Source: Roseivivax isoporae LMG 25204 (GTDB lineage Bacteria > Pseudomonadota > Alphaproteobacteria > Rhodobacterales > Rhodobacteraceae). Taken from it: 64,000 nt of DNA. A program made the translations under genes and the position numbers. Location: contig NZ_JAME01000005.1 in the NCBI RefSeq assembly GCF_000521865.1, positions 1 through 64,000 on the forward strand, in the 5' to 3' direction. The notes beneath the pieces are model-generated. The model saw only the letters and a program-made list of their open reading frames with translations, searched no databases and had not been told where the DNA came from. Shown in pieces: positions 1 through 64,000 of the stretch (its first letter is position 1; every line of letters starts with the position of its first letter).

Positions 1-1627
1 GGCGCACCACGGTCGCGAGGTCCTCGCGGTAGGGCGTCGCCTCCTCCTCGGTGGACTTGCGCCGGCCGAGCAGGCGATCCGCACGCGCCGCGGCCACGGC
101 GGCCCGCAGGTGCGCGATCGCCGACCGGCGGCGGTTGCCCTCGGGCTCCTGGAATTGGCTGTCGGTGCGGTCCATGATCCGCGACACCGACCCCTCGTCG
201 TCCTCGATCTGGGTCTCGGTCAGCATGGCACGCGCGGGGCTCGCGAGCTTCACCGTGCGCCGCGCCTGCTCGAAGGCCGCGTCATCCGCGTCGAGATCGG
301 CGTCGTCGTCCTCGGTCAGCGCGCGTGCCGCCGCGGCGAGCTCCTCCTCTTCCTCGTCGAGCTCCGCCCCGGCCGCCGCGCGGTCGCGCGGATCCGTCTC
401 CGCGTCGTCGTCGTCCGCGGCCGCGCCGAACGCCGCCTCGAGCTCTCGGGCAAAGGAGGCATCGCCGTCCGCGTCGTCCTCCGCGAAGGCGTCGCTCATC
501 TCGCGCGCCAGCCTGTCCTCGCTGTCCTCGGCCTCGTCGCCGAAGGTGTCGCGCACGTCGCGGGCAAGCGCCGCGTCCTCGGCCTCGTCGTCATCCCCGT
601 CGGCGTCGTCCAGCCACGCCGCCGCACCGTCGTCTTCGTCCTCGTCCTCGGCCTCCGGCGCGACCGCCGCGTCCGCTGCATCGCGGCCCAGCTCCGCCTC
701 GAGCTCGGCCAGCTCGCGGGCCAGATCGGCCTCGTCCTCGTCGGACAGCGTGCTCGCAGCGGCGAGGGGTGCCGCAGGCACGGTCTCCGCCGCGTCCGCG
801 TCGTCGTCCTCGTCCACCTGCTCCAGCAGGCCACCGGCGACCGCCGCGTCGAAATCGGCGCGCTTCACCTTCAGGACCTGCACGCGCGGCGTCGCGGGCG
901 CCTCGTCCGCGTCGTCGGGTGCATCCTCGGAGGCGGCTTCGGCCACGGGCGGCACGGTCTCGTCCGCCATCAGGCCCGCGATCGCCCCGGCAAGCGCGTC
1001 GTCGTCGCCGGCGTCGGCGTCCGCCGAGGGCGCCACGGCCGCAGGCACGGGCTCGGGCAGCTCGGCATGTTCGTCCTCGGTATATTGCGCGGGGGCCGTC
1101 GACACGACGGCGCGGATGCGCTTCAGCTTCTCCGCGACGCTCGCGGGCTCGGCCTGGGGCGCGGCTGCCGGCATCGGCACCGCCTCCGCGTCCGTGTCCT
1201 CCGGGACCTCCGGCAGGGGCGCCGCTTCCGCCGGCGCCTCGGGCTCGCCCGCATCCGGCGCCTCGGCGGCAGCCGCAGGAGCAGGAGCAGGCGCCGCGGC
1301 CGGTGCCGCCGGCGTGCCGCCGAAGCCCGAGGCGGCGGCGAGCGCCGTCATCGCCTGGCCCCCTGCCCGGTCCCCCGAGGCCCGCAGCACCACCGCGCCG
1401 TCCTGGACGCGCGCCTCGACGCGGCGGGCGATCTCGCGCTCGGCGATCCGCGCCAGCATCTCGGCGTCGGGCGTCGGCGGCTCGGCCCCGAAATACCGGT
1501 CATCCCGGGCAAGATCCCGGAAATATTCCGCGATGGCCTTCATCGTGTCGAACGAATCGTCGAAACCCTCCAGCGTGCAGGAGAACGTCCCGTAGGACAC
1601 CGTAAGAATCTTGCTGGAACTGACCAT
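1..1627 (-). CDS. Acidic low-complexity protein, partial (3' end outside the window)
   Basis: The reverse strand is open from an ATG at 1627 to the window edge, giving at least 542 residues. A Shine-Dalgarno-like AAGGTGGG precedes the start. Residues 1 to about 75 form a compact, ordinary-looking N-terminal domain (begins [10 protein letters not shown], contains a [16 protein letters not shown] stretch). The rest is dominated by Ala, Pro, Asp and Glu with long acidic runs, as in a disordered protein, and it ends in a basic Arg/Ala-rich part near base 1. Proteins starting like this are common in Rhodobacteraceae and, as I recall, are sometimes labelled CheA-like, but I see no chemotaxis domain. 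Function unknown. The Ser/Arg-rich plus-strand readings of this stretch are shadows of its GC-rich codons. Confidence 0.75.
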
Positions 1628-1766
1628 GTCGCAACCCACCTTCAGCCTTTTCGCAACACACCGTTTATCATGATGAGCGCGACCAAAGCGGCACGAATCT
1701 GTGCCGTGCACCGTATCATTTCATGACCGGATTGTGGTGGTTGTCTCAGCCGGCCATTAATGCGCC

Positions 1767-2447
1767 ATGAAGTCCCTGATTGTTGAGAGCGCCGAAACGG
1801 TCCTGCTCGTGGGCGGCGGAGCGTGCGAAGATGCGACACTGTCGGCGGCGCTCGACCGCCTTTCGACCGCAATCGCGGCGGACGGTGGCGCCGACCGGCT
1901 GCTGGCGCTCGGCCGCGTGCCCGATGCCCTGATCGGCGATCTCGATTCGGTGTCCGAGGCCGCGCTCGCCCGGCTCCCGCCCGACCGCGTGCACCGCATC
2001 GACGAGCAGGACACCACCGATTTCGACAAGTGCCTGCGCTCGGTCGCGGCCCCTCTGGTCGAGGCGCACGGTTTCCTCGGCGCCCGGCTCGACCATTCGC
2101 TCGCGGTGCTGAACACGCTCGCCCGCCACCCGCACCGGCCCTGCCTGCTGGTCGGGCCCGACGACGCGGTGGCGCTGGTGCCGCCGGTCCTCGACCTCGA
2201 TCTCACGCCCGGCACGCGCGTGTCGCTCTGGCCGCTCGCCGCGGCGACCGGCCGTTCCCGCGGGCTGAAATGGCCGATCGACGGGCTGACGCTCGCGCCC
2301 GACGGCATCACCGGCACCTCGAACGAGGCCCTGGGCCCCGTCACGCTCGCGCCCGACGTGCCGCGTCTCCTGCTCATGCTGCCGGTCGCCAGCGCGCCCG
2401 CGCTGGCGCGCGCACTGGTCGCTGCGCCGCGCTGGCCCGCCCCCTAG
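1767..2447 (+). CDS. Thiamine diphosphokinase
   Basis: This 226-residue protein has the features of thiamine pyrophosphokinase, which transfers diphosphate from ATP to thiamine to make the cofactor thiamine diphosphate in the cytoplasm. A glycine-rich N-terminal strand (LLVGGG) is followed by AADGGAD around residue 38, the signature GDLDS at 57-61, DTTDFDK at about 82-88, and GARLDH in the middle. The C-terminal beta-sandwich part is degenerate but present. Length fits the family. It is divergent from the acidic protein upstream and convergent with the DUF2842 gene, whose stop lies only a few bases away. No thiamine riboswitch is visible in the 139-bp leader region. Confidence 0.9.
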   Translation: MKSLIVESAETVLLVGGGACEDATLSAALDRLSTAIAADGGADRLLALGRVPDALIGDLDSVSEAALARLPPDRVHRIDEQDTTDFDKCLRSVAAPLVEAHGFLGARLDHSLAVLNTLARHPHRPCLLVGPDDAVALVPPVLDLDLTPGTRVSLWPLAAATGRSRGLKWPIDGLTLAPDGITGTSNEALGPVTLAPDVPRLLLMLPVASAPALARALVAAPRWPAP

Positions 2448-2454
2448 ACGGACA

Positions 2455-2684
2455 TCAGCCCTGCGGGTCGTCCGGCGGCGGCTCGCGCCCGACGCCCTTG
2501 AACACGAACCGCAAGGGCAGCGCCCAGAGCACGCCCAGAACCACGTAGATCAGCAGTTCCACGAGGATCGGCGGGCGCTCGAACATCGTGACCACCGACG
2601 AGGCGATCACGATGTAGAGCGGCAGCCCCACGACCAGCACGAGCAGGGCGAGGCGGCGGCGGGTCTTGTGCGTCAGGTCCGGCA

Positions 2685-2685
<1 letters not shown>
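2455..2685 (-). CDS. DUF2842 family small membrane protein
   Basis: A 76-residue protein with a short basic cytoplasmic N-terminus (KTRRR) and two hydrophobic segments at roughly 11-31 and 38-58, ending in a charged, proline-rich tail. The pattern matches the uncharacterised DUF2842 family of alphaproteobacteria. The ATG at 2685 overlaps the purA stop codon in an ATGA arrangement, so translation is probably coupled to purA; a TTG three bases upstream is also in frame but less likely. Function unknown. Confidence 0.8.
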
Positions 2686-3977
<1,292 letters not shown>

Positions 3978-4151
3978 CTGCTGACCTCTTTCCGCCTGCG
4001 GCTTCCAAACGCGCTCCTCATATAGGCGCGCGTCCGGGGGTGAAACCGTTTTCCGCCCCGGACGCGGCACCGCACGCACAGCCGGACACCCGCCTTGCGG
4101 TGCCCCGACATTTTCCCTAGATAGCCCGCAGCAACCGAGAGGCCCCGCCCC

Positions 4152-4532
4152 ATGGAGAACGTCATCCTCATCGTCCACCTGCTGCTCGCGCTCGCGCTGA
4201 TCGGCGTGGTGCTGATGCAGCGCTCCGAAGGCGGCGGGCTCGGCATGGGCGGCGGCGGCGGCGGCGTCATGAGCGCCCGCGGCGCGGCCACGGCCCTGGG
4301 CAAGGTGACGTGGTTCCTCGCGGCGGCCTTCATCTGCACCTCGCTGGTGCTGACCATTCTCGCCGCGGCCGACAGCTCGGGCAGCTCGATCATGGACCGG
4401 CTGACCCCGGGCGGCGCGAGCGAGGACGACGGTGCGGCCCCGGGCGGCATCGACACCGACAGCCTGCTGCCCCCGCCGTCGGCGGGCGATGCGGGCGACG
4501 GCGACGCACCCTTGGTGCCGCGCGCCGACTGA
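4152..4532 (+). CDS. secG: Preprotein translocase subunit SecG
   Basis: A 126-residue membrane protein with the SecG layout: a first transmembrane segment at residues 2-22, a conserved [15 protein letters not shown] turn, and a second segment around 50-72. The C-terminal tail is acidic and Pro/Gly-rich, a common extension in this group. SecG associates with SecYE in the inner membrane and assists SecA-driven export. It is divergent from purA and lies upstream of pyrG, as in many alphaproteobacteria. The ATG at 4152 gives the first membrane segment directly at the N-terminus. Confidence 0.95.
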
Positions 4533-4648
4533 CCGCCGCCCGATCGGCGGTCCCTGCCGGACGCCGGGCGGCGTCCGGGCTGAACCTGTCCCCTTCATCA
4601 CAACACCTTGGGATGCGGCTTGGCGCGCAACAACATCTTGCGGCCGTA

Positions 4649-4677
4649 TTGCGGGGATGCGGCTCTTGCGCTATAGC
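4649..4677 (+). promoter_or_regulatory. Candidate sigma-70 promoter of pyrG
   Basis: TTGCGG at 4649-4654 and TATAGC at 4672-4677 are separated by exactly 17 bp, about 75 bp before the pyrG start. Spacing and position fit a vegetative promoter. It is a prediction from the sequence only. Confidence 0.45.
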
Positions 4678-4752
4678 TTGAATCCCGTGATCCCGCGTGC
4701 CAGCCCAGCCGCGGCATCGACCGAGCAGACGAGAATCACGGGGTTCGAGCAC

Positions 4753-6396
4753 ATGGCACGTTTCATCTTCATCACCGGCGGTGTGGTCTCCTCGCTTGGC
4801 AAGGGGCTCGCCTCGGCCGCGCTCGGGGCGCTCCTGCAGGCGCGCGGCTTCTCGGTCAGGCTGCGCAAGCTCGACCCCTACCTGAACGTCGATCCGGGCA
4901 CGATGTCGCCCTTCGAGCACGGCGAGGTCTTCGTCACCGACGACGGCGCCGAGACCGATCTCGACCTCGGCCATTACGAGCGCTTCACCGGCGTGCCGGC
5001 GCGCAAGACCGATTCCATCTCCTCGGGCCGCATCTACATGAACGTGCTCGAGAAGGAGCGCCGCGGCGACTACCTCGGCAAGACGATCCAGGTCATCCCG
5101 CACGTCACCAACGAGATCAAGGACTTCATCTCCATCGGCGAGGACGAGGTCGACTTCATGCTCTGCGAGATCGGCGGCACCGTCGGCGACATCGAGGGCC
5201 TGCCCTTCTTCGAGGCGATCCGCCAGTTCAGCCAGGACAAGCCCCGCGGCCAGTGCATCTTCATGCACCTGACGCTGCTGCCCTACATCAAGGCCTCGGG
5301 CGAGCTGAAGACCAAGCCGACGCAGCATTCCGTCAAGGAACTGCGCTCCATCGGCCTCGCGCCCGACATCCTCGTCTGCCGCTCCGAGGGGCCGATCCCG
5401 CAGAAGGAACGGGAAAAGCTCGCGCTCTTCTGCAACGTGCGCCCCGACAGCGTGATCGCCGCGCAGGACCTGTCGTCGATCTACGACGCGCCGCTCGCCT
5501 ATCACCGCGAGGGGCTCGACCAGGCGGTGCTCGACGCCTTCCAGATCAGCCCCGCCCCGCGTCCCGACCTGCGCCGGTGGGAGGACGTGTCGGACCGCAT
5601 CCACAACCCCGAGGGCGAGGTCAACGTCGCCATCGTCGGCAAGTACACGCAGCTCGAGGACGCCTACAAGTCCATCGCCGAGGCGCTCACCCATGGCGGG
5701 CTCGCCAACCGGGTCAAGGTCAACATCCAGTGGGTCGACGCCGAGATCTTCGAGCGCGAGGATCCCGCCGCCCACCTCTCGGGCTTCCACGCCATCCTCG
5801 TGCCCGGCGGCTTCGGCGAGCGCGGCACCGAGGGCAAGATCCGCGCGGCCGAGTTCGCCCGCCTGCACAAGGTGCCCTATCTCGGCATCTGCCTCGGCAT
5901 GCAGATGGCGGTGATCGAGGCCGCCCGCAACGTCGCCGGCGTCGCCCGCGCCGGGTCCGAGGAATTCGACCACGAGGCCGGCAAGAAGCGCTTCGAGCCG
6001 GTGGTCTACCACCTCAAGGAATGGGTGCAGGGCAACGCCAAGGTCAACCGCCGCCCCGACGACGACAAGGGCGGCACCATGCGCCTCGGCGCCTACGACG
6101 CCGTCCTGTCCGAGGGCAGCCGCGTGGCGCAGGTCTACGGCTCCACCGCCATCGACGAGCGCCACCGCCACCGCTACGAGGTGGATATCACCTACAAGAA
6201 GGCCCTCGAGGAAGCCGGCCTCTGCTTCTCCGGCATGTCCCCCGACGGCCGCCTGCCCGAGATCGTGGAATGGTCCGATCACCCCTGGTTCATCGGCGTC
6301 CAGTTCCATCCCGAACTCAAGTCGAAACCCTTCGACCCGCACCCGCTGTTCCGGGATTTCGTGCGAGCGGCGAAAGAGGTCTCGCGGCTGGTGTGA
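4753..6396 (+). CDS. pyrG: CTP synthase
   Basis: The 547-residue protein is a full-length CTP synthase, which aminates UTP to CTP using ATP and glutamine. The N-terminal synthetase domain begins with [13 protein letters not shown] and continues to about residue 270; a class I glutamine amidotransferase domain follows, with the nucleophile in GICLGMQ (Cys380) and the HPE motif near residues 519-521. The ATG at 4753 is chosen because it places the conserved N-terminus directly at the start; upstream in-frame sequence is the non-coding gap after secG. A plausible promoter lies at 4649-4677. Confidence 0.97.
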
Positions 6397-7056
6397 AGCT
6401 GCTGGCCGCAAACCGAACGAGGCCGACCGGAAGCAAGAAACGAAATGCGTGCCCGCTGAAATGTCAACGTGTGTCAGTTGACCACAAAGTGCCGCATAAA
6501 GCCTTAATTCATGGTCATTCACATGCCAGACGGGGTTTTCGGAAGCCCGTGATGACCCAATCGTTCCTGCTTTCCCGCGCGAGCAGCGTATAGATACATT
6601 CGTCGCCATACGCGATGTAGGATGTGGAATCCGTATTTATTGAAGCAGGTCCGCTACTTCCGTAGACCGTTGCAGGTCCGGGCGTGGTCACTGGGATGAC
6701 GCCGAAATTGTCCATTTTCCACTGAAAAGCGCTCTGCCCGTCGTTCAATTGGACGACATCTTTTGGTGGGCCATAGTCCAGGATGGGCTCTTGAACTGAC
6801 TTCACGACACAGTTTTGCCAACAAGGACAAATCGTTCATTCGGAAGCACAAGTATTTCACCGCCAGGACATTGATGAACGTTCACAGGAAATTCTGGACA
6901 GGGCCCCTATCGAGACGTGATGGGCAGGTGCAGCACGAAGAGCCACGTCGAATAGTCGCACGATTGGCACGACCCATTTCGCACTCGGCGTGATGAAGGA
7001 TTGCGTCCCGCGGCTCACCGGGAAACGGTTAAAATTCAATTAATTCCGGAGAATTC
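6397..7056. other. 660-bp AT-richer stretch with no convincing complete gene
   Basis: This gap between pyrG and the small secreted peptide is clearly less GC-rich than its surroundings and has different codon-scale texture. The only protein-like reading is the minus-strand ORF 6515-6805, which appears to lack its beginning. No tRNA, strong hairpin terminator or inverted-repeat ends were seen. It looks like the scar of an inserted or decayed gene. Confidence 0.6.
6515..6805 (-). pseudogene. Probable remnant of a small exported protein or lipoprotein
   Basis: From a GTG at 6805 this reads 96 residues; the frame is open for 11 more codons upstream to a stop, with no good start codon or signal peptide. 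The protein has a plausible fold pattern: YGPP near the start, a DGQSAFQWKMD segment, a Thr/Ser/Pro-rich middle, one Cys in DECIYTLL, then NDWVITGF and a final Cys. That arrangement recalls small periplasmic lipoproteins that have a G-x-P start, an aromatic W and two cysteines. The missing signal peptide suggests 5' truncation or frameshift. Codon use is less GC-biased than in the neighbours. Could also be chance. Confidence 0.35.
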
Positions 7057-7245
7057 TTGAAGATCGTTTCCATGCTCGCCATCACCCTCGGACTCGCACT
7101 CCCCGCAGGCGCCGTCCCGGCCGCGGGGCCGGCCACCGTTTCGGCGCCGGGCGCAAAGCTCGTCGGGCACAGCGGCGGCTGCCGCAAGAGCTCGCCGGCG
7201 GGACAATGCTGCCACGCCGGGTCGAACCCCCTGCACTGCCACTGA
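7057..7245 (+). CDS. Small secreted Cys/His-rich peptide
   Basis: A 62-residue ORF with a clear signal peptide (residues 1 to about 21, hydrophobic core and an AGA-type cleavage region). The short mature part contains C-x8-C-C-H and ends in HCH, giving four cysteines and several histidines in about 25 residues. This resembles small periplasmic DUF3761-like or metal-binding peptides, though I cannot name the family firmly. The start is TTG at 7057, supported by a GGAG ribosome site four bases upstream; the next ATG would cut into the signal peptide. Confidence 0.6.
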   Translation: MKIVSMLAITLGLALPAGAVPAAGPATVSAPGAKLVGHSGGCRKSSPAGQCCHAGSNPLHCH

Positions 7246-7358
7246 CGCGGAAGGCGGGCGTGCGATCCCGCCGCCGCCGTCCCGAAACGTCCCGCGCGCC
7301 AGCGCGCGCGGACCGTGCTATCCTGGCCGCGTCGCTTCCCCCCGAGGACGTGCCCGCC

Positions 7359-7979
7359 ATGCCCGACGCCCCGCAGGATCCCGCGCCCGCCGAACCGCGC
7401 TACCTCGCGCGCGGGCGCAAGACCGTCTGGATCACCCTCGACGACGGCCCGCATCCGGCACACACGCCGACCATCCTGCGCGCGCTCGACGCCCACGGCG
7501 TGCGGGCGGTCTTCTTCGTCATCGGGCGCAATGCCCGCGCGCATCCGGGGCTCCTCGCGGAGATGGCCGGGGCGGGGCACCTGGTCGGCAACCACACCTG
7601 GACGCATCCGAACCTCGCGCGGCAGCCGGCGGCCACGATCCGCGACGAGCTTGCCCGCACCCGCGACGCGATCGCGGACCATCCCGGCGGCACCACGCTC
7701 TTTCGCCCGCCCTACGGCGCGCACAATGCCACCGTCGACCGGGTCGCGGCCGAGATGGGCTACCGCACCATCCTGTGGTCGGTCGACACGCTCGACTGGA
7801 ACCGCGCCTACAAGCCCGACAAGTGGGTGCAGCACGGGCTCGACCAGGTCCGCGCGCGCACGGAATCGGTGGTGATCGCCCACGACATCCACAAGACCAC
7901 GGCCGCGCATTTCGACGCCTTCCTCGGGCGCATCCGCGGCCTGCCCGGCACGGGCTTCGGCGCGCCGACCGAGATCTGA
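7359..7979 (+). CDS. Polysaccharide deacetylase (NodB-like) family protein
   Basis: The 206-residue product carries the NodB homology domain of carbohydrate esterase family 4: TLDDGPH (catalytic Asp and metal-binding Asp) near residue 27, the metal-binding HTWTH near 81, RPPYG near 115, a DTLDW strand, and IAHD near the end. Such enzymes remove acetyl groups from N-acetylated sugars in peptidoglycan or other glycans. No signal peptide is seen from the ATG at 7359, so it may act in the cytoplasm or on small substrates. An upstream extension of the frame is Arg-rich and overlaps the peptide gene, so it was rejected. Confidence 0.85.
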   Translation: MPDAPQDPAPAEPRYLARGRKTVWITLDDGPHPAHTPTILRALDAHGVRAVFFVIGRNARAHPGLLAEMAGAGHLVGNHTWTHPNLARQPAATIRDELARTRDAIADHPGGTTLFRPPYGAHNATVDRVAAEMGYRTILWSVDTLDWNRAYKPDKWVQHGLDQVRARTESVVIAHDIHKTTAAHFDAFLGRIRGLPGTGFGAPTEI

Positions 7980-8035
7980 GCGAAAGCGCCGCCCCCGCCT
8001 TGCCGAGCACGCCCCCGCGCCCCATCCTCCGCGCC

Positions 8036-8668
8036 ATGCCGCGCGCGCCGACCCTCGCGATCCTCGCCCTGACGCTCCTCGCCCTGCCCTTCGTGCTCCA
8101 CGCGGCGGCGTTCGGGCTGCGCGGGCTGTCGGCCGACCTCTCGGGGCAGACGCGGTTCTTCACCACGCCCCTGCCGACGGTCCTGATCTTCGGGCACATG
8201 GCTGCGGGCGCGCTCCTGACGCTGCTCGCGCCGCTCCAGCTCCTGCCCGCGACGCGGCGGGGCGGCGCGCGGCTGCACCGGCGGCTCGGCTACGTCATCC
8301 TGGCGCTCGCCGCGGTGACGGGGACGTTCGGGCTCGGCTACATCGGGCTGCGCGGCACGATCGGCGGGCCGCTCATGTCGGCGGGCTTCGCGCTCTACGG
8401 CGTGCTCCTCCTCGTCGCGGCGGCGAACGCCGTCTACCACGCGCTCGACCGGAACCTCGCGGCCCACCGCGCCTGGGCGCTGCGGCTCGCGGTCCTCGCG
8501 GTGGGCTCGTTCCTCTACCGGCTGCACTACTGGGTCTGGTATGCGGCGACCGGGGGCGCGGGATCGACGCCGGACTTCACCGGACCCTTCGACCTCGCGA
8601 ATTTCGTGGGCTTCTACCTGCCCTACCTCCTCCTCCTCGAACTCTGGCTCAGACGGAGCACCCGATGA
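8036..8668 (+). CDS. DUF2306-like multi-pass membrane protein
   Basis: A 210-residue hydrophobic protein with about six membrane segments, beginning at residues 6-28 and ending in a Leu-rich helix and a basic tail. Conserved-looking residues include HRRLGY near the first third and AHRAWALR plus RLHYWVWYA in the second half, a pattern I associate with the uncharacterised DUF2306 family. Histidines in the helices could bind heme or metal, but that is inference. Its stop overlaps the cutA start by four bases, so the two are translationally coupled. Confidence 0.65.
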   Translation: MPRAPTLAILALTLLALPFVLHAAAFGLRGLSADLSGQTRFFTTPLPTVLIFGHMAAGALLTLLAPLQLLPATRRGGARLHRRLGYVILALAAVTGTFGLGYIGLRGTIGGPLMSAGFALYGVLLLVAAANAVYHALDRNLAAHRAWALRLAVLAVGSFLYRLHYWVWYAATGGAGSTPDFTGPFDLANFVGFYLPYLLLLELWLRRSTR

Positions 8669-8979
8669 CCGACATCCTCGCCGTGTTCACCACGCTGCCC
8701 GACGCGGACAGTGCCCGCGCCCTCGCCCGCCTTGCGGTGACCGAGCGGCGCGCCGCCTGCGTGCAGATCTCCGAGATCGCGTCGGTCTACACGTGGGAGG
8801 GCGTGCAGGAGGACCGCGAGTGGCGGCTCCTCTTCAAGACCACGCGCGCGGGCTATCCGGCGCTCGCCGCCCTCATCCTCAAGGCCCATCCCTACGACGA
8901 GCCGGCGCTCTGGTCGCATGTGGTGTCCGAGGGCTCCGCGGGCTATCTCGCCTGGATCGCGGACAGCGTCGCCCCCTGA
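8665..8979 (+). CDS. cutA: Divalent-cation tolerance protein CutA
   Basis: A 104-residue protein with the CutA1 pattern: FTTLPDADSARALA at the N-terminus, a conserved RRAACVQI strand, the SVYTWEG and E-W-RLLFKT strands, and HPYDEPA near residue 73. CutA proteins are small cytoplasmic trimers linked to copper and other divalent-metal tolerance, although their exact role is unsettled. The ATG overlaps the stop of the membrane protein upstream. Confidence 0.92.
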   Translation: MTDILAVFTTLPDADSARALARLAVTERRAACVQISEIASVYTWEGVQEDREWRLLFKTTRAGYPALAALILKAHPYDEPALWSHVVSEGSAGYLAWIADSVAP

Positions 8980-8990
8980 GCGGCGCCGGC

Positions 8991-9023
8991 CCGAAGCCAT
9001 ACCGAAGCCATACGGAAGCCAGC
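8991..9023 (+). repeat. Tandem 11-bp repeat, about three units
   Basis: CCGAAGCCATA occurs at 8991-9001 and exactly again at 9002-9012, followed by a degenerate third unit ending just before the rlmJ start. The third unit supplies GGAAG at 9014-9018, which is well placed as the ribosome site of rlmJ. Confidence 0.7.
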
Positions 9024-9024
9024 C

Positions 9025-9807
9025 ATGCTGTCCTACCAGCACGCCTACCATGCCGGGAACCTCGCCGACGTGCACAAGCACGCGCTCCTGTCGGAGATGC
9101 TGGACTACCTGACACGCAAGGAGAAGCCCCTCACCTACATCGAAACCCACGCCGGACGGGGACTTTACGACCTTTCCGGCGCGGCGTCGCGCAAGACCGG
9201 CGAGGCGCAGCAGGGAATCGCCCGCGCGCTCGGCTGGTTCCCGCAGGACCATCCCTACACCCGCGTGCTCGCCCAAATCCGCGCCCGCCACGGCCGGGAC
9301 GCCTATCCCGGATCCCCGCTCATCGCGCAGGCGCTCCTGCGCCCGACCGACCGGCTGCACCTGGCCGAGCTGCATCCGGCCGAACACGCGGCACTTGCAG
9401 AGGCCGTGTCCGGGCGCAACGTTTCCCTGCAGAAGGCCGACGGGCTCGCGCTCGCGCTGTCCCTCGCGCCGCCCGAGCCGCGCCGCGGGCTCCTGCTCTG
9501 CGATCCCTCGTGGGAGCGCCCGGCAGACTATGACGAGGTCCCCAAGGCCCTGAAGCGCATCGCGAAATCCTGGAACGTGGGCATCCTCGCGCTGTGGTAC
9601 CCGATCCTGTCCGACCCGCGCCACGGGACGATGATGGCCGATCTCGAGGCCGCGTTCCCGGACGCGCTGCGCCACGAGGTGCGCTTTCCCCCGGTGCGCG
9701 AGGGGCACCGCATGGTGGGCTCGGGGATGTTCGTGACCCGCCCGCCCTACGGGCTCGACGCGGCCGCGCGCCGGCTCGGCCAGGCCTTCGCCGGCGCGGC
9801 GGGCTGA
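9025..9807 (+). CDS. rlmJ: 23S rRNA (adenine(2030)-N6)-methyltransferase RlmJ
   Basis: The 260-residue protein starts with the RlmJ signature YQHAYHAGNLADVHKH and continues with ETHAGRGLYDL, where the SAM-binding region begins. The catalytic-type motif DPSWE near residue 159 corresponds to the DPPYE of other members, so the motif is slightly unusual (S-W instead of P-Y/F). RlmJ methylates A2030 of 23S rRNA. The length is slightly below the roughly 280 residues of the E. coli enzyme. The ATG at 9025 is supported by GGAAG six bases upstream. Confidence 0.92.
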   Translation: MLSYQHAYHAGNLADVHKHALLSEMLDYLTRKEKPLTYIETHAGRGLYDLSGAASRKTGEAQQGIARALGWFPQDHPYTRVLAQIRARHGRDAYPGSPLIAQALLRPTDRLHLAELHPAEHAALAEAVSGRNVSLQKADGLALALSLAPPEPRRGLLLCDPSWERPADYDEVPKALKRIAKSWNVGILALWYPILSDPRHGTMMADLEAAFPDALRHEVRFPPVREGHRMVGSGMFVTRPPYGLDAAARRLGQAFAGAAG

Positions 9808-9895
9808 GCGGCCGGGCGCGCGCTGTCCCCCATACGGGCATGGACAAGCGGCCACGGCTTCGCCAATCTTGGACGATGGACGAGGAGATCCAGCC

Positions 9896-9967
9896 ATGAC
9901 AACGTGTCGCCCGGCGCACCGCGCCTCCGGCACCGGCACCGCCCGGGACGCCCTACGGCGCGGCTGA
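9896..9967 (+). CDS. Possible 23-residue leader peptide
   Basis: A short ORF (MTTCRPAHRAS and so on) with a strong ribosome site, GAGGAGATC, eight bases before its ATG. It ends four bases before the ATG of the TerB-like gene. Short size means it may be chance, but the ribosome site has no other obvious user. Confidence 0.3.
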   Translation: MTTCRPAHRASGTGTARDALRRG

Positions 9968-9971
9968 GCCC

Positions 9972-10385
9972 ATGTCCGCGCGCCTCATCCTTTGGGCCTC
10001 GCACCCGGACGCAGCCTGGCTCGACCCGGCCGACACGCCGCTCGCGCTCGGCGCGCTCCTCGTGCTGATGGCGCGCGAGGAGCTCGCGGCGCTCCTGCCC
10101 GCCGCCGACCGCATCGACGAGGTCCTGGCCCGCCGCTACGACCTGACCAGGAGCGAGGCCGCGGAAATGCGGCGCGCCTGCGAGGACGTGGCGCGCCGCC
10201 TGCCCGACGGCCCCGCCTACATGCGGCTGGTGCAGGCCCATGTCTGCGCGGCGGAACGCGCGGCGCTCGCGCAATGCCTCTGGGCGCTCGCGGGCAGCAC
10301 CGCGGAGACGCGCAACGAGGCGGCGGCGGCCGCCCTGTCACGGGGGCTCGGCCTCGGCGACGAGACGCTGGCGCCGCTTAACTGA
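9972..10385 (+). CDS. TerB-like helical protein (degenerate)
   Basis: A 137-residue, almost entirely alpha-helical protein rich in Ala, Leu and Arg. Its helix pattern (LALGALLVLMAREELAAL, then RRYDLTRSEAAEMRRACEDV) parallels the protein encoded immediately downstream, which is a clearer TerB-like protein. It lacks the acidic VARSDGDYD-type metal motif that the downstream protein retains. Probably the product of a duplication. Function unknown; no tellurite-resistance genes are nearby. Confidence 0.6.
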   Translation: MSARLILWASHPDAAWLDPADTPLALGALLVLMAREELAALLPAADRIDEVLARRYDLTRSEAAEMRRACEDVARRLPDGPAYMRLVQAHVCAAERAALAQCLWALAGSTAETRNEAAAAALSRGLGLGDETLAPLN

Positions 10386-10440
10386 CGTTGCGCGCCTCCC
10401 GCGGATTGCTGCCGGCCGCTGCCGCCTTATATGTGCCGAC

Positions 10441-10887
10441 ATGTTCGCTGATTTCCTCTCCCGCCTCGTCGCGCCGAACCCGCGCCCGCTGCCCGATGCC
10501 GACGCGCGTCTCGCGCTGACCGCGCTCCTCGTGCGCGTGGCGCGCTCTGACGGCGACTACGATGCCGCCGAACGGGCCCGCATCGACCGCATCGCCGCCG
10601 CCCGCTACGGGCTCTCTCCCGAGGACGCCGAGACGCTCCGCGGCGACGCGGAGGCCCTCGAGGCCGAGGCGCCCGACACCGTGCGCTTCACCCGGGCGAT
10701 CAAGGACGCGGTGGACTACGAGCACCGCACCGCCGTGATCGAGGCGCTCTGGTCGGTGGTGCTGGCTGACGGCGTGCGCGATCCCGAGGAGGATTCCCTC
10801 CTCCGGCTGGTCTCGAGCCTCCTCGGCGTCAGCGACCGCGACAGCGCGCTGGCGCGTCAGCGGGTGCAGGCCGGACGGGACGCGTGA
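10441..10887 (+). CDS. TerB family protein
   Basis: This 148-residue protein shows the TerB helical-bundle pattern: LTALLVRVARSDGDYDAAERARID at residues 21-44 and a second, symmetric EALWSVVLADGVRDPEEDSLLRLV around 101-124. The paired acidic motifs (SDGDYD and ADGVRDPEED) resemble the metal-binding sites of TerB and the DjlA N-terminus. The ATG at 10441 is chosen over an earlier in-frame ATG that lies inside the upstream gene. It follows the degenerate TerB-like gene by 55 bp. Confidence 0.82.
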   Translation: MFADFLSRLVAPNPRPLPDADARLALTALLVRVARSDGDYDAAERARIDRIAAARYGLSPEDAETLRGDAEALEAEAPDTVRFTRAIKDAVDYEHRTAVIEALWSVVLADGVRDPEEDSLLRLVSSLLGVSDRDSALARQRVQAGRDA

Positions 10888-11034
10888 CGCCACGGAACGG
10901 CGCCGAATCGGGCTGAAATGCCTCCGGAGCGGCGGATCCGCGCCCGGATCCCCCGCTTTGCACGTTGCATTGCCCGGAACATTCCCTCCATTCTCTGTCG
11001 CAGCCGACCGCGCCCCTAGCCAGACAGAGAACTC

Positions 11035-11808
11035 GTGACCGCCAGCCCGCCCGTCATCGCGATCCGTGATCTTCACAAGCGCTACGGCGCTCTCGAGGTT
11101 CTCAAGGGCGTCGACATCACCGCCTCCCGCGGCGATGTCGTGTCGCTGATCGGGTCGTCGGGCTCGGGAAAGTCGACGCTGCTGCGCTGCGCGAACCTGC
11201 TCGAGGACAGCCAGCAGGGCGAGATCGTCTTCAAGGGCGAACCCGTCACCTGGCGCGGCTTCGACGGGGCGCGCCGACCGGCGGACCAGAAGCAGGTGAT
11301 CCGCATCCGAACCCGGCTCGCGATGGTGTTCCAGCAGTTCAACCTCTGGTCCCACCTCACCATCCTGCAGAACGTGATGGAGGCGCCGGTCACCGTGATG
11401 GGCCGGCCCCGCGACGAGGTCGAGGAAAAGGCGCGCGAATATCTCGACAAGGTCGGCATCGGCGCGAAGTGCGACGCCTACCCTGCTCAGCTCTCGGGCG
11501 GACAGCAGCAGCGTGCGGCGATCGCGCGGGCACTCTGCATGGAACCCGAGGCGATCCTCTTCGACGAGCCGACCTCGGCGCTCGACCCCGAGCTCGAACA
11601 GGAGGTCGTGCGCGTGATCAAGGCGCTGGCCGAGGAGGGCCGGACCATGATCCTCGTCACCCACGACATGAAGATGGCGCGCGACGTGTCCGATCACGTC
11701 GTGTTCCTGCACCAGGGCCTGATCGAGGAAGAAGGCCCGCCCGAGACGCTGTTCGGCGCGCCGCGCTCCGAACGGCTGCGCGGTTTCCTCTCCTCGACGC
11801 AGGGCTGA
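11035..11808 (+). CDS. Polar amino-acid ABC transporter, ATP-binding protein (HisP type)
   Basis: A 257-residue ABC ATPase with Walker A GSSGSGKST near residue 38, an AMVFQQFNLWSH Q-loop, the LSGGQQQR signature, Walker B AILFDEPTSALD and the switch His in LVTHDM. The sequence FNLWSH and the length are typical of the HisP/OccP/ArtP class that energises uptake of histidine, arginine, ornithine, opines and similar compounds. Translation begins at GTG 11035. It is the first gene of a four-gene transporter set followed by polyamine/gamma-glutamyl enzymes. Confidence 0.93.
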   Translation: MTASPPVIAIRDLHKRYGALEVLKGVDITASRGDVVSLIGSSGSGKSTLLRCANLLEDSQQGEIVFKGEPVTWRGFDGARRPADQKQVIRIRTRLAMVFQQFNLWSHLTILQNVMEAPVTVMGRPRDEVEEKAREYLDKVGIGAKCDAYPAQLSGGQQQRAAIARALCMEPEAILFDEPTSALDPELEQEVVRVIKALAEEGRTMILVTHDMKMARDVSDHVVFLHQGLIEEEGPPETLFGAPRSERLRGFLSSTQG

Positions 11809-11871
11809 AAGGGCGGCCCGCCCGCATCACCGACCCGAACCCGAAAAAGAAAGAAAGACAGGGAGTCCACC

Positions 11872-12597
11872 ATGAAGAAACTCGCATTCGTGACCGCCGC
11901 CGTCGCGCTGACCGCCGGCACCGCCTTCGCCCAGGACGTGATCCGCATGGGCACCGAGGGCGCCTACCCCCCGTACAACTTCATCAACGACTCGGGCGCG
12001 GTCGACGGCTTCGAGATCGAGCTCGGCAACGAGCTCTGCGCGCGCGCGGAACTGACCTGCGAGTGGGTGACGAACGAGTGGGATTCGATCATCCCGAACC
12101 TCGTCTCGGGCAACTACGACACGATCATGGCCGGCATGTCGATCACCGACGAGCGCGAGGAGGTCATCGACTTCACGCAGAACTACTACCCGCCGACGGA
12201 AAGCGCCTATGTCTCGACCATGGCCGACGCGGACGTCACCGCCGGCGTCGTCTCGGCGCAGGCGGCGACCATCCAGGCCGCGCACGTGGCCGAGAGCGGC
12301 GCGGCGCTGATCGAGTTCGCCACCCCGGAGGAGACCATCGCGGCGGTGCGCAACGGCGAGGCCGACGCGGTCTTCGCGGACTACGACTACCTCAAGCCCA
12401 TCGTCGACGCCTCTGGCGGCGAGCTGACCTTCGTCGGCGACCGCGTGCCGCTGGGCGGCGGCGTGGGCATGGGCCTGCGCGAGAGCGATGCCGAGCTCAA
12501 GGCGACCTTCGACGCGGCCATCGGGTCGATGAAGGAGGACGGCACGCTGAACGAGCTGCTCGTCAAGTGGTTCGGCGACGAGGTCGGCACTTACTGA
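11872..12597 (+). CDS. Polar amino-acid ABC transporter, periplasmic binding protein
   Basis: A 241-residue secreted binding protein. The signal peptide (MKKLAFVTAAVALTAGTAFA) is cut before Q21. The mature part begins IRMGTEGAYPPYNF and has the conserved GFEIELGNELC and IIPNLVSGNYDTIMAGMSITDER motifs of the lysine/arginine/ornithine-binding family (SBP_bac_3). The acidic mature protein fits a basic ligand, though the actual substrate cannot be read from sequence. A ribosome site GGGAG precedes the ATG. A GC-rich hairpin directly downstream probably protects this abundant part of the mRNA. Confidence 0.92.
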   Translation: MKKLAFVTAAVALTAGTAFAQDVIRMGTEGAYPPYNFINDSGAVDGFEIELGNELCARAELTCEWVTNEWDSIIPNLVSGNYDTIMAGMSITDEREEVIDFTQNYYPPTESAYVSTMADADVTAGVVSAQAATIQAAHVAESGAALIEFATPEETIAAVRNGEADAVFADYDYLKPIVDASGGELTFVGDRVPLGGGVGMGLRESDAELKATFDAAIGSMKEDGTLNELLVKWFGDEVGTY

Positions 12598-12604
12598 TCG
12601 CACC

Positions 12605-12624
12605 GGGCGGGGTTCGCCCCGCCC
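12605..12624 (+). promoter_or_regulatory. Intercistronic GC hairpin after the binding-protein gene
   Basis: GGGCGGGG and CCCCGCCC form a perfect 8-bp stem around a TTCG tetraloop, eight bases after the stop codon and 25 bp before the permease gene. It lacks a T-run. Its position matches hairpins that stabilise the upstream binding-protein mRNA and lower permease expression. Confidence 0.6.
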
Positions 12625-12649
12625 CCCTGCCTGCCCGCGCGGTATTCCC

Positions 12650-13534
12650 ATGTTCGCCTTCTGCACCGACCCCGAGACGCTGAACCGCGCCGCGTGGATG
12701 GCGTGCTACCTGACCACGGGCAAGCACGTGGCGTTCTACGGCGCCTTCGGCACCGTCCTGCTGCTGCTCGCCGTCACCGCGCCCACGGCACTCGCATTCG
12801 GGTTCCTCGGCGCGGTCGCTGCGCGCTCGCGCCTCTGGCTCGTCAGCGGCATCGGGCGCGTCTACATCGCGCTCGTCCGGGGCGTGCCCGACATCGCGTT
12901 CTTCCTCTTCTTCGTGATCGCGCTCGACCAGGCGTTCGAATGGCTCCGCCACCAGGTGAAGTGCCCCGACTGGGACCAGCCGATCCGGCAGGGCTCGGAT
13001 TTCGTGGTCTGCGCCGCGGCCAAGCTGCCGCTCTCGACCGCGCCGCAATGGATGCACGAGGTCTACGGCTTCTTGCTCGCCGTCGTGACCTTCGCCATCG
13101 TCTTCGGCGCCTTCGCCGCGAACGTGCTCTTCGGCGCCATGCGCGCGGTGCCGCGGGCCCAGATCGAGACCGCCGAGGCCTACGGCATGACGGCGCGGCA
13201 GACCTTCTGGCGCATTCTCGTGCCGCAGATGTGGGTCTACGCGCTGCCCGGGCTCTCGAACCTCTGGATGGTGCTGATCAAGGCGACGCCGCTCCTGTTC
13301 CTGCTCGGCGTCGAGGACATCGTCTACTGGGCGCGCGACCTCGGCGGCACCAAGACGCCGCAATTCACCGCCTACCCGCACGGCGACTGGCGCATGTGGT
13401 ACTTCCTCGCGCTCCTCGTCTTCTACCTCGGCTTCACGCGCGTCTCCGAGATCGTGCTGTCGCGGCTCATGGTCCGGCTGACGCACGGCCAGGCCACGCT
13501 CGCGGGCGAGGCACAGCGAAAGGCCGCCGCATGA
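12650..13534 (+). CDS. Polar amino-acid ABC transporter permease (HisQ type)
   Basis: A 294-residue inner-membrane permease. The DUF/HEAT-like EAA loop is visible as PRAQIETAEAYGMTARQTFWRIL around residues 170-192, the site that contacts the ATPase. It has about six hydrophobic segments, and an internal stretch with two cysteines (residues 104 and 122) lies between the second and third. Length is greater than the roughly 230 residues of HisQ, mainly because of that insertion and a C-terminal extension. The ATG at 12650 has no good ribosome site. Confidence 0.88.
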   Translation: MFAFCTDPETLNRAAWMACYLTTGKHVAFYGAFGTVLLLLAVTAPTALAFGFLGAVAARSRLWLVSGIGRVYIALVRGVPDIAFFLFFVIALDQAFEWLRHQVKCPDWDQPIRQGSDFVVCAAAKLPLSTAPQWMHEVYGFLLAVVTFAIVFGAFAANVLFGAMRAVPRAQIETAEAYGMTARQTFWRILVPQMWVYALPGLSNLWMVLIKATPLLFLLGVEDIVYWARDLGGTKTPQFTAYPHGDWRMWYFLALLVFYLGFTRVSEIVLSRLMVRLTHGQATLAGEAQRKAAA

Positions 13535-13570
13535 CCCATGCCCGAACGCCCGGCCCCGCGCCCCGCCCCC

Positions 13571-13600
13571 CCGCTTCTTCTTGGCACAAATATCCACGGC
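13571..13600 (-). repeat. Copy 1 of a recurring intergenic element (CCAAGAAGAAG type)
   Basis: On the minus strand this reads GGATATTTGTGCCAAGAAGAAG followed by a G-run, matching the copies at 15941-15972 and 18141-18172 in the opposite orientation. It sits between the two permease genes. Unlike the other copies it has no clear adjacent hairpin. Confidence 0.65.
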
Positions 13601-13631
13601 CCGACCGCGCCGCAGGAAAGGACGCCCGGGC

Positions 13632-14438
13632 ATGAGCTGCTGGGAGACCATCGCGGACTACGCCTTCCGCAGCCTCGGCTTCGGCGAACGCCTGCTGCCG
13701 CGGACGGACTTCACCGTCTGCCAGCAGTTCACGCTGATCGGCTCGGGGATGCTCTGGAACATCTATTTCGGGGCGGTAGCGCTCGTCAGCGGCTTCGTCC
13801 TCGCCACAGCGGTTGCGCTCGGCAAGGCGTCGGCGCATCCGCTTTTGCGCAAGCCCTCGGAATGGTTCATCTTCGTCTTCCGCGGCTCGCCGCTCTTCAT
13901 CCAGTTCTTCTTCGCCTACTTCGCGTTCCTGTCGCTCAAGTCGGCCTACCCGTTCTTCGACCCGTTCACCTCGGCCTGGCTCGGCGCGCTGATCGTGCTG
14001 TTCCTGAACACCGCCGCCTATTCGGGCGAGATCTTCTACGGCGCGCTCCTGTCGGTGCCGAAGGGCGATCTCGAGGCGGCCGATGCCTACGGCTTCTCGG
14101 GCTGGAGGAAGTTCCGGCGCATCACCTGGCCCACCATGCTGCGCCTCGCCTGGCCCGCCTACACCAACGAGGCGATCTTCCTCTTCCATGCCACGGCGCT
14201 CGTCTTCTTCTCGGGCTTCCCGGCGCGGCAGCAGCAGGGCGACGCGCTCTATTACGCGAACTACTTCGCCGACAAGACCTTCAACCCGTTCGTGCCCTAC
14301 CCGATCCTCGCCTTCTACTTCATCCTGCTGACGCTCGCGATCATCGGCCTCTTCGGACTGGTCAACCGGCGCCTGAACCGGCACCTGCCGCAGGGCACGC
14401 GCCCGCGGATGCGCCTGCGCCCGCAGATCGTGCGCTGA
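13632..14438 (+). CDS. Polar amino-acid ABC transporter permease (HisM type)
   Basis: A 268-residue permease paired with the gene upstream. The EAA loop is VPKGDLEAADAYGFSGWRKFRRI around residues 146-168. It has five to six membrane segments and a basic C-terminus (RPRMRLRPQIVR). The FRGSPLFIQFFFAYF segment is the conserved region of the HisM/ArtM family. The ATG at 13632 is supported by AGGAAAGGA. With the other three genes it completes a canonical type-I uptake system. Confidence 0.9.
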   Translation: MSCWETIADYAFRSLGFGERLLPRTDFTVCQQFTLIGSGMLWNIYFGAVALVSGFVLATAVALGKASAHPLLRKPSEWFIFVFRGSPLFIQFFFAYFAFLSLKSAYPFFDPFTSAWLGALIVLFLNTAAYSGEIFYGALLSVPKGDLEAADAYGFSGWRKFRRITWPTMLRLAWPAYTNEAIFLFHATALVFFSGFPARQQQGDALYYANYFADKTFNPFVPYPILAFYFILLTLAIIGLFGLVNRRLNRHLPQGTRPRMRLRPQIVR

Positions 14439-14489
14439 GCCCCGGCGGCACCTGCCCCCCTTGCCAGACGCGTCGCGGCCCGTTATCCG

Positions 14490-14505
14490 TAATTTGATCA
14501 AATTA
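14490..14505. promoter_or_regulatory. 16-bp perfect palindrome, candidate operator
   Basis: TAATTTGATCAAATTA is a perfect palindrome in otherwise GC-rich DNA, 28 bp before the first glutamine-synthetase-like gene. Such AT-rich dyads are typical of GntR-type or similar operators. The regulator is not in the window as far as I can see. Confidence 0.55.
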
Positions 14506-14533
14506 ACCTGACCTTTGCCCCTCCGGTGTTTCG

Positions 14534-15886
14534 ATGTTCGTTTCCGCCCCGATGAAGAATTTCCTGCGCAAGAACCCGCAGGTACGCACGATCCGCGTCG
14601 CGGCCGCGGATCTCAACGCCCAGCCGCGCGGCAAGCGGGTGCCCTCGCGCTTCGCGGAGAAGGTGCTCGAGGACGGCACGCGCTTTCCGCTCTCGGTGCT
14701 GAACCTCGACATCTGGGGCGAGGACATCGACGACAGCCCGCTCGTGTTCGAGAGCGGCGACCGCGACGGCATCCTCTGGCCGACCGAACGCGGCTTCCTG
14801 CCCATGCCGTGGCTCGAGGCGCCGACCGCGCTTCTGCCGATCTGGATGTTCCGCGACGACGGCCGCCCGTTCGACGGCGACCCGCGCCACGCGCTGCGCC
14901 GCGTGATCGACCGCTACAAGGCGCAGGGGCTCACTCCGGTCGTGGCCGTGGAGCTCGAATTCTTCCTGATCGACGATTCGGGACGCAACCTCGAGGTCCC
15001 GGTCAGCCCGCGCTCGGGCAAGCGCCGCAAGGCGGCAGAGACCATGTCGATCCGCGCGCTCGACCAGTTCGACCTCTTCTTCACCGACCTCTACGACGCG
15101 TGCGAGGCGATGGACATTCCCGCCGACACCGCGATCTCGGAGGCGGGGCTCGGCCAGTTCGAGATCAACCTGATGCATGGCGACGACGCGCTGCGCGCGG
15201 CGGACGACGCGTGGCTCTTCAAGATGCTGGTGAAGGGCCTCGCCCGGCGCCACGGCTTCGCCGCCTCCTTCATGGCGAAGCCCTACGAGGATTATCCCGG
15301 GTCCGGCCTGCACACGCATTTCTCGGTGCTCGACGCGCAGGGGCGCAACATCTTCGACGACGGCGGCCCGAAGGGCACCGACACGCTGCGCCACGCGGTG
15401 CAGGGATGCCTGTCGGCGATGCACGATTCGACGCTGATCTTCGCCCCGCACCTCAACAGCTACGACCGGCTGGTGCCGGAATCCCACGCGCCCACGGGCA
15501 TCTCCTGGGCCTACGAGAACCGCACCTCGGCCATCCGCATCCCCTCGGGCAATCCCAAGGCGCGGCGGATCGAGCACCGGGTCGCGGGCGGCGACGTGAA
15601 CCCCTACCTGCTGCTGACGGCGATCCTCGGGGCGGCGCTGAACGGGATCGAGGATCGCGAGGAGCCCCCCGAGCCCATCACCGGCAACGCCTATGCCCAG
15701 GGCCTGAGACACATCCCGGGCGACTGGTCCTCGGCCATCGACGCCTTCGAGAAGAGCACGGTCGTGCCGCGGATCTTCTCCGAGGAGCTGATCCGGAACC
15801 TGCTCCTGACGAAGCGGCAGGAGGTGCACTACATGAACGAGCTCTCGCCGGCGGAACAGGTGACGATCTACCTCGACACGGTCTGA
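14534..15886 (+). CDS. Glutamine-synthetase family ligase (gamma-glutamyl-amine synthetase-like)
   Basis: A 450-residue protein of the glutamine-synthetase fold. The catalytic domain shows ALELEF-like VAVELEFFLID near residue 137, GQFEINL near 207, a GSGLHTHFSVLD metal/ATP segment near 256, and the ENRTSAIRIPSG arginine motif near 330. Absence of an adenylylation context and its position next to an amidotransferase and an amine oxidase suggest a PuuA-like role, attaching glutamate to an amine such as putrescine. The substrate is inferred. ATG 14534 is used; ATG 14552 is an alternative. Confidence 0.85.
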   Translation: MFVSAPMKNFLRKNPQVRTIRVAAADLNAQPRGKRVPSRFAEKVLEDGTRFPLSVLNLDIWGEDIDDSPLVFESGDRDGILWPTERGFLPMPWLEAPTALLPIWMFRDDGRPFDGDPRHALRRVIDRYKAQGLTPVVAVELEFFLIDDSGRNLEVPVSPRSGKRRKAAETMSIRALDQFDLFFTDLYDACEAMDIPADTAISEAGLGQFEINLMHGDDALRAADDAWLFKMLVKGLARRHGFAASFMAKPYEDYPGSGLHTHFSVLDAQGRNIFDDGGPKGTDTLRHAVQGCLSAMHDSTLIFAPHLNSYDRLVPESHAPTGISWAYENRTSAIRIPSGNPKARRIEHRVAGGDVNPYLLLTAILGAALNGIEDREEPPEPITGNAYAQGLRHIPGDWSSAIDAFEKSTVVPRIFSEELIRNLLLTKRQEVHYMNELSPAEQVTIYLDTV

Positions 15887-15916
15887 GCCGCCTGCGCCCG
15901 GACCCGCCCCGGGGAC

Positions 15917-15972
15917 GTGAGGGGCCAGCCCCTCACACTCCCCGGGATATTTCCGCCAAGAAGAAGATGGGG
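15917..15972 (+). repeat. Copy 2 of the recurring intergenic element, with hairpin
   Basis: A hairpin (GTGAGGGG / CCCCTCAC, 15917-15936) is followed by CCCGGGATATTTCCGCCAAGAAGAAG and a G-run (15941-15972). It lies in the gap after the first ligase gene. The hairpin could end transcription. The conserved half matches copies at 13571-13600 and 18141-18172. Confidence 0.75.
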
Positions 15973-16052
15973 CGGTAGGCCCGGGGCGCGGCCGGAGCCT
16001 TGCCCCGACGCGGTCCCTTCCCTACCGTCCGCGCAATCCACATCGGTGACCC

Positions 16053-16736
16053 ATGAAAATCGGCATCCTGCAGACCGGCCTCCTGCCCGACACCCTGATC
16101 TCGGCACATGGCGACTATCCCGACCTCTACGCGCGGCTCCTCGACGGGCACGGCTTCGAGTTCGAGGCGTGGCGCGTGGTCGAGGGCGCCTTTCCGGACG
16201 GCCCCGAGGCGGCGGAGGGCTGGCTCATCACCGGCTCGCGCCACGGCGCCTACGAGGACCACCCCTGGATCCCGCCGCTCGAGGCGCTGATCCGCGACAT
16301 CGTCGCGGCGGAGCGTCCGCTGGTGGGCGTCTGCTTCGGCCACCAGATCATCGCCCAGGCGCTCGGCGGCCGGGTCGAGAAGTTCCCGGCCGGCTGGTCG
16401 GTCGGGCCGCAGGTCTACGACTTTCCCGAGGGTCCGCTTGCGGTGACGGCCTGGCACCAGGACCAGGTGACAGCCGCGCCCGAGGGGGCCGAGGTGGTGG
16501 CCTCGAGCGACTTCTGCGCCAACGCCGCGCTGCTCTATGCGGGCCGCGCCTATTCGGTGCAGCCGCATCCCGAGTTCACCGACGCCTTCACGCGCGACCT
16601 GATCGACAGCCGCGGCCGCGGCACGGTGCCCGACGCGCTGCTCGACGCGGCGCGCGCGCGGCTCGGCCAGTCCACGGGCGCGGCCGCCGTGGGCGACCAG
16701 CTTGCCCGTTTCCTCAAGACCCGGAGCCTCGCATGA
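16053..16736 (+). CDS. Class I glutamine amidotransferase-like protein
   Basis: The 227-residue protein has the class I amidotransferase triad: nucleophile in GVCFGHQ (Cys94) and HPE around residues 172-174. It stands alone with no synthetase domain. Similar proteins annotated as GMP-synthase-like amidotransferases often accompany amino-acid or polyamine catabolism; here it would be suited to hydrolyse a gamma-glutamyl amide, as PuuD does, but PuuD belongs to a different subgroup. Its stop overlaps the start of the next ligase gene, so the two are coupled. Confidence 0.82.
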   Translation: MKIGILQTGLLPDTLISAHGDYPDLYARLLDGHGFEFEAWRVVEGAFPDGPEAAEGWLITGSRHGAYEDHPWIPPLEALIRDIVAAERPLVGVCFGHQIIAQALGGRVEKFPAGWSVGPQVYDFPEGPLAVTAWHQDQVTAAPEGAEVVASSDFCANAALLYAGRAYSVQPHPEFTDAFTRDLIDSRGRGTVPDALLDAARARLGQSTGAAAVGDQLARFLKTRSLA

Positions 16737-18094
16737 GCGACTGGACCGAAGAGCTGCCCGATGCCGCCCGCGCCTATCTCGAGGGACGACGGCTCGACGA
16801 GGTGGAGTGCATCATCGCCGACCTGCCGGGCATCGCGCGCGGCAAGGCGGTGCCCGCGTCCAAGTTCGCGCGGCAGAAATATTTCCACCTGCCCGACTCG
16901 ATCTTCTACCAGACCATCACCGGCGACTGGGGCGAGGCCGCGGACGAGGCCGAGGGCTTCATCGAGCGCGACATGATCCTGCGGCCCGACATGGGCACCG
17001 CCACCGCGGCGCCCTGGACCGGCGACTGGACGCTGCAGGTGATCCACGACGCCTACGACCGCAAGGACCGCCCGATCGCCTGCGCGCCGCGCAACGTGCT
17101 GAAGCGGGTGGTCGAGCTCTACCACCGGCAGGGCTGGCAGCCGGTGGTGGCGCCAGAGATGGAATTCTACCTCGTCGCGCGCAACACCGATCCCGCCAAG
17201 GACATCGCGCCGATGATGGGGCGGACAGGCCGGCCGGCCGCCGCGCGTCAGGCCTATTCCATGACCGCCGTGGACGAGTTCGGGCCGGTGATCGACGACA
17301 TCTACGACTTCGCCGAGGCGCAGGGATTCGAGATCGACGGCATCACGCAGGAAGGCGGCGCGGGGCAGCTCGAGATCAACCTGCGCCACGGCGACCCCGT
17401 CAGGCTTGCCGACGAGGTGTTCTACTTCAAGCGGCTCATCCGCGAGGCGGCGCTCAGGCACGACTGCTTTGCCACCTTCATGGCGAAGCCCATCGCCGAC
17501 GAGCCGGGATCGGCCATGCACGTGCACCATTCGGTCAACGACATGGAGACCGGGCGGTCGATCTTCTCGGGGCCGCAGGGCGGCGAGACCGACGCCTTCT
17601 TCCACTTCATCGGCGGCCTGCAGACGCACCTGCCCTCGGCCATCGCGGTGCTCGCCCCCTACGTGAACTCCTACCGGCGCTACGTGCGCGACCACGCGGC
17701 GCCCATCAACCTCGAATGGGCACGCGACAACCGCACCACCGGCATCCGCATCCCGCTGTCCGGCCCCGAGAGCCGGCGGGTCGAGAACCGCCTGGCGGGC
17801 ATGGACTGCAATCCCTATCTCGGGATCGCGGCCTCGCTTGCCTGCGGCTATCTCGGCCTCATGGAGGAGCGCTGGCCGTCCAAGCAGTTCAAGGGCGATG
17901 CCTACGAGGGCGAGGGCGACATCCCCCGCGTCCAGGGCCAGGCGCTCGACCTCTTCGATGCGGCCAAGGCGCTGCACGGCGTGCTGGGCGAGGAGTTCGC
18001 GCGCGTCTATTCCATCGTGAAGCGCGCCGAATACGAGGAGTTCCTGCAGGTGATCAGCCCGTGGGAACGCGAGCACCTGCTGCTCAACGTCTGA
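16733..18094 (+). CDS. Second glutamine-synthetase family ligase (PuuA-like)
   Basis: A 453-residue paralogue of the ligase at 14534. It shows DLPGIARGKAVPASKF near residue 30 (conserved in gamma-glutamylputrescine synthetases), the catalytic APEMEFYLV near 140, GQLEINL near 211, AMHVHHSVND near 261 and the RDNRTTGIRIPLSGPESRRVENR arginine segment near 333. The IARGKA start and the neighbouring oxidase make this the stronger PuuA candidate of the two. It overlaps the amidotransferase gene by four bases. Confidence 0.87.
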   Translation: MSDWTEELPDAARAYLEGRRLDEVECIIADLPGIARGKAVPASKFARQKYFHLPDSIFYQTITGDWGEAADEAEGFIERDMILRPDMGTATAAPWTGDWTLQVIHDAYDRKDRPIACAPRNVLKRVVELYHRQGWQPVVAPEMEFYLVARNTDPAKDIAPMMGRTGRPAAARQAYSMTAVDEFGPVIDDIYDFAEAQGFEIDGITQEGGAGQLEINLRHGDPVRLADEVFYFKRLIREAALRHDCFATFMAKPIADEPGSAMHVHHSVNDMETGRSIFSGPQGGETDAFFHFIGGLQTHLPSAIAVLAPYVNSYRRYVRDHAAPINLEWARDNRTTGIRIPLSGPESRRVENRLAGMDCNPYLGIAASLACGYLGLMEERWPSKQFKGDAYEGEGDIPRVQGQALDLFDAAKALHGVLGEEFARVYSIVKRAEYEEFLQVISPWEREHLLLNV

Positions 18095-18107
18095 GCCGAA
18101 GGCCGCA

Positions 18108-18172
18108 CCGGGACAGGCGAAGGCTCTGCCCTCGCCTGTCCCGGGATAATTCCACCAAGAAGAAGCAGGGGG
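18108..18172 (+). repeat. Copy 3 of the recurring intergenic element, with long hairpin
   Basis: CCGGGACAGGCGA (18108-18120) and its exact complement TCGCCTGTCCCGG (18132-18144) form a 13-bp stem, then GGGATAATTCCACCAAGAAGAAG and a G-run follow (to 18172). The G-run also serves as the ribosome site of the next gene, whose GTG is at 18178. Confidence 0.78.
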
Positions 18173-18177
18173 CGCAA

Positions 18178-19479
18178 GTGGACCTTCTCTTTTCCAACGA
18201 CCGGCGGGGGGAATACCCGCCGAGCTGGTATGCCGAGACGGCCGAGGCGCTGCCGCCCTTCCCGCCCCTCGACGGCGACGCGCGCGCGGATGTCTGCGTG
18301 GTGGGCGCGGGCTATACCGGGCTCTCGGCGGCGCTGCACCTCGTCGAGGCGGGGTTCGACGTGGTCCTGGTCGAGGCGCACCGGGTGGGCTTCGGCGCGT
18401 CGGGACGCAATGGCGGGCAGCTCGGCTCCGGCCAGCGGCAGGACCAGCTCGCACTCGAGAAGATGGTGGGGGCGGACGCGGCCGACCGGCTCTGGGACCT
18501 GGCGGAGGATGCCAAGCGGCTGGTGAAGGACCTGGTCGCGCGCCACGGGATCGACTGCCACCTGACGCCCGGCGTGGCCTGGACGGCGTCGGATGCCGCC
18601 TCGGTGCGCGGACTGCACCGCTACGCCGCGCATCTGGCGGACCGCTACGGCTACACCGCCTGCGAGGTGCACGACCGCGACAGCTGGCGTGCGATCTGCC
18701 CCTCGCCGGATTATTGCGGCGGGATCGTCGACACCGACGCCGCGCACCTGCACCCGCTTCGGCTCGCGCTCGGGCTCGCCCGCGCGGCGGCGGGCGCGGG
18801 TGCGCGCATCCACGAGGGCACGCACGTGACCCGCGTGGTGCCCGGGACGCGGCCGCGCGTCGAGACCGACCGCGGCACCGTCACCGCCGACCACGTGATC
18901 CTCGCCGCGAACGGCTACCTGGGCAGCCTCGATGCCGGTGTGGCGGCGCGGGTCATGCCCATCAACAACTTCATCGTGGCGACGGAACCCCTGGGCGAGC
19001 GCCGGGCCGAGGTGCTGACCCGCGACATCGCGGTGGCCGACGCGCGCTTCGTCGTGAACTACTTCCGCATGAGCCACGACGGACGCCTGCTGTTCGGCGG
19101 CGGCGAGAGCTACGGCTACCGTTTCCCCGACATCCGGCGGACGGTGCGCGCGCCGCTCCTCAAGGTGTTCCCGACGCTGAAGGACGTGCGGCTCGACTAT
19201 GCCTGGGGCGGAACCCTCGCCATCACCATGAAGCGGCTGCCCTATCTCGGGCGCCCGGCGCAGGGAGTGCTGTCGGCCTCGGGCTATTCGGGCCACGGGG
19301 TGGGCACCGCCGTCCATGCCGGGCGGCTGATGGCGGAGGCGCTCCGCGGCGACGCCTCGGGCTTCGACACGCTGGCCGCAGTGCCGGCGCCGGCCTTTCC
19401 CGGCGGCACGACGCTGCGCGCGCCGCTCCTCGCGCTCGCCATGAGCTGGTTCGCCCTGCGCGACCGGCTCGGGCTCTGA
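18178..19479 (+). CDS. FAD-dependent oxidoreductase (gamma-glutamylputrescine oxidase-like)
   Basis: A 433-residue flavoprotein. The dinucleotide-binding motif VVGAGYTGLSAALHLVEAG lies at about residues 40-58, preceded by the SWYAET segment near the N-terminus that is characteristic of PuuB/OrdL oxidases. GFGASGRNGGQLGSGQ follows near 72, and the C-terminal GYSGHGVGTAVHAGRL at about 371-386 closes the FAD site. It probably oxidises a gamma-glutamyl amine to an aldehyde plus hydrogen peroxide. The GTG start is chosen from the ribosome site in the preceding repeat; the frame is open upstream only as a shadow of the ligase gene. Confidence 0.88.
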   Translation: MDLLFSNDRRGEYPPSWYAETAEALPPFPPLDGDARADVCVVGAGYTGLSAALHLVEAGFDVVLVEAHRVGFGASGRNGGQLGSGQRQDQLALEKMVGADAADRLWDLAEDAKRLVKDLVARHGIDCHLTPGVAWTASDAASVRGLHRYAAHLADRYGYTACEVHDRDSWRAICPSPDYCGGIVDTDAAHLHPLRLALGLARAAAGAGARIHEGTHVTRVVPGTRPRVETDRGTVTADHVILAANGYLGSLDAGVAARVMPINNFIVATEPLGERRAEVLTRDIAVADARFVVNYFRMSHDGRLLFGGGESYGYRFPDIRRTVRAPLLKVFPTLKDVRLDYAWGGTLAITMKRLPYLGRPAQGVLSASGYSGHGVGTAVHAGRLMAEALRGDASGFDTLAAVPAPAFPGGTTLRAPLLALAMSWFALRDRLGL

Positions 19480-19609
19480 GCGCGGACGCCCCGCCTGACG
19501 CAGCGGCGCCACGCCCGGGTTGCGGCCCGATGTCGCCCGGTCCGTTAGGACTTGGCGCATCGCGCGGCCCGCTTTAAGACGTTCGGAGGATTTTCACGAG
19601 GACGCGGAC

Positions 19610-20800
19610 ATGACCCTGATCCCCGACATGCACGAGGCCGAGCCCATCCCGGCGGCCGCGCGTGCCGAGATCGAGCGCCTGATGCTGTCGGGCGACCTGT
19701 TCCGCTACACGTCGGAGGCGGCGAGCCCGGTGGCGCTCCTCGAACAGGAATTCGCCGACCTGCTGGGCGCGCGCTACGCGCTCGCGGTCTCGAGCTGTTC
19801 GGCCGCGCTGTTCCTGTCGATGAAGGCGCTCGGGCTGCCGCGCGACGCGCGGGTCATGATCCCGGCCTTCACCTTCGCGGCGGTGCCGTCCTCCGTGCTG
19901 CACGCGGAATGCCGGCCGGTGCTCTGCGAGGTGGGCGAGGATTACCGCATCGACCTCGACGATTTCGCGGCCAAGCTGCCGGGCGTCGATGCCGTCCTCA
20001 TCAGCCACATGCGCGGCCACACCTCGGACATGGACCGCATCATGGCGCTCTGCGATGCCGCCGGCGTCCCGGTGATCGAGGACGCCGCCCATTCGCTGGG
20101 GACGACCTGGGGCGGGCGCACCATCGGCACGATCGGGCGCATCGGCTGCTTCAGCTTCCAGAGCTACAAGCTCGTGAATGCCGGCGAGGGCGGGCTTCTC
20201 GTCACCGACGACGCGGACCTCATGGCGCGCGCGGTCATCATGTCGGGCGCCTACGAGCACAACTGGAAGAAGCACCCGGTCCTGCACGAGGCCTTCGCGC
20301 GCTGGCAGAACCGGCTGCCGCTCTACAACACGCGGCTGTCGAACCTGTCCGCCGCGGTCATCCGGCCGCAGCTGCCGCTGATCCCCGAGCGGGTGGCCCG
20401 CGGCCGGCGCAACCACGACCACGTGGCGGCACGGCTCGCGGCCTCGCCGTGGCTGCGGGTGCCCGAAAAGCTCGGGCCCGAGCAGCGCGCGCCGGACTCG
20501 CTCCAGTTCAACCTTGTGGGCATGTCGGACGAGGAGGTCACGGCCTTCGCCGCCGCGTCCGAGGCGAGCGGCGTCAAGGTGCAGGTCTTCGGCATGAGCC
20601 GCGACAATGCCCGGGCCTTCTGGAACTGGACGTTCATTCCCGACCTGCCCGAGCTGCCACAGACCCGCGCCATGCTCATGCGCGCCTGCGACACCCGCCT
20701 GCCCGCGCGGCTGTCGCTGCAGGACTGCGACGCCGTCGCCGACGTGCTGATCGCCGCCGCGGATCTGGTGATGGGACAGGTGCGCGCCTACGGGACCTGA
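19610..20800 (+). CDS. DegT/DnrJ/EryC1 family PLP-dependent aminotransferase
   Basis: The 396-residue protein has the fold-type I pattern of sugar aminotransferases: AVSSCSAALFLSMKALG near residue 59, IPAFTFAAVPS near 84, VIEDAAHSLGTTWGG near 154 and the PLP lysine in SFQSYKLVNAGEGG (Lys187). Such enzymes usually aminate keto sugars for surface polysaccharides or natural products, but no sugar-nucleotide genes surround it, so the substrate is open. ATG 19610 follows an AGGA-type ribosome site. Convergent with phaR, with only 15 bp between. Confidence 0.88.
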   Translation: MTLIPDMHEAEPIPAAARAEIERLMLSGDLFRYTSEAASPVALLEQEFADLLGARYALAVSSCSAALFLSMKALGLPRDARVMIPAFTFAAVPSSVLHAECRPVLCEVGEDYRIDLDDFAAKLPGVDAVLISHMRGHTSDMDRIMALCDAAGVPVIEDAAHSLGTTWGGRTIGTIGRIGCFSFQSYKLVNAGEGGLLVTDDADLMARAVIMSGAYEHNWKKHPVLHEAFARWQNRLPLYNTRLSNLSAAVIRPQLPLIPERVARGRRNHDHVAARLAASPWLRVPEKLGPEQRAPDSLQFNLVGMSDEEVTAFAAASEASGVKVQVFGMSRDNARAFWNWTFIPDLPELPQTRAMLMRACDTRLPARLSLQDCDAVADVLIAAADLVMGQVRAYGT

Positions 20801-20815
20801 GCGGTCCCGCGTGCG

Positions 20816-21361
20816 CTACTTGTTCATGCGCGCGAGCTTGCGCTGCAGCTCTGCGAGCTGGCGCTTGATCTCGTCGAGATCCTCACCCTCTTCGCGTTCG
20901 TCCTTGGGTCCGCTCGGCCAGCCCGCGTTGCCGCCGGTCATCGCCTTGAGGAAGGCCTCCTGCTGCGCCTGCATGGCCTCGAATCCGGGCATCTTCACCA
21001 TCGGGTTGATCGAGCTCATGTTCTCGACCCATTTCGACTGGCTGTCGCGGAACATCTCGAAGCTCGCAGCGAGGAATTGCGGCACGACCGAGGTCGCCTG
21101 CGTGGTGTAGCTGCGCACGAGGTCGGTCAGAACGTTGATCGGCAGCACGCTCTCGCCGCGACTTTCGTGCTCGGCCACGATCTGCAGGAGGTATTGCCGC
21201 GTCAGGTCGTCGCCGGACTTCAGGTCGACGATCTTGACGTCGCGCCCCTCCCGGATGAAGCCCGCGATGTCCTCGAGCGTGACGTAGTCGCTGGTTTCCG
21301 TGTTGTAGAGCCGGCGGCTCGCGTAACGCTTTATGAGAAGCGGCTTTTCGGCGTCGGACAC
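20816..21361 (-). CDS. phaR: Polyhydroxyalkanoate synthesis repressor PhaR
   Basis: A 181-residue protein with the PhaR DNA-binding region IKRYASRRLYNTETSDYVTLEDIAGFI at the N-terminus, the PHB accumulation regulatory domain around residues 75-115 (LPINVLTDLVRSYTTQATSVVPQFL), and a charged C-terminal helix. PhaR binds PHA granules and, when granules are absent, represses phasin genes and itself. Start is GTG 21361 with a GGAG ribosome site. It has its own terminator-separated position downstream of the phasin gene. Matching operators (CTGC-N3-GCAG) lie at the phasin and phaC/phaZ promoters. Confidence 0.95.
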   Translation of the reverse strand: MSDAEKPLLIKRYASRRLYNTETSDYVTLEDIAGFIREGRDVKIVDLKSGDDLTRQYLLQIVAEHESRGESVLPINVLTDLVRSYTTQATSVVPQFLAASFEMFRDSQSKWVENMSSINPMVKMPGFEAMQAQQEAFLKAMTGGNAGWPSGPKDEREEGEDLDEIKRQLAELQRKLARMNK

Positions 21362-21454
21362 GGTCGGACTCCCATCGACAGAGCAGGTGCAGAAAACCTT
21401 AGGCCAGCCCTTGCCGCACCTGCAAGGAATTCGTGCATCCCGCGCTGCCGATGC

Positions 21455-21485
21455 AAAAAAAGGCGCGCCGCCGGGGCGGTGCGCC
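21455..21485 (-). terminator. Rho-independent terminator of the first phasin gene
   Basis: An 11-bp GC stem (GGCGCGCCGCC with GGCGGTGCGCC, one G-T pair) is followed on the minus strand by seven T residues. It lies 63 bp beyond the phasin stop codon. Confidence 0.85.
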
Positions 21486-21547
21486 TGTGCAAGCGGGGCG
21501 GTGCGCGGGCGATCCCGGGGGACCGCACCGCGCGCCCTTATGCGCGT

Positions 21548-22024
21548 TTACTTGGACGCAGCGTCCGCAGCGGCAGCCGGTGCGGCGGCCGCGGCGCTTG
21601 CCGCGCGCTTCGTCGCGGTCGCGGCCTTCTTCGGTGCGGCCTCGGCGGCATCGGTCCAGGTCTTGCCAGCCGACATCAGAGCCTCGACCGTCGCGAGCTG
21701 CGCCGATTTCGCGACTTCGGCAAACTGCATGAACCGCTCGGACGCGGCCTCGGTCTGCGCGGTGGCGAAGCGGCTCATCGCCTCGACATAGGCGGCCGGG
21801 TCCGATTTCGCGCGGGTCAGCTCGGCGGTGTCGGCGAGCGTCTGCTTGGTCCACTGGGCGCTCAGCTCGGTGCTGCGGCCGGCGGCGTCGACGACGATGT
21901 TCGTCAGCGTCTCGTTCAGCTCGGCGCCGTGCTTGAAGCCGTTCTCGAACGCGTCGGCCTTGACCGGAAATGCGTTCATGGCGTCCTGGATCATCGTTTC
22001 GAAGTTCTGCGTCTGCTTGACCAT
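21548..22024 (-). CDS. Phasin family protein (first)
   Basis: A 158-residue amphipathic helical protein with the phasin_2 pattern: short start MVKQTQNFETMIQDAMNAFP, central helices with TELSAQWTKQTLADTAELTRAKSDPAAYVEAMSRF, and a repetitive Ala/Lys-rich C-terminus. Phasins coat polyhydroxyalkanoate granules and control their size. The ATG at 22024 has an AAAGGAG ribosome site. A vegetative-looking promoter and a PhaR operator lie upstream at 22090-22141. It is a paralogue of the phasin encoded at 22332-22790. Confidence 0.9.
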   Translation of the reverse strand: MVKQTQNFETMIQDAMNAFPVKADAFENGFKHGAELNETLTNIVVDAAGRSTELSAQWTKQTLADTAELTRAKSDPAAYVEAMSRFATAQTEAASERFMQFAEVAKSAQLATVEALMSAGKTWTDAAEAAPKKAATATKRAASAAAAAPAAAADAASK

Positions 22025-22089
22025 GATCGGTCTCCTTTCAGTGCGTCTGCGGCGGTGTGCTGGCGGGTGCCCCCGCGTCATCCACCACC

Positions 22090-22118
22090 GATATGGGCCT
22101 TGGCGCGAGTCGTTTCAA
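22090..22118 (-). promoter_or_regulatory. Promoter of the first phasin gene
   Basis: On the minus strand TTGAAA (22113-22118) and CATATC (22090-22095) are 17 bp apart. The same bases also fit a heat-shock promoter: CTTGAAA, 14 bp, then GCCCATAT against the sigma-32 consensus CCCCATNT. Either sigma factor could use it. Confidence 0.55.
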
Positions 22119-22126
22119 GGAATTTT

Positions 22127-22141
22127 TGCTGCGTTGCAGCA
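22127..22141. promoter_or_regulatory. PhaR operator, site A
   Basis: TGCTGC-GTT-GCAGCA, a perfect 15-bp dyad containing the PhaR core CTGC-N3-GCAG. It sits 8 bp upstream of the -35 element of the first phasin gene. Confidence 0.8.
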
Positions 22142-22253
22142 TAATTTTTATCATTTAAATTCAGCTTGTTGTAATACATAGACGCAGCGTGAGCGTGTTC
22201 GCGCCGCCCGAAATGCCGCGCTCGCACAGCAACCTTTCCGGGTGCCCGGGCAC

Positions 22254-22281
22254 AAAAAAGGCGGGCTCTTACGAGCCCGCC
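22254..22281 (-). terminator. Rho-independent terminator of the second phasin gene
   Basis: A perfect 9-bp stem GGCGGGCTC / GAGCCCGCC with a TTAC loop, followed on the minus strand by six T residues, 50 bp after the phasin stop codon. Confidence 0.9.
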
Positions 22282-22331
22282 AGAGAATCGCGCCACGAAT
22301 GGGAGGAGGTGTGGCGCAATCTGTCGTCAGG

Positions 22332-22790
22332 TCACTTCGCGGTGGCCGCGGCGGTGGCCTTCTTGGCGTTGGCGGTCATGTCCGTCGTCGCCTTCTTCAT
22401 CGCGGCGGCGGCGTCCTCGGTCATGTCCTTGCCGGCAGCCATCATCAGCTCGACGGTATCCATCTGGACCTTCTTCGCGATCTCGGCATAGGCCGCCATG
22501 TGCTCGGCGGTCATCTCGGCCTGCGCCGACGCGAAATCGGTCATCGCCTTCGCATAGTCGGCCGGCTCCGCCTTCGCCTTGGACATCTCGCTGAGCCGGG
22601 TCAGCGTGTCCTTGGTCCACTTGGCGGAAATCTCGGTCGACTTCTCCGCGGCTTCGAGAGCCACGCCCGACAGCTTCTCGTTGAGCGTCGCGGTGGTCTT
22701 GAAGGCATCTTCCATCGCGGCGGTATCCACCGGGAAGGCGCCCATCATGTCTTTCATCATCGATGCGAAGTCTTGCGTCTTGGCAGCCAT
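22332..22790 (-). CDS. Phasin family protein (second)
   Basis: A 152-residue phasin, paralogous to the one encoded at 21548-22024: MAAKTQDFASMMKDMMGAFP start, STEISAKWTKDTLTRLSEMSKAKAEPADYAKAMTDFA centre, and a Lys/Ala-rich tail. ATG 22790 is preferred because an AAGGG ribosome site lies at a proper distance; a GTG three codons upstream overlaps that site. Its promoter (22853-22881) has one PhaR operator exactly in the spacer and another just upstream, so control by PhaR should be tight. Confidence 0.9.
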   Translation of the reverse strand: MAAKTQDFASMMKDMMGAFPVDTAAMEDAFKTTATLNEKLSGVALEAAEKSTEISAKWTKDTLTRLSEMSKAKAEPADYAKAMTDFASAQAEMTAEHMAAYAEIAKKVQMDTVELMMAAGKDMTEDAAAAMKKATTDMTANAKKATAAATAK

Positions 22791-22852
22791 GTCATTCACC
22801 CTTTGCTTCAGAGCGGCGGGCCCACCCCACCGGTTGTTCCTAAGCTGACGTG

Positions 22853-22881
22853 AATATGCCTGCTGCAGCGCAGCATTTCAA
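22853..22881 (-). promoter_or_regulatory. Promoter of the second phasin gene
   Basis: On the minus strand TTGAAA (22876-22881) and CATATT (22853-22858) are separated by 17 bp, and the whole spacer (22859-22875) contains PhaR site B. Confidence 0.65.
22861..22875. promoter_or_regulatory. PhaR operator, site B
   Basis: TGCTGC-AGC-GCAGCA, the same 15-bp dyad as sites A and C, located between the -35 and -10 elements of the second phasin promoter. A bound repressor here would block RNA polymerase directly. Confidence 0.82.
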
Positions 22882-22888
22882 GCCCCGT

Positions 22889-22903
22889 TGCTGCGCCGCA
22901 GCA
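22889..22903. promoter_or_regulatory. PhaR operator, site C
   Basis: TGCTGC-GCC-GCAGCA, 7 bp upstream of the -35 element of the second phasin promoter and 28 bp after the phaC stop codon. Its centre is 28 bp from that of site B. Confidence 0.82.
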
Positions 22904-22931
22904 AAAAAGTGCTGACGCAGGGGAAAGCGGC

Positions 22932-24734
22932 TCAGCGGTTCGACCGCTGCGCCTTCACCTTGACGTATTCGCCGGGCGCCGGGCAGATCGGCGGGTGCTC
23001 CGCGCTGCCGGGCGCACGCGGCTCGACCCACTTGCCCGACCGCTTGGACAGCCAGCTTTCCCAGACCGGCCACCAGGACGTCTTGTGATAGGTCGCGCCC
23101 TCGAGCCATTCGTCGGCGCTGCCGGTGAGATCGTCGTTCACGTAGTGGCCGTACTTGTCCCGCGAGGGCGGATTGACGATCCCGGCGACGTGCCCCGATT
23201 CGGACATCAGGAACACGCGGTTGCGCGATCCGGTCCGCGACATGCCGCGGTAGCAGTCCTTCCACGCGGCGATGTGGTCGTTCTGGCAGGTCACCGCGAA
23301 GAGCGGCAGGTCGACGTCGCCGATCTGCAGCCTCTCGCCCATTAGGTCCACGCCCCCCTCGATGAAGGCGTTGTCCTGGCAGAGTTTGCGCAGGTACTGC
23401 ACCGTCATGCGGCCCGGCAGGTTCGACCCGTCCCCGTTCCAGTAGAGCAGGTCGAAGGCGGGGGGCGTCTCGCCCATCATGTAGGACTTGATGGCGGGCC
23501 CGTAGACCAGGTCGTTCGAGCGCAGGAACGACATGGTCCGCCCCAGGATCCACGATTTCAGGATGCCGGAGCGCTCGACCTCCGCCTCGATCCCGTCGAC
23601 GAAATCGTCCTGCAGGAACGGCGTGAACTCGCCCTGGTCCGAAAAGTCCGTCAGCGTCGTGAAGAAGGTCGCGGATTTCACCGACTTGTCGCCCCGGCGC
23701 TTCATCAGCGCGAGGGTCAGCGCCAGCGTGGTGCCCGCGATGCAGTAGCCGATCGCGTTCACCCGGTCCTGGCCGGTGACCTCGCGGGCCACGCGGATCG
23801 CCTCGAGGTAACCCTCCTCGATGTACTGGTCGAGGCCCACGTCGCGATAGGCGACGTCCGGATTGACCCAGCTGACCACGAACAGGGTGTAGCCCTGGTC
23901 GACCACCCAGCGGATGAAGCTGTTCGCGGGCTTGAGGTCGAGGATGTAGAACTTGTTGATCCACGGCGGGAAGAGGACGATCGGCGTCTCCTTCACCTTG
24001 TCCGTGGTGGGCGCGTACTGGATCAGCTCCATCATGCGGTTGCGGTAGACCACCTCGCCCTCGGCGGTGGCGATGTTCTCGCCGATCCGGAAGGCTTCCT
24101 CGTCCGCCAGCCGCACGACCAGCTCGCCGTTGTTGGCCTCGAGGTCGCTGATGAGGTTCTCGAGCCCCTTCACGAGGCTCTCGCCCTCGGTCTCGATCGC
24201 CTTCTCGAGCGCGTCCGGATTCGTCGAGAGGAAGTTCGTGGGCGCCATCATGTCGACGATCTGCCGCGTGAAGTACTTGAGCCGCCGCTTCTCCTTGGGC
24301 TCCATGTCCTCGATGTCGGCGACCGCCTGCTCGATCGCCTGCGAGTTGATCAGGTATTGCTGCTTGATGAAGTTGAAATAGGGATGGCTGTCCCAGAGCG
24401 GGTTGGCGAACCGGCGGTCCCGCGGACCCGGATCCTCGGGCGCCTGCAGCTTGCCCTTGGCCAGCGCCTGCTGTGCCTCGACGAAATGCGTGACCGATTT
24501 CGACCAGTACTCGATCTGGTGCTCCATCACCTTGGCGGGGTTCTGCATCCATTCCTGCCAGTACGCTGTCAGCGCCTTGGCATAGAGCTCCTGGCTCGGG
24601 CCGCTCAGGGACGGGTTCACCATCTTCTTCTGGGCCATGGCGCCGATCAGGCGCTGGGACAGTTCCTCGACCCGCTTGAGATTTGCTTTCAGCCTTTCGC
24701 TGTTGGCGTCTGCTGCTTTCATCTCAGTTGTCAT
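22932..24734 (-). CDS. phaC: Class I poly(3-hydroxyalkanoate) synthase
   Basis: A 600-residue PHA synthase, which polymerises 3-hydroxyacyl-CoA to polyester on the granule surface. The N-terminal helical domain is followed by the alpha/beta-hydrolase core; the lipase-like box is GYCIAG with nucleophile Cys331, and the conserved Asp and His appear in FAVTCQNDHIAAW and SESGHVAG. NPLWDSHPYFNFIKQQYL near residue 111 is typical of class I enzymes. It is divergent from phaZ and followed by phaP-type and phaR genes, a standard alphaproteobacterial layout. The ATG 24734 start puts MTTEMKAAD at the N-terminus. Confidence 0.96.
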   Translation of the reverse strand: MTTEMKAADANSERLKANLKRVEELSQRLIGAMAQKKMVNPSLSGPSQELYAKALTAYWQEWMQNPAKVMEHQIEYWSKSVTHFVEAQQALAKGKLQAPEDPGPRDRRFANPLWDSHPYFNFIKQQYLINSQAIEQAVADIEDMEPKEKRRLKYFTRQIVDMMAPTNFLSTNPDALEKAIETEGESLVKGLENLISDLEANNGELVVRLADEEAFRIGENIATAEGEVVYRNRMMELIQYAPTTDKVKETPIVLFPPWINKFYILDLKPANSFIRWVVDQGYTLFVVSWVNPDVAYRDVGLDQYIEEGYLEAIRVAREVTGQDRVNAIGYCIAGTTLALTLALMKRRGDKSVKSATFFTTLTDFSDQGEFTPFLQDDFVDGIEAEVERSGILKSWILGRTMSFLRSNDLVYGPAIKSYMMGETPPAFDLLYWNGDGSNLPGRMTVQYLRKLCQDNAFIEGGVDLMGERLQIGDVDLPLFAVTCQNDHIAAWKDCYRGMSRTGSRNRVFLMSESGHVAGIVNPPSRDKYGHYVNDDLTGSADEWLEGATYHKTSWWPVWESWLSKRSGKWVEPRAPGSAEHPPICPAPGEYVKVKAQRSNR

Positions 24735-24759
24735 CCGAGGCGTTCCCCCCTAAGATTCG

Positions 24760-24770
24760 CTGCTGTGCAG
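24760..24770. promoter_or_regulatory. PhaR operator, site D (core only)
   Basis: CTGC-TGT-GCAG in the 112-bp region between divergent phaC and phaZ. It keeps the 11-bp core but not the outer TG/CA of sites A-C, so affinity may be lower. It could act on both genes. Confidence 0.6.
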
Positions 24771-24846
24771 AAACGGTCGCCGGCCGCCGGACAAGCGAAG
24801 CGACCTCATGGCCCGGGCTCCGGTTCGGGGAAAGGAGCGGCAAACC

Positions 24847-26115
24847 ATGCGCTACATGGCCACTTACGATTTGATGGAAACCATCCGCAACACGAACCAG
24901 TGGCTCGGCGCTACGGCGCGAACGATCGCATCCTACCCGCATTTCGCGCTGCTTCCGAACCCGATGATCCGCTGGATGGCGGCATGGGGCGAGGTGACGG
25001 AGCGCACGTTCGAACGCATGATCGCCAAGCCCGACTGGGGCATCGGCAGCTTCACCTGCGACGACGGACGCGATCACCTGGTCCATCCGCGCACCGTGGT
25101 GCAGCTTCCCTTCGGAGACCTGATCCATTTCGAGGTGGCCGGACGCGCCCCGCAGCCGCGCAAGATCCTGCTCGTGGCACCGATGTCGGGCCATTACGCG
25201 ACGCTCCTCCGCTCGACCGTCAAATCCCTGATCGTCAATTGTGAAGTCTATGTCACCGACTGGAAGAATGCGAGGGACATTCCGGTCAGCGCGGGCAAGT
25301 TCGACGTCGAGGATTACACCCTCTATCTCGTTCACTTCATGAAGCATCTGGGCCCGGACACCCACGTGATCGCGGTCTGCCAGCCGGCGCCGCTGACACT
25401 CGCCGCGACCGCCTACCTCGCCGAGGAGGCGCCCGAGGCGCAGCCCCGGACGCTGACGCTCATCGGCGGGCCGATCGACCCCGACGCGACGCCGACCGAC
25501 GTCACCGATTTCGGCCGGCGCGTCACCATGGGCCAGCTCGAGGAGACGATGTGCCAGCGCGTCGGCTTCAAGCATGCGGGCGTCGGGCGACGGGTCTATC
25601 CCGGCCTGCTGCAGCTCGCGTCCTTCATGTCGATGAACGCCGACCGCCATTCCTCCGCCTTCACCGAGCAGATCCTGCGCGTGGCACGGGGCGAGGCGTC
25701 GGATTACGACCCGCACAACAAGTTCTACGACGAGTACCTCGCCGTGATGGACATGCCGGCCGAGTTCTACCTCTCGACGGTCGAGCGCATATTCAAGAAC
25801 CGCGAGATCGCGCGGAACGTCTTCTCCGTCGAGGGCAAGCGCGTGGACATCGGCAAGATCACCACCGTGGCGGTCAAGACGGTCGAGGGCGCCAACGACG
25901 ACATCTCGGCGCCGGGCCAGTGCATCGCGGCGCTCGACCTCCTGACCGGCCTTCCGGCCGAGAAGAAGGCGAGCCACCTCGAGCCCGGCGCGGGCCATTA
26001 CGGCATCTTCGCGGGCAAGAGCTGGCGCAACAACATCCGGCCGCTGGTGCTGGACTTCATCGGGCGCAATTCCGAGGGCCCCCTGCCCCGCAGCGGGCTG
26101 ACCGTCGTCAACTGA
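24847..26115 (+). CDS. phaZ: Intracellular polyhydroxyalkanoate depolymerase
   Basis: A 422-residue protein of the intracellular PhaZ family, which mobilises stored polyester. The N-terminus MRYMATYDLMETIRNTNQWLGA and the segment VYVTDWKNARDIP are characteristic. The nucleophile is the cysteine in VCQPAP (Cys178) instead of a GxSxG serine, as known for this family; the likely His is in LEPGAGHYGIFAG near the C-terminus. ATG 24847 follows an excellent AAAGGAG ribosome site. A GC-rich hairpin begins 7 bp after the stop. Confidence 0.94.
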   Translation: MRYMATYDLMETIRNTNQWLGATARTIASYPHFALLPNPMIRWMAAWGEVTERTFERMIAKPDWGIGSFTCDDGRDHLVHPRTVVQLPFGDLIHFEVAGRAPQPRKILLVAPMSGHYATLLRSTVKSLIVNCEVYVTDWKNARDIPVSAGKFDVEDYTLYLVHFMKHLGPDTHVIAVCQPAPLTLAATAYLAEEAPEAQPRTLTLIGGPIDPDATPTDVTDFGRRVTMGQLEETMCQRVGFKHAGVGRRVYPGLLQLASFMSMNADRHSSAFTEQILRVARGEASDYDPHNKFYDEYLAVMDMPAEFYLSTVERIFKNREIARNVFSVEGKRVDIGKITTVAVKTVEGANDDISAPGQCIAALDLLTGLPAEKKASHLEPGAGHYGIFAGKSWRNNIRPLVLDFIGRNSEGPLPRSGLTVVN

Positions 26116-26122
26116 CGCCATG

Positions 26123-26148
26123 CGCGCGCCCGGTCCGGCGGGCGCGCG
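26123..26148 (+). terminator. GC hairpin after phaZ
   Basis: CGCGCGCCC and GGGCGCGCG form a perfect 9-bp stem with an 8-nt loop just after the phaZ stop. No T-run follows, so it may be a weak terminator or an mRNA 3' stabiliser between convergent genes. Confidence 0.45.
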
Positions 26149-26211
26149 GCCATCCAGCCGACCTGAACCATCCCGTGCCATCGCGCCCCTCCCCTGGCGC
26201 GCGGCGGCGTC

Positions 26212-27180
26212 TCAGCGCTCGGCGGCAAAGACCATGTCGATCATGGCCTGGGTGCCGCGCGAGAACTCCAGCGGACAGGGATAGGGCGTCCCGTCGCGCA
26301 CGCTGGAATTGAATGCCTCCACCTGCCGCACGTAGTGATTGTCCCGCGGGAAACGCTCTGTCGTCACGCGCTGTTCCGAATCCTGCAGGATCACCATCGC
26401 CTGGCCGTAGACCATGGGATTGAACGGTGCGGTCAGCCGCAGGATGCCGCGCTCGCCGTGGAACACCATCTCCTGATAGGGCGCCATGCGCATGGACGTG
26501 TAGCCGGTGAACAGGAACGACGGGAACCGCGCCGCCACGTGGGCGCGCACGTCGACGCCGTTCTCGCGCGCAATGTCGGCGAACAGAACCTCCTCGGGTT
26601 CTTCCCCGGTCACGAAGCGGGTGGAGCCGTAGGTGTAGACGCCGATGTCGGGAATGCCGCCGCCGCCCATCTCCGGCCGGTTGCGGATGTTGGACGCATC
26701 GGGGTTGTTGTAGCTGAAAGCCGCGTTCACCGCGACGAGCCGCCCGATCGCACCGTCCTCGTAGAGCGCCTTGGCGCGCTGCCATTGCGGGTGGTGCACG
26801 ATCATGTAGGCCTCGGCCGCCAGCAGGCCGGTGCGGTTGCGCAGCGCGATCAGGTCGTCGAACTGCCCGGCCTCCATCGCGAGCGGCTTCTCGCAGAGAA
26901 CATGCTTGCCCGCCTCCAGCGCCTTGCGGGTGTATTCCACGTGCAGGCTGTTCGGCAGCGGGATGTAGACCGCGTCGATGTCCTCGCTCGCCAGCAGCGC
27001 GTCGTAGTCGTTGAAAACCATGAGGCCGGGAGCGAAGTCGGCGAAGGGCGCAGCCTTTCCGGCGGTCGACGTGGCGAGCGCGGTCAGCGCGCCGCCCCGG
27101 GCGGCGTGGATCGCCGGACCCATCTGCGTCAGCGCGAAGTTTGCGGCGCCGAGGATGCCCCAGCGAACGTGATCGGCCAT
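26212..27180 (-). CDS. Gfo/Idh/MocA family oxidoreductase
   Basis: A 322-residue NAD(P)-dependent dehydrogenase. The Rossmann motif GILGAANFALTQMGPAI lies at residues 8-24, and the family's catalytic lysine motif CEKPLAM is near residue 95, followed by the C-terminal alpha/beta domain with EAYMIVHHPQW and GGGGIPDIGVYTYGSTR, where D and Y/H typically bind sugar hydroxyls. Related enzymes oxidise sugars, inositols or diols such as trans-dihydrodiols. The substrate is unknown. It is convergent with phaZ and apparently monocistronic. Confidence 0.88.
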   Translation of the reverse strand: MADHVRWGILGAANFALTQMGPAIHAARGGALTALATSTAGKAAPFADFAPGLMVFNDYDALLASEDIDAVYIPLPNSLHVEYTRKALEAGKHVLCEKPLAMEAGQFDDLIALRNRTGLLAAEAYMIVHHPQWQRAKALYEDGAIGRLVAVNAAFSYNNPDASNIRNRPEMGGGGIPDIGVYTYGSTRFVTGEEPEEVLFADIARENGVDVRAHVAARFPSFLFTGYTSMRMAPYQEMVFHGERGILRLTAPFNPMVYGQAMVILQDSEQRVTTERFPRDNHYVRQVEAFNSSVRDGTPYPCPLEFSRGTQAMIDMVFAAER

Positions 27181-27246
27181 GGCGGCCCCCTTTCGATATC
27201 GAGTTCCGGGGGCATTCTTTCCGTCCGTCCGCCCGAGTGCAAAGCG

Positions 27247-27275
27247 AAAACGCCGGTCCCTCGCGGGACCGGCGT
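27247..27275 (-). terminator. Rho-independent terminator of rpoH
   Basis: ACGCCGGTCCC and GGGACCGGCGT form a perfect 11-bp stem with a 4-nt loop; four T residues follow on the minus strand. It starts 27 bp after the rpoH stop codon. Confidence 0.85.
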
Positions 27276-27301
27276 CTCGTGTCGTTCGGGGGTGTCGCGG
27301 A

Positions 27302-28198
27302 TCAGGTCGTGGCCAGCATCCCCTGCTGGCGCGCGAGCTCCTGCATGCGCTTCTGCAGCTTCTCGAACGCGCGCACCTCGATCTGGCGGATGCGCTCGCG
27401 GCTCACGTCGTATTCGCCCGACAGGTCCTCCAGCGTCATCGGCTGGTCGGACAGCCGGCGCTTGGTCAGGATATCCTTCTCGCGGTCGTTCAGGACGTCC
27501 ATCGCCTCGGCCAGGAGCGCCCGGCGCGCCTCGAGCTCGTCACGCGCCTCGTAGTCCTGCGCCTGGTTCGCGTCCTCGTCCTCGAGCCAGTCCTGCCACT
27601 GCATGGACCCCTCGCCTTCCTGTCCGACGGTCGCGTTCAGCGACGCGTCCGACCCGGCAAGGCGGCGGTTCATCGAGATCACCTCGTCATGGGTCACGCC
27701 GAGGTCGGTCGCGATCCGCTCCACCTGCTCGGGACGCAGGTCGCCTTCCTCGAGCGCACCGATGCGGCTCTTGGCCTTGCGCAGGTTGAAGAACAGCTTC
27801 TTCTGGGCCGATGTCGTGCCGAGCTTCACCAGGCTCCACGACCGCAGGATGTATTCCTGGATCGCGGCGCGGATCCACCACATCGCGTAGGTCGCCAGGC
27901 GGAACCCCTTCTCGGGATCGAACCGCTTGACCGCCTGCATCAGGCCCACGTTCGCCTCGGAGATCACCTCGGCCTGCGGCAGGCCGTAGCCGCGATAACC
28001 CATGGCGATCTTGGCCGCGAGCCGCAGGTGCGAGGTGACGAGCTGGTGCGCGGCCTCGGTGTCCTGGTCCTCGACCCAGCGCTTGGCCAGCATGTATTCC
28101 TGTTCCGGCTCGAGGAGCGGGAATTTCCGGATTTCCTGCAGGTAGCGGCTCAGGCCCGCTTCCGGGGACGGCGCGGGAAGATTGCCGTAATTGCTCAT
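27302..28198 (-). CDS. rpoH: RNA polymerase heat-shock sigma factor RpoH
   Basis: A 298-residue group 3 sigma factor. Region 2 shows LVTSHLRLAAKIAMGYRGYGLPQAEVISEANVGLMQAVKRFDPEKGFRLATYAMWWIRA (the -10 recognition and core-binding helices), the RpoH box QKKLFFNLRK follows, and region 4 ends in LEDLSGEYDVSRERIRQIEVRAFEKLQ. It directs transcription of chaperone and protease genes. The ATG at 28198 is six bases from a GGAGGG ribosome site; an ATG two codons upstream overlaps that site. A sigma-32-like promoter lies at 28249-28277, suggesting self-activation. Confidence 0.96.
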   Translation of the reverse strand: MSNYGNLPAPSPEAGLSRYLQEIRKFPLLEPEQEYMLAKRWVEDQDTEAAHQLVTSHLRLAAKIAMGYRGYGLPQAEVISEANVGLMQAVKRFDPEKGFRLATYAMWWIRAAIQEYILRSWSLVKLGTTSAQKKLFFNLRKAKSRIGALEEGDLRPEQVERIATDLGVTHDEVISMNRRLAGSDASLNATVGQEGEGSMQWQDWLEDEDANQAQDYEARDELEARRALLAEAMDVLNDREKDILTKRRLSDQPMTLEDLSGEYDVSRERIRQIEVRAFEKLQKRMQELARQQGMLATT

Positions 28199-28225
28199 GA
28201 CCATCCCTCCATAGTCGGGGCGCGT

Positions 28226-28248
28226 GGATGTTTACCACTTTAACATCC
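28226..28248. promoter_or_regulatory. Inverted repeat at the rpoH transcription start
   Basis: GGATGTT-N9-AACATCC, a perfect 7-bp dyad lying directly downstream of the predicted rpoH -10 element and spanning the expected start site. It could be an operator or, if transcribed, a 5' leader hairpin. Confidence 0.55.
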
Positions 28249-28277
28249 AGATGGGGTCGCGCGCCCGGGGTTTCAAG
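28249..28277 (-). promoter_or_regulatory. Sigma-32-type promoter of rpoH
   Basis: On the minus strand CTTGAAA (28271-28277), then 14 bp, then CCCCATCT (28249-28256). This matches the heat-shock consensus CTTGAAA-N11-15-CCCCATNT at every conserved position. The -10 hexamer is poor for sigma-70. Confidence 0.7.
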
Positions 28278-28372
28278 CGAGCGTCGCCCGCCTTCGGTTT
28301 ACACGGATATAACGCATGCGCCCGTCGGGTGATCCCCGATTTCAGTGCTCTCAAGCACCCGTGCTGTGTGTT

Positions 28373-29413
28373 TCAGTGTGGACCCGAACCGGCGCGCAGC
28401 ACGTCGATGAGCGTGCGCAGGTCCTCGGGCACATCCGCCTCGAAGCTCAGCGTCTCGCCGCTCGCCGGGTGCACGAAGCCGAGCCGCGCGGCATGCAGGG
28501 CCTGCCGGGGAAACCCGTCCGCCGCCGCGGCGCCCGCGGGCCCCAGCGCCTTGACGCTCGCCCGCCGACGCCCGCCATAAACCGGGTCGCCCAGCAGCGC
28601 GTGGCCGGCATGGGCCATGTGCACGCGGATCTGGTGGGTGCGCCCGGTCTCGAGCCGGCATTCGAGCAGGGCCGCCGCCGCCGGCACCCCGAAGCTTTCG
28701 AGCACCCGTGCCCGCGTCACCGCGTGCCGGCCCGCGCCGAAATAGACCGCCTGCTTCTGCCGGTCGGTGCGGTGCCGCGCGAGGCCGGTGGCCACGCGCA
28801 CGACGCCGCCCGGTTCGACCGACACGCCGCGCAGGCCCCGCAGCCGCGGGTCGCCGCCATCCGGCATCCCGTGGCAGACGGCGAGATAGGCGCGGTCGAC
28901 ATCGTGCGCCTCGAACTGTGCCGCGAGCCCGTGATGCGCCCGGTCGGACTTGGCCACCACCAGCAGCCCGCTCGTATCCTTGTCGATCCGGTGCACGATG
29001 CCTGGCCGCAGGGCGCCGCCGACCCCCGACAGGTTGCCGTCGAAATGGTGCAGGAGCGCGTTGACCAGCGTGCCGTCCGGCGTGCCCGGCGCGGGGTGCA
29101 CAACCATGCCCGCGGGCTTGTTCACGACGAGGAGGTCGTCGTCCTCGAACCGGATGTCGAGCGCGATGGGCTCCGGCTTCGTTTCGAGCGTGCGTGCCTC
29201 GGGCAGCTCGATCTCGATGGCATCGCCGGCCGCGACGGCGGCCTTGGCGTCGTCCAGCACGATGCCCGCGCGGCGCACCGCGCCCTCGGCGATCAGCCGG
29301 GCGAGCCGCGTGCGCGACAGGGCCGCCTGCTCTGGCACATCGCGCGCCAGCGCCTTATCAAGGCGCGGCGGCGGCGCATCCCCGATGACTACCCGAAGGA
29401 CCTGCCTGGGCAT
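28373..29413 (-). CDS. RluA-family 23S rRNA pseudouridine synthase
   Basis: A 346-residue pseudouridine synthase of the RluA/RluD type. An N-terminal S4-like RNA-binding region (RLDKALARDVPE, SRTRLARLIAEGAV) precedes the catalytic domain with HRIDKDTSGLL, whose Asp144 is the nucleophile-equivalent; GRTHQIRVHMAHAGHALLGDPVYGG follows. It probably modifies U1911/1915/1917 of 23S rRNA like RluD. The ATG at 29413 shares the CATG tetranucleotide with the divergent DUF6476 gene; a GTG three codons upstream is also in frame. Confidence 0.92.
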   Translation of the reverse strand: MPRQVLRVVIGDAPPPRLDKALARDVPEQAALSRTRLARLIAEGAVRRAGIVLDDAKAAVAAGDAIEIELPEARTLETKPEPIALDIRFEDDDLLVVNKPAGMVVHPAPGTPDGTLVNALLHHFDGNLSGVGGALRPGIVHRIDKDTSGLLVVAKSDRAHHGLAAQFEAHDVDRAYLAVCHGMPDGGDPRLRGLRGVSVEPGGVVRVATGLARHRTDRQKQAVYFGAGRHAVTRARVLESFGVPAAAALLECRLETGRTHQIRVHMAHAGHALLGDPVYGGRRRASVKALGPAGAAAADGFPRQALHAARLGFVHPASGETLSFEADVPEDLRTLIDVLRAGSGPH

Positions 29414-29714
29414 GGACGACACTCCCGACCCGGCCCCACCGCCGGAACTGCGCTACCTGAAGACGCTCGTCACGGTACTGACGGCCGTCATGATCGTCGG
29501 CGTGATAACGGTGGCGACGCTGCTTGTCATCCGCCTGCGCGCGCCCGCGCCGCCCCTTCCCGAAGAGATCACCCTGCCCGACGGCGCCCGCGCCCTCGCC
29601 GTAACCCTGGGCGACGACTGGGTCGCCGTGGTGACCGACGGGGACGAGATCGTGATCTTCGACCGCCTGACCGGCGCGCTGCGCCAGCGCGTCCGCATCG
29701 ATCAGGCCCCCTGA
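29412..29714 (+). CDS. DUF6476 family membrane protein
   Basis: A 100-residue protein with one membrane segment at about residues 20-44 after ELRYLKTLVTVLT, then a periplasmic part with DGARALAVTLGDDWVAVVTDGDEIVIFD, which reads like a single beta-propeller-type blade. The pattern matches DUF6476, a small family of Rhodobacterales. Function unknown. Its start codon overlaps that of the divergent pseudouridine synthase gene, so its promoter must lie within that gene. Confidence 0.75.
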   Translation: MDDTPDPAPPPELRYLKTLVTVLTAVMIVGVITVATLLVIRLRAPAPPLPEEITLPDGARALAVTLGDDWVAVVTDGDEIVIFDRLTGALRQRVRIDQAP

Positions 29715-29745
29715 CCGAACGACTTTGTGACATATGCTGGAAGGG

Positions 29746-29822
29746 TGGTACCGCCTCCCCGGCTCGAACGGGGGACCTCTAGATCCACAATCTAGCGCTC
29801 TAACCAACTGAGCTAAGGCGGC
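29746..29822 (-). tRNA. tRNA-His (GTG)
   Basis: A complete 77-nt cloverleaf with encoded CCA. The anticodon stem CTAGA/TCTAG holds the loop TTGTGGA, so the anticodon is GTG. The acceptor stem starts at G1 paired with U72 and the discriminator base is A73; the -1 position is not part of a G:C extension. This is the atypical alphaproteobacterial tRNA-His form. Confidence 0.96.
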
Positions 29823-29900
29823 ACTGTCCGCGCGGAATAGCGCCACGGGCCGAGCGATGCAACCCCGTTCCGGCACCCGTTCCGCTGGGTTTTTCGCGGC

Positions 29901-30383
29901 TCAGCGCAGCGCGATCGACCAGTGCTGCTCGACGAGGTCCTGACCGAAACTGTGGACCGGCTTTGACGATTCGAGCGACCAGCCGGTGCGGGCATACAGC
30001 GCGCAGGCCGCGCGATGGCTCTCGTGAGTCCAGAGCACCATCCGCGCATAGCCGCGCGCCCGAGCCCACTCGGTGCAGAGCGCCAGCATCTGCCGTCCGA
30101 GCCCGCGCCCGCGCGCCTCGGGCAGCAGCAGGAACAGCCGCAGCTTGGCGGTATGCTCGTCGAGCGGGACGCAGAAGATCGACCCGAGCGGGCGCCCGTC
30201 CTCCTCGGCGATCCAGGCGCGTTCCCGGTCCGGGTCGCGCTCGCGCAGGAACGCGGCGAGGATGTCGGCGACGAGCGCCCCGAAGGTGTCGTCGAAGCCC
30301 TCTTCGCGCGCGTAGTGAACGGCATGCGCCGGCACCAGCCAATCGGCGTCCGAGGGGACGATATCGCGGAACGTCACGCTCAT
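29901..30383 (-). CDS. GNAT family N-acetyltransferase
   Basis: A 160-residue acetyltransferase. Motif A of the GNAT fold is clear: LRLFLLLPEARGRGLGRQMLALCTEWARARGY around residues 83-114, containing the acetyl-CoA binding R-G-x-G-L-G loop, followed by LWTHESHRAACALYARTGW. The ATG at 30383 is used; a TTG four codons upstream is possible. The substrate cannot be inferred. It lies downstream of tRNA-His on the same strand and divergent from the DUF6324 gene. Confidence 0.88.
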   Translation of the reverse strand: MSVTFRDIVPSDADWLVPAHAVHYAREEGFDDTFGALVADILAAFLRERDPDRERAWIAEEDGRPLGSIFCVPLDEHTAKLRLFLLLPEARGRGLGRQMLALCTEWARARGYARMVLWTHESHRAACALYARTGWSLESSKPVHSFGQDLVEQHWSIALR

Positions 30384-30487
30384 CGTACGGATCAAAGCAC
30401 CTTGGCCGCTTGATTTCCAGCGGTCCCGACCGTAGATCCGCCGGCACCGCGGGACCCGCCCCGCGGCCTCAGCCGGAGACGCCCGCC

Positions 30488-30688
30488 ATGGGAATCAACA
30501 CCGAACGCGACATCGAGGCGAACCTGCAGATCGGTCCGACCGACCAGGGCATGGTCCGCCTGTTCATCGCCGCCGACGGGCTCGAGATCCCGATGGATTT
30601 CTCGCCCGAGGAAGCGGAGGAGATCGGCGAGGAAATCCGCGCCGCCGCGGCCGCCGCGCGCAAAGTCAAGCCGAAGTCCAAGCGCTGA
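30488..30688 (+). CDS. DUF6324 family small protein
   Basis: A 66-residue soluble protein beginning MGINTERDIEANLQIG, with the segment MVRLFIAADGLEIPMDFSPEEAEEIGEEIRAAA and a Lys-rich end (KVKPKSKR). It matches the uncharacterised DUF6324 family of Rhodobacteraceae. Convergent with mmcB and overlapping its 3' end by 23 bp. Confidence 0.78.
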   Translation: MGINTERDIEANLQIGPTDQGMVRLFIAADGLEIPMDFSPEEAEEIGEEIRAAAAAARKVKPKSKR

Positions 30689-31142
30689 CCGCGTCCGGGT
30701 CGCGCAGCGTCTGCAGGCGCCGCGCCGCGTGAAAGGCCATCTTGCGCACGAGGACGTTGCGCCGCGCCGCGGGCAGCTTGCTCTCAGGCGCCATGCGCAG
30801 AACCTCTGCATCGAAGGCATCGGCGATCATCAGGCCCGTGCCGTCGGGCAGCAGATCCGTCGGGAACGCCTCGTCCACCGCCCAGAAATACCGGTCGCAC
30901 CAGTCGAGATATCCCTGCCACTTGCCGTCCGCCATGAAATCGGCACGGCTCGACTTGCACTCGACGATCCAGATCTCGCCCTTGGGGCCCAGCGCCATGA
31001 CGTCGACGCGCAGGCCGCGGTCCGGCACGAATTCCTCGACGCAGGCAAAGCCGTGGGCGAGCGCGAGGTGCCGCGCCACGCCGCGTGCCAACAGCTGGCC
31101 GGGCATCATCGTCGTCGGGAGCGTGTGCGCCATTCCGGTCAT
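30666..31142 (-). CDS. mmcB: MmcB family DNA repair-associated protein
   Basis: A 158-residue protein with a PD-(D/E)xK nuclease-type core: RGLRVDVMALGPKGEIWIVECKSSRADF (Asp and E-x-K metal-binding residues, about 52-79), followed by KWQGYLDWCDRYFWAVDEAFP. MmcB was linked to DNA-damage response in Caulobacter. The start could be ATG 31142 or ATG 31133; neither has a strong ribosome site. The 3' end overlaps the convergent DUF6324 gene. Confidence 0.85.
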   Translation of the reverse strand: MTGMAHTLPTTMMPGQLLARGVARHLALAHGFACVEEFVPDRGLRVDVMALGPKGEIWIVECKSSRADFMADGKWQGYLDWCDRYFWAVDEAFPTDLLPDGTGLMIADAFDAEVLRMAPESKLPAARRNVLVRKMAFHAARRLQTLRDPDAVSAWTSA

Positions 31143-31285
31143 GGCACCGCAGTAAAGAACATTGACGGAACATCCGCAAGGGAACACTTTTCCGCAAGCG
31201 TCTTTGCGCGCGACCGCCTCTGCACCTACGTTGTGGCATCGCGCCCGCGGACGCGACGCCCGACGCATTGCCATCGAGGACCTCA

Positions 31286-32668
31286 ATGACCGACCCGACC
31301 GAGCCCGCGGAGGCAGCGCACCGCCCCCGCCTGACCCGTGCCGAGGCCCGCGGCGTCGCGCATGCCCGCGAACTCGAGGATCACGTCTCCTGGCTCGAGA
31401 CGTTCTCGGGCACCGCGCTCGGCGTGCTGTCGGTCGCCTCGGGCATCTACACCTATCTCGGGGTCTCCTCGCTGCTCGAGGACAACGGCGCGATGTCGGT
31501 CTTCGCCGCGATCGCCTATTCCGTCGCGGTGTCGGTCGGCATCTTCGTGTTCTGGTCCTACCTCATGCGGCTCTTCCCGGCGGTGCGCTCGGCGGGCGCG
31601 CGGATCGGGCTGCTCGTCGCGATGGGCGTCGGGTCGCTCGCCATAGTCGCCATGTCGTCATGGCTGAACGCGGCGGCGCTCGCGGGCTCCGCGGCGGTCG
31701 AACAGCACCTCGCCAAGACCGTGCAGGACTACCAGGCGAGCCTCGAACGGGCGCACGAGGTCGCGTTGTCCGGCCAGGCGCTCGAACGCGACGTGGCGCG
31801 CGTGCGGCAGAGCTTCGCGGATCTCTCCGAACAGGAGGCCGAGGGCGGACTTTCGGGCCTTGCCGGCCGCGGCGCCGTGTTCCGCGTCCTGCGCCAGAAG
31901 TCCGAGGAGCTGGCGGCGCTGCAGGAGCAGATCTCGTCGCAGACACCGCTCGTCGAGCAGGCCTTCGCGGAGGGCAACGTGGTCCTGAGCCGGATGCGCG
32001 CGCTGACCGTGGAACAGGGCAGCGTCGAGGCGCGGTCGGTCGAGTTCTCCGAGGCTGCCGTGCGCCTGCAGGGGCTGATCACGCGGCTCAGGCAGCTCTC
32101 CGTCGCGCCGCTGGTGGAACGCGCCGCGCAGGATCTTTCAGCCTCGGTCGTGCTGCCCGAGCTGGACGGCGGCACCGAGGAAAGCCGCGGCAGCCAGCAG
32201 GCCACGATCACCTCGGTGCTCGACGTGCTGGCGAGCCGCGCCGAGACGCTCGAGAGCGCGGCGCAGAACGTGCAGGACATGGCGCCGGCGGCCGAGGTCA
32301 CCTACACGCCGATCTCATCGGCGGACGCGGTGATCCTCTACGCGCGGAACTTCGTGCCGTCCTGGGCCGGCGCCATCGCCATCGACCTGCTGCCGGCGGT
32401 GCTGGTCTTCATCCTCGCCGTCACGCATTCCGCGATCCGCGCGGGCCGCGAGGGCACCGGGATCGAGGACAGCCTGACCCTCGCCGAGCTGCGCGCGGCC
32501 ATGGCGGCGCTGCGCGACATGGACGGCGCCATGCAGTCCATGCCGGCCGCGACGGCACCGGCACCGCCGGCCGCGCCCGAGCCTGCGCGCGCGCCTGACG
32601 CGCCGGAGCCGCCGCGCGAGGACCGCCCGGTGAGCGAGGTGAAGCCCATGACCGGCACGCGCCCGTGA
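31286..32668 (+). CDS. Large coiled-coil membrane protein of unknown function
   Basis: A 460-residue protein I do not recognise. Three membrane segments lie at roughly residues 41-62, 70-95 and 107-128, then a long heptad-rich region (about 140-350) dominated by Glu, Gln, Arg and Ala, then a fourth segment at about 360-383 (GAIAIDLLPAVLVFILAV). The C-terminal tail is Pro/Ala-rich and charged. Both ends are predicted in the cytoplasm, with the coiled coil in the periplasm. The next gene, a ClpP-like membrane protein, overlaps its stop by four bases, so the two probably work together. Confidence 0.7.
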   Translation: MTDPTEPAEAAHRPRLTRAEARGVAHARELEDHVSWLETFSGTALGVLSVASGIYTYLGVSSLLEDNGAMSVFAAIAYSVAVSVGIFVFWSYLMRLFPAVRSAGARIGLLVAMGVGSLAIVAMSSWLNAAALAGSAAVEQHLAKTVQDYQASLERAHEVALSGQALERDVARVRQSFADLSEQEAEGGLSGLAGRGAVFRVLRQKSEELAALQEQISSQTPLVEQAFAEGNVVLSRMRALTVEQGSVEARSVEFSEAAVRLQGLITRLRQLSVAPLVERAAQDLSASVVLPELDGGTEESRGSQQATITSVLDVLASRAETLESAAQNVQDMAPAAEVTYTPISSADAVILYARNFVPSWAGAIAIDLLPAVLVFILAVTHSAIRAGREGTGIEDSLTLAELRAAMAALRDMDGAMQSMPAATAPAPPAAPEPARAPDAPEPPREDRPVSEVKPMTGTRP

Positions 32669-33429
32669 GCGCGCGGCCAGACATCGGCCGCGTCCTCAAG
32701 GGCGTGCTGATCTTCCAGCTGGGCATCGGCGCGCTCCTGATCTGGGGCGACATGGGACGGAACGGCGGCGGGCTGCGACTGCCGGGCTTCGGACCCGATG
32801 CGCCCGAGCTGACCGAGCCTGTGCGGCCCGGGGACCAGCGCCGCACCTTCGCGCCGACCCGGCCGCGCCCCGCGACGGAGCCCGCGCGCGACCCGGGCGA
32901 CCTGCCCGGGCAATTGGTCCTGACGCAGGAGGACGGCGCCACCTGGCGGCTCGAGGGCGGCGTGGCCGAGGGCGACGCGACACGCATCCTCGACCGGCTC
33001 GAGGAGCTGCAGCCGCCGCCCGAGACGCTGATCCTGCAATCGCCGGGCGGATCGGTGACCGACGCGCTCGCGATCGGCCGGGGGCTCCGCCGCGCGGGCA
33101 TCGGCACGCGCATGCTCGCGGGCGAGTTCTGCTATTCCGCCTGTCCCTACATCCTCGCCGGCGGTGCGACCCGCGAGATCGCCGAGGATGCCGCCGTGGG
33201 TGTCCACCAGCACTATTTCGGCGAGAGCACCCTCCTGCCCGCGCGGTTCGCGGTCGAGGACATCCAGAGGGGCCAGGCCGACGTCATGGACTACCTCGAC
33301 GAGATGGGCATCGACCCCATGGTGATGACCCACGCGCTCTCGACCCCGCCCGACGAAATCTACGTGCTCTTGCCCGAGGAACTCGAACGCTACGGCTTCC
33401 TCCCCGAGGCCGGGGCGGAGGAGGATTGA
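32665..33429 (+). CDS. Membrane-anchored ClpP/crotonase-fold protein (COG3904-like)
   Basis: A 254-residue protein with an N-terminal membrane anchor (residues 9-28), a Pro/Arg-rich linker, and a ClpP-like domain from about residue 85. LILQSPGGSVTDALAIGRGLR (about 122-142) gives the SPGG oxyanion strand, CYSACPYILAGG places the candidate nucleophile Ser158, and VGVHQHY holds His181/183, which is the Ser-His spacing seen in ClpP. It would act in the periplasm as a serine protease or a degenerate relative. GTG start overlaps the previous stop (GTGA). Substrate unknown. Confidence 0.75.
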   Translation: MSARPDIGRVLKGVLIFQLGIGALLIWGDMGRNGGGLRLPGFGPDAPELTEPVRPGDQRRTFAPTRPRPATEPARDPGDLPGQLVLTQEDGATWRLEGGVAEGDATRILDRLEELQPPPETLILQSPGGSVTDALAIGRGLRRAGIGTRMLAGEFCYSACPYILAGGATREIAEDAAVGVHQHYFGESTLLPARFAVEDIQRGQADVMDYLDEMGIDPMVMTHALSTPPDEIYVLLPEELERYGFLPEAGAEED

Positions 33430-33804
33430 CGCGCCCGACGGAATCTTCGCGCGCCCCTCTTGCCGCAGGGCTCCGCAGCGCTTAGCTCCTGCGCAGGCGG
33501 GTTCTGCCCTTCTCGTTCACGGTTGCATTCCGGTGGCCTTAAGCAATTCCGAGGGAGCTGGCTCTGTCCGGGCCCTGGTCCGGTTACCTGGCGCCCACCT
33601 GTATATACAGGTCCTCGGGAATGAGATAACCACACGGTTGTGGTGGTCCCGCCGCCTTCCTCTCCCTTATTGACAGCTGGCGCCCGCGGCGCTCCTGAAA
33701 CTCCGTCCGCGGGATTCGCGTGGCTCACGTCATGGCGCGCGCGTCGATGGCCCGGAACGATCCGGGCGGGCCGCGCCTGCCAGCGACATCGGAACCACGA
33801 GACC
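33430..33804. other. 375-bp intergenic region with palindromes
   Basis: No ORF is convincing here. It contains the 16-bp perfect palindrome at 33597-33612 and, 14 bp further, ACCACA-N4-TGTGGT (33630-33645). The base composition is locally less GC-rich than in coding DNA. It probably holds the promoter of the anti-sigma factor gene. Confidence 0.6.
33597..33612. promoter_or_regulatory. 16-bp perfect palindrome, candidate operator
   Basis: ACCTGTATATACAGGT reads identically on both strands. It lies about 190 bp upstream of the anti-sigma factor gene. It contains CTGT-N4-ACAG, shorter than the CTGT-N8-ACAG of enteric LexA sites, so the binding protein is unknown. Confidence 0.5.
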
Positions 33805-34482
33805 ATGCAGGACACAGCCGACCCACCGGACCCGGCCGCGCCTGCCGCGGAATACGTTCTGCGGCTGCTCGGACCGCAGGAACACGCCGCCTTCGAACAG
33901 CGGATGGAACGCGACCCGACGCTCCGCGACGCGGTGCGGCGCTGGACCGAGTGGCTTGTCCCCCTCACCGACGCGGTACCCCCGCAAAAGCCCGCGCGCC
34001 GCGTGCGGCGCCGGCTCATGGCGCGCCTCTTCAGCGACGGACATGACGCCGGGCTCTGGCACCGCGCCGCGCCGTGGCGCGGGCTGACCATCGCGGCGCT
34101 GGCCGCCGCGGGCTTTCTGGCCTGGGAAGGGCGGCGCCCGCCACCCGCACCCGCGCTCCTCGCCGACCTCGTCGCGGCGGGGCACGGGTTGCACCTGGTC
34201 GCGCTGCGCCCGCCGCGCGGCGAGGATCTGCGCCTCCTCGTCCTGTCGGGCAGCCCGCCCGCCTCCGGCACGCTCGAGCTCTGGCTTCTTGCCGAGGGCG
34301 CGCCGCCTGTCGCTCTCGGCCTCCTCGACGGACCGGGCGAGCACCGGCTGGCCCTGCCCGGCGACCTCGCCGCGGCGGCGGGCCCCCTCGCGCTCGCCGT
34401 CAGTGCGGAACCCGAAGGCGGGTCGCCCACCGGGCTTCCCACCGGGCCCGTGCTCGCCAGCGCGGAATTCGCGCCGATCTGA
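33805..34482 (+). CDS. Anti-sigma factor, RskA-like
   Basis: A 225-residue protein with the N-terminal anti-sigma pattern AAEYVLRLLGPQEHAAFEQRMERDPTLRDAVRRWTEWLVPL (residues 11-50), a single membrane segment at about 91-109 (GLTIAALAAAGFLAW), and a periplasmic anti-sigma-K-type domain ending in SGTLELWLLAEGAPPVALG and LAVSAEPEGGSPTGLPTGPVLASAEF. It should hold an ECF sigma factor inactive at the membrane. No ECF sigma gene lies next to it, which is unusual. The ATG at 33805 was chosen because it begins the conserved region. Confidence 0.82.
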   Translation: MQDTADPPDPAAPAAEYVLRLLGPQEHAAFEQRMERDPTLRDAVRRWTEWLVPLTDAVPPQKPARRVRRRLMARLFSDGHDAGLWHRAAPWRGLTIAALAAAGFLAWEGRRPPPAPALLADLVAAGHGLHLVALRPPRGEDLRLLVLSGSPPASGTLELWLLAEGAPPVALGLLDGPGEHRLALPGDLAAAAGPLALAVSAEPEGGSPTGLPTGPVLASAEFAPI

Positions 34483-34561
34483 GCCCCCTCGCGCCCCATC
34501 TCGGCACTGGTCATTCCGGACTCGCTGGCTTATCTCGCGCGGGGCAGGAGACGGAGCGCAC

Positions 34562-35689
34562 ATGACGGATTACGAGAACCCCGGACCGGTCGAGGAGAAC
34601 TGGCGCGACGCGATCTCCTCGGTCGAGGAGATCATCGAGGACGCGCGGAACGGGCGGATGTTCATCCTCGTCGACCACGAGGACCGCGAGAACGAGGGCG
34701 ATCTCGTGATTCCCGCACAGTGGACCACGCCGGACGTGATCAACTTCATGGCGACCCACGGCCGCGGGCTGATCTGTCTCTCGATGACCTCCGACCGGAT
34801 CGCCGAGCTGGGCCTCACGCTCATGTCCTCGAACAATTCGTCGCGCCACGAGACCGCGTTCACGGTCTCGATCGAGGCGCGCGAGGGCGTGACCACCGGC
34901 ATCTCGGCCGCGGACCGCGCGCGCACCGTTCAGGTCGCGATCGACCGCTCCAAGGGCCCGCAGGACATCGCGACGCCCGGCCACATCTTCCCGCTGCGCG
35001 CCAAGGACGGCGGCGTGCTCGTGCGCGCCGGCCACACCGAGGCGGCCGTCGACATCGCGCGGCTCGCCGGGCTGAACCCCTCGGGCGTGATCTGCGAGAT
35101 CATGAACGAGGACGGCAGCATGTCGCGGCTGCCCGAACTCGTCGCCTTCGCGCAGCGCCACGGGCTGAAGATCGGCACGATCTCCGACCTGATCGGCTAC
35201 CGGCGGCGCCACGACAACCTCGTGCGCGTCCAGAAGGAAGAGACGGTGCGCTCGGAATTCGGCGGCGAGTGGCGGATGCGGATCTATTCCGACACCACGC
35301 ACGGCGACGAACACATCGTGCTCATCAAGGGCGACGTGTCGACGCCCGAGCCGGTCCTGGTGCGCATGCATGCCATGGACCCGATGCTCGACGTCGTGGG
35401 CACCGGCCCGCGCGGCCGCGCCGACGAGTTCCGCGACTGCATGGAAGCCGTGTCGAAGGAAGGCCGCGGCGTGGTCGTCCTGTTGCGCGACACCGCGATG
35501 AAGCTCGACGTGCCCGACACGGTCAGCCCCAAGACGCTCAGGCAATACGGCCTCGGCGCGCAGATCCTGTCGTCGCTCGGGCTGTCGAAGCTCGTGCTCC
35601 TCACCAACTCGCCGACCCCCCGCGTCGTGGGCCTTGACGCCTACGGGCTCGAGATCGTCGGCACCCGCCAGATATCGGAGCTCGGCTGA
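34562..35689 (+). CDS. ribBX: 3,4-dihydroxy-2-butanone-4-phosphate synthase, RibBX type
   Basis: A 375-residue two-domain protein. Residues about 15-215 are a full RibB domain ([20 protein letters not shown] with the catalytic acidic residues, [12 protein letters not shown], and [24 protein letters not shown]), converting ribulose 5-phosphate to the four-carbon riboflavin precursor. The rest is GTP-cyclohydrolase-II-like but lacks the zinc ligands: where RibA has HSEC and RCDCG, this has HAMD and RGRADEF. It therefore fits RibBX proteins, whose second domain is not a cyclohydrolase. It overlaps ribH by one base and should share an mRNA with ribH and nusB. Confidence 0.92.
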
Positions 35690-36240
35690 TGGCCTCCTCC
35701 CACGAGCATTACACGCTGCCGCGCGCGGAATTCGACACCGGTCCGAAGATCCTGATCGTCGTGGCCCCCTACTACCGGGCGATCGCAGACGGCCTCGTGG
35801 CCGGTGCCCGGGCCGAGATCGAGGCCGCGGGCGGCACCCACGAGACGATCGAGGTGCCCGGCGCGCTCGAGATCCCGACCGTCATCGGCATAGCCGGGCG
35901 GCTGGCGAACTTCGACGGCTACGTGGCGCTCGGCTGCGTCGTCCGAGGCGAGACCACGCATTACGACACCGTCTGCAACGACAGCTCTCGCGGGCTCACC
36001 CTGCTGGGGCTGCAGGGCCTCTGCATCGGCAACGGCATCCTGACGGTCGAGAACATGCCGCAGGCCGAGGTCCGCGCCGATCCCGACGGCCAGAACAAGG
36101 GTGGCGGTGCCGCCGCGGCGGCCTTGCATCTGGTCGCGCTTTCGCGCAAGTGGGGCGCTTCGCGCAAGGGCGTCGGCTTCCGCGCCCCGCGCGAGGACAC
36201 CATCGTCGCCGGCGACAGCGAAGGACCCTCGACCGCATGA
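35689..36240 (+). CDS. ribH: 6,7-dimethyl-8-ribityllumazine synthase
   Basis: A 183-residue lumazine synthase, which joins the RibB product with the pyrimidine intermediate in the penultimate step of riboflavin synthesis. ILIVVAPYYRAIADGLVAGA near the N-terminus, VPGALEIPTVI near residue 59 and VVRGETTHYDTVCNDSSRGL near 84 (catalytic His in THYD) are diagnostic. Its ATG overlaps the ribBX stop by one base and its stop overlaps the nusB start by four, indicating tight translational coupling. Confidence 0.96.
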   Translation: MASSHEHYTLPRAEFDTGPKILIVVAPYYRAIADGLVAGARAEIEAAGGTHETIEVPGALEIPTVIGIAGRLANFDGYVALGCVVRGETTHYDTVCNDSSRGLTLLGLQGLCIGNGILTVENMPQAEVRADPDGQNKGGGAAAAALHLVALSRKWGASRKGVGFRAPREDTIVAGDSEGPSTA

Positions 36241-36731
36241 CCACCGACCCCTCCAGCGCCGCGCCCGACGCGCGCGAGATGAGGAAACTGCGCCGCTCGG
36301 CCGCCCGGCTGCACGCGGTGCAGGCGCTCTTCCAGATGGAACATTCGGACCTGTCGGCCGACCAGGTGCGCGAGGAATTCCTCGCCCACCGCTTCGGGCT
36401 CGAGCTCGAGGACGGCGCCGAGATGATCGACGGCGACGTCGACCATTTCCGGCTGGTGCTCGACGAGGCGGTGAACTGGCAGGCGCGCATCGACCAGATG
36501 ACCGACCGGGCGCTGGTGGCCAAGTGGCCGATCGAGCGCATCGACCCCACGCTCCGCGCCCTCTTCCGCGCCGCGGGCGCCGAACTCGTGGCCACCGACA
36601 CCCCGCCCAAGGTGGTGATCGTCGAATATGTCGAGATCGCGAAGGCGTTCTATCCCGACGGCCGCGAGAGCCGGTTCGTCAACGGCGTGCTCGACCACAT
36701 GGCCCGCGAGGCGAAGCCCGACAGCTTCTGA
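36237..36731 (+). CDS. nusB: Transcription antitermination factor NusB
   Basis: A 164-residue helical protein with the NusB pattern RRSAARLHAVQALFQMEHSD at residues 19-38 and, near the C-terminus, RALFRAAGAEL and VVIVEYVEIAKAFYPDGRESRFVNGVLDHMA. NusB binds boxA RNA with NusE/S10 for rRNA antitermination. The ribBX-ribH-nusB order is standard in alphaproteobacteria. Start ATG overlaps the ribH stop. Confidence 0.95.
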   Translation: MTTDPSSAAPDAREMRKLRRSAARLHAVQALFQMEHSDLSADQVREEFLAHRFGLELEDGAEMIDGDVDHFRLVLDEAVNWQARIDQMTDRALVAKWPIERIDPTLRALFRAAGAELVATDTPPKVVIVEYVEIAKAFYPDGRESRFVNGVLDHMAREAKPDSF

Positions 36732-36748
36732 CCGCGTTGTTGTGCCGT

Positions 36749-37528
36749 TCAGCCGCGCGTCGCGGCGTAGAGCGCCACCGCGGCAGCGTTCGAGACGTTC
36801 AGCGAGCCGAACCCGCCCGGATAGTCGATCCGGACAAGCCGGTCGCACATCTCGCGCGTGCGTGGCCGGAGGCCCGGCCCCTCGGCCCCGAGGACGAGGC
36901 CCACGGGCCGGGTGCCCGCTGCCTCGACCGCGTCCTCGATCCGTGCGTCGGCCTCGCCATCGAGACCGAGCAGCACGTAGCCCATCGCCCTCAGCCGCTC
37001 CATGGCGTCCGCGAGGTTGCGCTCGCGCAGGTAGGGCTGCCGCTCGAGCGCGCCCGACGCGGTCTTGGCCAGCGCGCCGGTCTCGGGTGCCGCGTGGTGG
37101 CGGGTGCCGATCACGGCCCGCGCGCCGAACACCTCGGCCGAGCGCAGGATCGCGCCCACATTGTGCGGGTCCGTCACGCGGTCGAGCAGCACGACCCGCG
37201 GCGGCCGTGTTCCGTCGCCCTGCGCCACGTCCTCGAGCCGGCCCCAGTCGAGCGGCCGCACCTCGAGCGCCGCGCCCTGGTGCACGGATCCCGGGTCGAG
37301 CGGTGCCGCGAACCGTCGCGGATCGCTGACCTCCGGCACGATGCCGGCCTCGTCGATCGCCGCGCGGAGCTTGGTCTCGGCGTTGGGCGTGACGATCAGG
37401 CGCAGCCGCTCGCGCCGCTCATTCGCCAGGGCATCGCGCACCGCGTGCAGGCCGAACAGCCACACGGTCTCGGCCGCCGCCGCCCGCTTGGCCTGCTCCT
37501 TCTCGATGACCCATTTCGGCTTCTTCAT
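36749..37528 (-). CDS. rlmB: 23S rRNA (guanosine(2251)-2'-O)-methyltransferase RlmB
   Basis: A 259-residue SPOUT methyltransferase. An N-terminal substrate-binding part (WLFGLHAVRDALANERR near residue 26) precedes the catalytic trefoil knot with DRVTDPHNVGAILRSAEVFGARAV, VLGAEGPGLRPRTREMCDRLVRI and the C-terminal GSLNVSNAAAVALY motif. It methylates G2251 in the ribosomal P-loop. ATG 37528 begins MKKPKWVIEKE; the frame continues upstream only through the tRNA-Tyr gene region. Convergent with nusB. Confidence 0.93.
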   Translation of the reverse strand: MKKPKWVIEKEQAKRAAAAETVWLFGLHAVRDALANERRERLRLIVTPNAETKLRAAIDEAGIVPEVSDPRRFAAPLDPGSVHQGAALEVRPLDWGRLEDVAQGDGTRPPRVVLLDRVTDPHNVGAILRSAEVFGARAVIGTRHHAAPETGALAKTASGALERQPYLRERNLADAMERLRAMGYVLLGLDGEADARIEDAVEAAGTRPVGLVLGAEGPGLRPRTREMCDRLVRIDYPGGFGSLNVSNAAAVALYAATRG

Positions 37529-37681
37529 CGCCCGTCCCCCAGTCGTCCCCTTCCCTCTGGCACCCCGCCGCCCCGCACGCAAGCCGGGCCGGCACATTTC
37601 GCCCGCGCACCTCTTGACGCCTCGGGGGGCCGCTTGTAAGGACGCGCTCACGCTTGCGACGGGCTCTGCCCGCCGCCGCGT

Positions 37682-37765
37682 GGGCGACGAGCTGCAAGGT
37701 GCGGCAGCGGACTGTAAATCCGCCGGGGAGACCCATGCCTGGTTCGATTCCAGGGTCGCCCACCA
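37682..37765 (+). tRNA. tRNA-Tyr (GTA)
   Basis: An 84-nt type II tRNA with a long variable arm and encoded CCA. The acceptor stem GGGCGAC pairs perfectly with GTCGCCC, the discriminator is A, and the anticodon loop CTGTAAA gives anticodon GTA. Transcribed divergently from rlmB. Confidence 0.96.
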
Positions 37766-37886
37766 CTCTCCCTCTTTGCGAACCGGCACCCGTTCACGCG
37801 GTCGTGACGCGACTTTGCGGTGGATCAACGCGGCCCCGCACGCGCCGCGGCATGCTCGCCCCATCTGCAGAGGAGGGGTTGATCCG

Positions 37887-38159
37887 ATGTCGCGAAACGC
37901 GAGGCGGCTCTATGTCCGCGCCTACCGGCGCTGGGCCGAGGCCGACATGATGTTCCTGCTGCTCGTCCGGGACGCCCGGTCGCTCGTGCCGGAGGTTCAC
38001 GAGGGGATGGTGTTCCGCACGGGCCAGGCCGGATCGCGGGTGCGGCGCGCCTACGAGGCCCGGCTCCGCGCGATCGAGGCGCTGCAGGCAGCCCGGGCGG
38101 CCTATCTCTCGGCCACGCGGCGCGACCGGCGAGTCCTGCTCTACCTCCCGGCCTCCTGA
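37887..38159 (+). CDS. Small basic protein of unknown function
   Basis: A 90-residue Arg-rich protein (MSRNARRLYVRAYRRWAEADMMFLLL start) with predicted helical content and a coiled-coil-like EARLRAIEALQAARAAYL segment. An excellent ribosome site, GGAGGGG, precedes the ATG, which supports it as a real gene. I do not recognise the family. It lies alone between tRNA-Tyr and the secreted hydrolase. Confidence 0.6.
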   Translation: MSRNARRLYVRAYRRWAEADMMFLLLVRDARSLVPEVHEGMVFRTGQAGSRVRRAYEARLRAIEALQAARAAYLSATRRDRRVLLYLPAS

Positions 38160-38273
38160 ACGCCGGGACGAAGACGGCGATCCTCCAGCCCGCGCGCACA
38201 CGCACCGCGTGTGTCATGCGCTTGCAGCCCCCCGCCCCGCGGGTCATGGTCCGGGGAAACGGAGGATGACCCC

Positions 38274-39575
38274 ATGACACCCGGACCCCGGATCGCCGTA
38301 CTGATCGCCGGCGCGGCCCTCGCGCAGGCGGCACAGGCCGAGAACGCCATCGACCTCGTGCGTCCCGACGCGCCCGAACTGGCCGCGCACGGGCAGTACG
38401 TCGTCGGCGTGCGCACGCTGACCTTCACCGACGAGGACCGCATCGACGTGGTGAACACCACTGCCGAGGGCACGCCGCCCGTGGCCCCGCGCGAGATCAC
38501 GGTCGAGGCGTTCTACCCCGCGGCCGAGGGCACCGAGCCCGGCGGCACCTACGACGCCATCCTGCGCGACGGCATGACCTCCGTGACGCTCACCGGCATG
38601 GCCGCCCGCGACGCCGCGCCGGCCGAGGGGTCGTTCCCGCTCGTTGTGATCTCGCACGGCTACCCGGGCAACCGGTTCCTCATGGCGCATATGGGCGAGA
38701 ACCTCGCGTCCAAGGGCTATGTCGCGGTGTCGGTCGACCATCCCGACAGCACCTATTCCGATCTCGGCGCCTTTGCCTCGACGCTCGTGAACCGCCCGGT
38801 GGACCAGGCCTTCGTGGTCGAGAGCATGGCCGCGCTCGACGACGATCTCGGCGCCATCACCGATGCGGAGCGCACGGGCGTCGTCGGCTATTCCATGGGC
38901 GGCTACGGCGCCCTGATCTTCGGCGGCGCCGGCGTCACCGAGGCGGCGGTCACGCGCACCGAACCGGAACGGTTCGTGCCGCCGCAGCGTCTCCTCGCGC
39001 GCAACCAGGCGGGCAGCGCGGAGCACGCGGCGCTCGTCGACCCGCGCGTCAAGGCGCTCGTGGCCATCGGGCCCTGGGGCCGCAACACCGACTTCTGGGA
39101 CGCCGAGGGCCTCGCCACGCTCGAGAAGCCGCTCCTTCTCGTGGCGGGCGGAGCGGACGACGTGTCCGAATACGACTCGATCCGCGAGATCTTCGAGGAG
39201 ACGAGCGGCACGAACCGCCACCTGCTGACCTTCGAGGGCGCGAACCACAACGCTGCGGCGCCGATGCCGGCACCGGCGGAAGCGTGGGAGGTGTCCGACG
39301 CGCTGGGCCGCGCGCCCTTCGACCACTACGCCGACGCGGTGTGGGACAACGTGCGCATGAACAACATCCTGCAGCATTTCGCCACGGTGTTCCTCGACCT
39401 GCACCTCAAGGGGGACGAGACGCGCGCGGGCTACCTCGACCTCGTCGAGACCGCCGAGGACGGCACCTGGTCGACGGGCGAGGACGGCACGCCCGACGCG
39501 GACCACACCTACTGGACCGGGTTCCCCAACCGTACGGCCATGAAGCTGCGCTTCGAGGCGCGCCAGGCGGAGTGA
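38274..39575 (+). CDS. Secreted alpha/beta hydrolase (dienelactone/PAF-acetylhydrolase-like)
   Basis: A 433-residue protein with a signal peptide (residues 1 to about 22, ending AQAAQAE). The alpha/beta-hydrolase core has FPLVVISHGYPGNRF (oxyanion region, about 122-136), the nucleophile in VVGYSMGGYG (near residue 207), an Asp in LLLVAGGADDVSEYDS, and the His in TFEGANHNAAAP. It resembles predicted dienelactone hydrolases and plasma PAF-acetylhydrolases. Substrate unknown, probably a periplasmic ester. A GGAGG ribosome site precedes the ATG. Confidence 0.85.
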   Translation: MTPGPRIAVLIAGAALAQAAQAENAIDLVRPDAPELAAHGQYVVGVRTLTFTDEDRIDVVNTTAEGTPPVAPREITVEAFYPAAEGTEPGGTYDAILRDGMTSVTLTGMAARDAAPAEGSFPLVVISHGYPGNRFLMAHMGENLASKGYVAVSVDHPDSTYSDLGAFASTLVNRPVDQAFVVESMAALDDDLGAITDAERTGVVGYSMGGYGALIFGGAGVTEAAVTRTEPERFVPPQRLLARNQAGSAEHAALVDPRVKALVAIGPWGRNTDFWDAEGLATLEKPLLLVAGGADDVSEYDSIREIFEETSGTNRHLLTFEGANHNAAAPMPAPAEAWEVSDALGRAPFDHYADAVWDNVRMNNILQHFATVFLDLHLKGDETRAGYLDLVETAEDGTWSTGEDGTPDADHTYWTGFPNRTAMKLRFEARQAE

Positions 39576-39627
39576 CCGGCGGCAGCACCTTCCCGGCCGC
39601 GGCGCCCGATGCCGTGGCCGGGACCCG

Positions 39628-40338
39628 TCACAGGCGCGACTGGTTGACCCGCCGCGACAGATCCGCGGCGCTCTCGACGCGTTCGGAATAGCGGTCGGTC
39701 AGCGCCGCCTGTCTACCGCGCACCATGTAGGTGAACTTCACCAGCTCCTCCATCACGTCGACGATGCGCAGGTAGAGCGGCGAGGGCCGCATCCGCCCCG
39801 CCTCGTCGAACTCGTCCCACGCCTTCGGGACCGAGGACTGGTTCGGAATGGTGACCATGCGCATCCAGCGGCCGAGGACGCGCATCTGGTTCACCGCGTT
39901 GAAGCTCTGCGAGCCGCCGCAGACCTGCATCACCGCGAGCGTCTTGCCCTGCGTCGGCCGCACGCCGCCGAGCGAGAGCGGGATCCAGTCGATCTGCGCC
40001 TTCAACACCGCGGACATCGCCCCGTGCCGCTCGGGCGAGGACCAGACCATCCCCTCGCACCAAGTGGCGAGGTCGCGCAGCTCGGCCACCTTGGGGTGGT
40101 CGGCAGCCGCGCCGTCGGGCAGCGGCAGGTCGCGCGGATCGAAGAACCGCACCTCGGCGCCCCAGCGCCGCAGGAGCCGCGCGCCCTCCTCCGCGGCGAG
40201 GCGGGAATAGGACCTCTCGCGCAGCGATCCGTAGAGGACGAGGATACGCGGCGGATGGCCGTCGTCGTCCGGTGCGGCGTAGTCCGCGGGATCGACCGGA
40301 TGCAGGTGCGCCGGATCGATGTTCGGAAGGTCTGTCAT
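39628..40338 (-). CDS. arsH: NADPH-dependent FMN reductase ArsH
   Basis: A 236-residue flavoprotein with the ArsH pattern [25 protein letters not shown] near residue 32, [17 protein letters not shown], and the [55 protein letters not shown] segment, in which ERHGAMSA is distinctive for ArsH. ArsH oxidises or otherwise processes trivalent organoarsenicals in several bacteria. It is the last gene of an arsRC-acr3-arsH operon. The ATG overlaps the stop of a 30-residue ORF. Confidence 0.94.
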
Positions 40339-40427
40339 GGGATCACCCTCTCGCGGTCATTCGGGGGGCATGCGGCCGACAAGGTCGACATCGCGGCGGT
40401 GCGGGACGCGTGCAGGATCGTGGCCAT
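40335..40427 (-). CDS. Possible 30-residue ORF between acr3 and arsH
   Basis: An ATG four bases after the acr3 stop codon opens a 30-codon frame whose TGA overlaps the arsH ATG (ATGA). The product ([13 protein letters not shown] and so on) has no recognisable motif. It may be a coupling ORF that carries ribosomes from acr3 to arsH, or the remnant of a lost ars gene. Confidence 0.3.
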
Positions 40428-40430
40428 GGC

Positions 40431-41477
40431 TCAGGCCCCGGGGAACCGGGCACGGGTCCGGTTGGCGAAGGCGACGAGCGACAGCATGACCGGGACCTCC
40501 ACGAGGACACCCACCACCGTGGCGAGGGCGGCGCCCGAATTGAGGCCGAAGAGGCTGATCGCGACCGCCACCGCGAGCTCGAAGAAGTTCGAGGTGCCGA
40601 TCATCGCGCAGGGCGCGGCGATGCGGTGCGGCACCCGCAGCCACCACGCCGCGCCGTAGGCCAGCGCGAAGATCGCGTAGCTCTGGATCAGGATCGGCAC
40701 GGCGATCAGGACGATGGTCAGCGGCCGCTCGAGGATGACGCTGCCCTGCAGCCCGAAGAGGATCGCGACGGTGGCCACGAGCCCCACCACCGAGGCCGGC
40801 TTGACCCGCGCGGTGAAGGCGTCGATGCGCGCCGGCGACCCGAGCGCCCGGCGCGTCAGCAGGCCCGCGACGAGCGGCAGCACCACGTAGAGAAGCGTCG
40901 CCAGCACCAGCGTCTCCCACGGCACCTCGATCTCGGTCACCCCGAGCAGAAGCGCCACGATGGGCGCGAAGGCGACGATCATGATCAGGTCGTTCACCGA
41001 CACCTGCACGAGCGTGTAGGTCTCGTCCCCGCGCGTGAGCTGCGACCAGACGAAGACCATCGCGGTGCAGGGCGCGGCGCCGAGCAGGATCAGCCCCGCG
41101 ATGTATTGCGCGGCATCCTCGGGGGCGATGAAGCGCGCGAAGACGACCTCGAAGAACAGGACCGCGAGCGCCGCCATGGTGAAGGGCTTGATCAGCCAGT
41201 TCACGACGAGCGTCACGATCAGCCCCCGCGGCTGCCGCGCGACACCCGCGACCGAACCGAAATCGACGCCCACCATCATCGGGTAGACCATCGCCCAGAT
41301 CAGCACCGCGACCACGAGGTTGATCTGCGCCACTTCGGCGCCGGCGATCGCCGTCACGACGCCCGGCGCCAGTTGCCCGAGCCCGATCCCCGCGATCATG
41401 GCCAGCGCGACCCAGAGGCTCAGCCAGCGTTCGAACCCGCCCATTGCGGGCGGGGCAGTGTCGGTCGTTCGGGTCAC
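40431..41477 (-). CDS. acr3: Arsenite efflux transporter, ACR3 family
   Basis: A 348-residue membrane protein with about ten hydrophobic segments. The ACR3 signature [21 protein letters not shown], with the conserved cysteine needed for arsenite transport, lies near residue 128, and [11 protein letters not shown] near 65 and [19 protein letters not shown] near 300 are also family motifs. It exports arsenite using the proton gradient. Start is GTG 41477 with an AAGGAG ribosome site. It lies 60 bp downstream of the arsR-arsC fusion. Confidence 0.95.
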
Positions 41478-41537
41478 GTCGGTCTCCTTCTCCGTGCCTC
41501 TGGCGGCCGGGATTCGGGTGGGCTGTCAGGCGCGCGG

Positions 41538-42383
41538 TCAGGCGTCTGCGGTGGCGTCGATGCCGGCGATGCGGTCGACCGCCTTCTGCAGCGACACCCG
41601 GTCGAGGCGGTCGACCGGCAGCGCGGCGAAGGCTGCGATGCGGCTGCGCAGCGCGCCGTAGGCCCGCCGGAAGGCGGCGGCACGTTCCGACGCGGCTCCC
41701 GTGACCCGGACCGGGTCGGGCACTCCCCAATGCGCGCTGATCGGCTGTCCCGTCCAGGCCGGGCAGTCCTCGTTCGCGGCCTGGTCGCACACGGTGAAGA
41801 CGAAGTCGAAGCGCGGCGCGTCGGGTCCGCGAAAGGCGTCCACGTTCTTGGCGTGCAGCATCGAGATGTCGTGGCCCTCGTCCTCGAGCAGCGACAGGGC
41901 GAGCGGGTTCAGCTCCGACCGCGGGCGGGTGCCGGCGGAATGGACCTCGAACCGGTCGCCCGCCTCGGCGCGCAGGATCGATTCCGCGAGGATCGACCGG
42001 GCGGAATTGCCGCTGCAGATGAAGAGGACCCGGGACTTGCCCGCGCCCGTGGCGGCGGCGATGCCGGGCTGCGCGTCCGGCTGGGAGAGGCAGAGATCCG
42101 GCCGGCCCCGGCAGCACTCGAGGAACAGCGTCTCGGCCATCGCCTGCACCGCCTCCGCGTCGACCGCGTAGCGCAGCGAGGTGGCCGCGCGCGCTTGCGT
42201 CACGAGCCCGGCCCGCGACAGCGCGGCAAGGTAGGAGGACAGGGTCGACGGCTTGATCCCGAGCGCGGCGGCGATCTCGCCCGCGGGCACGGCATCCGGC
42301 GCGCGCCGCACCAGCAGGCGGAAGACCGCGAGCCGCTGCGGATGCCCGAGCGTGGTCAGTTGCAGGACGATATCGGTTTCCAT
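41538..42383 (-). CDS. Fused ArsR repressor and low-molecular-weight-phosphatase arsenate reductase
   Basis: A 281-residue fusion. Residues 1 to about 88 are an ArsR-type winged helix (LTTLGHPQRLAVFRLL, then the recognition helix IKPSTLSSYLAALSRAGLV). Residues 117-255 are an LMW tyrosine-phosphatase-like arsenate reductase with the P-loop CSGNSARS (Cys123) and a DFVFTVCDQAANEDCPAW segment holding further cysteines. Between them, Cys90-Cys91 and Cys98 form a likely As(III) site resembling the one in Acidithiobacillus ArsR. One polypeptide thus senses arsenite and reduces arsenate, heading the operon. No ribosome site is visible before the ATG. Confidence 0.92.
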   Translation of the reverse strand: METDIVLQLTTLGHPQRLAVFRLLVRRAPDAVPAGEIAAALGIKPSTLSSYLAALSRAGLVTQARAATSLRYAVDAEAVQAMAETLFLECCRGRPDLCLSQPDAQPGIAAATGAGKSRVLFICSGNSARSILAESILRAEAGDRFEVHSAGTRPRSELNPLALSLLEDEGHDISMLHAKNVDAFRGPDAPRFDFVFTVCDQAANEDCPAWTGQPISAHWGVPDPVRVTGAASERAAAFRRAYGALRSRIAAFAALPVDRLDRVSLQKAVDRIAGIDATADA

Positions 42384-42396
42384 ATTTCGAGAATAT
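42382..42396. promoter_or_regulatory. Inverted repeat overlapping the arsRC start, candidate ArsR operator
   Basis: ATATT-TCGAG-AATAT, a 5-bp dyad with 5-bp spacer in an AT-rich patch, overlaps the ATG of the arsR-arsC fusion. Its place at the start of the operon fits an ArsR operator or a leaderless promoter/start region. Confidence 0.5.
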
Positions 42397-42579
42397 AGGA
42401 ATTATCGGCCCGTGCAAGCCGTCCGCGTCGCCCGTCCCGTGCCTGCCGGCCACGCTTCACCTTTCGCAACCGGAATTTTTTGTCGTTGCCGCCACGACTC
42501 TGTGTCAGTCCATGTACGACACGCTAGCTAGCAGGCGTCGGGTCCGGTCGCTGACCCCCAGGGAATATACAGGAAGCCC

Positions 42580-44361
42580 ATGGAAACCATGGAGGTATCC
42601 GGCCTGAACGACGTCTTCGACGCGGTCATCGCGTTCGTGGGCGTCCTGTCGCCGGACGGGCGGATCGTCGAGATCAACCAGCCCGCCCGGAAGGCGACCG
42701 GCGTCGCGCATGACGACATCGCCGGCGTGATCTTCTGGGACGCGCCATGGTTCGCGCACGATCCCGCCCTCGTCGACCGGGTCCGCACCGCCTGCGAGCG
42801 GGCCGCTGCCGGCGACACGGTGCGCTTCGACGCCGACGTGCGCGTGGCGGGCGGCCAGCCCATGACAATCGATTTCCAGATCGCGCCGCAGCGCAACGCG
42901 CAGGGCCGCGTGACCGCGCTGGTGCCCTCGGCCACCGACATCAGCGACCGCCGCAGGACCGAGATCGCGCTCGAGAACGCGCACGACACCTTCGCGACGG
43001 TGGTGCGCAGCAGCCCCTTCGGCGTCGTCGTCATCGATGCCGACCTCGTCCTGCGCTTCATGAGCGACGGCGCGCGGCGGGCCTTCGATGTCGAGCACGA
43101 CGAGCTCATCGGCCGCAACTACGGCGAGATCATGCACGCGGCCTGGCCAGACGCCGTGGCGCGCACCATCGTCGCGCAGTTGCGGTCCGTGCTCGAGACC
43201 GGGCGCAGCCATCACAGCGACGACCTGACCGACACGCGCCGGGACCGCGCCGTGGTCGAGACGTACGAGTGGCGCGCCGACCGCATCTTCATGCCCGACC
43301 GCCGCTATGGCGTGGTCTGCCATTTCTACGACCTCTCGGAGCGCGCGCATTACGAGGCGGCCATCCGCGAGAGCGAGGAACTGTTCCGCAGCACCTTCGA
43401 GAACGCCGCGGTCGGAATGGCGCATGTGGGCCCTGACGGCAGTTGGCTGCGGGTGAACCAGTGCCTGTGCGAGATGCTCGGCTATTCCAAGCAGGAGATG
43501 ATCTCGCTCCGCTTCCAGGACGTGACCCATCCCGAGGACCTCGTCACCGATCTCGACAAGCTCGCGGGGCTCCTGCACGGCGACTACAACGAGTACACCA
43601 TCCAGAAGCGCTACCTCCGGCGCGACGGACAGGTGGTCTGGGCGACCCTGACGGTCGGCTGCGTGCGGCGCGCCGACGGCACCGTCGACTACCTGATCTC
43701 GGTGCTGCAGGACATCACCCGCCAGAAGGAGGCCGAGGCGCAGCGCGACCTGCTCGTCGACGAGCTGAACCATCGGGTCAAGAACCTGCTCGCGACCATC
43801 CAGTCGGTGTCCTCGCACACCCGCAGGTCCTCGCGCGATCCGGACGATTTCCACGAACGCTTCACCGGGCGGCTGCAGGCGATCTCGCGCGCGCACGACA
43901 GTATCTTCGACAACGACGCGGGCACCACGACCCTGCGCGAGATCATCGAGGGCCAGTTCGAGATCTATTACCCCAAGGGCTCGCGGCGGGTGACCTGCAC
44001 CGGTCCGCGGGTGCGGCTCGGCGCGGGCCCTGCCGGCAATGTCGGCATCATCGTGCACGAGCTGCTGACCAACGCCATCAAGTACGGCGCACTCTCGACC
44101 GAGGACGGCCAGGTGGCGATCGACTGGACCGCCGCGCGCGAGCCGGGCGAAACGATGATCACGATGACGTGGACCGAGGCCGGCGGGCCGCCGGTCACGG
44201 AACCGGAAACCACGGGCTTCGGTTCGGCCCTCATACGGATCATGCTGACGCAAAGTCTGAAGGGCGAGCTCCACACGGACTTCGCCCCGACGGGTCTCGT
44301 TGTAACGATGTCACTGCGGGTAGAGAACAATGGCGGTCGAAAAAGCGGTACTTCTGGTTGA
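42580..44361 (+). CDS. PAS-domain HWE-family sensor histidine kinase
   Basis: A 593-residue soluble kinase with no membrane segment. Three PAS domains run from about residues 8-125, 130-250 and 265-385 (the last with FRSTFENAAVGMAHVGPDG and a PAC motif WATLTVGCVRRADG). The HWE core follows: LLVDELNHRVKNLLATIQSV (phosphorylated His about 396), HELLTNAIKYGAL (N box) and the W-x-E in MTWTEAGGP, then GFGSALI. HWE kinases often feed the general stress response in alphaproteobacteria. The response regulator gene overlaps its 3' end by 32 bp. Confidence 0.9.
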   Translation: METMEVSGLNDVFDAVIAFVGVLSPDGRIVEINQPARKATGVAHDDIAGVIFWDAPWFAHDPALVDRVRTACERAAAGDTVRFDADVRVAGGQPMTIDFQIAPQRNAQGRVTALVPSATDISDRRRTEIALENAHDTFATVVRSSPFGVVVIDADLVLRFMSDGARRAFDVEHDELIGRNYGEIMHAAWPDAVARTIVAQLRSVLETGRSHHSDDLTDTRRDRAVVETYEWRADRIFMPDRRYGVVCHFYDLSERAHYEAAIRESEELFRSTFENAAVGMAHVGPDGSWLRVNQCLCEMLGYSKQEMISLRFQDVTHPEDLVTDLDKLAGLLHGDYNEYTIQKRYLRRDGQVVWATLTVGCVRRADGTVDYLISVLQDITRQKEAEAQRDLLVDELNHRVKNLLATIQSVSSHTRRSSRDPDDFHERFTGRLQAISRAHDSIFDNDAGTTTLREIIEGQFEIYYPKGSRRVTCTGPRVRLGAGPAGNVGIIVHELLTNAIKYGALSTEDGQVAIDWTAAREPGETMITMTWTEAGGPPVTEPETTGFGSALIRIMLTQSLKGELHTDFAPTGLVVTMSLRVENNGGRKSGTSG

Positions 44362-44671
44362 GGACGAGGCGATCATCGCGCTCGACATCCAGCTCGAGCT
44401 CGAGGCCGCGGGCTGGACCGTCGTCGGGCCCGCGCTGACCCTGAGGCGCGCGCGCGAACTCCTGTCCACGGGCACATTCCGGCTGGCGCTCCTCGACATC
44501 AACGTGGGCCGCGACACCTCCTTCGACTTCGCGCAGGCCTGCATCGACGCCGACATCCGCGTGGTGTTCATGACCGGCCACTCGAACCAGCGCCTGCCCG
44601 AAGCGCTGCGTTGCTGCGACCTCATCCGCAAGCCCGTGCAGATGCGCGAACTGACCGCCATGCTGGGCTGA
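44330..44671 (+). CDS. Single-domain response regulator
   Basis: A 113-residue receiver domain only: VLLVEDEAIIALDIQLELEAAG (acidic pocket), the phosphoacceptor Asp in LALLDINVG near residue 55, VFMTGHSNQ (conserved Thr) and the Lys in LIRKPVQ near 103. With no output domain it probably relays phosphate or acts by protein binding, partnering with the HWE kinase whose gene overlaps it. Confidence 0.9.
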   Translation: MAVEKAVLLVEDEAIIALDIQLELEAAGWTVVGPALTLRRARELLSTGTFRLALLDINVGRDTSFDFAQACIDADIRVVFMTGHSNQRLPEALRCCDLIRKPVQMRELTAMLG

Positions 44672-44688
44672 CGCCCGCGGTCACGGGG

Positions 44689-47600
44689 TCAGCGCGCCAG
44701 CGCCTCGAGGTGCGGCGCCATCGCGGCGCGGACCTCTCGCGCGGCCTTCTCGCGCACCGGGCCGTAGCCGCGGATGTCCCTCGGGGCCGCCACGAGCGCC
44801 GCGCAGGCCTCGCGGGTCTCGGGCGTCACGCCCGTCTCCACCCGGTCGAGCACGTCCTCGAACCAGCCGAGCAGCGCCCGGTCGAGCCTGCGGTCGGCGT
44901 GGAGGCGGAACGGGTCGAACGCCGTGCCGCGGAGGCGCCGGGCGCGCGCCAGCCCGCGCAGCACCGGCGTGAGCCAGGGACCGAGGCGGATCTTGCGCGG
45001 CCGGCCCCGCGCGTCGCGTCCCAGCGGCAGGAGCGGCGGCGCCATGTGGTAGCTCAGCCGCGGCGTGCCCTCGAACCGCGCGGCGAGGGGGTCGGCGAAG
45101 GCCGGTCCGGTCATGAGCCGCGCGACCTCGTACTCGTCCTTGACCGCCATCAGCCGGAACAGCGACCGCGCGGCGTCCCGGACCAATTCGTCATCGGCCA
45201 CCGCGGCCCGGAACCGGGCGATGCGCGTCTCGAACCGCCGCGCATAGGCCGCGTCCTGGTAGTCGGTCAGGAAGGCCGAGCGCCGCGCGATGATCTCGTC
45301 GAGCGTCTCGTCCCGGTCTGCCGCCGCCTCGGGCGGTGCCAGCCGCTCGGGGGCGGCCGCCATCACCCGGCCGAGGTCGAAGGCACGGCCGTTCTTCTCG
45401 ACCGCGACCCCGTTCAGGAGGATCGCCTGCTTCAGCGCGACCTCGCTCACGGGCACGAGCCCCAGCTGCCACGCGAAGCCCAGCATCATCACGTTGGCGA
45501 ACACCTGGTCGCCCATCAGCCGCTCGGACAGGGCGTTCGCGTCCATGGCCCGCAGGTTGTCCGCGCCCACCGCCGCGGCGATGGCCGCCTCGCGGGCGCC
45601 GATCCGGAGATCCGCGTCGCGGTCGAGGACGAGGTCGCCCGTGGGCATCGCCGCGGTGTTGAGCGCGACGCGCGTGCCCGTTCGGTAATGCGCCGACGCC
45701 TTGGGCGAGGAGCTGACCACGACGTCACAGCCGATCACCGCGTCGGCGGCACCGCGTTCGATCCGCACCTGGTTCAGCGCCTCGGGCGCAGCACCGAGCC
45801 GGATGTAGGACAGGACCGTCCCGAATTTCTGCGCGAAGCCTGTGAAGTCTAGGACCGACGCGCCCCGCCCCTCGAGATGCGCGGCCATGGTGACGAGCGC
45901 GCCGACCGTGACCACCCCGGTGCCGCCGACGCCGCCCACGAGCAGGTCGAACGGGCGCTCGAGCCCCGGCAGCGCGGGCGCCGGGATGTCCGCCATGAGC
46001 GCCCCCGGGTCGAGCGCCGCCCCGCGCATGTCGCGCTTCGCCCCCGACACCGTGACGAAGGACGGGCAGAAACCGTTCAGGCAGGAATAGTCCCTGTTGC
46101 AGGACGACAGGTTGATCCGGCGCTTGCGGCCGAAGGGCGTCTCGACCGGCTCTACGCTCAGGCAGTTCGATTCGACCGAGCAGTCGCCGCAGCCTTCGCA
46201 GACGAGCTCGTTGATCACCGGGATCGCCTCGGGCTCCGGCGCCTTGCCGCGCTTGCGGCGGCGGCGCTTTTCGGTCGCGCAGGTCTGCTCGTAGATCAGG
46301 ACCGACACGCCGCGCTCGTCCCGCAGCTCCCGCTGCAGCGGATCGAGCGCCTCGCGCGGATGGAACGTCGTGCCGGGCGGGAAATCGCCGCGGCGGAACT
46401 TGCCGACGTCGTCGGACACGATCGCGATGCGCCGCACGCCCTCGGCCCGGCTCGACCACGCGATGCCGTCCACCGAGACGGGACCGTCCACCGGCTGTCC
46501 GCCGGTCATGGCGACGGCATCGTTGAACAGCACCTTGTAGGTGATGTTGGCGCCCGCCGCGATCGCCTGCCGCACGGCGAGCGAGCCCGAATGGTACCAG
46601 GTCCCCTCGCCGATGTTCTGGAAGATGTGACCCTTGCCCGAAAACCTCGAGGCGACCGCGTGCGGCACGCCCTCGCCGCCCATCTGCGCATAGCCGCCGG
46701 TGTTGCGGCCCATCCAGCTCGCCATCACGTGGCAGCCGATGCCCGAGAGCGCCCGGCTGCCCTCGGGCACCTTGGTCGAGCTGTTGTGCGGGCAGCCCGA
46801 GCAGAAATAGGGCGTCCGCGTCGCGCCCGCGACGTTCAGCACCGGCGGCTCCTGCGCGACCAGCGCCGCCGCCCGCTCGGGCAGGTTCTCCCCGGGGAAG
46901 AACGGCGCGAGGCGCTCCGCCACGATCGGCACGAGCCCGAGCGGCGAGAGCTCCCCGGTCCACGGCACGAGGTCGCGGGTCGCCGCGGCATCGTGCTTGC
47001 CCACCATCTTGGCCGGTTTCTCGCCCGGCCAGTCGTAGAAATATTCCTTGAACTGGCTCTCGATGATGCCGCGCTTCTCTTCGACGACGAGCACCCCCTT
47101 CTTGCCCTTCACGAAGGCGAGCGCGTCGCGGCGCGCCAGCGGCCAGACCATGCCCACCTTGTAGATGTCGATCCCGAGCCGCCGGCACGCCGCCTCGTCG
47201 AGGCCGAGCAGCCGCAGCGCCTCCATGAGGTCGAGATGGCCCTTGCCGGTGGTCACGAAGCCGTAAGCCGCTTCCTCGATGTCGTAGATCCGCCGGTCGA
47301 TCGGGTTGGCCTCGACGAAGGCCTCGACCGCCCGCAGCTTGTGGCCGATCCGCGTCTCGATCCCGGGCGACGGCAGGTCCGAGGGACGCACGTGCAGCCC
47401 CCCGGGCGGCAGGACGATCGTGGGCAGGACAAAGCTGCGGTCGGCGGGCAGCGTGACCGACCGGCCCGATTCCACCGTCTCGGAGATCGCCTTGAAGCCG
47501 ACCCAGGTGCCCGAATAGCGCGACAGCGCGATGCCGTACTCCCCGAAGGAGAGGTATTCCTCGACCGAGGCCGGGTTCAGAGTCGGCATGAACCACGTCA

Positions 47601-48105
47601 TGAAGGCCACGTCGGACTGGTGCGGCATGGAGGAGGACACGCAGCCGTGGTCGTCCCCCGCCACCACCAGCACGCCGCCTTTCGCGGACGAGCCGTAGGC
47701 ATTGCCGTGGCGCAGCGCGTCGCCCGACCGGTCGACGCCGGGGCCCTTGCCGTACCACATGGAGAACACGCCCTCGACCTCGCAGGCCGGGTCGAGCACC
47801 GCCTGCTGCGCGCCGAGGACCGCCGTCGCGCCCAGGTCCTCGTTGACCGCCGGCAGGAAGGTGATCCCGTTCTCGGCGCAGCGCCGGCTCTCGCGCCAGA
47901 ACTCGAGGTCGAGCGCCCCCAGCGGCGAGCCACGGTAGCCGGACACGAACCCCGCCGTGTTCAGCCCCGCCGCGCGGTCGCGCCGCGCCTGGTCGAACAT
48001 GATGCGCACCAGCGCCTGGGTGCCTGTCAGGAACACCCGCCCCTCCGTCATCTCGTAGCGGTCGGACAGGGCATAGCTGCGGAAATCGTGGCCCGGGTCG
48101 GACAT
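44689..48105 (-). CDS. Indolepyruvate ferredoxin oxidoreductase family protein
   Basis: A 1138-residue single-chain 2-oxoacid:ferredoxin oxidoreductase. The N-terminal half holds the pyrimidine/TPP-binding domains (GTQALVRIMFDQARRD, GKGPGVDRSGDALRHGNAYGSS, GIGCHVMASWMGRNTGGYAQMGGEG), a [4Fe-4S] binding ELVCEGCGDCSVESNCLSV near residue 628, and a C-terminal gamma-like domain starting LLVGGVGGTGVVTVGALV. Such enzymes oxidatively decarboxylate arylpyruvates to acyl-CoA, in degradation of Phe, Tyr or Trp. ATG 48105 is chosen; the frame stays open upstream but runs antisense through the next genes. The divergent Lrp-type gene is its likely regulator. Confidence 0.93.
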   Translation of the reverse strand: MSDPGHDFRSYALSDRYEMTEGRVFLTGTQALVRIMFDQARRDRAAGLNTAGFVSGYRGSPLGALDLEFWRESRRCAENGITFLPAVNEDLGATAVLGAQQAVLDPACEVEGVFSMWYGKGPGVDRSGDALRHGNAYGSSAKGGVLVVAGDDHGCVSSSMPHQSDVAFMTWFMPTLNPASVEEYLSFGEYGIALSRYSGTWVGFKAISETVESGRSVTLPADRSFVLPTIVLPPGGLHVRPSDLPSPGIETRIGHKLRAVEAFVEANPIDRRIYDIEEAAYGFVTTGKGHLDLMEALRLLGLDEAACRRLGIDIYKVGMVWPLARRDALAFVKGKKGVLVVEEKRGIIESQFKEYFYDWPGEKPAKMVGKHDAAATRDLVPWTGELSPLGLVPIVAERLAPFFPGENLPERAAALVAQEPPVLNVAGATRTPYFCSGCPHNSSTKVPEGSRALSGIGCHVMASWMGRNTGGYAQMGGEGVPHAVASRFSGKGHIFQNIGEGTWYHSGSLAVRQAIAAGANITYKVLFNDAVAMTGGQPVDGPVSVDGIAWSSRAEGVRRIAIVSDDVGKFRRGDFPPGTTFHPREALDPLQRELRDERGVSVLIYEQTCATEKRRRRKRGKAPEPEAIPVINELVCEGCGDCSVESNCLSVEPVETPFGRKRRINLSSCNRDYSCLNGFCPSFVTVSGAKRDMRGAALDPGALMADIPAPALPGLERPFDLLVGGVGGTGVVTVGALVTMAAHLEGRGASVLDFTGFAQKFGTVLSYIRLGAAPEALNQVRIERGAADAVIGCDVVVSSSPKASAHYRTGTRVALNTAAMPTGDLVLDRDADLRIGAREAAIAAAVGADNLRAMDANALSERLMGDQVFANVMMLGFAWQLGLVPVSEVALKQAILLNGVAVEKNGRAFDLGRVMAAAPERLAPPEAAADRDETLDEIIARRSAFLTDYQDAAYARRFETRIARFRAAVADDELVRDAARSLFRLMAVKDEYEVARLMTGPAFADPLAARFEGTPRLSYHMAPPLLPLGRDARGRPRKIRLGPWLTPVLRGLARARRLRGTAFDPFRLHADRRLDRALLGWFEDVLDRVETGVTPETREACAALVAAPRDIRGYGPVREKAAREVRAAMAPHLEALAR

Positions 48106-48231
48106 GGCGGCTCCTCCTCCGCTCCATACTGACATGGGACGGACGCGGCGCCGTTCCAGATTTTTGACACATGGCGCCCGGAGGCGGTATGAGGTTTCGC
48201 AGATCTCCGCAGAATTGAAACAGGACTCCGC

Positions 48232-48672
48232 ATGGAACTGGACGAGCGCGACCGCCGCCTTCTCGCGCTGATCGAGCGCGATTGCCGCGCGAGCCACGCG
48301 GAGCTCGCCGCGGCGGTGGGCATGTCCACCTCCGCCTGCTGGCGGCGCATCCGCGCCTTCGAGGAAGCGGGCGTCATCGAGCGTTACGGCGCCGTGCTGA
48401 ACCCCGAGGCGATGGGACAGGCTTTTCACGCGATCGTGCACGTGCAGCTGACCCGGCACGACCCGGGCGCGCTCAAGGGGTTCCTCTCCGGAGTGGCCGC
48501 GCGTCCGGAGGTGCGCGAATGCTACGCGACGACCGGGCAGGCGGACTATCACCTGCGGGTCAGGACGACCGACATCGCGGCCTACAACCGCTTTCTCGAG
48601 GAGTTCCTGTTCGCGCTGCCCGCGGTGCGCGCGGCGCAGACCAACGTCGTCCTGCGGGACCTGAAGCGCTAG
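48232..48672 (+). CDS. Lrp/AsnC family transcriptional regulator
   Basis: A 146-residue regulator: N-terminal helix-turn-helix (ELDERDRRLLALIERDCRASHAELAAAVGMSTSACWRRIRAFEEAGVIERY), followed by the ligand-binding RAM domain (HVQLTRHDPGALKGFL, VRECYATTGQADYHLRVRTTDIAAYNRFLEE). It is divergent from the indolepyruvate oxidoreductase gene across 126 bp, so it probably senses an aromatic amino acid and controls that gene. Its stop shares the tetranucleotide CTAG with the convergent oxidoreductase gene. Confidence 0.92.
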   Translation: MELDERDRRLLALIERDCRASHAELAAAVGMSTSACWRRIRAFEEAGVIERYGAVLNPEAMGQAFHAIVHVQLTRHDPGALKGFLSGVAARPEVRECYATTGQADYHLRVRTTDIAAYNRFLEEFLFALPAVRAAQTNVVLRDLKR

Positions 48673-49775
48673 GCGGCGGCCCGCAGGCGGCCGGGCGCCA
48701 GCGCCGCGACCGTGGCGGGATCTAGCGCCGGCTGCCGACCGGTCAGCAGCGCACCCGCCAGCGCGCTGAGCGCGGGCGCGGTCTGGATGCCGTAGCCTCC
48801 CTGCCCCGCGAGCCAGAAGAACCCCTCCGCCGCCCCGTCGAAGCCCACGACCGGCGTGCGGTCGGACGCAAAGGTGCGCATGCCCGCCCAGGACCGCAGG
48901 ACTCGCGTCACGGGTTCGCTCACCGCCCGCGCGTAGCGGTCGAGCCCCTCCGCCAGCACCATGTCGTCGGGCCAGACGTCGTGCGGTGCGACCGGATCCT
49001 CGTCGGCAGGCGACACCATCAGGCGCCCGGCATCGGGCTTGGCATACCAGGTCTCGGAGACCGCGGCGAAGACCGGCCAGGAACCGATATCGTGCCCCCC
49101 GGGCGCCGGCAGCAGGGCCGCCGACCTCCGGCAGGGCACGAGGCCGATCCGCGGAACGCCCGCGGTCTCGGCGAGCGTGTCGGCCCAGCCCCCCGCGGCG
49201 TTCACCACGACCGGCGCCTGCCACGTGCCGCGCGGGGTCTCGACGCGCCAAACGCCGCCCGCCCGCGTGATCGCGGTGACCGGCGTGCCGCCCTCGATCG
49301 TGCCGCCGCGCGCCTTCAGCCGCCGCACGTAGCCCTGCAACAGCCGGTCCACGTCGATGTCCCGCGCCGCGGCCTCGTAGAGCGCGGCCGCGATCCGCTC
49401 GGGGCGCAGGATCGGCACGAGACGGGCCGCCTCGTCCCCGGTCAGCCGCTCGAGGCCGTCCGACCCCTCCGCGTACTCCGCGAGCGCGTCGAGCTCGTCT
49501 TCGTCCGCGAGCAGGAGCTCGCCCCGTGGCGACAGGAGCGGGCCGTCGGTCAGTTCGCCCGGCGCCTCGAAGACGGGTTCCGACGCGGCATTGAGCGCCC
49601 GCAGCACCGCGTTGCCGTAATTGCGGATGAAGATCGCCGCCGACCGCCCGGTCGCGTGCATCCCCGGCCGCGCCTCGGCCTCGAGCACGCAGACGCGCGC
49701 GTCGTCCGCCGCCTCGGCGGCCGCACCGATGCCGGCGATCCCGCCGCCGATCACGAGGATGTCGCAGCGCGCCAT
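48669..49775 (-). CDS. FAD-dependent oxidoreductase (D-amino acid oxidase family)
   Basis: A 368-residue flavoprotein of the DAO fold. The FAD motif VIGGGIAGIGAAAEAADDARVCVLEAEARPGMHATGRSAA lies at residues 7-46, VVVNAAGGWADTLAETAGVPRIG near 189, and the C-terminal GFFWLAGQGGYGIQTAPALSALAGALL completes the cofactor site. Related enzymes oxidise amino acids, glycerol 3-phosphate or hydroxyacids. It lies just downstream of the SMP-30 family gene with a 4-bp gap, suggesting joint action in a catabolic step; substrate unknown. Confidence 0.87.
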   Translation of the reverse strand: MARCDILVIGGGIAGIGAAAEAADDARVCVLEAEARPGMHATGRSAAIFIRNYGNAVLRALNAASEPVFEAPGELTDGPLLSPRGELLLADEDELDALAEYAEGSDGLERLTGDEAARLVPILRPERIAAALYEAAARDIDVDRLLQGYVRRLKARGGTIEGGTPVTAITRAGGVWRVETPRGTWQAPVVVNAAGGWADTLAETAGVPRIGLVPCRRSAALLPAPGGHDIGSWPVFAAVSETWYAKPDAGRLMVSPADEDPVAPHDVWPDDMVLAEGLDRYARAVSEPVTRVLRSWAGMRTFASDRTPVVGFDGAAEGFFWLAGQGGYGIQTAPALSALAGALLTGRQPALDPATVAALAPGRLRAAA

Positions 49776-49779
49776 GACG

Positions 49780-50628
49780 TCAGAGCTTCACCTGGTGCTC
49801 GCGCTGCCCTGTGAACCCCATGGGGATCGAGAACGTCGCGCCCGCCAGCGGGTCGTCGGCCCCTGCCCCGTCGGCGGCGGAGGTGGCGAAGAGCGTGGTG
49901 TAGTCCGGGCCGCCGAAGGCCGGGCACGAGATCTGGCCTGCAGCGAAACCCGCCGCGGTCATGAACCGTCCGTCAGGGCTGTAGCAGGCGACGCGCCCCG
50001 ATCCCCATTGCGCGTTCCAGAGATTGCCCTGCGTGTCCACCACCGCGCCGTCGGGCCGGAGCCGTTCGCCCGACAGGTCGACGAACACCTTGGGGTCCTC
50101 CGCCGGCCAGCCGTCCGCGTCCAGCGCCACGCGGTGGATCTTCATCTCGGGCGTGTCGGCGAAATAGGCATAGGCCCCGCCCGGGGCAAAGCAGATGGCG
50201 TTCGTGATGGTCAGCTCGCCGAAGAGCTTGCGCAGCTCGCCGCGGTAAAGCCGGTAGATCGACCCGAGCCCCGGCGAGGCGTCCTTGGCCATGGTCCCGA
50301 TCCAGAACCCGCCCCAGGGATCGGCGCGTCCGTCGTTCGACCGCGTCTCGGGCACGTCCGCCTCCAGCGCGACGACGCGCTCCTCCGCGCCGGTCGCGGT
50401 GTCGAAGGTGAAGAGGTCGGTCTCGGACGCGATCAGCAGGCGCCCCTTGTCGAGCCAGCCCGCCGCCGACACGTGCCGGTCGAACTCCCAGGACTGCTCG
50501 CCCTTCTGGTCGCGGCGGTAGAGCCGGCACCCGAGGATGTCGAACCAGTAGAGCGCCTCCTCCCACGGGTGCCAGAGCGGCCCCTCGCCGAGGCTGCACA
50601 AGGTGTCGCTGAAGATGAGATGCGCCAT
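49780..50628 (-). CDS. SMP-30/gluconolactonase/LRE family protein
   Basis: A 282-residue six-bladed beta-propeller enzyme. SLGEGPLWHPWEEALYWFDILGCRLYR at the N-terminus, RSNDGRADPWGGFWIGTM near residue 97 (metal-binding Asn and Asp), LTITNAICFAPGGAYAYFADTPEMKIHR near 140, and PDGAVVDTQGNLWNAQWGSGRV near 192 carry the conserved metal ligands. It hydrolyses sugar lactones or related esters. The first gene of a two-gene unit with the FAD oxidoreductase. Confidence 0.9.
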   Translation of the reverse strand: MAHLIFSDTLCSLGEGPLWHPWEEALYWFDILGCRLYRRDQKGEQSWEFDRHVSAAGWLDKGRLLIASETDLFTFDTATGAEERVVALEADVPETRSNDGRADPWGGFWIGTMAKDASPGLGSIYRLYRGELRKLFGELTITNAICFAPGGAYAYFADTPEMKIHRVALDADGWPAEDPKVFVDLSGERLRPDGAVVDTQGNLWNAQWGSGRVACYSPDGRFMTAAGFAAGQISCPAFGGPDYTTLFATSAADGAGADDPLAGATFSIPMGFTGQREHQVKL

Positions 50629-50761
50629 GGGAGCGTGCTCCTGTCCTGCCCTGTCGCTGGCCTGCCCGGGACCGTGGCCCGCGGCCGGGCGGCATGCGTG
50701 CGGGGCATAGTCTGGGCGAAAGCGCCGGGCTTGGCCAGAGCCCGCGGGCTCCCCCGTCCGG

Positions 50762-51640
50762 TCAGTCGAGCGGCACGAGGTCGACGGTGTGGCGCGTCGC
50801 AGCGCCGCCGGCCGAACGCACCGCGCCCTTGACCGGCGCCACGTCGGAATAGTCGCGTCCGACCGCGACCGCGATGTGCTCGGCGCCGACGATCAGGTCG
50901 TTGGTCGGGTCGTATTCGACCCAGCCCGTCTCGGTCCCGCACCAGGCCCGCAGCCAGGCGTGCATCGCATCCGCCCCCTCGAGCCGCGGGCGGCCCGGCG
51001 GCGGTCGCGTGCGCAGGAACCCCGAGACGTAGCCCGCGGGGATCCCGAGGCTGCGCAGCGCCGCGATCATGATGTGGGTGAAGTCCTGGCAGACGCCGTG
51101 CCGCGCGGCGAAGGCCTCGCTCGGCGCGGTGTTGACGTCGGTGGCGCCCGAATCGAAGCGCATGTGACCGTGCAGCGCCCGGCCGACCGCGCGCACCGCC
51201 GCGAGCACCGGCTCGCCCGGCGGCAGGCAGTCGCGCGCGAAATCCGAGATCGCGGCATCGGGCTCGACCCGCGGGGAGGCGCCGAGGAAATGGTGCGGCC
51301 GGTGCGGCTCGAGCCCGCGCTGGCCCGCGATCTCGGCCGGCAGCCGGTCGAGGAGCGGCGTCAGGTCAAGGCTCGCGGCCGGCTCGGTGCGGTCGACGCG
51401 CGCGCGCACCTCGATCTCGAGCCGCTTCGCGGGGCGCTGGTGCACCACCTCCGTCAGCACGTTGCCGAAGAAATCGCGCCGGTCGGTCATCACGTCGGGA
51501 TCGGGCAACACGGAGATGCGCGCCTCGAGCACCTGCTGCACGCCCGCGATCTGCCGCGGCATCACCCGCAGCAGGTTGCGCATGAGCGGCGCCGGCTGGG
51601 CGTAGTCGTAGGCAATGCCGAGAGTCAGGTCGTAGCGCAT
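50762..51640 (-). CDS. Transglutaminase-like family protein
   Basis: A 292-residue protein with an N-terminal beta-rich domain (Bact_transglu_N, residues 1-85) and a transglutaminase core: Cys184 in ARHGVCQDFTHIMIAALRSLGIPAGYVSG, His228 in DAMHAWLRAW and Asp244 in WVEYDPTND. Such bacterial papain-fold proteins are usually peptidases or amide-forming/breaking enzymes. It starts three bases after the ATP-grasp gene ends, as the third gene of the operon. The linked genes suggest it processes a peptide made by the ATP-grasp protein. Confidence 0.88.
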   Translation of the reverse strand: MRYDLTLGIAYDYAQPAPLMRNLLRVMPRQIAGVQQVLEARISVLPDPDVMTDRRDFFGNVLTEVVHQRPAKRLEIEVRARVDRTEPAASLDLTPLLDRLPAEIAGQRGLEPHRPHHFLGASPRVEPDAAISDFARDCLPPGEPVLAAVRAVGRALHGHMRFDSGATDVNTAPSEAFAARHGVCQDFTHIMIAALRSLGIPAGYVSGFLRTRPPPGRPRLEGADAMHAWLRAWCGTETGWVEYDPTNDLIVGAEHIAVAVGRDYSDVAPVKGAVRSAGGAATRHTVDLVPLD

Positions 51641-51643
51641 GAT

Positions 51644-54040
51644 CTACACCAGGTAGGCGGCGGTCAGCCGCTCCGACAGTTCCACGAGGCTGGTCTGCAG
51701 CGCGGCGAGCCCCTTGGCGTCGAGTTCCTCGGGCTCGGCGGTGGCGAGCCGCGTCTCGATCCGCAGCGCCGCGCGCATGACATGCGACAGCTCCCCGTTG
51801 ACCTCGGCCCCCGGCAGTTCCGAGACGAGCGACAGGATCCGGCTGACCTGGTAGCGCACCGACCGCGGGTTGCGGTGGTCGAGCGCCAGCAGGTCGATCA
51901 CCGTGTTGCGATTGGTCTCGATCTGGTAGCGGCGGCGGTGGGTCATCACGCTGTCGCCGACCTCGATGGCGATGTCGAAACTGCCCTCGGGCGCCTCCGG
52001 GCTGGCGAAGTCGCGCAGGATCCCGGTCATGTTCTGCGCCCTCTCCATCGCGCGCCCGATCGACAGGAACCGCCAGCCGGCGAAGCGGTACATGTTGTCG
52101 TGCACGAGGCCGGAGAATCCCGCCGCCCCGCGCAGGAGCTGGCCCAGCGCGCGGCTCGCCTCGTCGCCGGGCTGCACCCGCGCGGCGATGTCGCCCAGTT
52201 CCTCGCGCAGGACCTGCAGCGCGGTCCAGCCGTCGATGGAAAAGCGGTCGCGCACCTTGGCGGCGCAGCGGATCGCGCTGTCGAGCGACTGCGTCACGGC
52301 CCCCGGAACCCCGATCTCGGAGGGCACGCCGAGACGGCGCAGGTGCGCGCCCGCCCGCGCCACCCGCGGGTCGTCCTCGCGCCCGGTCTCGGCGAGGCGC
52401 AGGTTGTAGGCGCGCACGAGGCGGATCAGGTTCTCGGCTCGCTCCACGTAGCGGCCGAGCCAGTAGAGGTTGTCGGCCGCGCGGCTCGGCAGCAGGCTGT
52501 CCGAGGCGCGCTGGAACGTCTCCTGCGGCGCGGCCAGCGTCTCGGGCGGGACGTCGCGGTCTGACACGATCCAGACGTCGGCGACACGCCCGCCCCGCCG
52601 CAGCGCCAGGGCGGTGGCGTCCTCGGAGGGCCCGATGCGCGCGTAGCCCCCCGGCATGACGCGCCAGCCCTCGGCGGTGCGCGCGGCGAAGACGCGCAGC
52701 ATCACCGGCCGCGGGCGGAACGCCCCATCCTCGTGCACCGGCGTCGTCGACAGCGCGACCGCCTCCTGTCCCACGAGATCGCCCGCCCGCGCCCGGACCC
52801 AGGCGCGCGGGTCGAGGTCGCGCCCGTCCTGGAAGCGGCCCGCGATCACCGTGTCGTCGGTGGTCTCGAACGGCAGGTCCTGGCTCAGCGCCGGACCCAC
52901 CATCATGCGTGACAGGTTCTCCGCCACGTAGTCGCGCTCGGCCTGCTGGCCGCACCACCACGTGGCGATGTTGGGCAGCGCCAGGGGCTTGCCCTGCAGC
53001 GCCCGCGCGATGCGCGGCAGGAAGGCGAGGAAAGCCCGCGTCTGCACGATGCCCGAGCCCAGCGCGTTCGCCATCGCCACGTGGCCGCCGCGGATCGCCC
53101 CCGCGAGCCCCGGCGTGCCGAGCTGCGAGCCGCCGTCGAGCTCGAGCGGATCGGCGAAGGCCGAATCGAGCCGCCGCCACAGCACCGAGACGGGCTTCAG
53201 CCCCGCCACCGTGCGCACCATCACGCGGCCGTCGACGACGCGCAGGTCCTCTCCCTCGAGCAGCATGAGGCCGAGATAGCGCGCGATGTAGGCGTGTTCG
53301 AAATAGGTCTCGGTCCCGAGGCCCGGCGTCAGGATGGCCATCCGCCCCTCGAGCGACGCGGCCGACCGCTGCAGCGCCGAGCGGAACGACCGGAAGAACC
53401 CCGCGAGGCGGTGGATCGTGCCGTGCTCGAACGGGTCCGAGAAGGCGCGCATGGTCGCCACCCGGTTCTCGAGCGCGAAGCCCGCGCCGGACGGCGCCTC
53501 GGTCCGGTCGCCGAGGACGAACCACGACCCGTCCGGCGAGCGGCCGAGCTCGAAGGCCACGAAGTGCAGGTAGTGGCCCGAGGGCGGCCGCGCCCCCACC
53601 ATGGGCCGCAGCCATGCCGGGTTCTGCGCCACGAGTTCGGGCGGCAGGAACCCGTCGCGCACGAGGTCGCCGGGACCGTAGAGGTCCGCGACCACGCGCT
53701 CGAGCAGTTCCGCGCGCTCGACCAGCGCGGCCGAGATGTCGGTCCATTCGCTCTCTGGCAGCAGGACCGGCACGTGCGACAGGGGCCAGTCACGCTCTGC
53801 CGGCCCGTCGTCGCGGTACTGGCGGAAGAACACGCCGGCATCGCGCAGGTAGCGGTCGCCGCGGGCGAAACGGCGCGCGACGTCCTCGGGCGAGAGCCGG
53901 GCGAAACGGTCGAGGAAGGGCTGCCAGACCGCGCGCACCCGGCCGTCCGGCCCGATCATCTCGTCCGCCACCCCGGGCGGAACGGCATAGTCGGCGATCA
54001 GCGCCGCGACGTCGCGCGATGAGCCGGTCCCGTCGTCCAT
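51644..54040 (-). CDS. Fused circularly permuted ATP-grasp and alpha-E domain protein
   Basis: A 798-residue fusion. Residues up to about 475 form the circularly permuted ATP-grasp type 2 domain (LVRDGFLPPELVAQNPAWLRPM, YLHFVAFELGRSPDGSWFVLGDRTEAPSGAGFALENR, and TPGLGTETYFEHAYIARYLG). From about 490 to the end lies the alpha-helical alpha-E domain (ADNLYWLGRYVERAENLIRLVRAYN through HRRRYQIETNRNTVIDLL). In many genomes these are separate neighbouring genes. The ATP-grasp part would activate a carboxylate and join it to an amine. Product unknown; followed by the transglutaminase gene. Confidence 0.9.
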   Translation of the reverse strand: MDDGTGSSRDVAALIADYAVPPGVADEMIGPDGRVRAVWQPFLDRFARLSPEDVARRFARGDRYLRDAGVFFRQYRDDGPAERDWPLSHVPVLLPESEWTDISAALVERAELLERVVADLYGPGDLVRDGFLPPELVAQNPAWLRPMVGARPPSGHYLHFVAFELGRSPDGSWFVLGDRTEAPSGAGFALENRVATMRAFSDPFEHGTIHRLAGFFRSFRSALQRSAASLEGRMAILTPGLGTETYFEHAYIARYLGLMLLEGEDLRVVDGRVMVRTVAGLKPVSVLWRRLDSAFADPLELDGGSQLGTPGLAGAIRGGHVAMANALGSGIVQTRAFLAFLPRIARALQGKPLALPNIATWWCGQQAERDYVAENLSRMMVGPALSQDLPFETTDDTVIAGRFQDGRDLDPRAWVRARAGDLVGQEAVALSTTPVHEDGAFRPRPVMLRVFAARTAEGWRVMPGGYARIGPSEDATALALRRGGRVADVWIVSDRDVPPETLAAPQETFQRASDSLLPSRAADNLYWLGRYVERAENLIRLVRAYNLRLAETGREDDPRVARAGAHLRRLGVPSEIGVPGAVTQSLDSAIRCAAKVRDRFSIDGWTALQVLREELGDIAARVQPGDEASRALGQLLRGAAGFSGLVHDNMYRFAGWRFLSIGRAMERAQNMTGILRDFASPEAPEGSFDIAIEVGDSVMTHRRRYQIETNRNTVIDLLALDHRNPRSVRYQVSRILSLVSELPGAEVNGELSHVMRAALRIETRLATAEPEELDAKGLAALQTSLVELSERLTAAYLV

Positions 54041-54044
54041 GGCG

Positions 54045-57000
54045 TCACATCCCCGCCGGCCGGCGCAGGTCCAGCGTCATGGGAAACTCGGGATGCGGCG
54101 TCTCGGTGCCCGGCCGGTAGGTTCCCGGGACGTGGCCGTGCGGTTCGAACCGGGCGAGCCTGCGCGCCTCGGCCTCGTTGCCGTTGATCGGGAAGGTCTC
54201 GTAGCTGCGCCCGCCGGGATGCGCCACGTGGTAGCGGCAGCCGCCGAGCGCCCGGCCCGTCCAGGTGTCGTAGACGTCGAAGGTCAGCGGCGCGTGTACC
54301 GGCACCGTCGGGTGCAGCGCCTCGGCGGGCTGCCACGCCTTGAAGCGCACGCCGGCGACGGCGACGCCCGAGGTGACGGTCGGTCGCAGCGGCACCTGCC
54401 GCCCGTTGCAGGTCACCGCGTAGCGACCGGGGTTCTGCGTCGTCAGCTGCACCTGCAGCCGCTCGACAGAGCTGTCGGTGTAACGCACCGTCCCCCCGAT
54501 CGCGCCGCGCTCGCCCAGGACATGCCACGGCTCGAGCGCCTGCCGCAGCTCGAGATGGGTGCCCTCGTAGTCGACCTGCCCGCAGAACGGGAAGCGGAAC
54601 TCGGCCTGCGCCTCGAACCAGAGGGGATCGAGCGCGAAGCCGTGCGCGCCGAGATCGCGCAGGACGTCGAGGAAATCCTGCCAGAGATAGTAGGGCAGCA
54701 TGAAGCGGTCGTGCAGCTCTGTCCCCCAGCGCACCGGCCGTCCCGACACCGGCGCCTGCCAGCACCGGGCGATGATGGCGCGCAGCAGAACCTGCTGCGC
54801 GAGGCTCATCTTCGGATCGGGCGGCATCTCGAAGCCGCGGAACTCCACGAGGCCGAGCCGGCCGGTCGGCCCGTCCGGCGAGTAGAGCTTGTCGATGCAG
54901 ATCTCGGCGCGGTGCGTGTTGCCGGTCACGTCGATCAGGATGTTGCGCAGCAGCCGGTCGACGAGCCAGGGCCGCGGCGGCGGGCCCGAGTCGGGCGCGG
55001 GGATGTTGGCCAGCGCGATCTCGAGCTCGTAGAGGCTGTCGTGGCGCGCCTCGTCGATCCGCGGCGCCTGGCTGGTCGGCCCGATGAAGAGCCCCGAGAA
55101 CAGGTAGCTGAGCGAGGGATGCCGCTGCCACATCAGGATCAGCGACTTCAGCAGGTCGGGCCGCCTCAGGAACGGCGAATCGTTCGGCGTGGCGCCGCCC
55201 ACCACCACGTGGTTGCCCCCGCCCGTGCCGGTGTGCCGGCCGTCGATCATGAACTTGTCGGCGCCGAGCCGCGTCTTGCGCGCCTCCTCGTAGATCGCCT
55301 CGGTGGTGGCGACGCAATCCTCCCAGCTGTGGGCGGGGTGGATGTTCACCTCGATCACGCCTGGATCGGGCGCGACGCGGATGACGTTGAGCCTCGGGTC
55401 CTGCGGCGGCCCGTAGCCCTCGATGTGCACGGGCAGGTCCAGCCGCTTCGCGGTCCGCTCTGCCGCCGCCACGAGGTCGAGGTAGTCCTCGAGGCTTTCG
55501 ACCGGCGGCATGAAGACGCAGAGCTTGCCGTCGCGCGGCTCGACCGACAGCGCCGTGCGGACGGCGCCGCCGACCGGCGCCAGTTCCTGCTCGATCACGG
55601 TCTGGACCGGACCCACGGGCGCGGGCGCCGAGACCGGCTGCGGACGGTCGCCGACCTGCTCGGGCCCGTGGTCGTAGTCGGGCAGCGGCCCGCGCTCGAC
55701 CGTGGGGTCGGTCACATAGGTGTAGGGATACTGCGCGGGCGGGATGTAGGGCAGCGACCCGAGCGGGATGCGGTAGCCCACCGGGCTGTCCCCCGGCACG
55801 AGGAAGACGCGGCCACGGCGCAGGCGCCACTTCTCGGACCGCCAGCGCCGGCCCTCGGCCTTGGACTGCCAGGCCTGGATCGGCAGCACGTAGCCCGTGG
55901 GCTCCGTCAGGCCGCGGTCGAAGACGGTCGCGATGCGGTGCCGTTGCTCGGGGTCCTTCAGCTTCGAGTTCTCGGGGCTCACGTTCTCGGGCAGGTTCGC
56001 TTCCTTCAGGATCCATTCCGCCGGATCCTCGAAGGCGGGCAGCACGAAGTCGGGTTCGAGCCCGAGCTCGTCGGCGAGCGTGGCGAGGTAGCTGCCCGCC
56101 TCCTGCGCGCCCAGCTCGGTGCTGCCCGCCTCCTGCGCGACGAGGCTCTCGTCGGACCAGATCGGTGCGCCGTCGCGCCGCCAATAGAGCGAGAAGGTCC
56201 AGCGCGGCAGCGTCTCGCCCGGGTACCACTTGCCCTGCCCGTAATGCAGGAAACCGCCGGGCGCGAAGCGCGTGCGCAGCCGCCGGATCAGCCGGTCGGC
56301 AAGCCCGCGCTTCATCGGCCCCACGGCCGCGGTGTTCCACTCCGCGCTCTCGTAGTCGTCGATCGACACGAAGGTCGGCTCGCCGCCCATGGTCAGCCGC
56401 ACGTCGCCCGCCTGCAGCGCCGCGTCGACCTTGTGGCCGAGCGCGTTGAGGTCCTCCCACGCCGCGTCCGAGAAGGGCTTGGTGATGCGCGGATGCTCCG
56501 CCACCCGCGTCACCTTCATGTCGAAGTCGAAGGTGGTCTGCACCGGTCCCGCGGCGGTGAAGCCTCCGGCGATCGGCGCGGCGTTGCGGTAATGCGGCGT
56601 CGCGGCCAGCGGGATGTGGCTTTCCCCGGCCAGGAGGCCGCTCGTCGGGTCGAGCCCGATCCAGCCCGCGCCCGGCACGTAGGCCTCGACCCAGGCGTGC
56701 AGGTCGGTGAAGTCGTGGTCGGTCCCAGAGGGCCCATCGAGCGCCTGCAGGTCGGGCTTGAGCTGGATCAGGTAGCCCGACACGAACCGCGCGGCGAACC
56801 CGAGATGCCGCAGCAGGTTCACGAGCAGCCACGAGCTGTCGCGGCACGACCCCGACCCCTTCTCGAGCGTCTCCTCGGGGGTCTGCACGCCGGGCTCCAT
56901 CCGGATCAGGTAGGTGACGTCCGCGGCGACGCGCGCGTTCAGCCCCACCAGCATGTCGACCGTGCGCTGCCGCGCGCGGCTGACGCCCCCCACGTAGTCG

Positions 57001-57383
57001 GCAAAGCGCGGCCCGGTCTCCACCGGGCGCTTGTAGATCGCGAGGTCGTCCGCGAGATCGGCAGGGTAGTCGAACGGGTAGGTCTCGGCGCTGTCCTCGA
57101 CGAAGAAGTCGAACGGGTTGTAGACCGACATGTCGGCCACGAGATCGACCTCGATGCGGAACTCGCGCACGGGCTCCGGAAAGACGAATCGCGCCAGCCA
57201 GTTGCCGTAGGGGTCCTGCTGGTGGTTCACGAAATGCGGCTCGGGCCCGACCTTCAGCGAATGCGAGATGACGCGCGTCCGGCTGTGCGGCGCCGGCCGC
57301 AGGCGCACGATCTGCGGACCGAGCGTCACGTTGCGGTCGTAGCTGTACTGCGTGAGGTGATGGATGCTTGCGTGGATGGCCAT
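54045..57383 (-). CDS. DUF2126 protein with N-terminal transglutaminase domain
   Basis: A 1112-residue protein. Residues 1 to about 290 hold a transglutaminase-like module with Cys180 in [16 protein letters not shown], His229 in [12 protein letters not shown] and Asp245 in WIGLDPTSG. The long remainder is DUF2126, including [20 protein letters not shown] near residue 330, [34 protein letters not shown] near 710, and [22 protein letters not shown]. As I recall from published comparative analysis, DUF2126 has been related to glutamine-synthetase-like amidoligases. First gene of the three-gene operon; ends five bases before the ATP-grasp gene starts. Confidence 0.9.
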
Positions 57384-57520
57384 GGTGCCGACAGGTCTTT
57401 CGCGGGTTGCGTCAGCACCAAATCAGGGAAACGCCCGCAATGCACGCCACTTTGCGGGCGGCGCGCCCGCCGGACGGGCAGAGCGCCGCATGGATGGGCG
57501 TTTTCGCCACAGCGCGGCGA

Positions 57521-57736
57521 TCAGGCGTCCCGCACCTGTCCGTCGCACCCGAACAGCACCTGCCCCGCGGTCGCGTCCGCGGTCTGCGCGCTTTCGAGCG
57601 GATCGTGCGCCTCGGCGCGTTCCAGCGAGCCCGCCCAGTGGCCGAGCCCGATGAGCGCGGCGAGCAGCGCCGCCTTGCACAGCGTGAAGTTCCGCACCGC
57701 CGGGTGGCGCAGATACGGGGTGTAACGGGTCGTCAT
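57521..57736 (-). CDS. Small membrane protein of unknown function
   Basis: A 71-residue protein with a basic start (MTTRYTPYLRHPAVRN), one membrane segment at about 17-35 (FTLCKAALLAALIGLGHWAG), and an exported acidic part with a single Cys (LFGCDGQ). ATG 57736 has a GGAGG ribosome site. A near-perfect TetR-like operator lies 18 bp upstream of the start, implying controlled expression. Family not recognised. Confidence 0.6.
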   Translation of the reverse strand: MTTRYTPYLRHPAVRNFTLCKAALLAALIGLGHWAGSLERAEAHDPLESAQTADATAGQVLFGCDGQVRDA

Positions 57737-57753
57737 CGTCAGCCTCCGAAAAC

Positions 57754-57769
57754 TGAACCGATCAGTTCA
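57754..57769. promoter_or_regulatory. TetR-type operator-like palindrome
   Basis: TGAACCGATCAGTTCA is symmetric at 14 of 16 positions, with TGAAC/GTTCA arms around GATC. It is typical of operators bound by TetR-family repressors. It lies directly upstream of the small membrane protein gene; no TetR gene is adjacent. Confidence 0.55.
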
Positions 57770-57886
57770 AAACTATCCGGAATCCGTGTTACAGACAACT
57801 CACATCTGCTCGGGGTGGCAGGGTGCCGCGTGCGCTGCGCTTTGCGCTTGAACGGGCGCGCGGGCCGATGCTAGATGATCGGCGTC

Positions 57887-57960
57887 GCGGGTGTAGCTCA
57901 ATGGTAGAGCAGGAGCTTCCCAAGCTTAAGACGAGGGTTCGATTCCCTTCACCCGCTCCA
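57887..57960 (+). tRNA. tRNA-Gly (CCC)
   Basis: A 74-nt tRNA with encoded CCA. Acceptor GCGGGTG pairs with CACCCGC, discriminator U, and the anticodon loop TTCCCAA gives CCC. The anticodon stem is imperfect: a G27/A43 mismatch and a G28-U42 pair. Confidence 0.95.
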
Positions 57961-57970
57961 GATGCCCCCC

Positions 57971-59884
57971 TCAGGAACAGCCCGACAGCGCGAACCGCAT
58001 GGCGGCCTCCATCCCGCCCGTCCGGAAGACGTTCATCGGGGCGCCGTCGACGATCCAGCGCACCTCGCCGCCCGCCGCCATGGCCGCGCCGAGCGCCGGG
58101 TCGAGCGGGAACGACACCGTGCCGCCGCGATCTCCGTAACCGTCCAGCACGAAGGTCCGCCCGCCGGCCTCGAGGGTCACGCGCCGGGGTGCGCCGGGTT
58201 CCAGCAGGACCGGGTTCAGGTGGCCCGACGGCGTGCCGTCGTCGGCACAGTGCAGCCCGAACGCCATGCCGTTGCGGCGATCGACGCTGCGCGCCACGGG
58301 CACGAGGAAATGCTCGGTCCGGTGCCGCAGGCCCCAGTCCCCCGCATGGCCGTCGTTGATCATGCCCGGCTGCGGCCGCACCGGGCCGCCGGGCTCGGGG
58401 CCGGTGCCGCAGATGTGATGCACCTGCGCATAACCCGGATCCGCGGCGCTGCCGGGAATGGTCGCGACGACCCGCGCCGCGTCGGCCCGCCCGCCCGGAT
58501 GCACGACGATGTCGACCGGCGCGCCCGCCGCCAGGAGGTCGAGCAGCAGCTCCTGCCCGTCCCAGCGCGCGGCAAGGTGCATCGGGTCGCCCCCGCTTGC
58601 GAGGTCCTCGTGGAACCGTGTGCGGAACGACTCACCGTCCAGCCGCACGTGCACGTCGTCGCCGGGCCCGAAGCCCGCCACGCCGACCTGCAGCGCCGGT
58701 GCCGTCACCCCGAGCGCGAGCCCCGGCAGCTGCGGGCCGCAGGCGAGCGTCATGCTGACGCCGTCGCGGTCCATGTAGAGCGCCGCGGCGAAACCCATCG
58801 CGCTTTCGGGCACGATGGAGGTCCAGCGCCCCGGCACGATGCCGGCCGAGGCCAGCGGGTCTGCGTCCTCGGGCGCGGGGGCCGCGGCGGGCGCGGCAGG
58901 CTCCGCCGGCGCCGCGGGAGCCGGGGCCGCGGCAGGAGCCGGCGGCTGGGGAGGGGCGGAAGGCGCCGCCACGCCCTGTGCGGCGACCGTCCGCACCGCG
59001 TCGAGGGCGCCGCCGGTCCAGTTCCAGTGCCGCGTGCAGGGACCGCCCCCCGGGCAGGCGCCGCCCGGCACGGTGGTCTCGAACGCGTGGTCCGCGCCGG
59101 GACCGGGCACCGCCCAGCCGAGCGCGAGGATCGGCTGCGGAAAGCTGCCCGGCCGCCACGTGGACGAGGCATAGACGTCGAGCGTGCACATCTGCATGCC
59201 GCAATAGCCGCCGCCGCGGCCCACCGCCGGGTTCGCACAGGTGACACGCGACCAGTCGAGCACGAAATCGGGCGCATCGTCGCCGTCGATGCGCACCTCA
59301 GCGATCGCGCCGTCCGCGTCGAAGGGCCCGCGGCACGCCTCTTCGATCCGCGCGCGCGGCACCGCGGGCCCGAGACCCGACGCATCTGCCGCTGCCACCG
59401 GGGCGCCCGCCCCAGCGCCGCCGCAGGCGGCCAGAACCTGGCCGATGGCGGCGCTCGACCCGCGCAACCCGAAGGTGAAGAAGCGGTCGTTGACGTCGCC
59501 GCGGACGCTGACGGACCGTCCCGCCCGCAACGCCTCGAGCAGGCCGTCGCCCGCATCCATCCGCCACCACGCCACGTGCCCGAGCGGCTCGAAGGTCCCC
59601 TCGCGCGAGAAGTCGCGGCCATCTACCGACAGGGCGACGCGGCCCTGCCGCGTGTCGCCCGCATGCAGCAGGCCGTCGGCGAAGTAGACCATCGCGGTGC
59701 CGCCGCTGCAGTCGACGCCGAACTCGCTCTGCGCGCCGGTGACGGTGCCGTAGACCCAGGCCACGTTGTCCTGGAATTCGGTCTGCGCCGCGTAGGACCA
59801 GGCATCTGTCGGCGCCTGCGCCGGCGATGGTCCCGGCACGATCGCCAGGACGAGGGCGGTGGCGAGCGCCGCGCTGCGGATCAT
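57971..59884 (-). CDS. Large secreted protein with three related segments
   Basis: A 637-residue exported protein with a signal peptide (residues 1 to about 24, ending PSPAQA). Three stretches look alike: about 25-155, 370-470 and 520-637. Each runs through a beta-rich region with a V-x-L-x-V/E-D/A-G-R/E-x-F strand, a hydrophobic ALRAG- or LLAAGA-like turn and a closing Cys. They are separated by a cysteine-containing segment (about 170-290) and an Ala/Pro-rich linker (about 300-350). I do not recognise a named domain. ATG 59884 is chosen; a TTG three codons upstream is possible. Confidence 0.7.
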   Translation of the reverse strand: MIRSAALATALVLAIVPGPSPAQAPTDAWSYAAQTEFQDNVAWVYGTVTGAQSEFGVDCSGGTAMVYFADGLLHAGDTRQGRVALSVDGRDFSREGTFEPLGHVAWWRMDAGDGLLEALRAGRSVSVRGDVNDRFFTFGLRGSSAAIGQVLAACGGAGAGAPVAAADASGLGPAVPRARIEEACRGPFDADGAIAEVRIDGDDAPDFVLDWSRVTCANPAVGRGGGYCGMQMCTLDVYASSTWRPGSFPQPILALGWAVPGPGADHAFETTVPGGACPGGGPCTRHWNWTGGALDAVRTVAAQGVAAPSAPPQPPAPAAAPAPAAPAEPAAPAAAPAPEDADPLASAGIVPGRWTSIVPESAMGFAAALYMDRDGVSMTLACGPQLPGLALGVTAPALQVGVAGFGPGDDVHVRLDGESFRTRFHEDLASGGDPMHLAARWDGQELLLDLLAAGAPVDIVVHPGGRADAARVVATIPGSAADPGYAQVHHICGTGPEPGGPVRPQPGMINDGHAGDWGLRHRTEHFLVPVARSVDRRNGMAFGLHCADDGTPSGHLNPVLLEPGAPRRVTLEAGGRTFVLDGYGDRGGTVSFPLDPALGAAMAAGGEVRWIVDGAPMNVFRTGGMEAAMRFALSGCS

Positions 59885-60076
59885 GGGAATCAAATCCGGT
59901 GCTGCTGAAATCGCGACGACATTCGCCCCCGCCAGGCGCGCCGGTCAAGCCTGTGGCGGACCCGGCATTTCCGCAACGTCTCGCGCAATCGTGGCAGGCG
60001 CGGGTGTCGACATGGCCGGGCCCGGCGGCATAGCTGTCCGCGAACCGCCCAACAGCCCCACCGGACCGCCCCCTTG

Positions 60077-60697
60077 ATGACCCTGACGCACCCCCTCCGC
60101 CTGCTGATCCTGCTTGCCGCGATGGCCCTTTCGGCCTGCGGCGCCGCCCCGCGCGAGACCCCTGCCGCCGCCGACCCCGCCGAGATCGCGGAACTGCGGC
60201 AGGCGATCCTGGCGCTCGGCCCCGACATCGACCCCGAGGAGGCCGACCGCGCGGCGCGCGTGGCCTATACCTATCCGCTGCAGCTGCGGCAGAGCTACGG
60301 CGTCACCGACAGCGCCATCGTGCACAACATCAAGGTCAACAACGGCACGCGGCCGCGCGGGCTGTGCTGGCACTGGGCCGACGACATGGAGGCGCGGCTC
60401 GACCGCGAGAACTTCCGCACGCTCGAGCTGCACCGCGCGATCGGCAATGCCGGCATCCCTTTCCGCATCGAGCACAGCACGGTGATCGTCAGCGCCCGCG
60501 GCGAGGACATGTTCGACGGCCTCGTGCTCGATCCCTGGCGCTGGGGCGGCGACCTCTACTGGGGTCCGCCCGCCGAGGACGACCGCTACCGCTGGGAGCC
60601 GCGCCAGACCGTGCTCGCGCGCAGCGGCCGGCTGATCTACGAGACCGAGGCGCAGGCGGCCGCGGCCGGGTTCGGCGGTCCGCAGGTGGTGAACTAG
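60077..60697 (+). CDS. Putative lipoprotein of unknown function
   Basis: A 206-residue protein with a lipoprotein signal sequence and lipobox LSAC (Cys19). The mature part contains LCWHWADDMEARLDRENFRTLELHRAIGNAG and HSTVIVSARGEDMFDGLVLDPWRWGGDLYWG; the Cys-x-x-W-A-D-D, His and Asp spacing recalls a papain/transglutaminase-like cysteine peptidase, but this is only suggestive. It is divergent from the large secreted protein gene across 192 bp. Confidence 0.75.
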   Translation: MTLTHPLRLLILLAAMALSACGAAPRETPAAADPAEIAELRQAILALGPDIDPEEADRAARVAYTYPLQLRQSYGVTDSAIVHNIKVNNGTRPRGLCWHWADDMEARLDRENFRTLELHRAIGNAGIPFRIEHSTVIVSARGEDMFDGLVLDPWRWGGDLYWGPPAEDDRYRWEPRQTVLARSGRLIYETEAQAAAAGFGGPQVVN

Positions 60698-60702
60698 GCC
60701 GG

Positions 60703-61821
60703 TCAGGCCGTGGCGGCGATGCGGCGCGCCAGCGTCGCGACGCCTGCCCGCACCTCCGCACGGATGCGCCCCTCGCGCGGCGCGTCGCGCAGCGTCGACA
60801 GAAGCTCCGGCCCCGGCGGGCCCTTCCGGGCCCAGGCGAGCCGGCCCAGCACCTCGGCCGCCTCCGCGGGCAGGCGGTCGGGAATTTCCTGCCCCGACAG
60901 CGTCGCCCAGACCCCGGACCAGAGCCGCGCCACCGTCCAGGGGTTGTAGCCCCCGCCGCCCGAAACGATCATCCGCGGCGCAAGCGGGCGCAGGGCCGCG
61001 ACGGCGCGCCAGTGCGCGCGGTTCGAGAGCGCGAGCCGCGACAGCGGGTCCTCGGTCACCGCGTCGGCCCCGCATTGCAGGAAGATCGCGTCGGGACGGA
61101 ACGCAGCGACCGCCGGAAGGATCACGCCCTCGAGCACCAGCGCGAACTCGTCGTCGTGAAACCCCTTCGGCACCGGCAGGTTGAAGGCCGCGCCGCCCGC
61201 CGTCTCGTCGATCCGGCCGGTGAAGGGCCAGCGCCCGGCCTCGTGCACCGACACGAGCCGCACCGAGTCCGAGCCGTCGAACGCCGCCTCGACCCCGTCG
61301 CCGTGATGCGCGTCGATGTCCACGTAGGCGACGCGCCGGCATCCCTGCGCCAGGAGCTGCCGGATCGTTAGCACCGGCTCGTTGAGAAAGCAGAAGCCCG
61401 CCGCCCGGTCGGGAAACGCATGGTGGGTGCCGCCGCCCGGGTTGTACACGACACCGCCCCCGCGCACGAGCGACGCGGCCAGGAGCCCGCCGCCGGCGGC
61501 GGTGGCGGGCCTGCGGAACATCTCCGGGAAAACCGGGTTCGACAGCGTGCCGAGCCCGTGGCGCGCCCGCACCTCCGGGTCGACCGCCTGCGCCGCCTCG
61601 GCCGCCTGCAGCGCCGCCACGTAGTCGGGCGTGTGGAACGCCTCGAGCGCGCGGGGCTTGGCGCGCGGGCTCGTGCGGTAGGACGCGTCGGGCAGCCAGC
61701 CCATCGCCCGGCAGAGGTCGATCACCGCCGGCACGCGCTCGATCGACAGCGGGTGCAGCCGGCCGTAGCGCGAGCCACGGTAGATGGTCGAGCCGATGAA
61801 GAGCGCGCCGCCTGTATCCAT
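60703..61821 (-). CDS. Histone deacetylase family protein (acetoin utilisation/AcuC-like)
   Basis: A 372-residue zinc amidohydrolase of the arginase/deacetylase fold: HPLSIERVPAVIDLCRAM near residue 24, GGGTHHAFPDRAAGFCFLNEPVL near 129 (tandem catalytic His), VDIDAHHGDGVEAAF near 163 (zinc-binding Asp and His) and CGADAVTEDPLSRLALSNRAH near 249 (second Asp). Bacterial members deacetylate proteins such as acetyl-CoA synthetase or act on acetylated polyamines. No partner gene identifies the substrate. ATG 61821; convergent with the lipoprotein gene. Confidence 0.9.
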   Translation of the reverse strand: MDTGGALFIGSTIYRGSRYGRLHPLSIERVPAVIDLCRAMGWLPDASYRTSPRAKPRALEAFHTPDYVAALQAAEAAQAVDPEVRARHGLGTLSNPVFPEMFRRPATAAGGGLLAASLVRGGGVVYNPGGGTHHAFPDRAAGFCFLNEPVLTIRQLLAQGCRRVAYVDIDAHHGDGVEAAFDGSDSVRLVSVHEAGRWPFTGRIDETAGGAAFNLPVPKGFHDDEFALVLEGVILPAVAAFRPDAIFLQCGADAVTEDPLSRLALSNRAHWRAVAALRPLAPRMIVSGGGGYNPWTVARLWSGVWATLSGQEIPDRLPAEAAEVLGRLAWARKGPPGPELLSTLRDAPREGRIRAEVRAGVATLARRIAATA

Positions 61822-61905
61822 GCGCGCGGACCTAAGCCTGCCCGCCACCTGCGCAAGCCCGCCCCCGCGTTGCCCTTTCCGGGACGGCGTCGTAGAGGGC
61901 GGGAC

Positions 61906-63006
61906 ATGTCGTCGCACGGACATCTCCTCCGCCTCGCCCTCACCCTGTTCTTCCTCGCGCTGGGCGGCGCGGGCGGCGCGCTCGCCGACCTTGCCAGGCT
62001 GCCGATGCCGTGGCTCCTCGGCAGCCTCGCAGTGACCGCGGTGGCCGTCGGCACGCTGCGGGCGCCGCCCCTCGCCGCCTACCGCTTTCCGCAGGAAATC
62101 CGCGCGGCCTTCGTCGCGCTCATCGGCGTGATGATCGGCACGCAGGTGACCCCGGAGCTGTTCCGCGATCTCGCCACGCTGCCTTACACGCTCGTGGCGC
62201 TCGCCCTCTTCGTGGTGCTGGCCCATGCGGGAAACACGCTGATCTTCCAGCGGATCGGCGGCTATGACCGCGCCACCGCGTTCTATTCGGGCACGCCCGG
62301 CGGGCTCATGGAAAGCATCGCCTTCGGCGAGGGCGCGGGCGCCGACGTGCGGCTCCTGACGATGCAGCAATTCCTGCGGATCATCCTCGTCATCACGCTC
62401 GTGCCGACGGCGGTGTCGATCTGGACGGGCGGGCCCGTGGGCAGCGCGGCGGGCGTCGTGCCGGGGGCCGAACTCGGCCCGGTCGAGGTGCAGGACCTCG
62501 CCGTGATCGTCGCGGCGGCGGCGGCCGGGCTCTGGATCGCGCGGTTCATCCACCTCCCGGCGGCGCAGATCATGGGGCCGCTCCTGCTGTCCGCGGTCCT
62601 CACGCTCACCGGCCGGGTCGACCTGCACCTGCCGTTCTGGCTGATCGCCACCGCGCAGGCGGTGATCGGCGTCGGCCTCGGCATGCGGTTCGCCGGGGTG
62701 ACGGCGCGCATGGTGGGCCGCTGCCTGTGGCTGTCGATCCTGTCGGTGGCGTTCATGCTGGCGCTCGGCTCGGCGCTCGCGATGGCGCTCTGGCAGCTGA
62801 CCGGCATGGGGCTCCTGCAGCTGCTCCTGAGCTTCGCGCCGGGCGGCGTGACCGAGATGTCGGTGATCGCGCTCGGGCTCTCGGCCAGCCCCGCGCTCGT
62901 CAGCCTGCACCACGTGCTGCGGATCCTGATGACCGTGGCCGAGCTTAGCGTCGCCTCGCGGCTTCTCGGCCTGCGCGGACCCGAGGCCCGGGAAGAAGCC
63001 GACTGA
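61906..63006 (+). CDS. AbrB family (ammonia monooxygenase-like) membrane protein
   Basis: A 366-residue protein with about ten membrane segments arranged as two AbrB duplication units. RLPMPWLLGSLAVTAVAV near residue 27 and the second copy LPAAQIMGPLLLSAVLTLTG near 218, plus the two FYSGTPGGLMESIAFGEGAGAD and SFAPGGVTEMSVIALGLSASPA segments, show the repeat. The family is often misnamed ammonia monooxygenase; it is a putative transporter or regulator of unknown substrate. A bidirectional terminator follows. Confidence 0.88.
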   Translation: MSSHGHLLRLALTLFFLALGGAGGALADLARLPMPWLLGSLAVTAVAVGTLRAPPLAAYRFPQEIRAAFVALIGVMIGTQVTPELFRDLATLPYTLVALALFVVLAHAGNTLIFQRIGGYDRATAFYSGTPGGLMESIAFGEGAGADVRLLTMQQFLRIILVITLVPTAVSIWTGGPVGSAAGVVPGAELGPVEVQDLAVIVAAAAAGLWIARFIHLPAAQIMGPLLLSAVLTLTGRVDLHLPFWLIATAQAVIGVGLGMRFAGVTARMVGRCLWLSILSVAFMLALGSALAMALWQLTGMGLLQLLLSFAPGGVTEMSVIALGLSASPALVSLHHVLRILMTVAELSVASRLLGLRGPEAREEAD

Positions 63007-63025
63007 CACTATCCCCCGGATGCGG

Positions 63026-63057
63026 AAACGCCCCCGCGGCAACCCGCGGGGGCGTTC
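63026..63057. terminator. Bidirectional terminator between the AbrB-family gene and ubiK
   Basis: AACGCCCCCGCGG (63027-63039) and CCGCGGGGGCGTT (63044-63056) form a perfect 13-bp stem with a 4-nt loop, flanked by short A and T runs on the proper sides for both convergent genes. Confidence 0.8.
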
Positions 63058-63083
63058 CTGTTCCGTCCGATCCGGCCGAAAGC

Positions 63084-63329
63084 TCAGCCCTGACCCTTCT
63101 CCAGCGCGTCGAGGCGCGCCTTCAGCGCGTCGTTCTCCTCGCGCGCCTTCTGGGCCATGGCGCGGACCGCGTCGAATTCCTCGCGCGTGACGAAGTCGCG
63201 GTCGGCGAGCCAGCGGTCGATCATGCCCTTCATCGCCGTCTCGGCCTCGGCGCGGGCCCCCTGCGCCACGCCCATCGCGTTGGTCATGAGCTGGCTCAGG
63301 TCGTCGAATACCCGGTTGCGCGTCTGCAT
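63084..63329 (-). CDS. ubiK: Ubiquinone biosynthesis accessory factor UbiK
   Basis: An 81-residue protein of the BMFP/UbiK family: NRVFDDLSQLMTNAMGVAQGARAEAETAMKGMIDRWLADRDFVTREEFDAVRAMAQKAREENDALKARL, an amphipathic helix followed by a C-terminal coiled coil that trimerises. UbiK assists the Ubi complex in ubiquinone synthesis. Divergent from lgt. Confidence 0.9.
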   Translation of the reverse strand: MQTRNRVFDDLSQLMTNAMGVAQGARAEAETAMKGMIDRWLADRDFVTREEFDAVRAMAQKAREENDALKARLDALEKGQG

Positions 63330-63415
63330 GGCGGTCTCCGTTGTGTTACCTCGGTCTATATGGCCCCTCGGCCCGCCGCTCTCAAGGTTGACTTCCCCCC
63401 GCGACCGCCACAGAC

Positions 63416-64000
63416 ATGCCGTCGATGCTTGCCGCGATCCCGTTCCCGCCCCTCTCTCCCGAGCTCTTCACCGTCTCGATCGGCGGCCTGGAGTTCGCGC
63501 TGCGCTGGTATGCGCTGGCCTACATCGCCGGCATCCTGATCGGCTGGGCGCTGGCCGTGCGCGCGGTGCGCCGCCCGACGCTCTGGCGGAACGACACCGC
63601 GCCCATGCGCCCCGAGGATGTCGAGGCGCTGATGACCTGGGTGGTGCTCGGGGTGATCGTCGGCGGGCGGCTCGGCTTCGTTCTGTTCTACCAGCCGGCC
63701 TACTACCTCGCCAATCCGTGGCAAATCCCGATGATTTGGCAGGGCGGCATGGCCTTCCATGGCGGGCTCATCGGCGTCACGGTCGCTTTCCTGCTGTTCT
63801 GCCGCCGGATCGGCGCGCCGGTCCTGCCGACCGCCGACATGATGGCGCTGGCAACGCCGCCGGGGCTCCTGCTCGGGCGGCTCGCGAACTTCGTCAACGC
63901 CGAGCTCTGGGGCCGGCCGACCGACCTGCCCTGGGGCGTGATCTTTCCGGGCGACCTCGCGCAGGCCTGCGGCCAGGCCGCGGGCACGCTCTGCGCGCGT
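63416..64000 (+). CDS. lgt: Prolipoprotein diacylglyceryl transferase, partial
   Basis: At least 195 residues of Lgt, running off the window end. It transfers diacylglycerol to the lipobox cysteine of prolipoproteins in the inner membrane. Visible features are several membrane segments, the [15 protein letters not shown] segment near residue 30, [18 protein letters not shown] near 81, [11 protein letters not shown] near 112 and the signature [24 protein letters not shown] near 155, containing the essential Arg and Asn/Glu residues. Start ATG 63416; an ATG three codons later is an alternative. Confidence 0.95.

Follow-up and report, generated by a model that had tools for sequence, protein, structure and literature searches.

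In R. sphaeroides a phasin gene carries two PhaR sites about 28 bp apart. Published work on relatives is the source for PhaR binding to sites of this type, for PHB capturing the repressor and for its repression of phasin and phaZ genes. The operator CTGCNNNGCAG is given for R. sphaeroides (as cited in PMC12542648), whose phaZ is repressed by PhaR (as cited in PMC6201568), and a TGC-rich region is described for P. denitrificans and R. sphaeroides 2.4.1 (PMC10888616). It was thus imprecise to match the core CTGC-N3-GCAG to the Paracoccus PhaR operator, as the original prediction had done.

We analysed a 64,000-nucleotide stretch of Roseivivax isoporae LMG 25204 (the window). Its phaR (20816-21361, minus strand), for a PHB-responsive repressor, belongs to the PhaR regulator family, matching PF07879 and PF05233 (PHB_acc_N and PHB_acc) as well as TIGR01848 (153.6 bits, cut-off 109.45).

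Dyads at the phasin promoters

Three perfect 15-bp dyads TGCTGC-N3-GCAGCA are present as claimed, at 22127-22141 upstream of phasin1 and at 22861-22875 and 22889-22903 upstream of phasin2, as is the core CTGC-N3-GCAG at 24760-24770 in the divergent phaC/phaZ gap. The further claim of no site elsewhere in the window is limited to the perfect 15-mer, because the window has two more cores, at 26083 (within the phaZ 3' end) and 40741. The six cores compare with a shuffle mean of 2.69, and 2 of 100 shuffles reach six. At the densities of the R. isoporae genome, a 2,644-bp region would hold at least three perfect dyads with a probability of about 9e-9 and at least four cores with one of about 7e-7; the region was picked post hoc.

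Conservation was followed in 108 loci (111, made up of the window, the phaC regions of 30 relatives and 80 named loci, minus 3 duplicates), with start codons extrapolated from tblastn and leaving out L084 (the second phaC of G010) and the phaR-only loci L088-L092. L085 lacks sequence upstream of phaC, which leaves 107 phaC/phaZ gaps to count; L086 has no phasin at the locus, and the phasin-gap denominator is likewise 107; 98 loci with phaR inside the fetched stretch form the phaR denominator. Since the named loci were taken as the best 80 of 193 PhaC matches, they are biased to close relatives and not independent, and all locus counts are raw, ignoring kinship. Near-copies among the 60 fetched relative loci (for example L197/L199, L237/L238, L247/L250) weaken the 40-to-6 test. 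The core was ranked against the 256 dyads of the same form. Of the 107 phasin gaps 104 contain it, as do 64 of the 107 phaC/phaZ gaps with sequence, in a set that includes the best 80 of 193 PhaC matches; the next best dyad reaches 20 and 10, respectively, and other spacer lengths are rare.

These figures bear on whether the dyads are chance palindromes of GC-rich DNA. The genome-wide count of the core, proposed originally as a check, speaks for chance, as the core is common and not enriched by itself (120, against 201 for a reversed control pattern), whereas the 4.9-Mb genome holds 7 perfect dyads against 1 match to their reversed control (14 against 5 in 24 class-level genomes). The sites also hold fixed promoter positions in most of the 108 loci, with other dyads of the same form far behind. 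Conservation rules chance out at the phasin sites, and with the core kept at the position of 24760 as well we regard it as extremely improbable overall.

The main phasin, phasin2 (22332-22790, minus strand), and its duplicate phasin1 (21548-22024, minus strand) are 47% identical and match Phasin_2 below the Pfam cut-off (E 3.1e-4 and 4.6e-4, respectively); an alignable phasin adjoins phaC in 107 of the 108 loci. A consensus scan predicts a phasin2 promoter at 22853-22881 on the minus strand (TTGAAA at 22881-22876, 17 bp, CATATT at 22858-22853), which is kept in relatives. The proximal dyad (22861-22875) fills its 17-bp spacer, and the distal dyad (22889-22903), 28 bp away, lies upstream of its -35. 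The duplicate has an upstream dyad only: its promoter, read from the sequence and not reported by the consensus scan, is predicted at 22090-22118 on the minus strand (TTGAAA at 22118-22113, 17 bp without a dyad, CATATC at 22095-22090), with the dyad at 22127-22141 upstream of the -35. All three dyads contain the TGC-RNY-GCA core of PhaR operators (spacers GTT, AGC and GCC for 22127, 22861 and 22889) and are placed to block the predicted phasin promoters.

The same geometry is found in relatives. Where the proximal dyad forms the promoter spacer, TTG stands at the -35 in all 65 aligned pairs (those with enough flank among 70 site pairs), with TTGAAA in 39 and CATATT in 33, and the dyad spacers are R-N-Y at 94 of 94 distal, 81 of 81 proximal and 5 of 5 phasin1 sites. 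Perfect R-N-Y dyads also lie upstream of a third, unlinked phasin in four congeners. Because of this conservation, the promoter geometry and the match to the published PhaR consensus, it is very probable that these three dyads serve PhaR as operators, with binding putative.

Sites before phaR and outside the locus

Upstream of its phaR the window has no full operator, only the half-site CTGCACCTGC (21383-21392, minus strand; 21 bp upstream of the phaR start), and an autoregulated circuit is not apparent; congeners L061 and L062 carry CTGCACCGCAG at this position. The missing site had been called notable, PhaR being usually self-repressed. It is indeed missing in the window, but a core near the phaR start is found in only 21 of the 98 related loci with phaR inside the fetched stretch (R-N-Y spacer in 20 of the 21). 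The appeal to self-repression is itself tempered by the half-site that the window keeps and by S. meliloti, for which the available text of PMC12542648 gives only weak PhaR binding at phaR and a slight effect.

Elsewhere in the R. isoporae genome, 83 bp separate the end of a perfect dyad (C54:14910) from a DUF1127 gene (PF06568) downstream of it. Small genes related to DUF1127 form the largest neighbour cluster of perfect dyads, 6 of 64 loci among the matches listed, which leave out the sites of G012, G015, G020, G023 and G034 and class-level sites. Among 30 DUF1127 loci found with the R. isoporae gene as query, 9 carry the core upstream, against 3 for the next best dyad; its spacer is AT[AG] in 8 of the 9, the ninth, L282, having two R-N-Y sites. 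In 18 upstream sequences, chosen by a loose motif pattern, the dyad lies inside a longer motif, aTGCa.ttgctGCAT.GCaGCaTTG, often followed by ATTGTGCA. Because of these spacers and the longer motif the class, L282 apart, is not counted as PhaR-type, and DUF1127 was dropped as a new PhaR target; a LysR-type reader was considered, and a limited literature check yielded no motif for it.

A perfect R-N-Y dyad also occurs at sat (ATP sulphurylase; C5:69006) in R. isoporae. Across nine Roseivivax sat upstream stretches the core is found in that one, and a one-mismatch site at 107-133 bp in three. An ecm-like gene (named by eye) finds no support in the ranking of the 256 dyads: the core is present in 4 of 30 upstream stretches, which puts CTGC just third, behind ATTG and CCGC with 6 apiece. 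CCGC-RNY-GCAGCGAATTGACA stands beside a perfect -35 in 11 of the 30, which suggests, from sequence, a one-mismatch PhaR-type site; the R. isoporae stretch (L365) has neither the core nor the CCGC-RNY site.

The phaC/phaZ gap

The fourth site separates phaC (22932-24734, minus strand), for a class I PHA synthase (TIGR01838, 743.7 bits, cut-off 622.65), from the PHB depolymerase gene phaZ (24848-26115, plus strand; TIGR01849, 561.7 bits for the frame from 24808, cut-off 300.75), whose start was picked by eye in this open frame from the ribosome-binding site. A consensus scan predicts a phaZ promoter at 24728-24756 on the plus strand (TTGTCA, which overlaps the phaC start codon, 17 bp, TAAGAT). 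The dyad at 24760-24770 lies 25 bp from the phaC start and 3 bp past the predicted phaZ -10, overlapping the predicted start of the phaZ promoter. It is 2 arm positions off the perfect dyad, and its spacer (TGT on the plus strand, ACA on the phaC strand) departs from TGC-RNY-GCA. In relatives its position is conserved (50 of 64 loci have it 23-25 bp from the start of phaC); 31 of the 107 gaps have no site even allowing one mismatch.

The spacers set this class apart: 61 of the 64 core sites are not R-N-Y, and 59 are R-N-R on the phaC strand, against R-N-Y in 200 of 201 phasin and near-phaR sites. For this reason the four sites are not of one kind. The original prediction of PhaR operators at all four is, from the sequence evidence, strongly supported at the phasin promoters; the fourth site, although its core recurs in relatives, is of a different class. 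We infer that 24760 is a weakened, off-consensus PhaR operator.

As 61 of 64 such sites break R-N-Y, PhaR may not bind them, and another regulator could instead read CTGC, an R-Y-R spacer and GC[AG]G in this gap. Besides the spacer contrast, this is favoured by the published PhaR consensus sequences, which require R-N-Y in the available text of PMC6201568 and PMC12849132, and by S. meliloti PhaR, for which PMC12542648, as far as available, gives no binding at phbC. We nevertheless think it unlikely: the outer letters and the N3 length are those of the PhaR dyad, the sites lie next to PhaR-controlled genes, the requirements of a start site can account for the spacer, and 6 of 12 one-mismatch sites at this position are R-N-Y (4 of the 6 in close congeners), which a strict R-N-R reader would not accept.

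If PhaR does bind 24760, the gene served might be phaC and not phaZ, PhaR 25 bp before the phaC start blocking synthase expression. The narrow range of distances to the phaC start fits this, as do a phaC-strand promoter over the dyad scoring 8/12 in 15 of 64 loci and the repression of B. diazoefficiens phaC2 and phaC5 by PhaR (reported in PMC10888616). It is rather doubtful all the same, because the phaC-strand promoter scores just 6/12 in the window, S. meliloti phbC is described as not regulated (available text of PMC12542648), and 63 of 64 loci have a phaZ-strand promoter of at least 8/12, a score that 6.5% of shuffles attain. The -35 of this phaZ-strand promoter is, however, the phaC start codon read in reverse, which leaves the -10 as the only free evidence, and there the excess is modest (at least 4/6 matches in 43%, against 21% of shuffles).

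Other readings of the locus were rejected. A leader peptide before phaC, prompted by the ATG that many loci have immediately ahead of the dyad, would keep no reading frame, since the distance from dyad to phaC is 23, 24 or 25; the core is preceded by TT in at least 18 of 64 loci, which also argues against that ATG. Most shuffles fold more stably than an RNA hairpin over the phaC dyad would (z 1.50; 192 of 200 do as well or better). Rfam gave nothing at the gathering threshold within 20500-26500, and a PDB search by sequence gave a single match, an alphabody (E 7e-4), judged spurious.

Proposed control and its relation to known systems

The explanation we prefer, to which we give a probability of about 80%, is that PhaR locks the phasin dyads and that 24760 is a weaker PhaR operator over the phaZ promoter start, binding being inferred at all four sites. 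The locus would encode its own PHB-sensing repressor. Without PHB, PhaR would sit on both phasin2 dyads, between -35 and -10 and just upstream of the -35, and keep RNA polymerase off; phasin1, with its single upstream dyad, would probably be repressed less tightly. As PHB granules form, PhaR would move onto them and phasins would be made. The weaker site at the phaZ promoter start, perhaps acting on phaC too, would therefore release the depolymerase in step with PHB, as we propose.

More tentatively, and at somewhat below even odds, the Rhodobacteraceae may have two operator classes that share their outer dyad: one with R-N-Y at phasins and phaR, the other with purine-pyrimidine-purine on the phaC strand at phaC/phaZ, which selection would keep from matching the PhaR consensus. 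This second class would either set a lower PhaR threshold of its own, centred on the start site of phaZ, with the Y-R initiator provided by the operator's own spacer, or be the site of a different regulator. The locus as a whole offers a rule, open to test, by which a PHB-sensing repressor could rank its targets, with a double lock on the main phasin, a single lock on the duplicate and an off-consensus lock between synthase and depolymerase. If the phaC/phaZ class is truly weaker, spacer letters alone would set the release order of PHB genes, which is easily tested and could serve work on bioplastic strains; if not, the locus stands as a clear and well-conserved case of known PhaR control.

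Among described systems (all compared through the available text of the sources), Ralstonia eutropha phaP1 shares the R-N-Y centre and a site directly upstream of the -35, its other PhaR site lying around the start site; this betaproteobacterium differs in a longer, degenerate palindrome and in PhaR also activating phaP3 (PMC12849132). B. diazoefficiens TGCRNYGCASMA has an R-N-Y spacer from footprints, as at the phasin dyads here, and two phaP1 sites flanking the -35, whereas its right arm is often CACAA and a wide regulon is reported (PMC6201568). S. meliloti PhaR (AniA) has two sites around the -35 of both phaP1 and phaP2 (18 and 28 bp apart, respectively, by the listed coordinates) and, as at 24760, a site between -10 and start at the phaZ promoter, with PhaR repression seen; unlike the window, its motif is looser with AT-rich arms, and phbC is reported as neither bound nor regulated (PMC12542648). 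R. sphaeroides, of the same family, has the identical core upstream of phasin genes. Compared with it, arms and spacer classes are here resolved across many genomes and the phaC/phaZ sites stand as a class of their own; this off-consensus class is possibly the one new point in what is otherwise a known kind of system.

The PHB locus and its probable phasin operators

On the minus strand of the window the genes run phaC, phasin2 (the main phasin), phasin1 (a duplicate phasin) and phaR, with phaZ divergent from phaC. In a profile search phaR, phaC and phaZ exceeded the curated cut-offs, and both phasins matched Phasin_2 under the Pfam cut-off (E 3e-4 to 5e-4). A hairpin resembling a terminator, followed by a run of Ts, lies 3' of phasin2 (22260-22281, minus strand) and suggests that phasin1 and phasin2 are transcribed separately.

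Re-reading the sequence confirmed the positions originally predicted for three perfect dyads, TGCTGC-N3-GCAGCA, before phasin1 (22127) and phasin2 (proximal, 22861; distal, 22889), and for one core site, CTGC-N3-GCAG, in the divergent phaC/phaZ gap (24760). No others were originally noticed in the window; this holds for the perfect dyad, but two more core sites lie at 26083 and 40741. The R. isoporae genome (4.9 Mb, 203 contigs) has 7 perfect dyads versus 1 match of the reversed control, and 37 family genomes summed have 106 versus 5. The core alone was not enriched across the R. isoporae genome (120 versus 201 for the control), and the genome-wide core count proposed in the original prediction would thus have missed the regulon: the deciding evidence for PhaR sites is conservation and position.

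We compared 108 distinct loci (the window, 30 phaC regions of relatives and the best 80 of 193 PhaC matches, less three duplicates). CTGC-N3-GCAG was found in 104 of 107 phasin gaps, in 64 of 108 phaC/phaZ gaps (107 of these having sequence) and, ahead of phaR, in 22 of 98 stretches, with the next-best dyad of the same form in 20, 10 and 4, respectively; spacer lengths other than N3 were rare. Phasin gaps hold two sites in 70 loci, one in 34 and none in 3. Paired sites are 26-30 bp apart (28 bp in 30/70), and single-site gaps often have a near-match at the other site's place.

The consensus of 65 phasin promoters aligned on the proximal dyad, CTTGAaaTGCTGCg.tGCAGCAtgcATATt, has TTG at -35 in all 65 (TTGAAA in 39) and CATATT at -10 in 33. 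As these elements flank the aligned dyad, the proximal dyad occupies the 17-bp promoter spacer; the distal dyad lies directly upstream of the -35. A consensus scan independently recovered the phasin2 promoter of the window at 22881-22853. Before phasin1, in the 5 two-phasin Roseivivax loci, one dyad stands upstream of a TTG -35 and the next spacer is without one. The spacer between the dyad halves is R-N-Y in 94/94 distal, 81/81 proximal and 5/5 phasin1 sites, and is kept in 42 of the 47 one-mismatch phasin sites. By sequence, 22127, 22861 and 22889 are very well conserved and very probably PhaR operators of the ordinary kind.

Upstream of phaR, a near core site is absent from most relatives (21/98 have one, a far-from-start site having been removed from the 22), and 20 of these 21 have an R-N-Y spacer. 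At S. meliloti phaR, PhaR binding is weak and its effect slight (PMC12542648). Upstream of phaR, R. halodurans (L057) and R. sediminis (L060) carry CTGCACCTGC, as the window does; R. halotolerans (L061) and a further congener (L062) have CTGCACCGCAG at the same place. The half-site in the window (21383-21392) is now a direct repeat, CTGC-AC-CTGC, a string also seen upstream of phaC in several dyad-less relatives (e.g. L166, L172, L175).

The site in the phaC/phaZ gap

At the phaC/phaZ gap the ideal operator is nearly always missed, one way or another. Read on the phaC strand, the 64 spacers are R-N-R in 59, Y-N-Y in 2 and R-N-Y in 3, so that perfect halves come with a non-R-N-Y spacer in 61/107 gaps and with R-N-Y in 3/107. 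One-mismatch sites occur in 12/107, R-N-Y in 6 of the 12 (contrast with perfect sites p ~3e-4, 4 of these 6 being close congeners). No such site was found in 31/107, of which 14 have the form CTGC-N4-GCR. On the phaC strand the window reads CTGC-ACA-GCAG, and its four two-phasin congeners CTGC-RNY-GCGG. From these departures we infer a tuned-down PhaR operator, on raw locus counts that ignore kinship. The proposal of one PhaR regulon is strongly supported at the three phasin dyads, with their conserved R-N-Y; that all four sites are of one kind is not supported, as 24760 is in sequence terms a conserved, off-consensus site in a class of its own.

On the phaZ strand, the consensus scan found TTGTCA-17-TAAGAT ending 3 bp before the 24760 dyad. 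TTGNCA is in register in 63/64 dyad-bearing loci; as the phaC start codon, read in reverse, supplies this -35, the free evidence is limited to the -10, which has at least 4/6 matches in 43% of loci versus 21% in shuffles. The spacing is 17 bp in 55/63. On the phaC strand, a promoter spanning the dyad has 8/12 matches in 15/64 loci, and 6/12 in the window. The predicted phaZ start would lie near the centre of the dyad, where the phaZ-strand spacer, Y-R-Y in 58/64, would fit a Y-R initiator. In published work, R. sphaeroides phaZ is repressed by PhaR (cited in PMC6201568), and repression in S. meliloti affects the phaZ promoter but not phbC (PMC12542648).

Dyads beyond the locus

Among the matches listed, 64 perfect dyads lie outside the main PHA locus, 4 in R. 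isoporae and 60 in relatives, some being near-copies. Their spacers are R-N-Y in 40, Y-N-R in 6 and others in 18 (40 versus 6, p ~3e-7, near-copy loci included); for core sites outside the gaps of the 108 loci the figures are 13, 12 and 22. This R-N-Y excess points to putative PhaR-type sites beyond the PHB genes. Neighbours include patatin-like genes (named by eye) in two genomes, a gene resembling phaC (in G033 and G021), and an ecm-like mutase gene (named by eye).

The R. isoporae dyads lie at C5:69006 (L053:5507; spacer AAC, R-N-Y), 5 kb past the window and before sat (ATP sulphurylase); at C7:117 (GTC), at a contig end; at C48:14534 (CTG), within a long open frame; and at C54:14910 (L056:4911; ATA), before a DUF1127 gene. 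A one-mismatch dyad occurs near sat in 3/8 congeners. Many DUF1127 genes of the family (among L253-L282, and that at C54:14910) have a long upstream motif, aTGCa.ttgctGCAT.GCaGCaTTG, often followed by ATTGTGCA; the letters of this motif include a PhaR-like dyad, whose spacer, however, is AT[AG]. Unlike other DUF1127 promoters, that of L282 (G021) has a tandem pair of R-N-Y core dyads, 19 bp apart, immediately before the start.

In four congeners (G008, G002, G007, G001; L237, L238, L244, L245, L248) a perfect R-N-Y dyad stands in the gap upstream of a third, unlinked phasin gene; this phasin was not found in R. isoporae, where its only matches are phasin1 and phasin2. Upstream of the ecm-like gene (L357-L386), 11/30 relatives carry CCGC-RNY-GCAGCGAATTGACA, which is a PhaR-like dyad with one mismatch and stands next to a perfect -35; R. 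isoporae lacks both at this place.

Relation to known PhaR systems

The system is of a known kind, and the point of moderate interest is the spacer classes. Two spacer classes are not named in the titles and abstract openings surveyed, which mostly leave aside subscription papers, and may be in print. The R-N-Y spacer of the phasin and near-phaR sites is shared with the PhaR consensus as published for B. diazoefficiens (TGCRNYGCASMA; PMC6201568), R. eutropha (YTKNTGCRNYGCANMAR; PMC12849132) and S. meliloti, whose motif includes YGCRNYGCR (PMC12542648).
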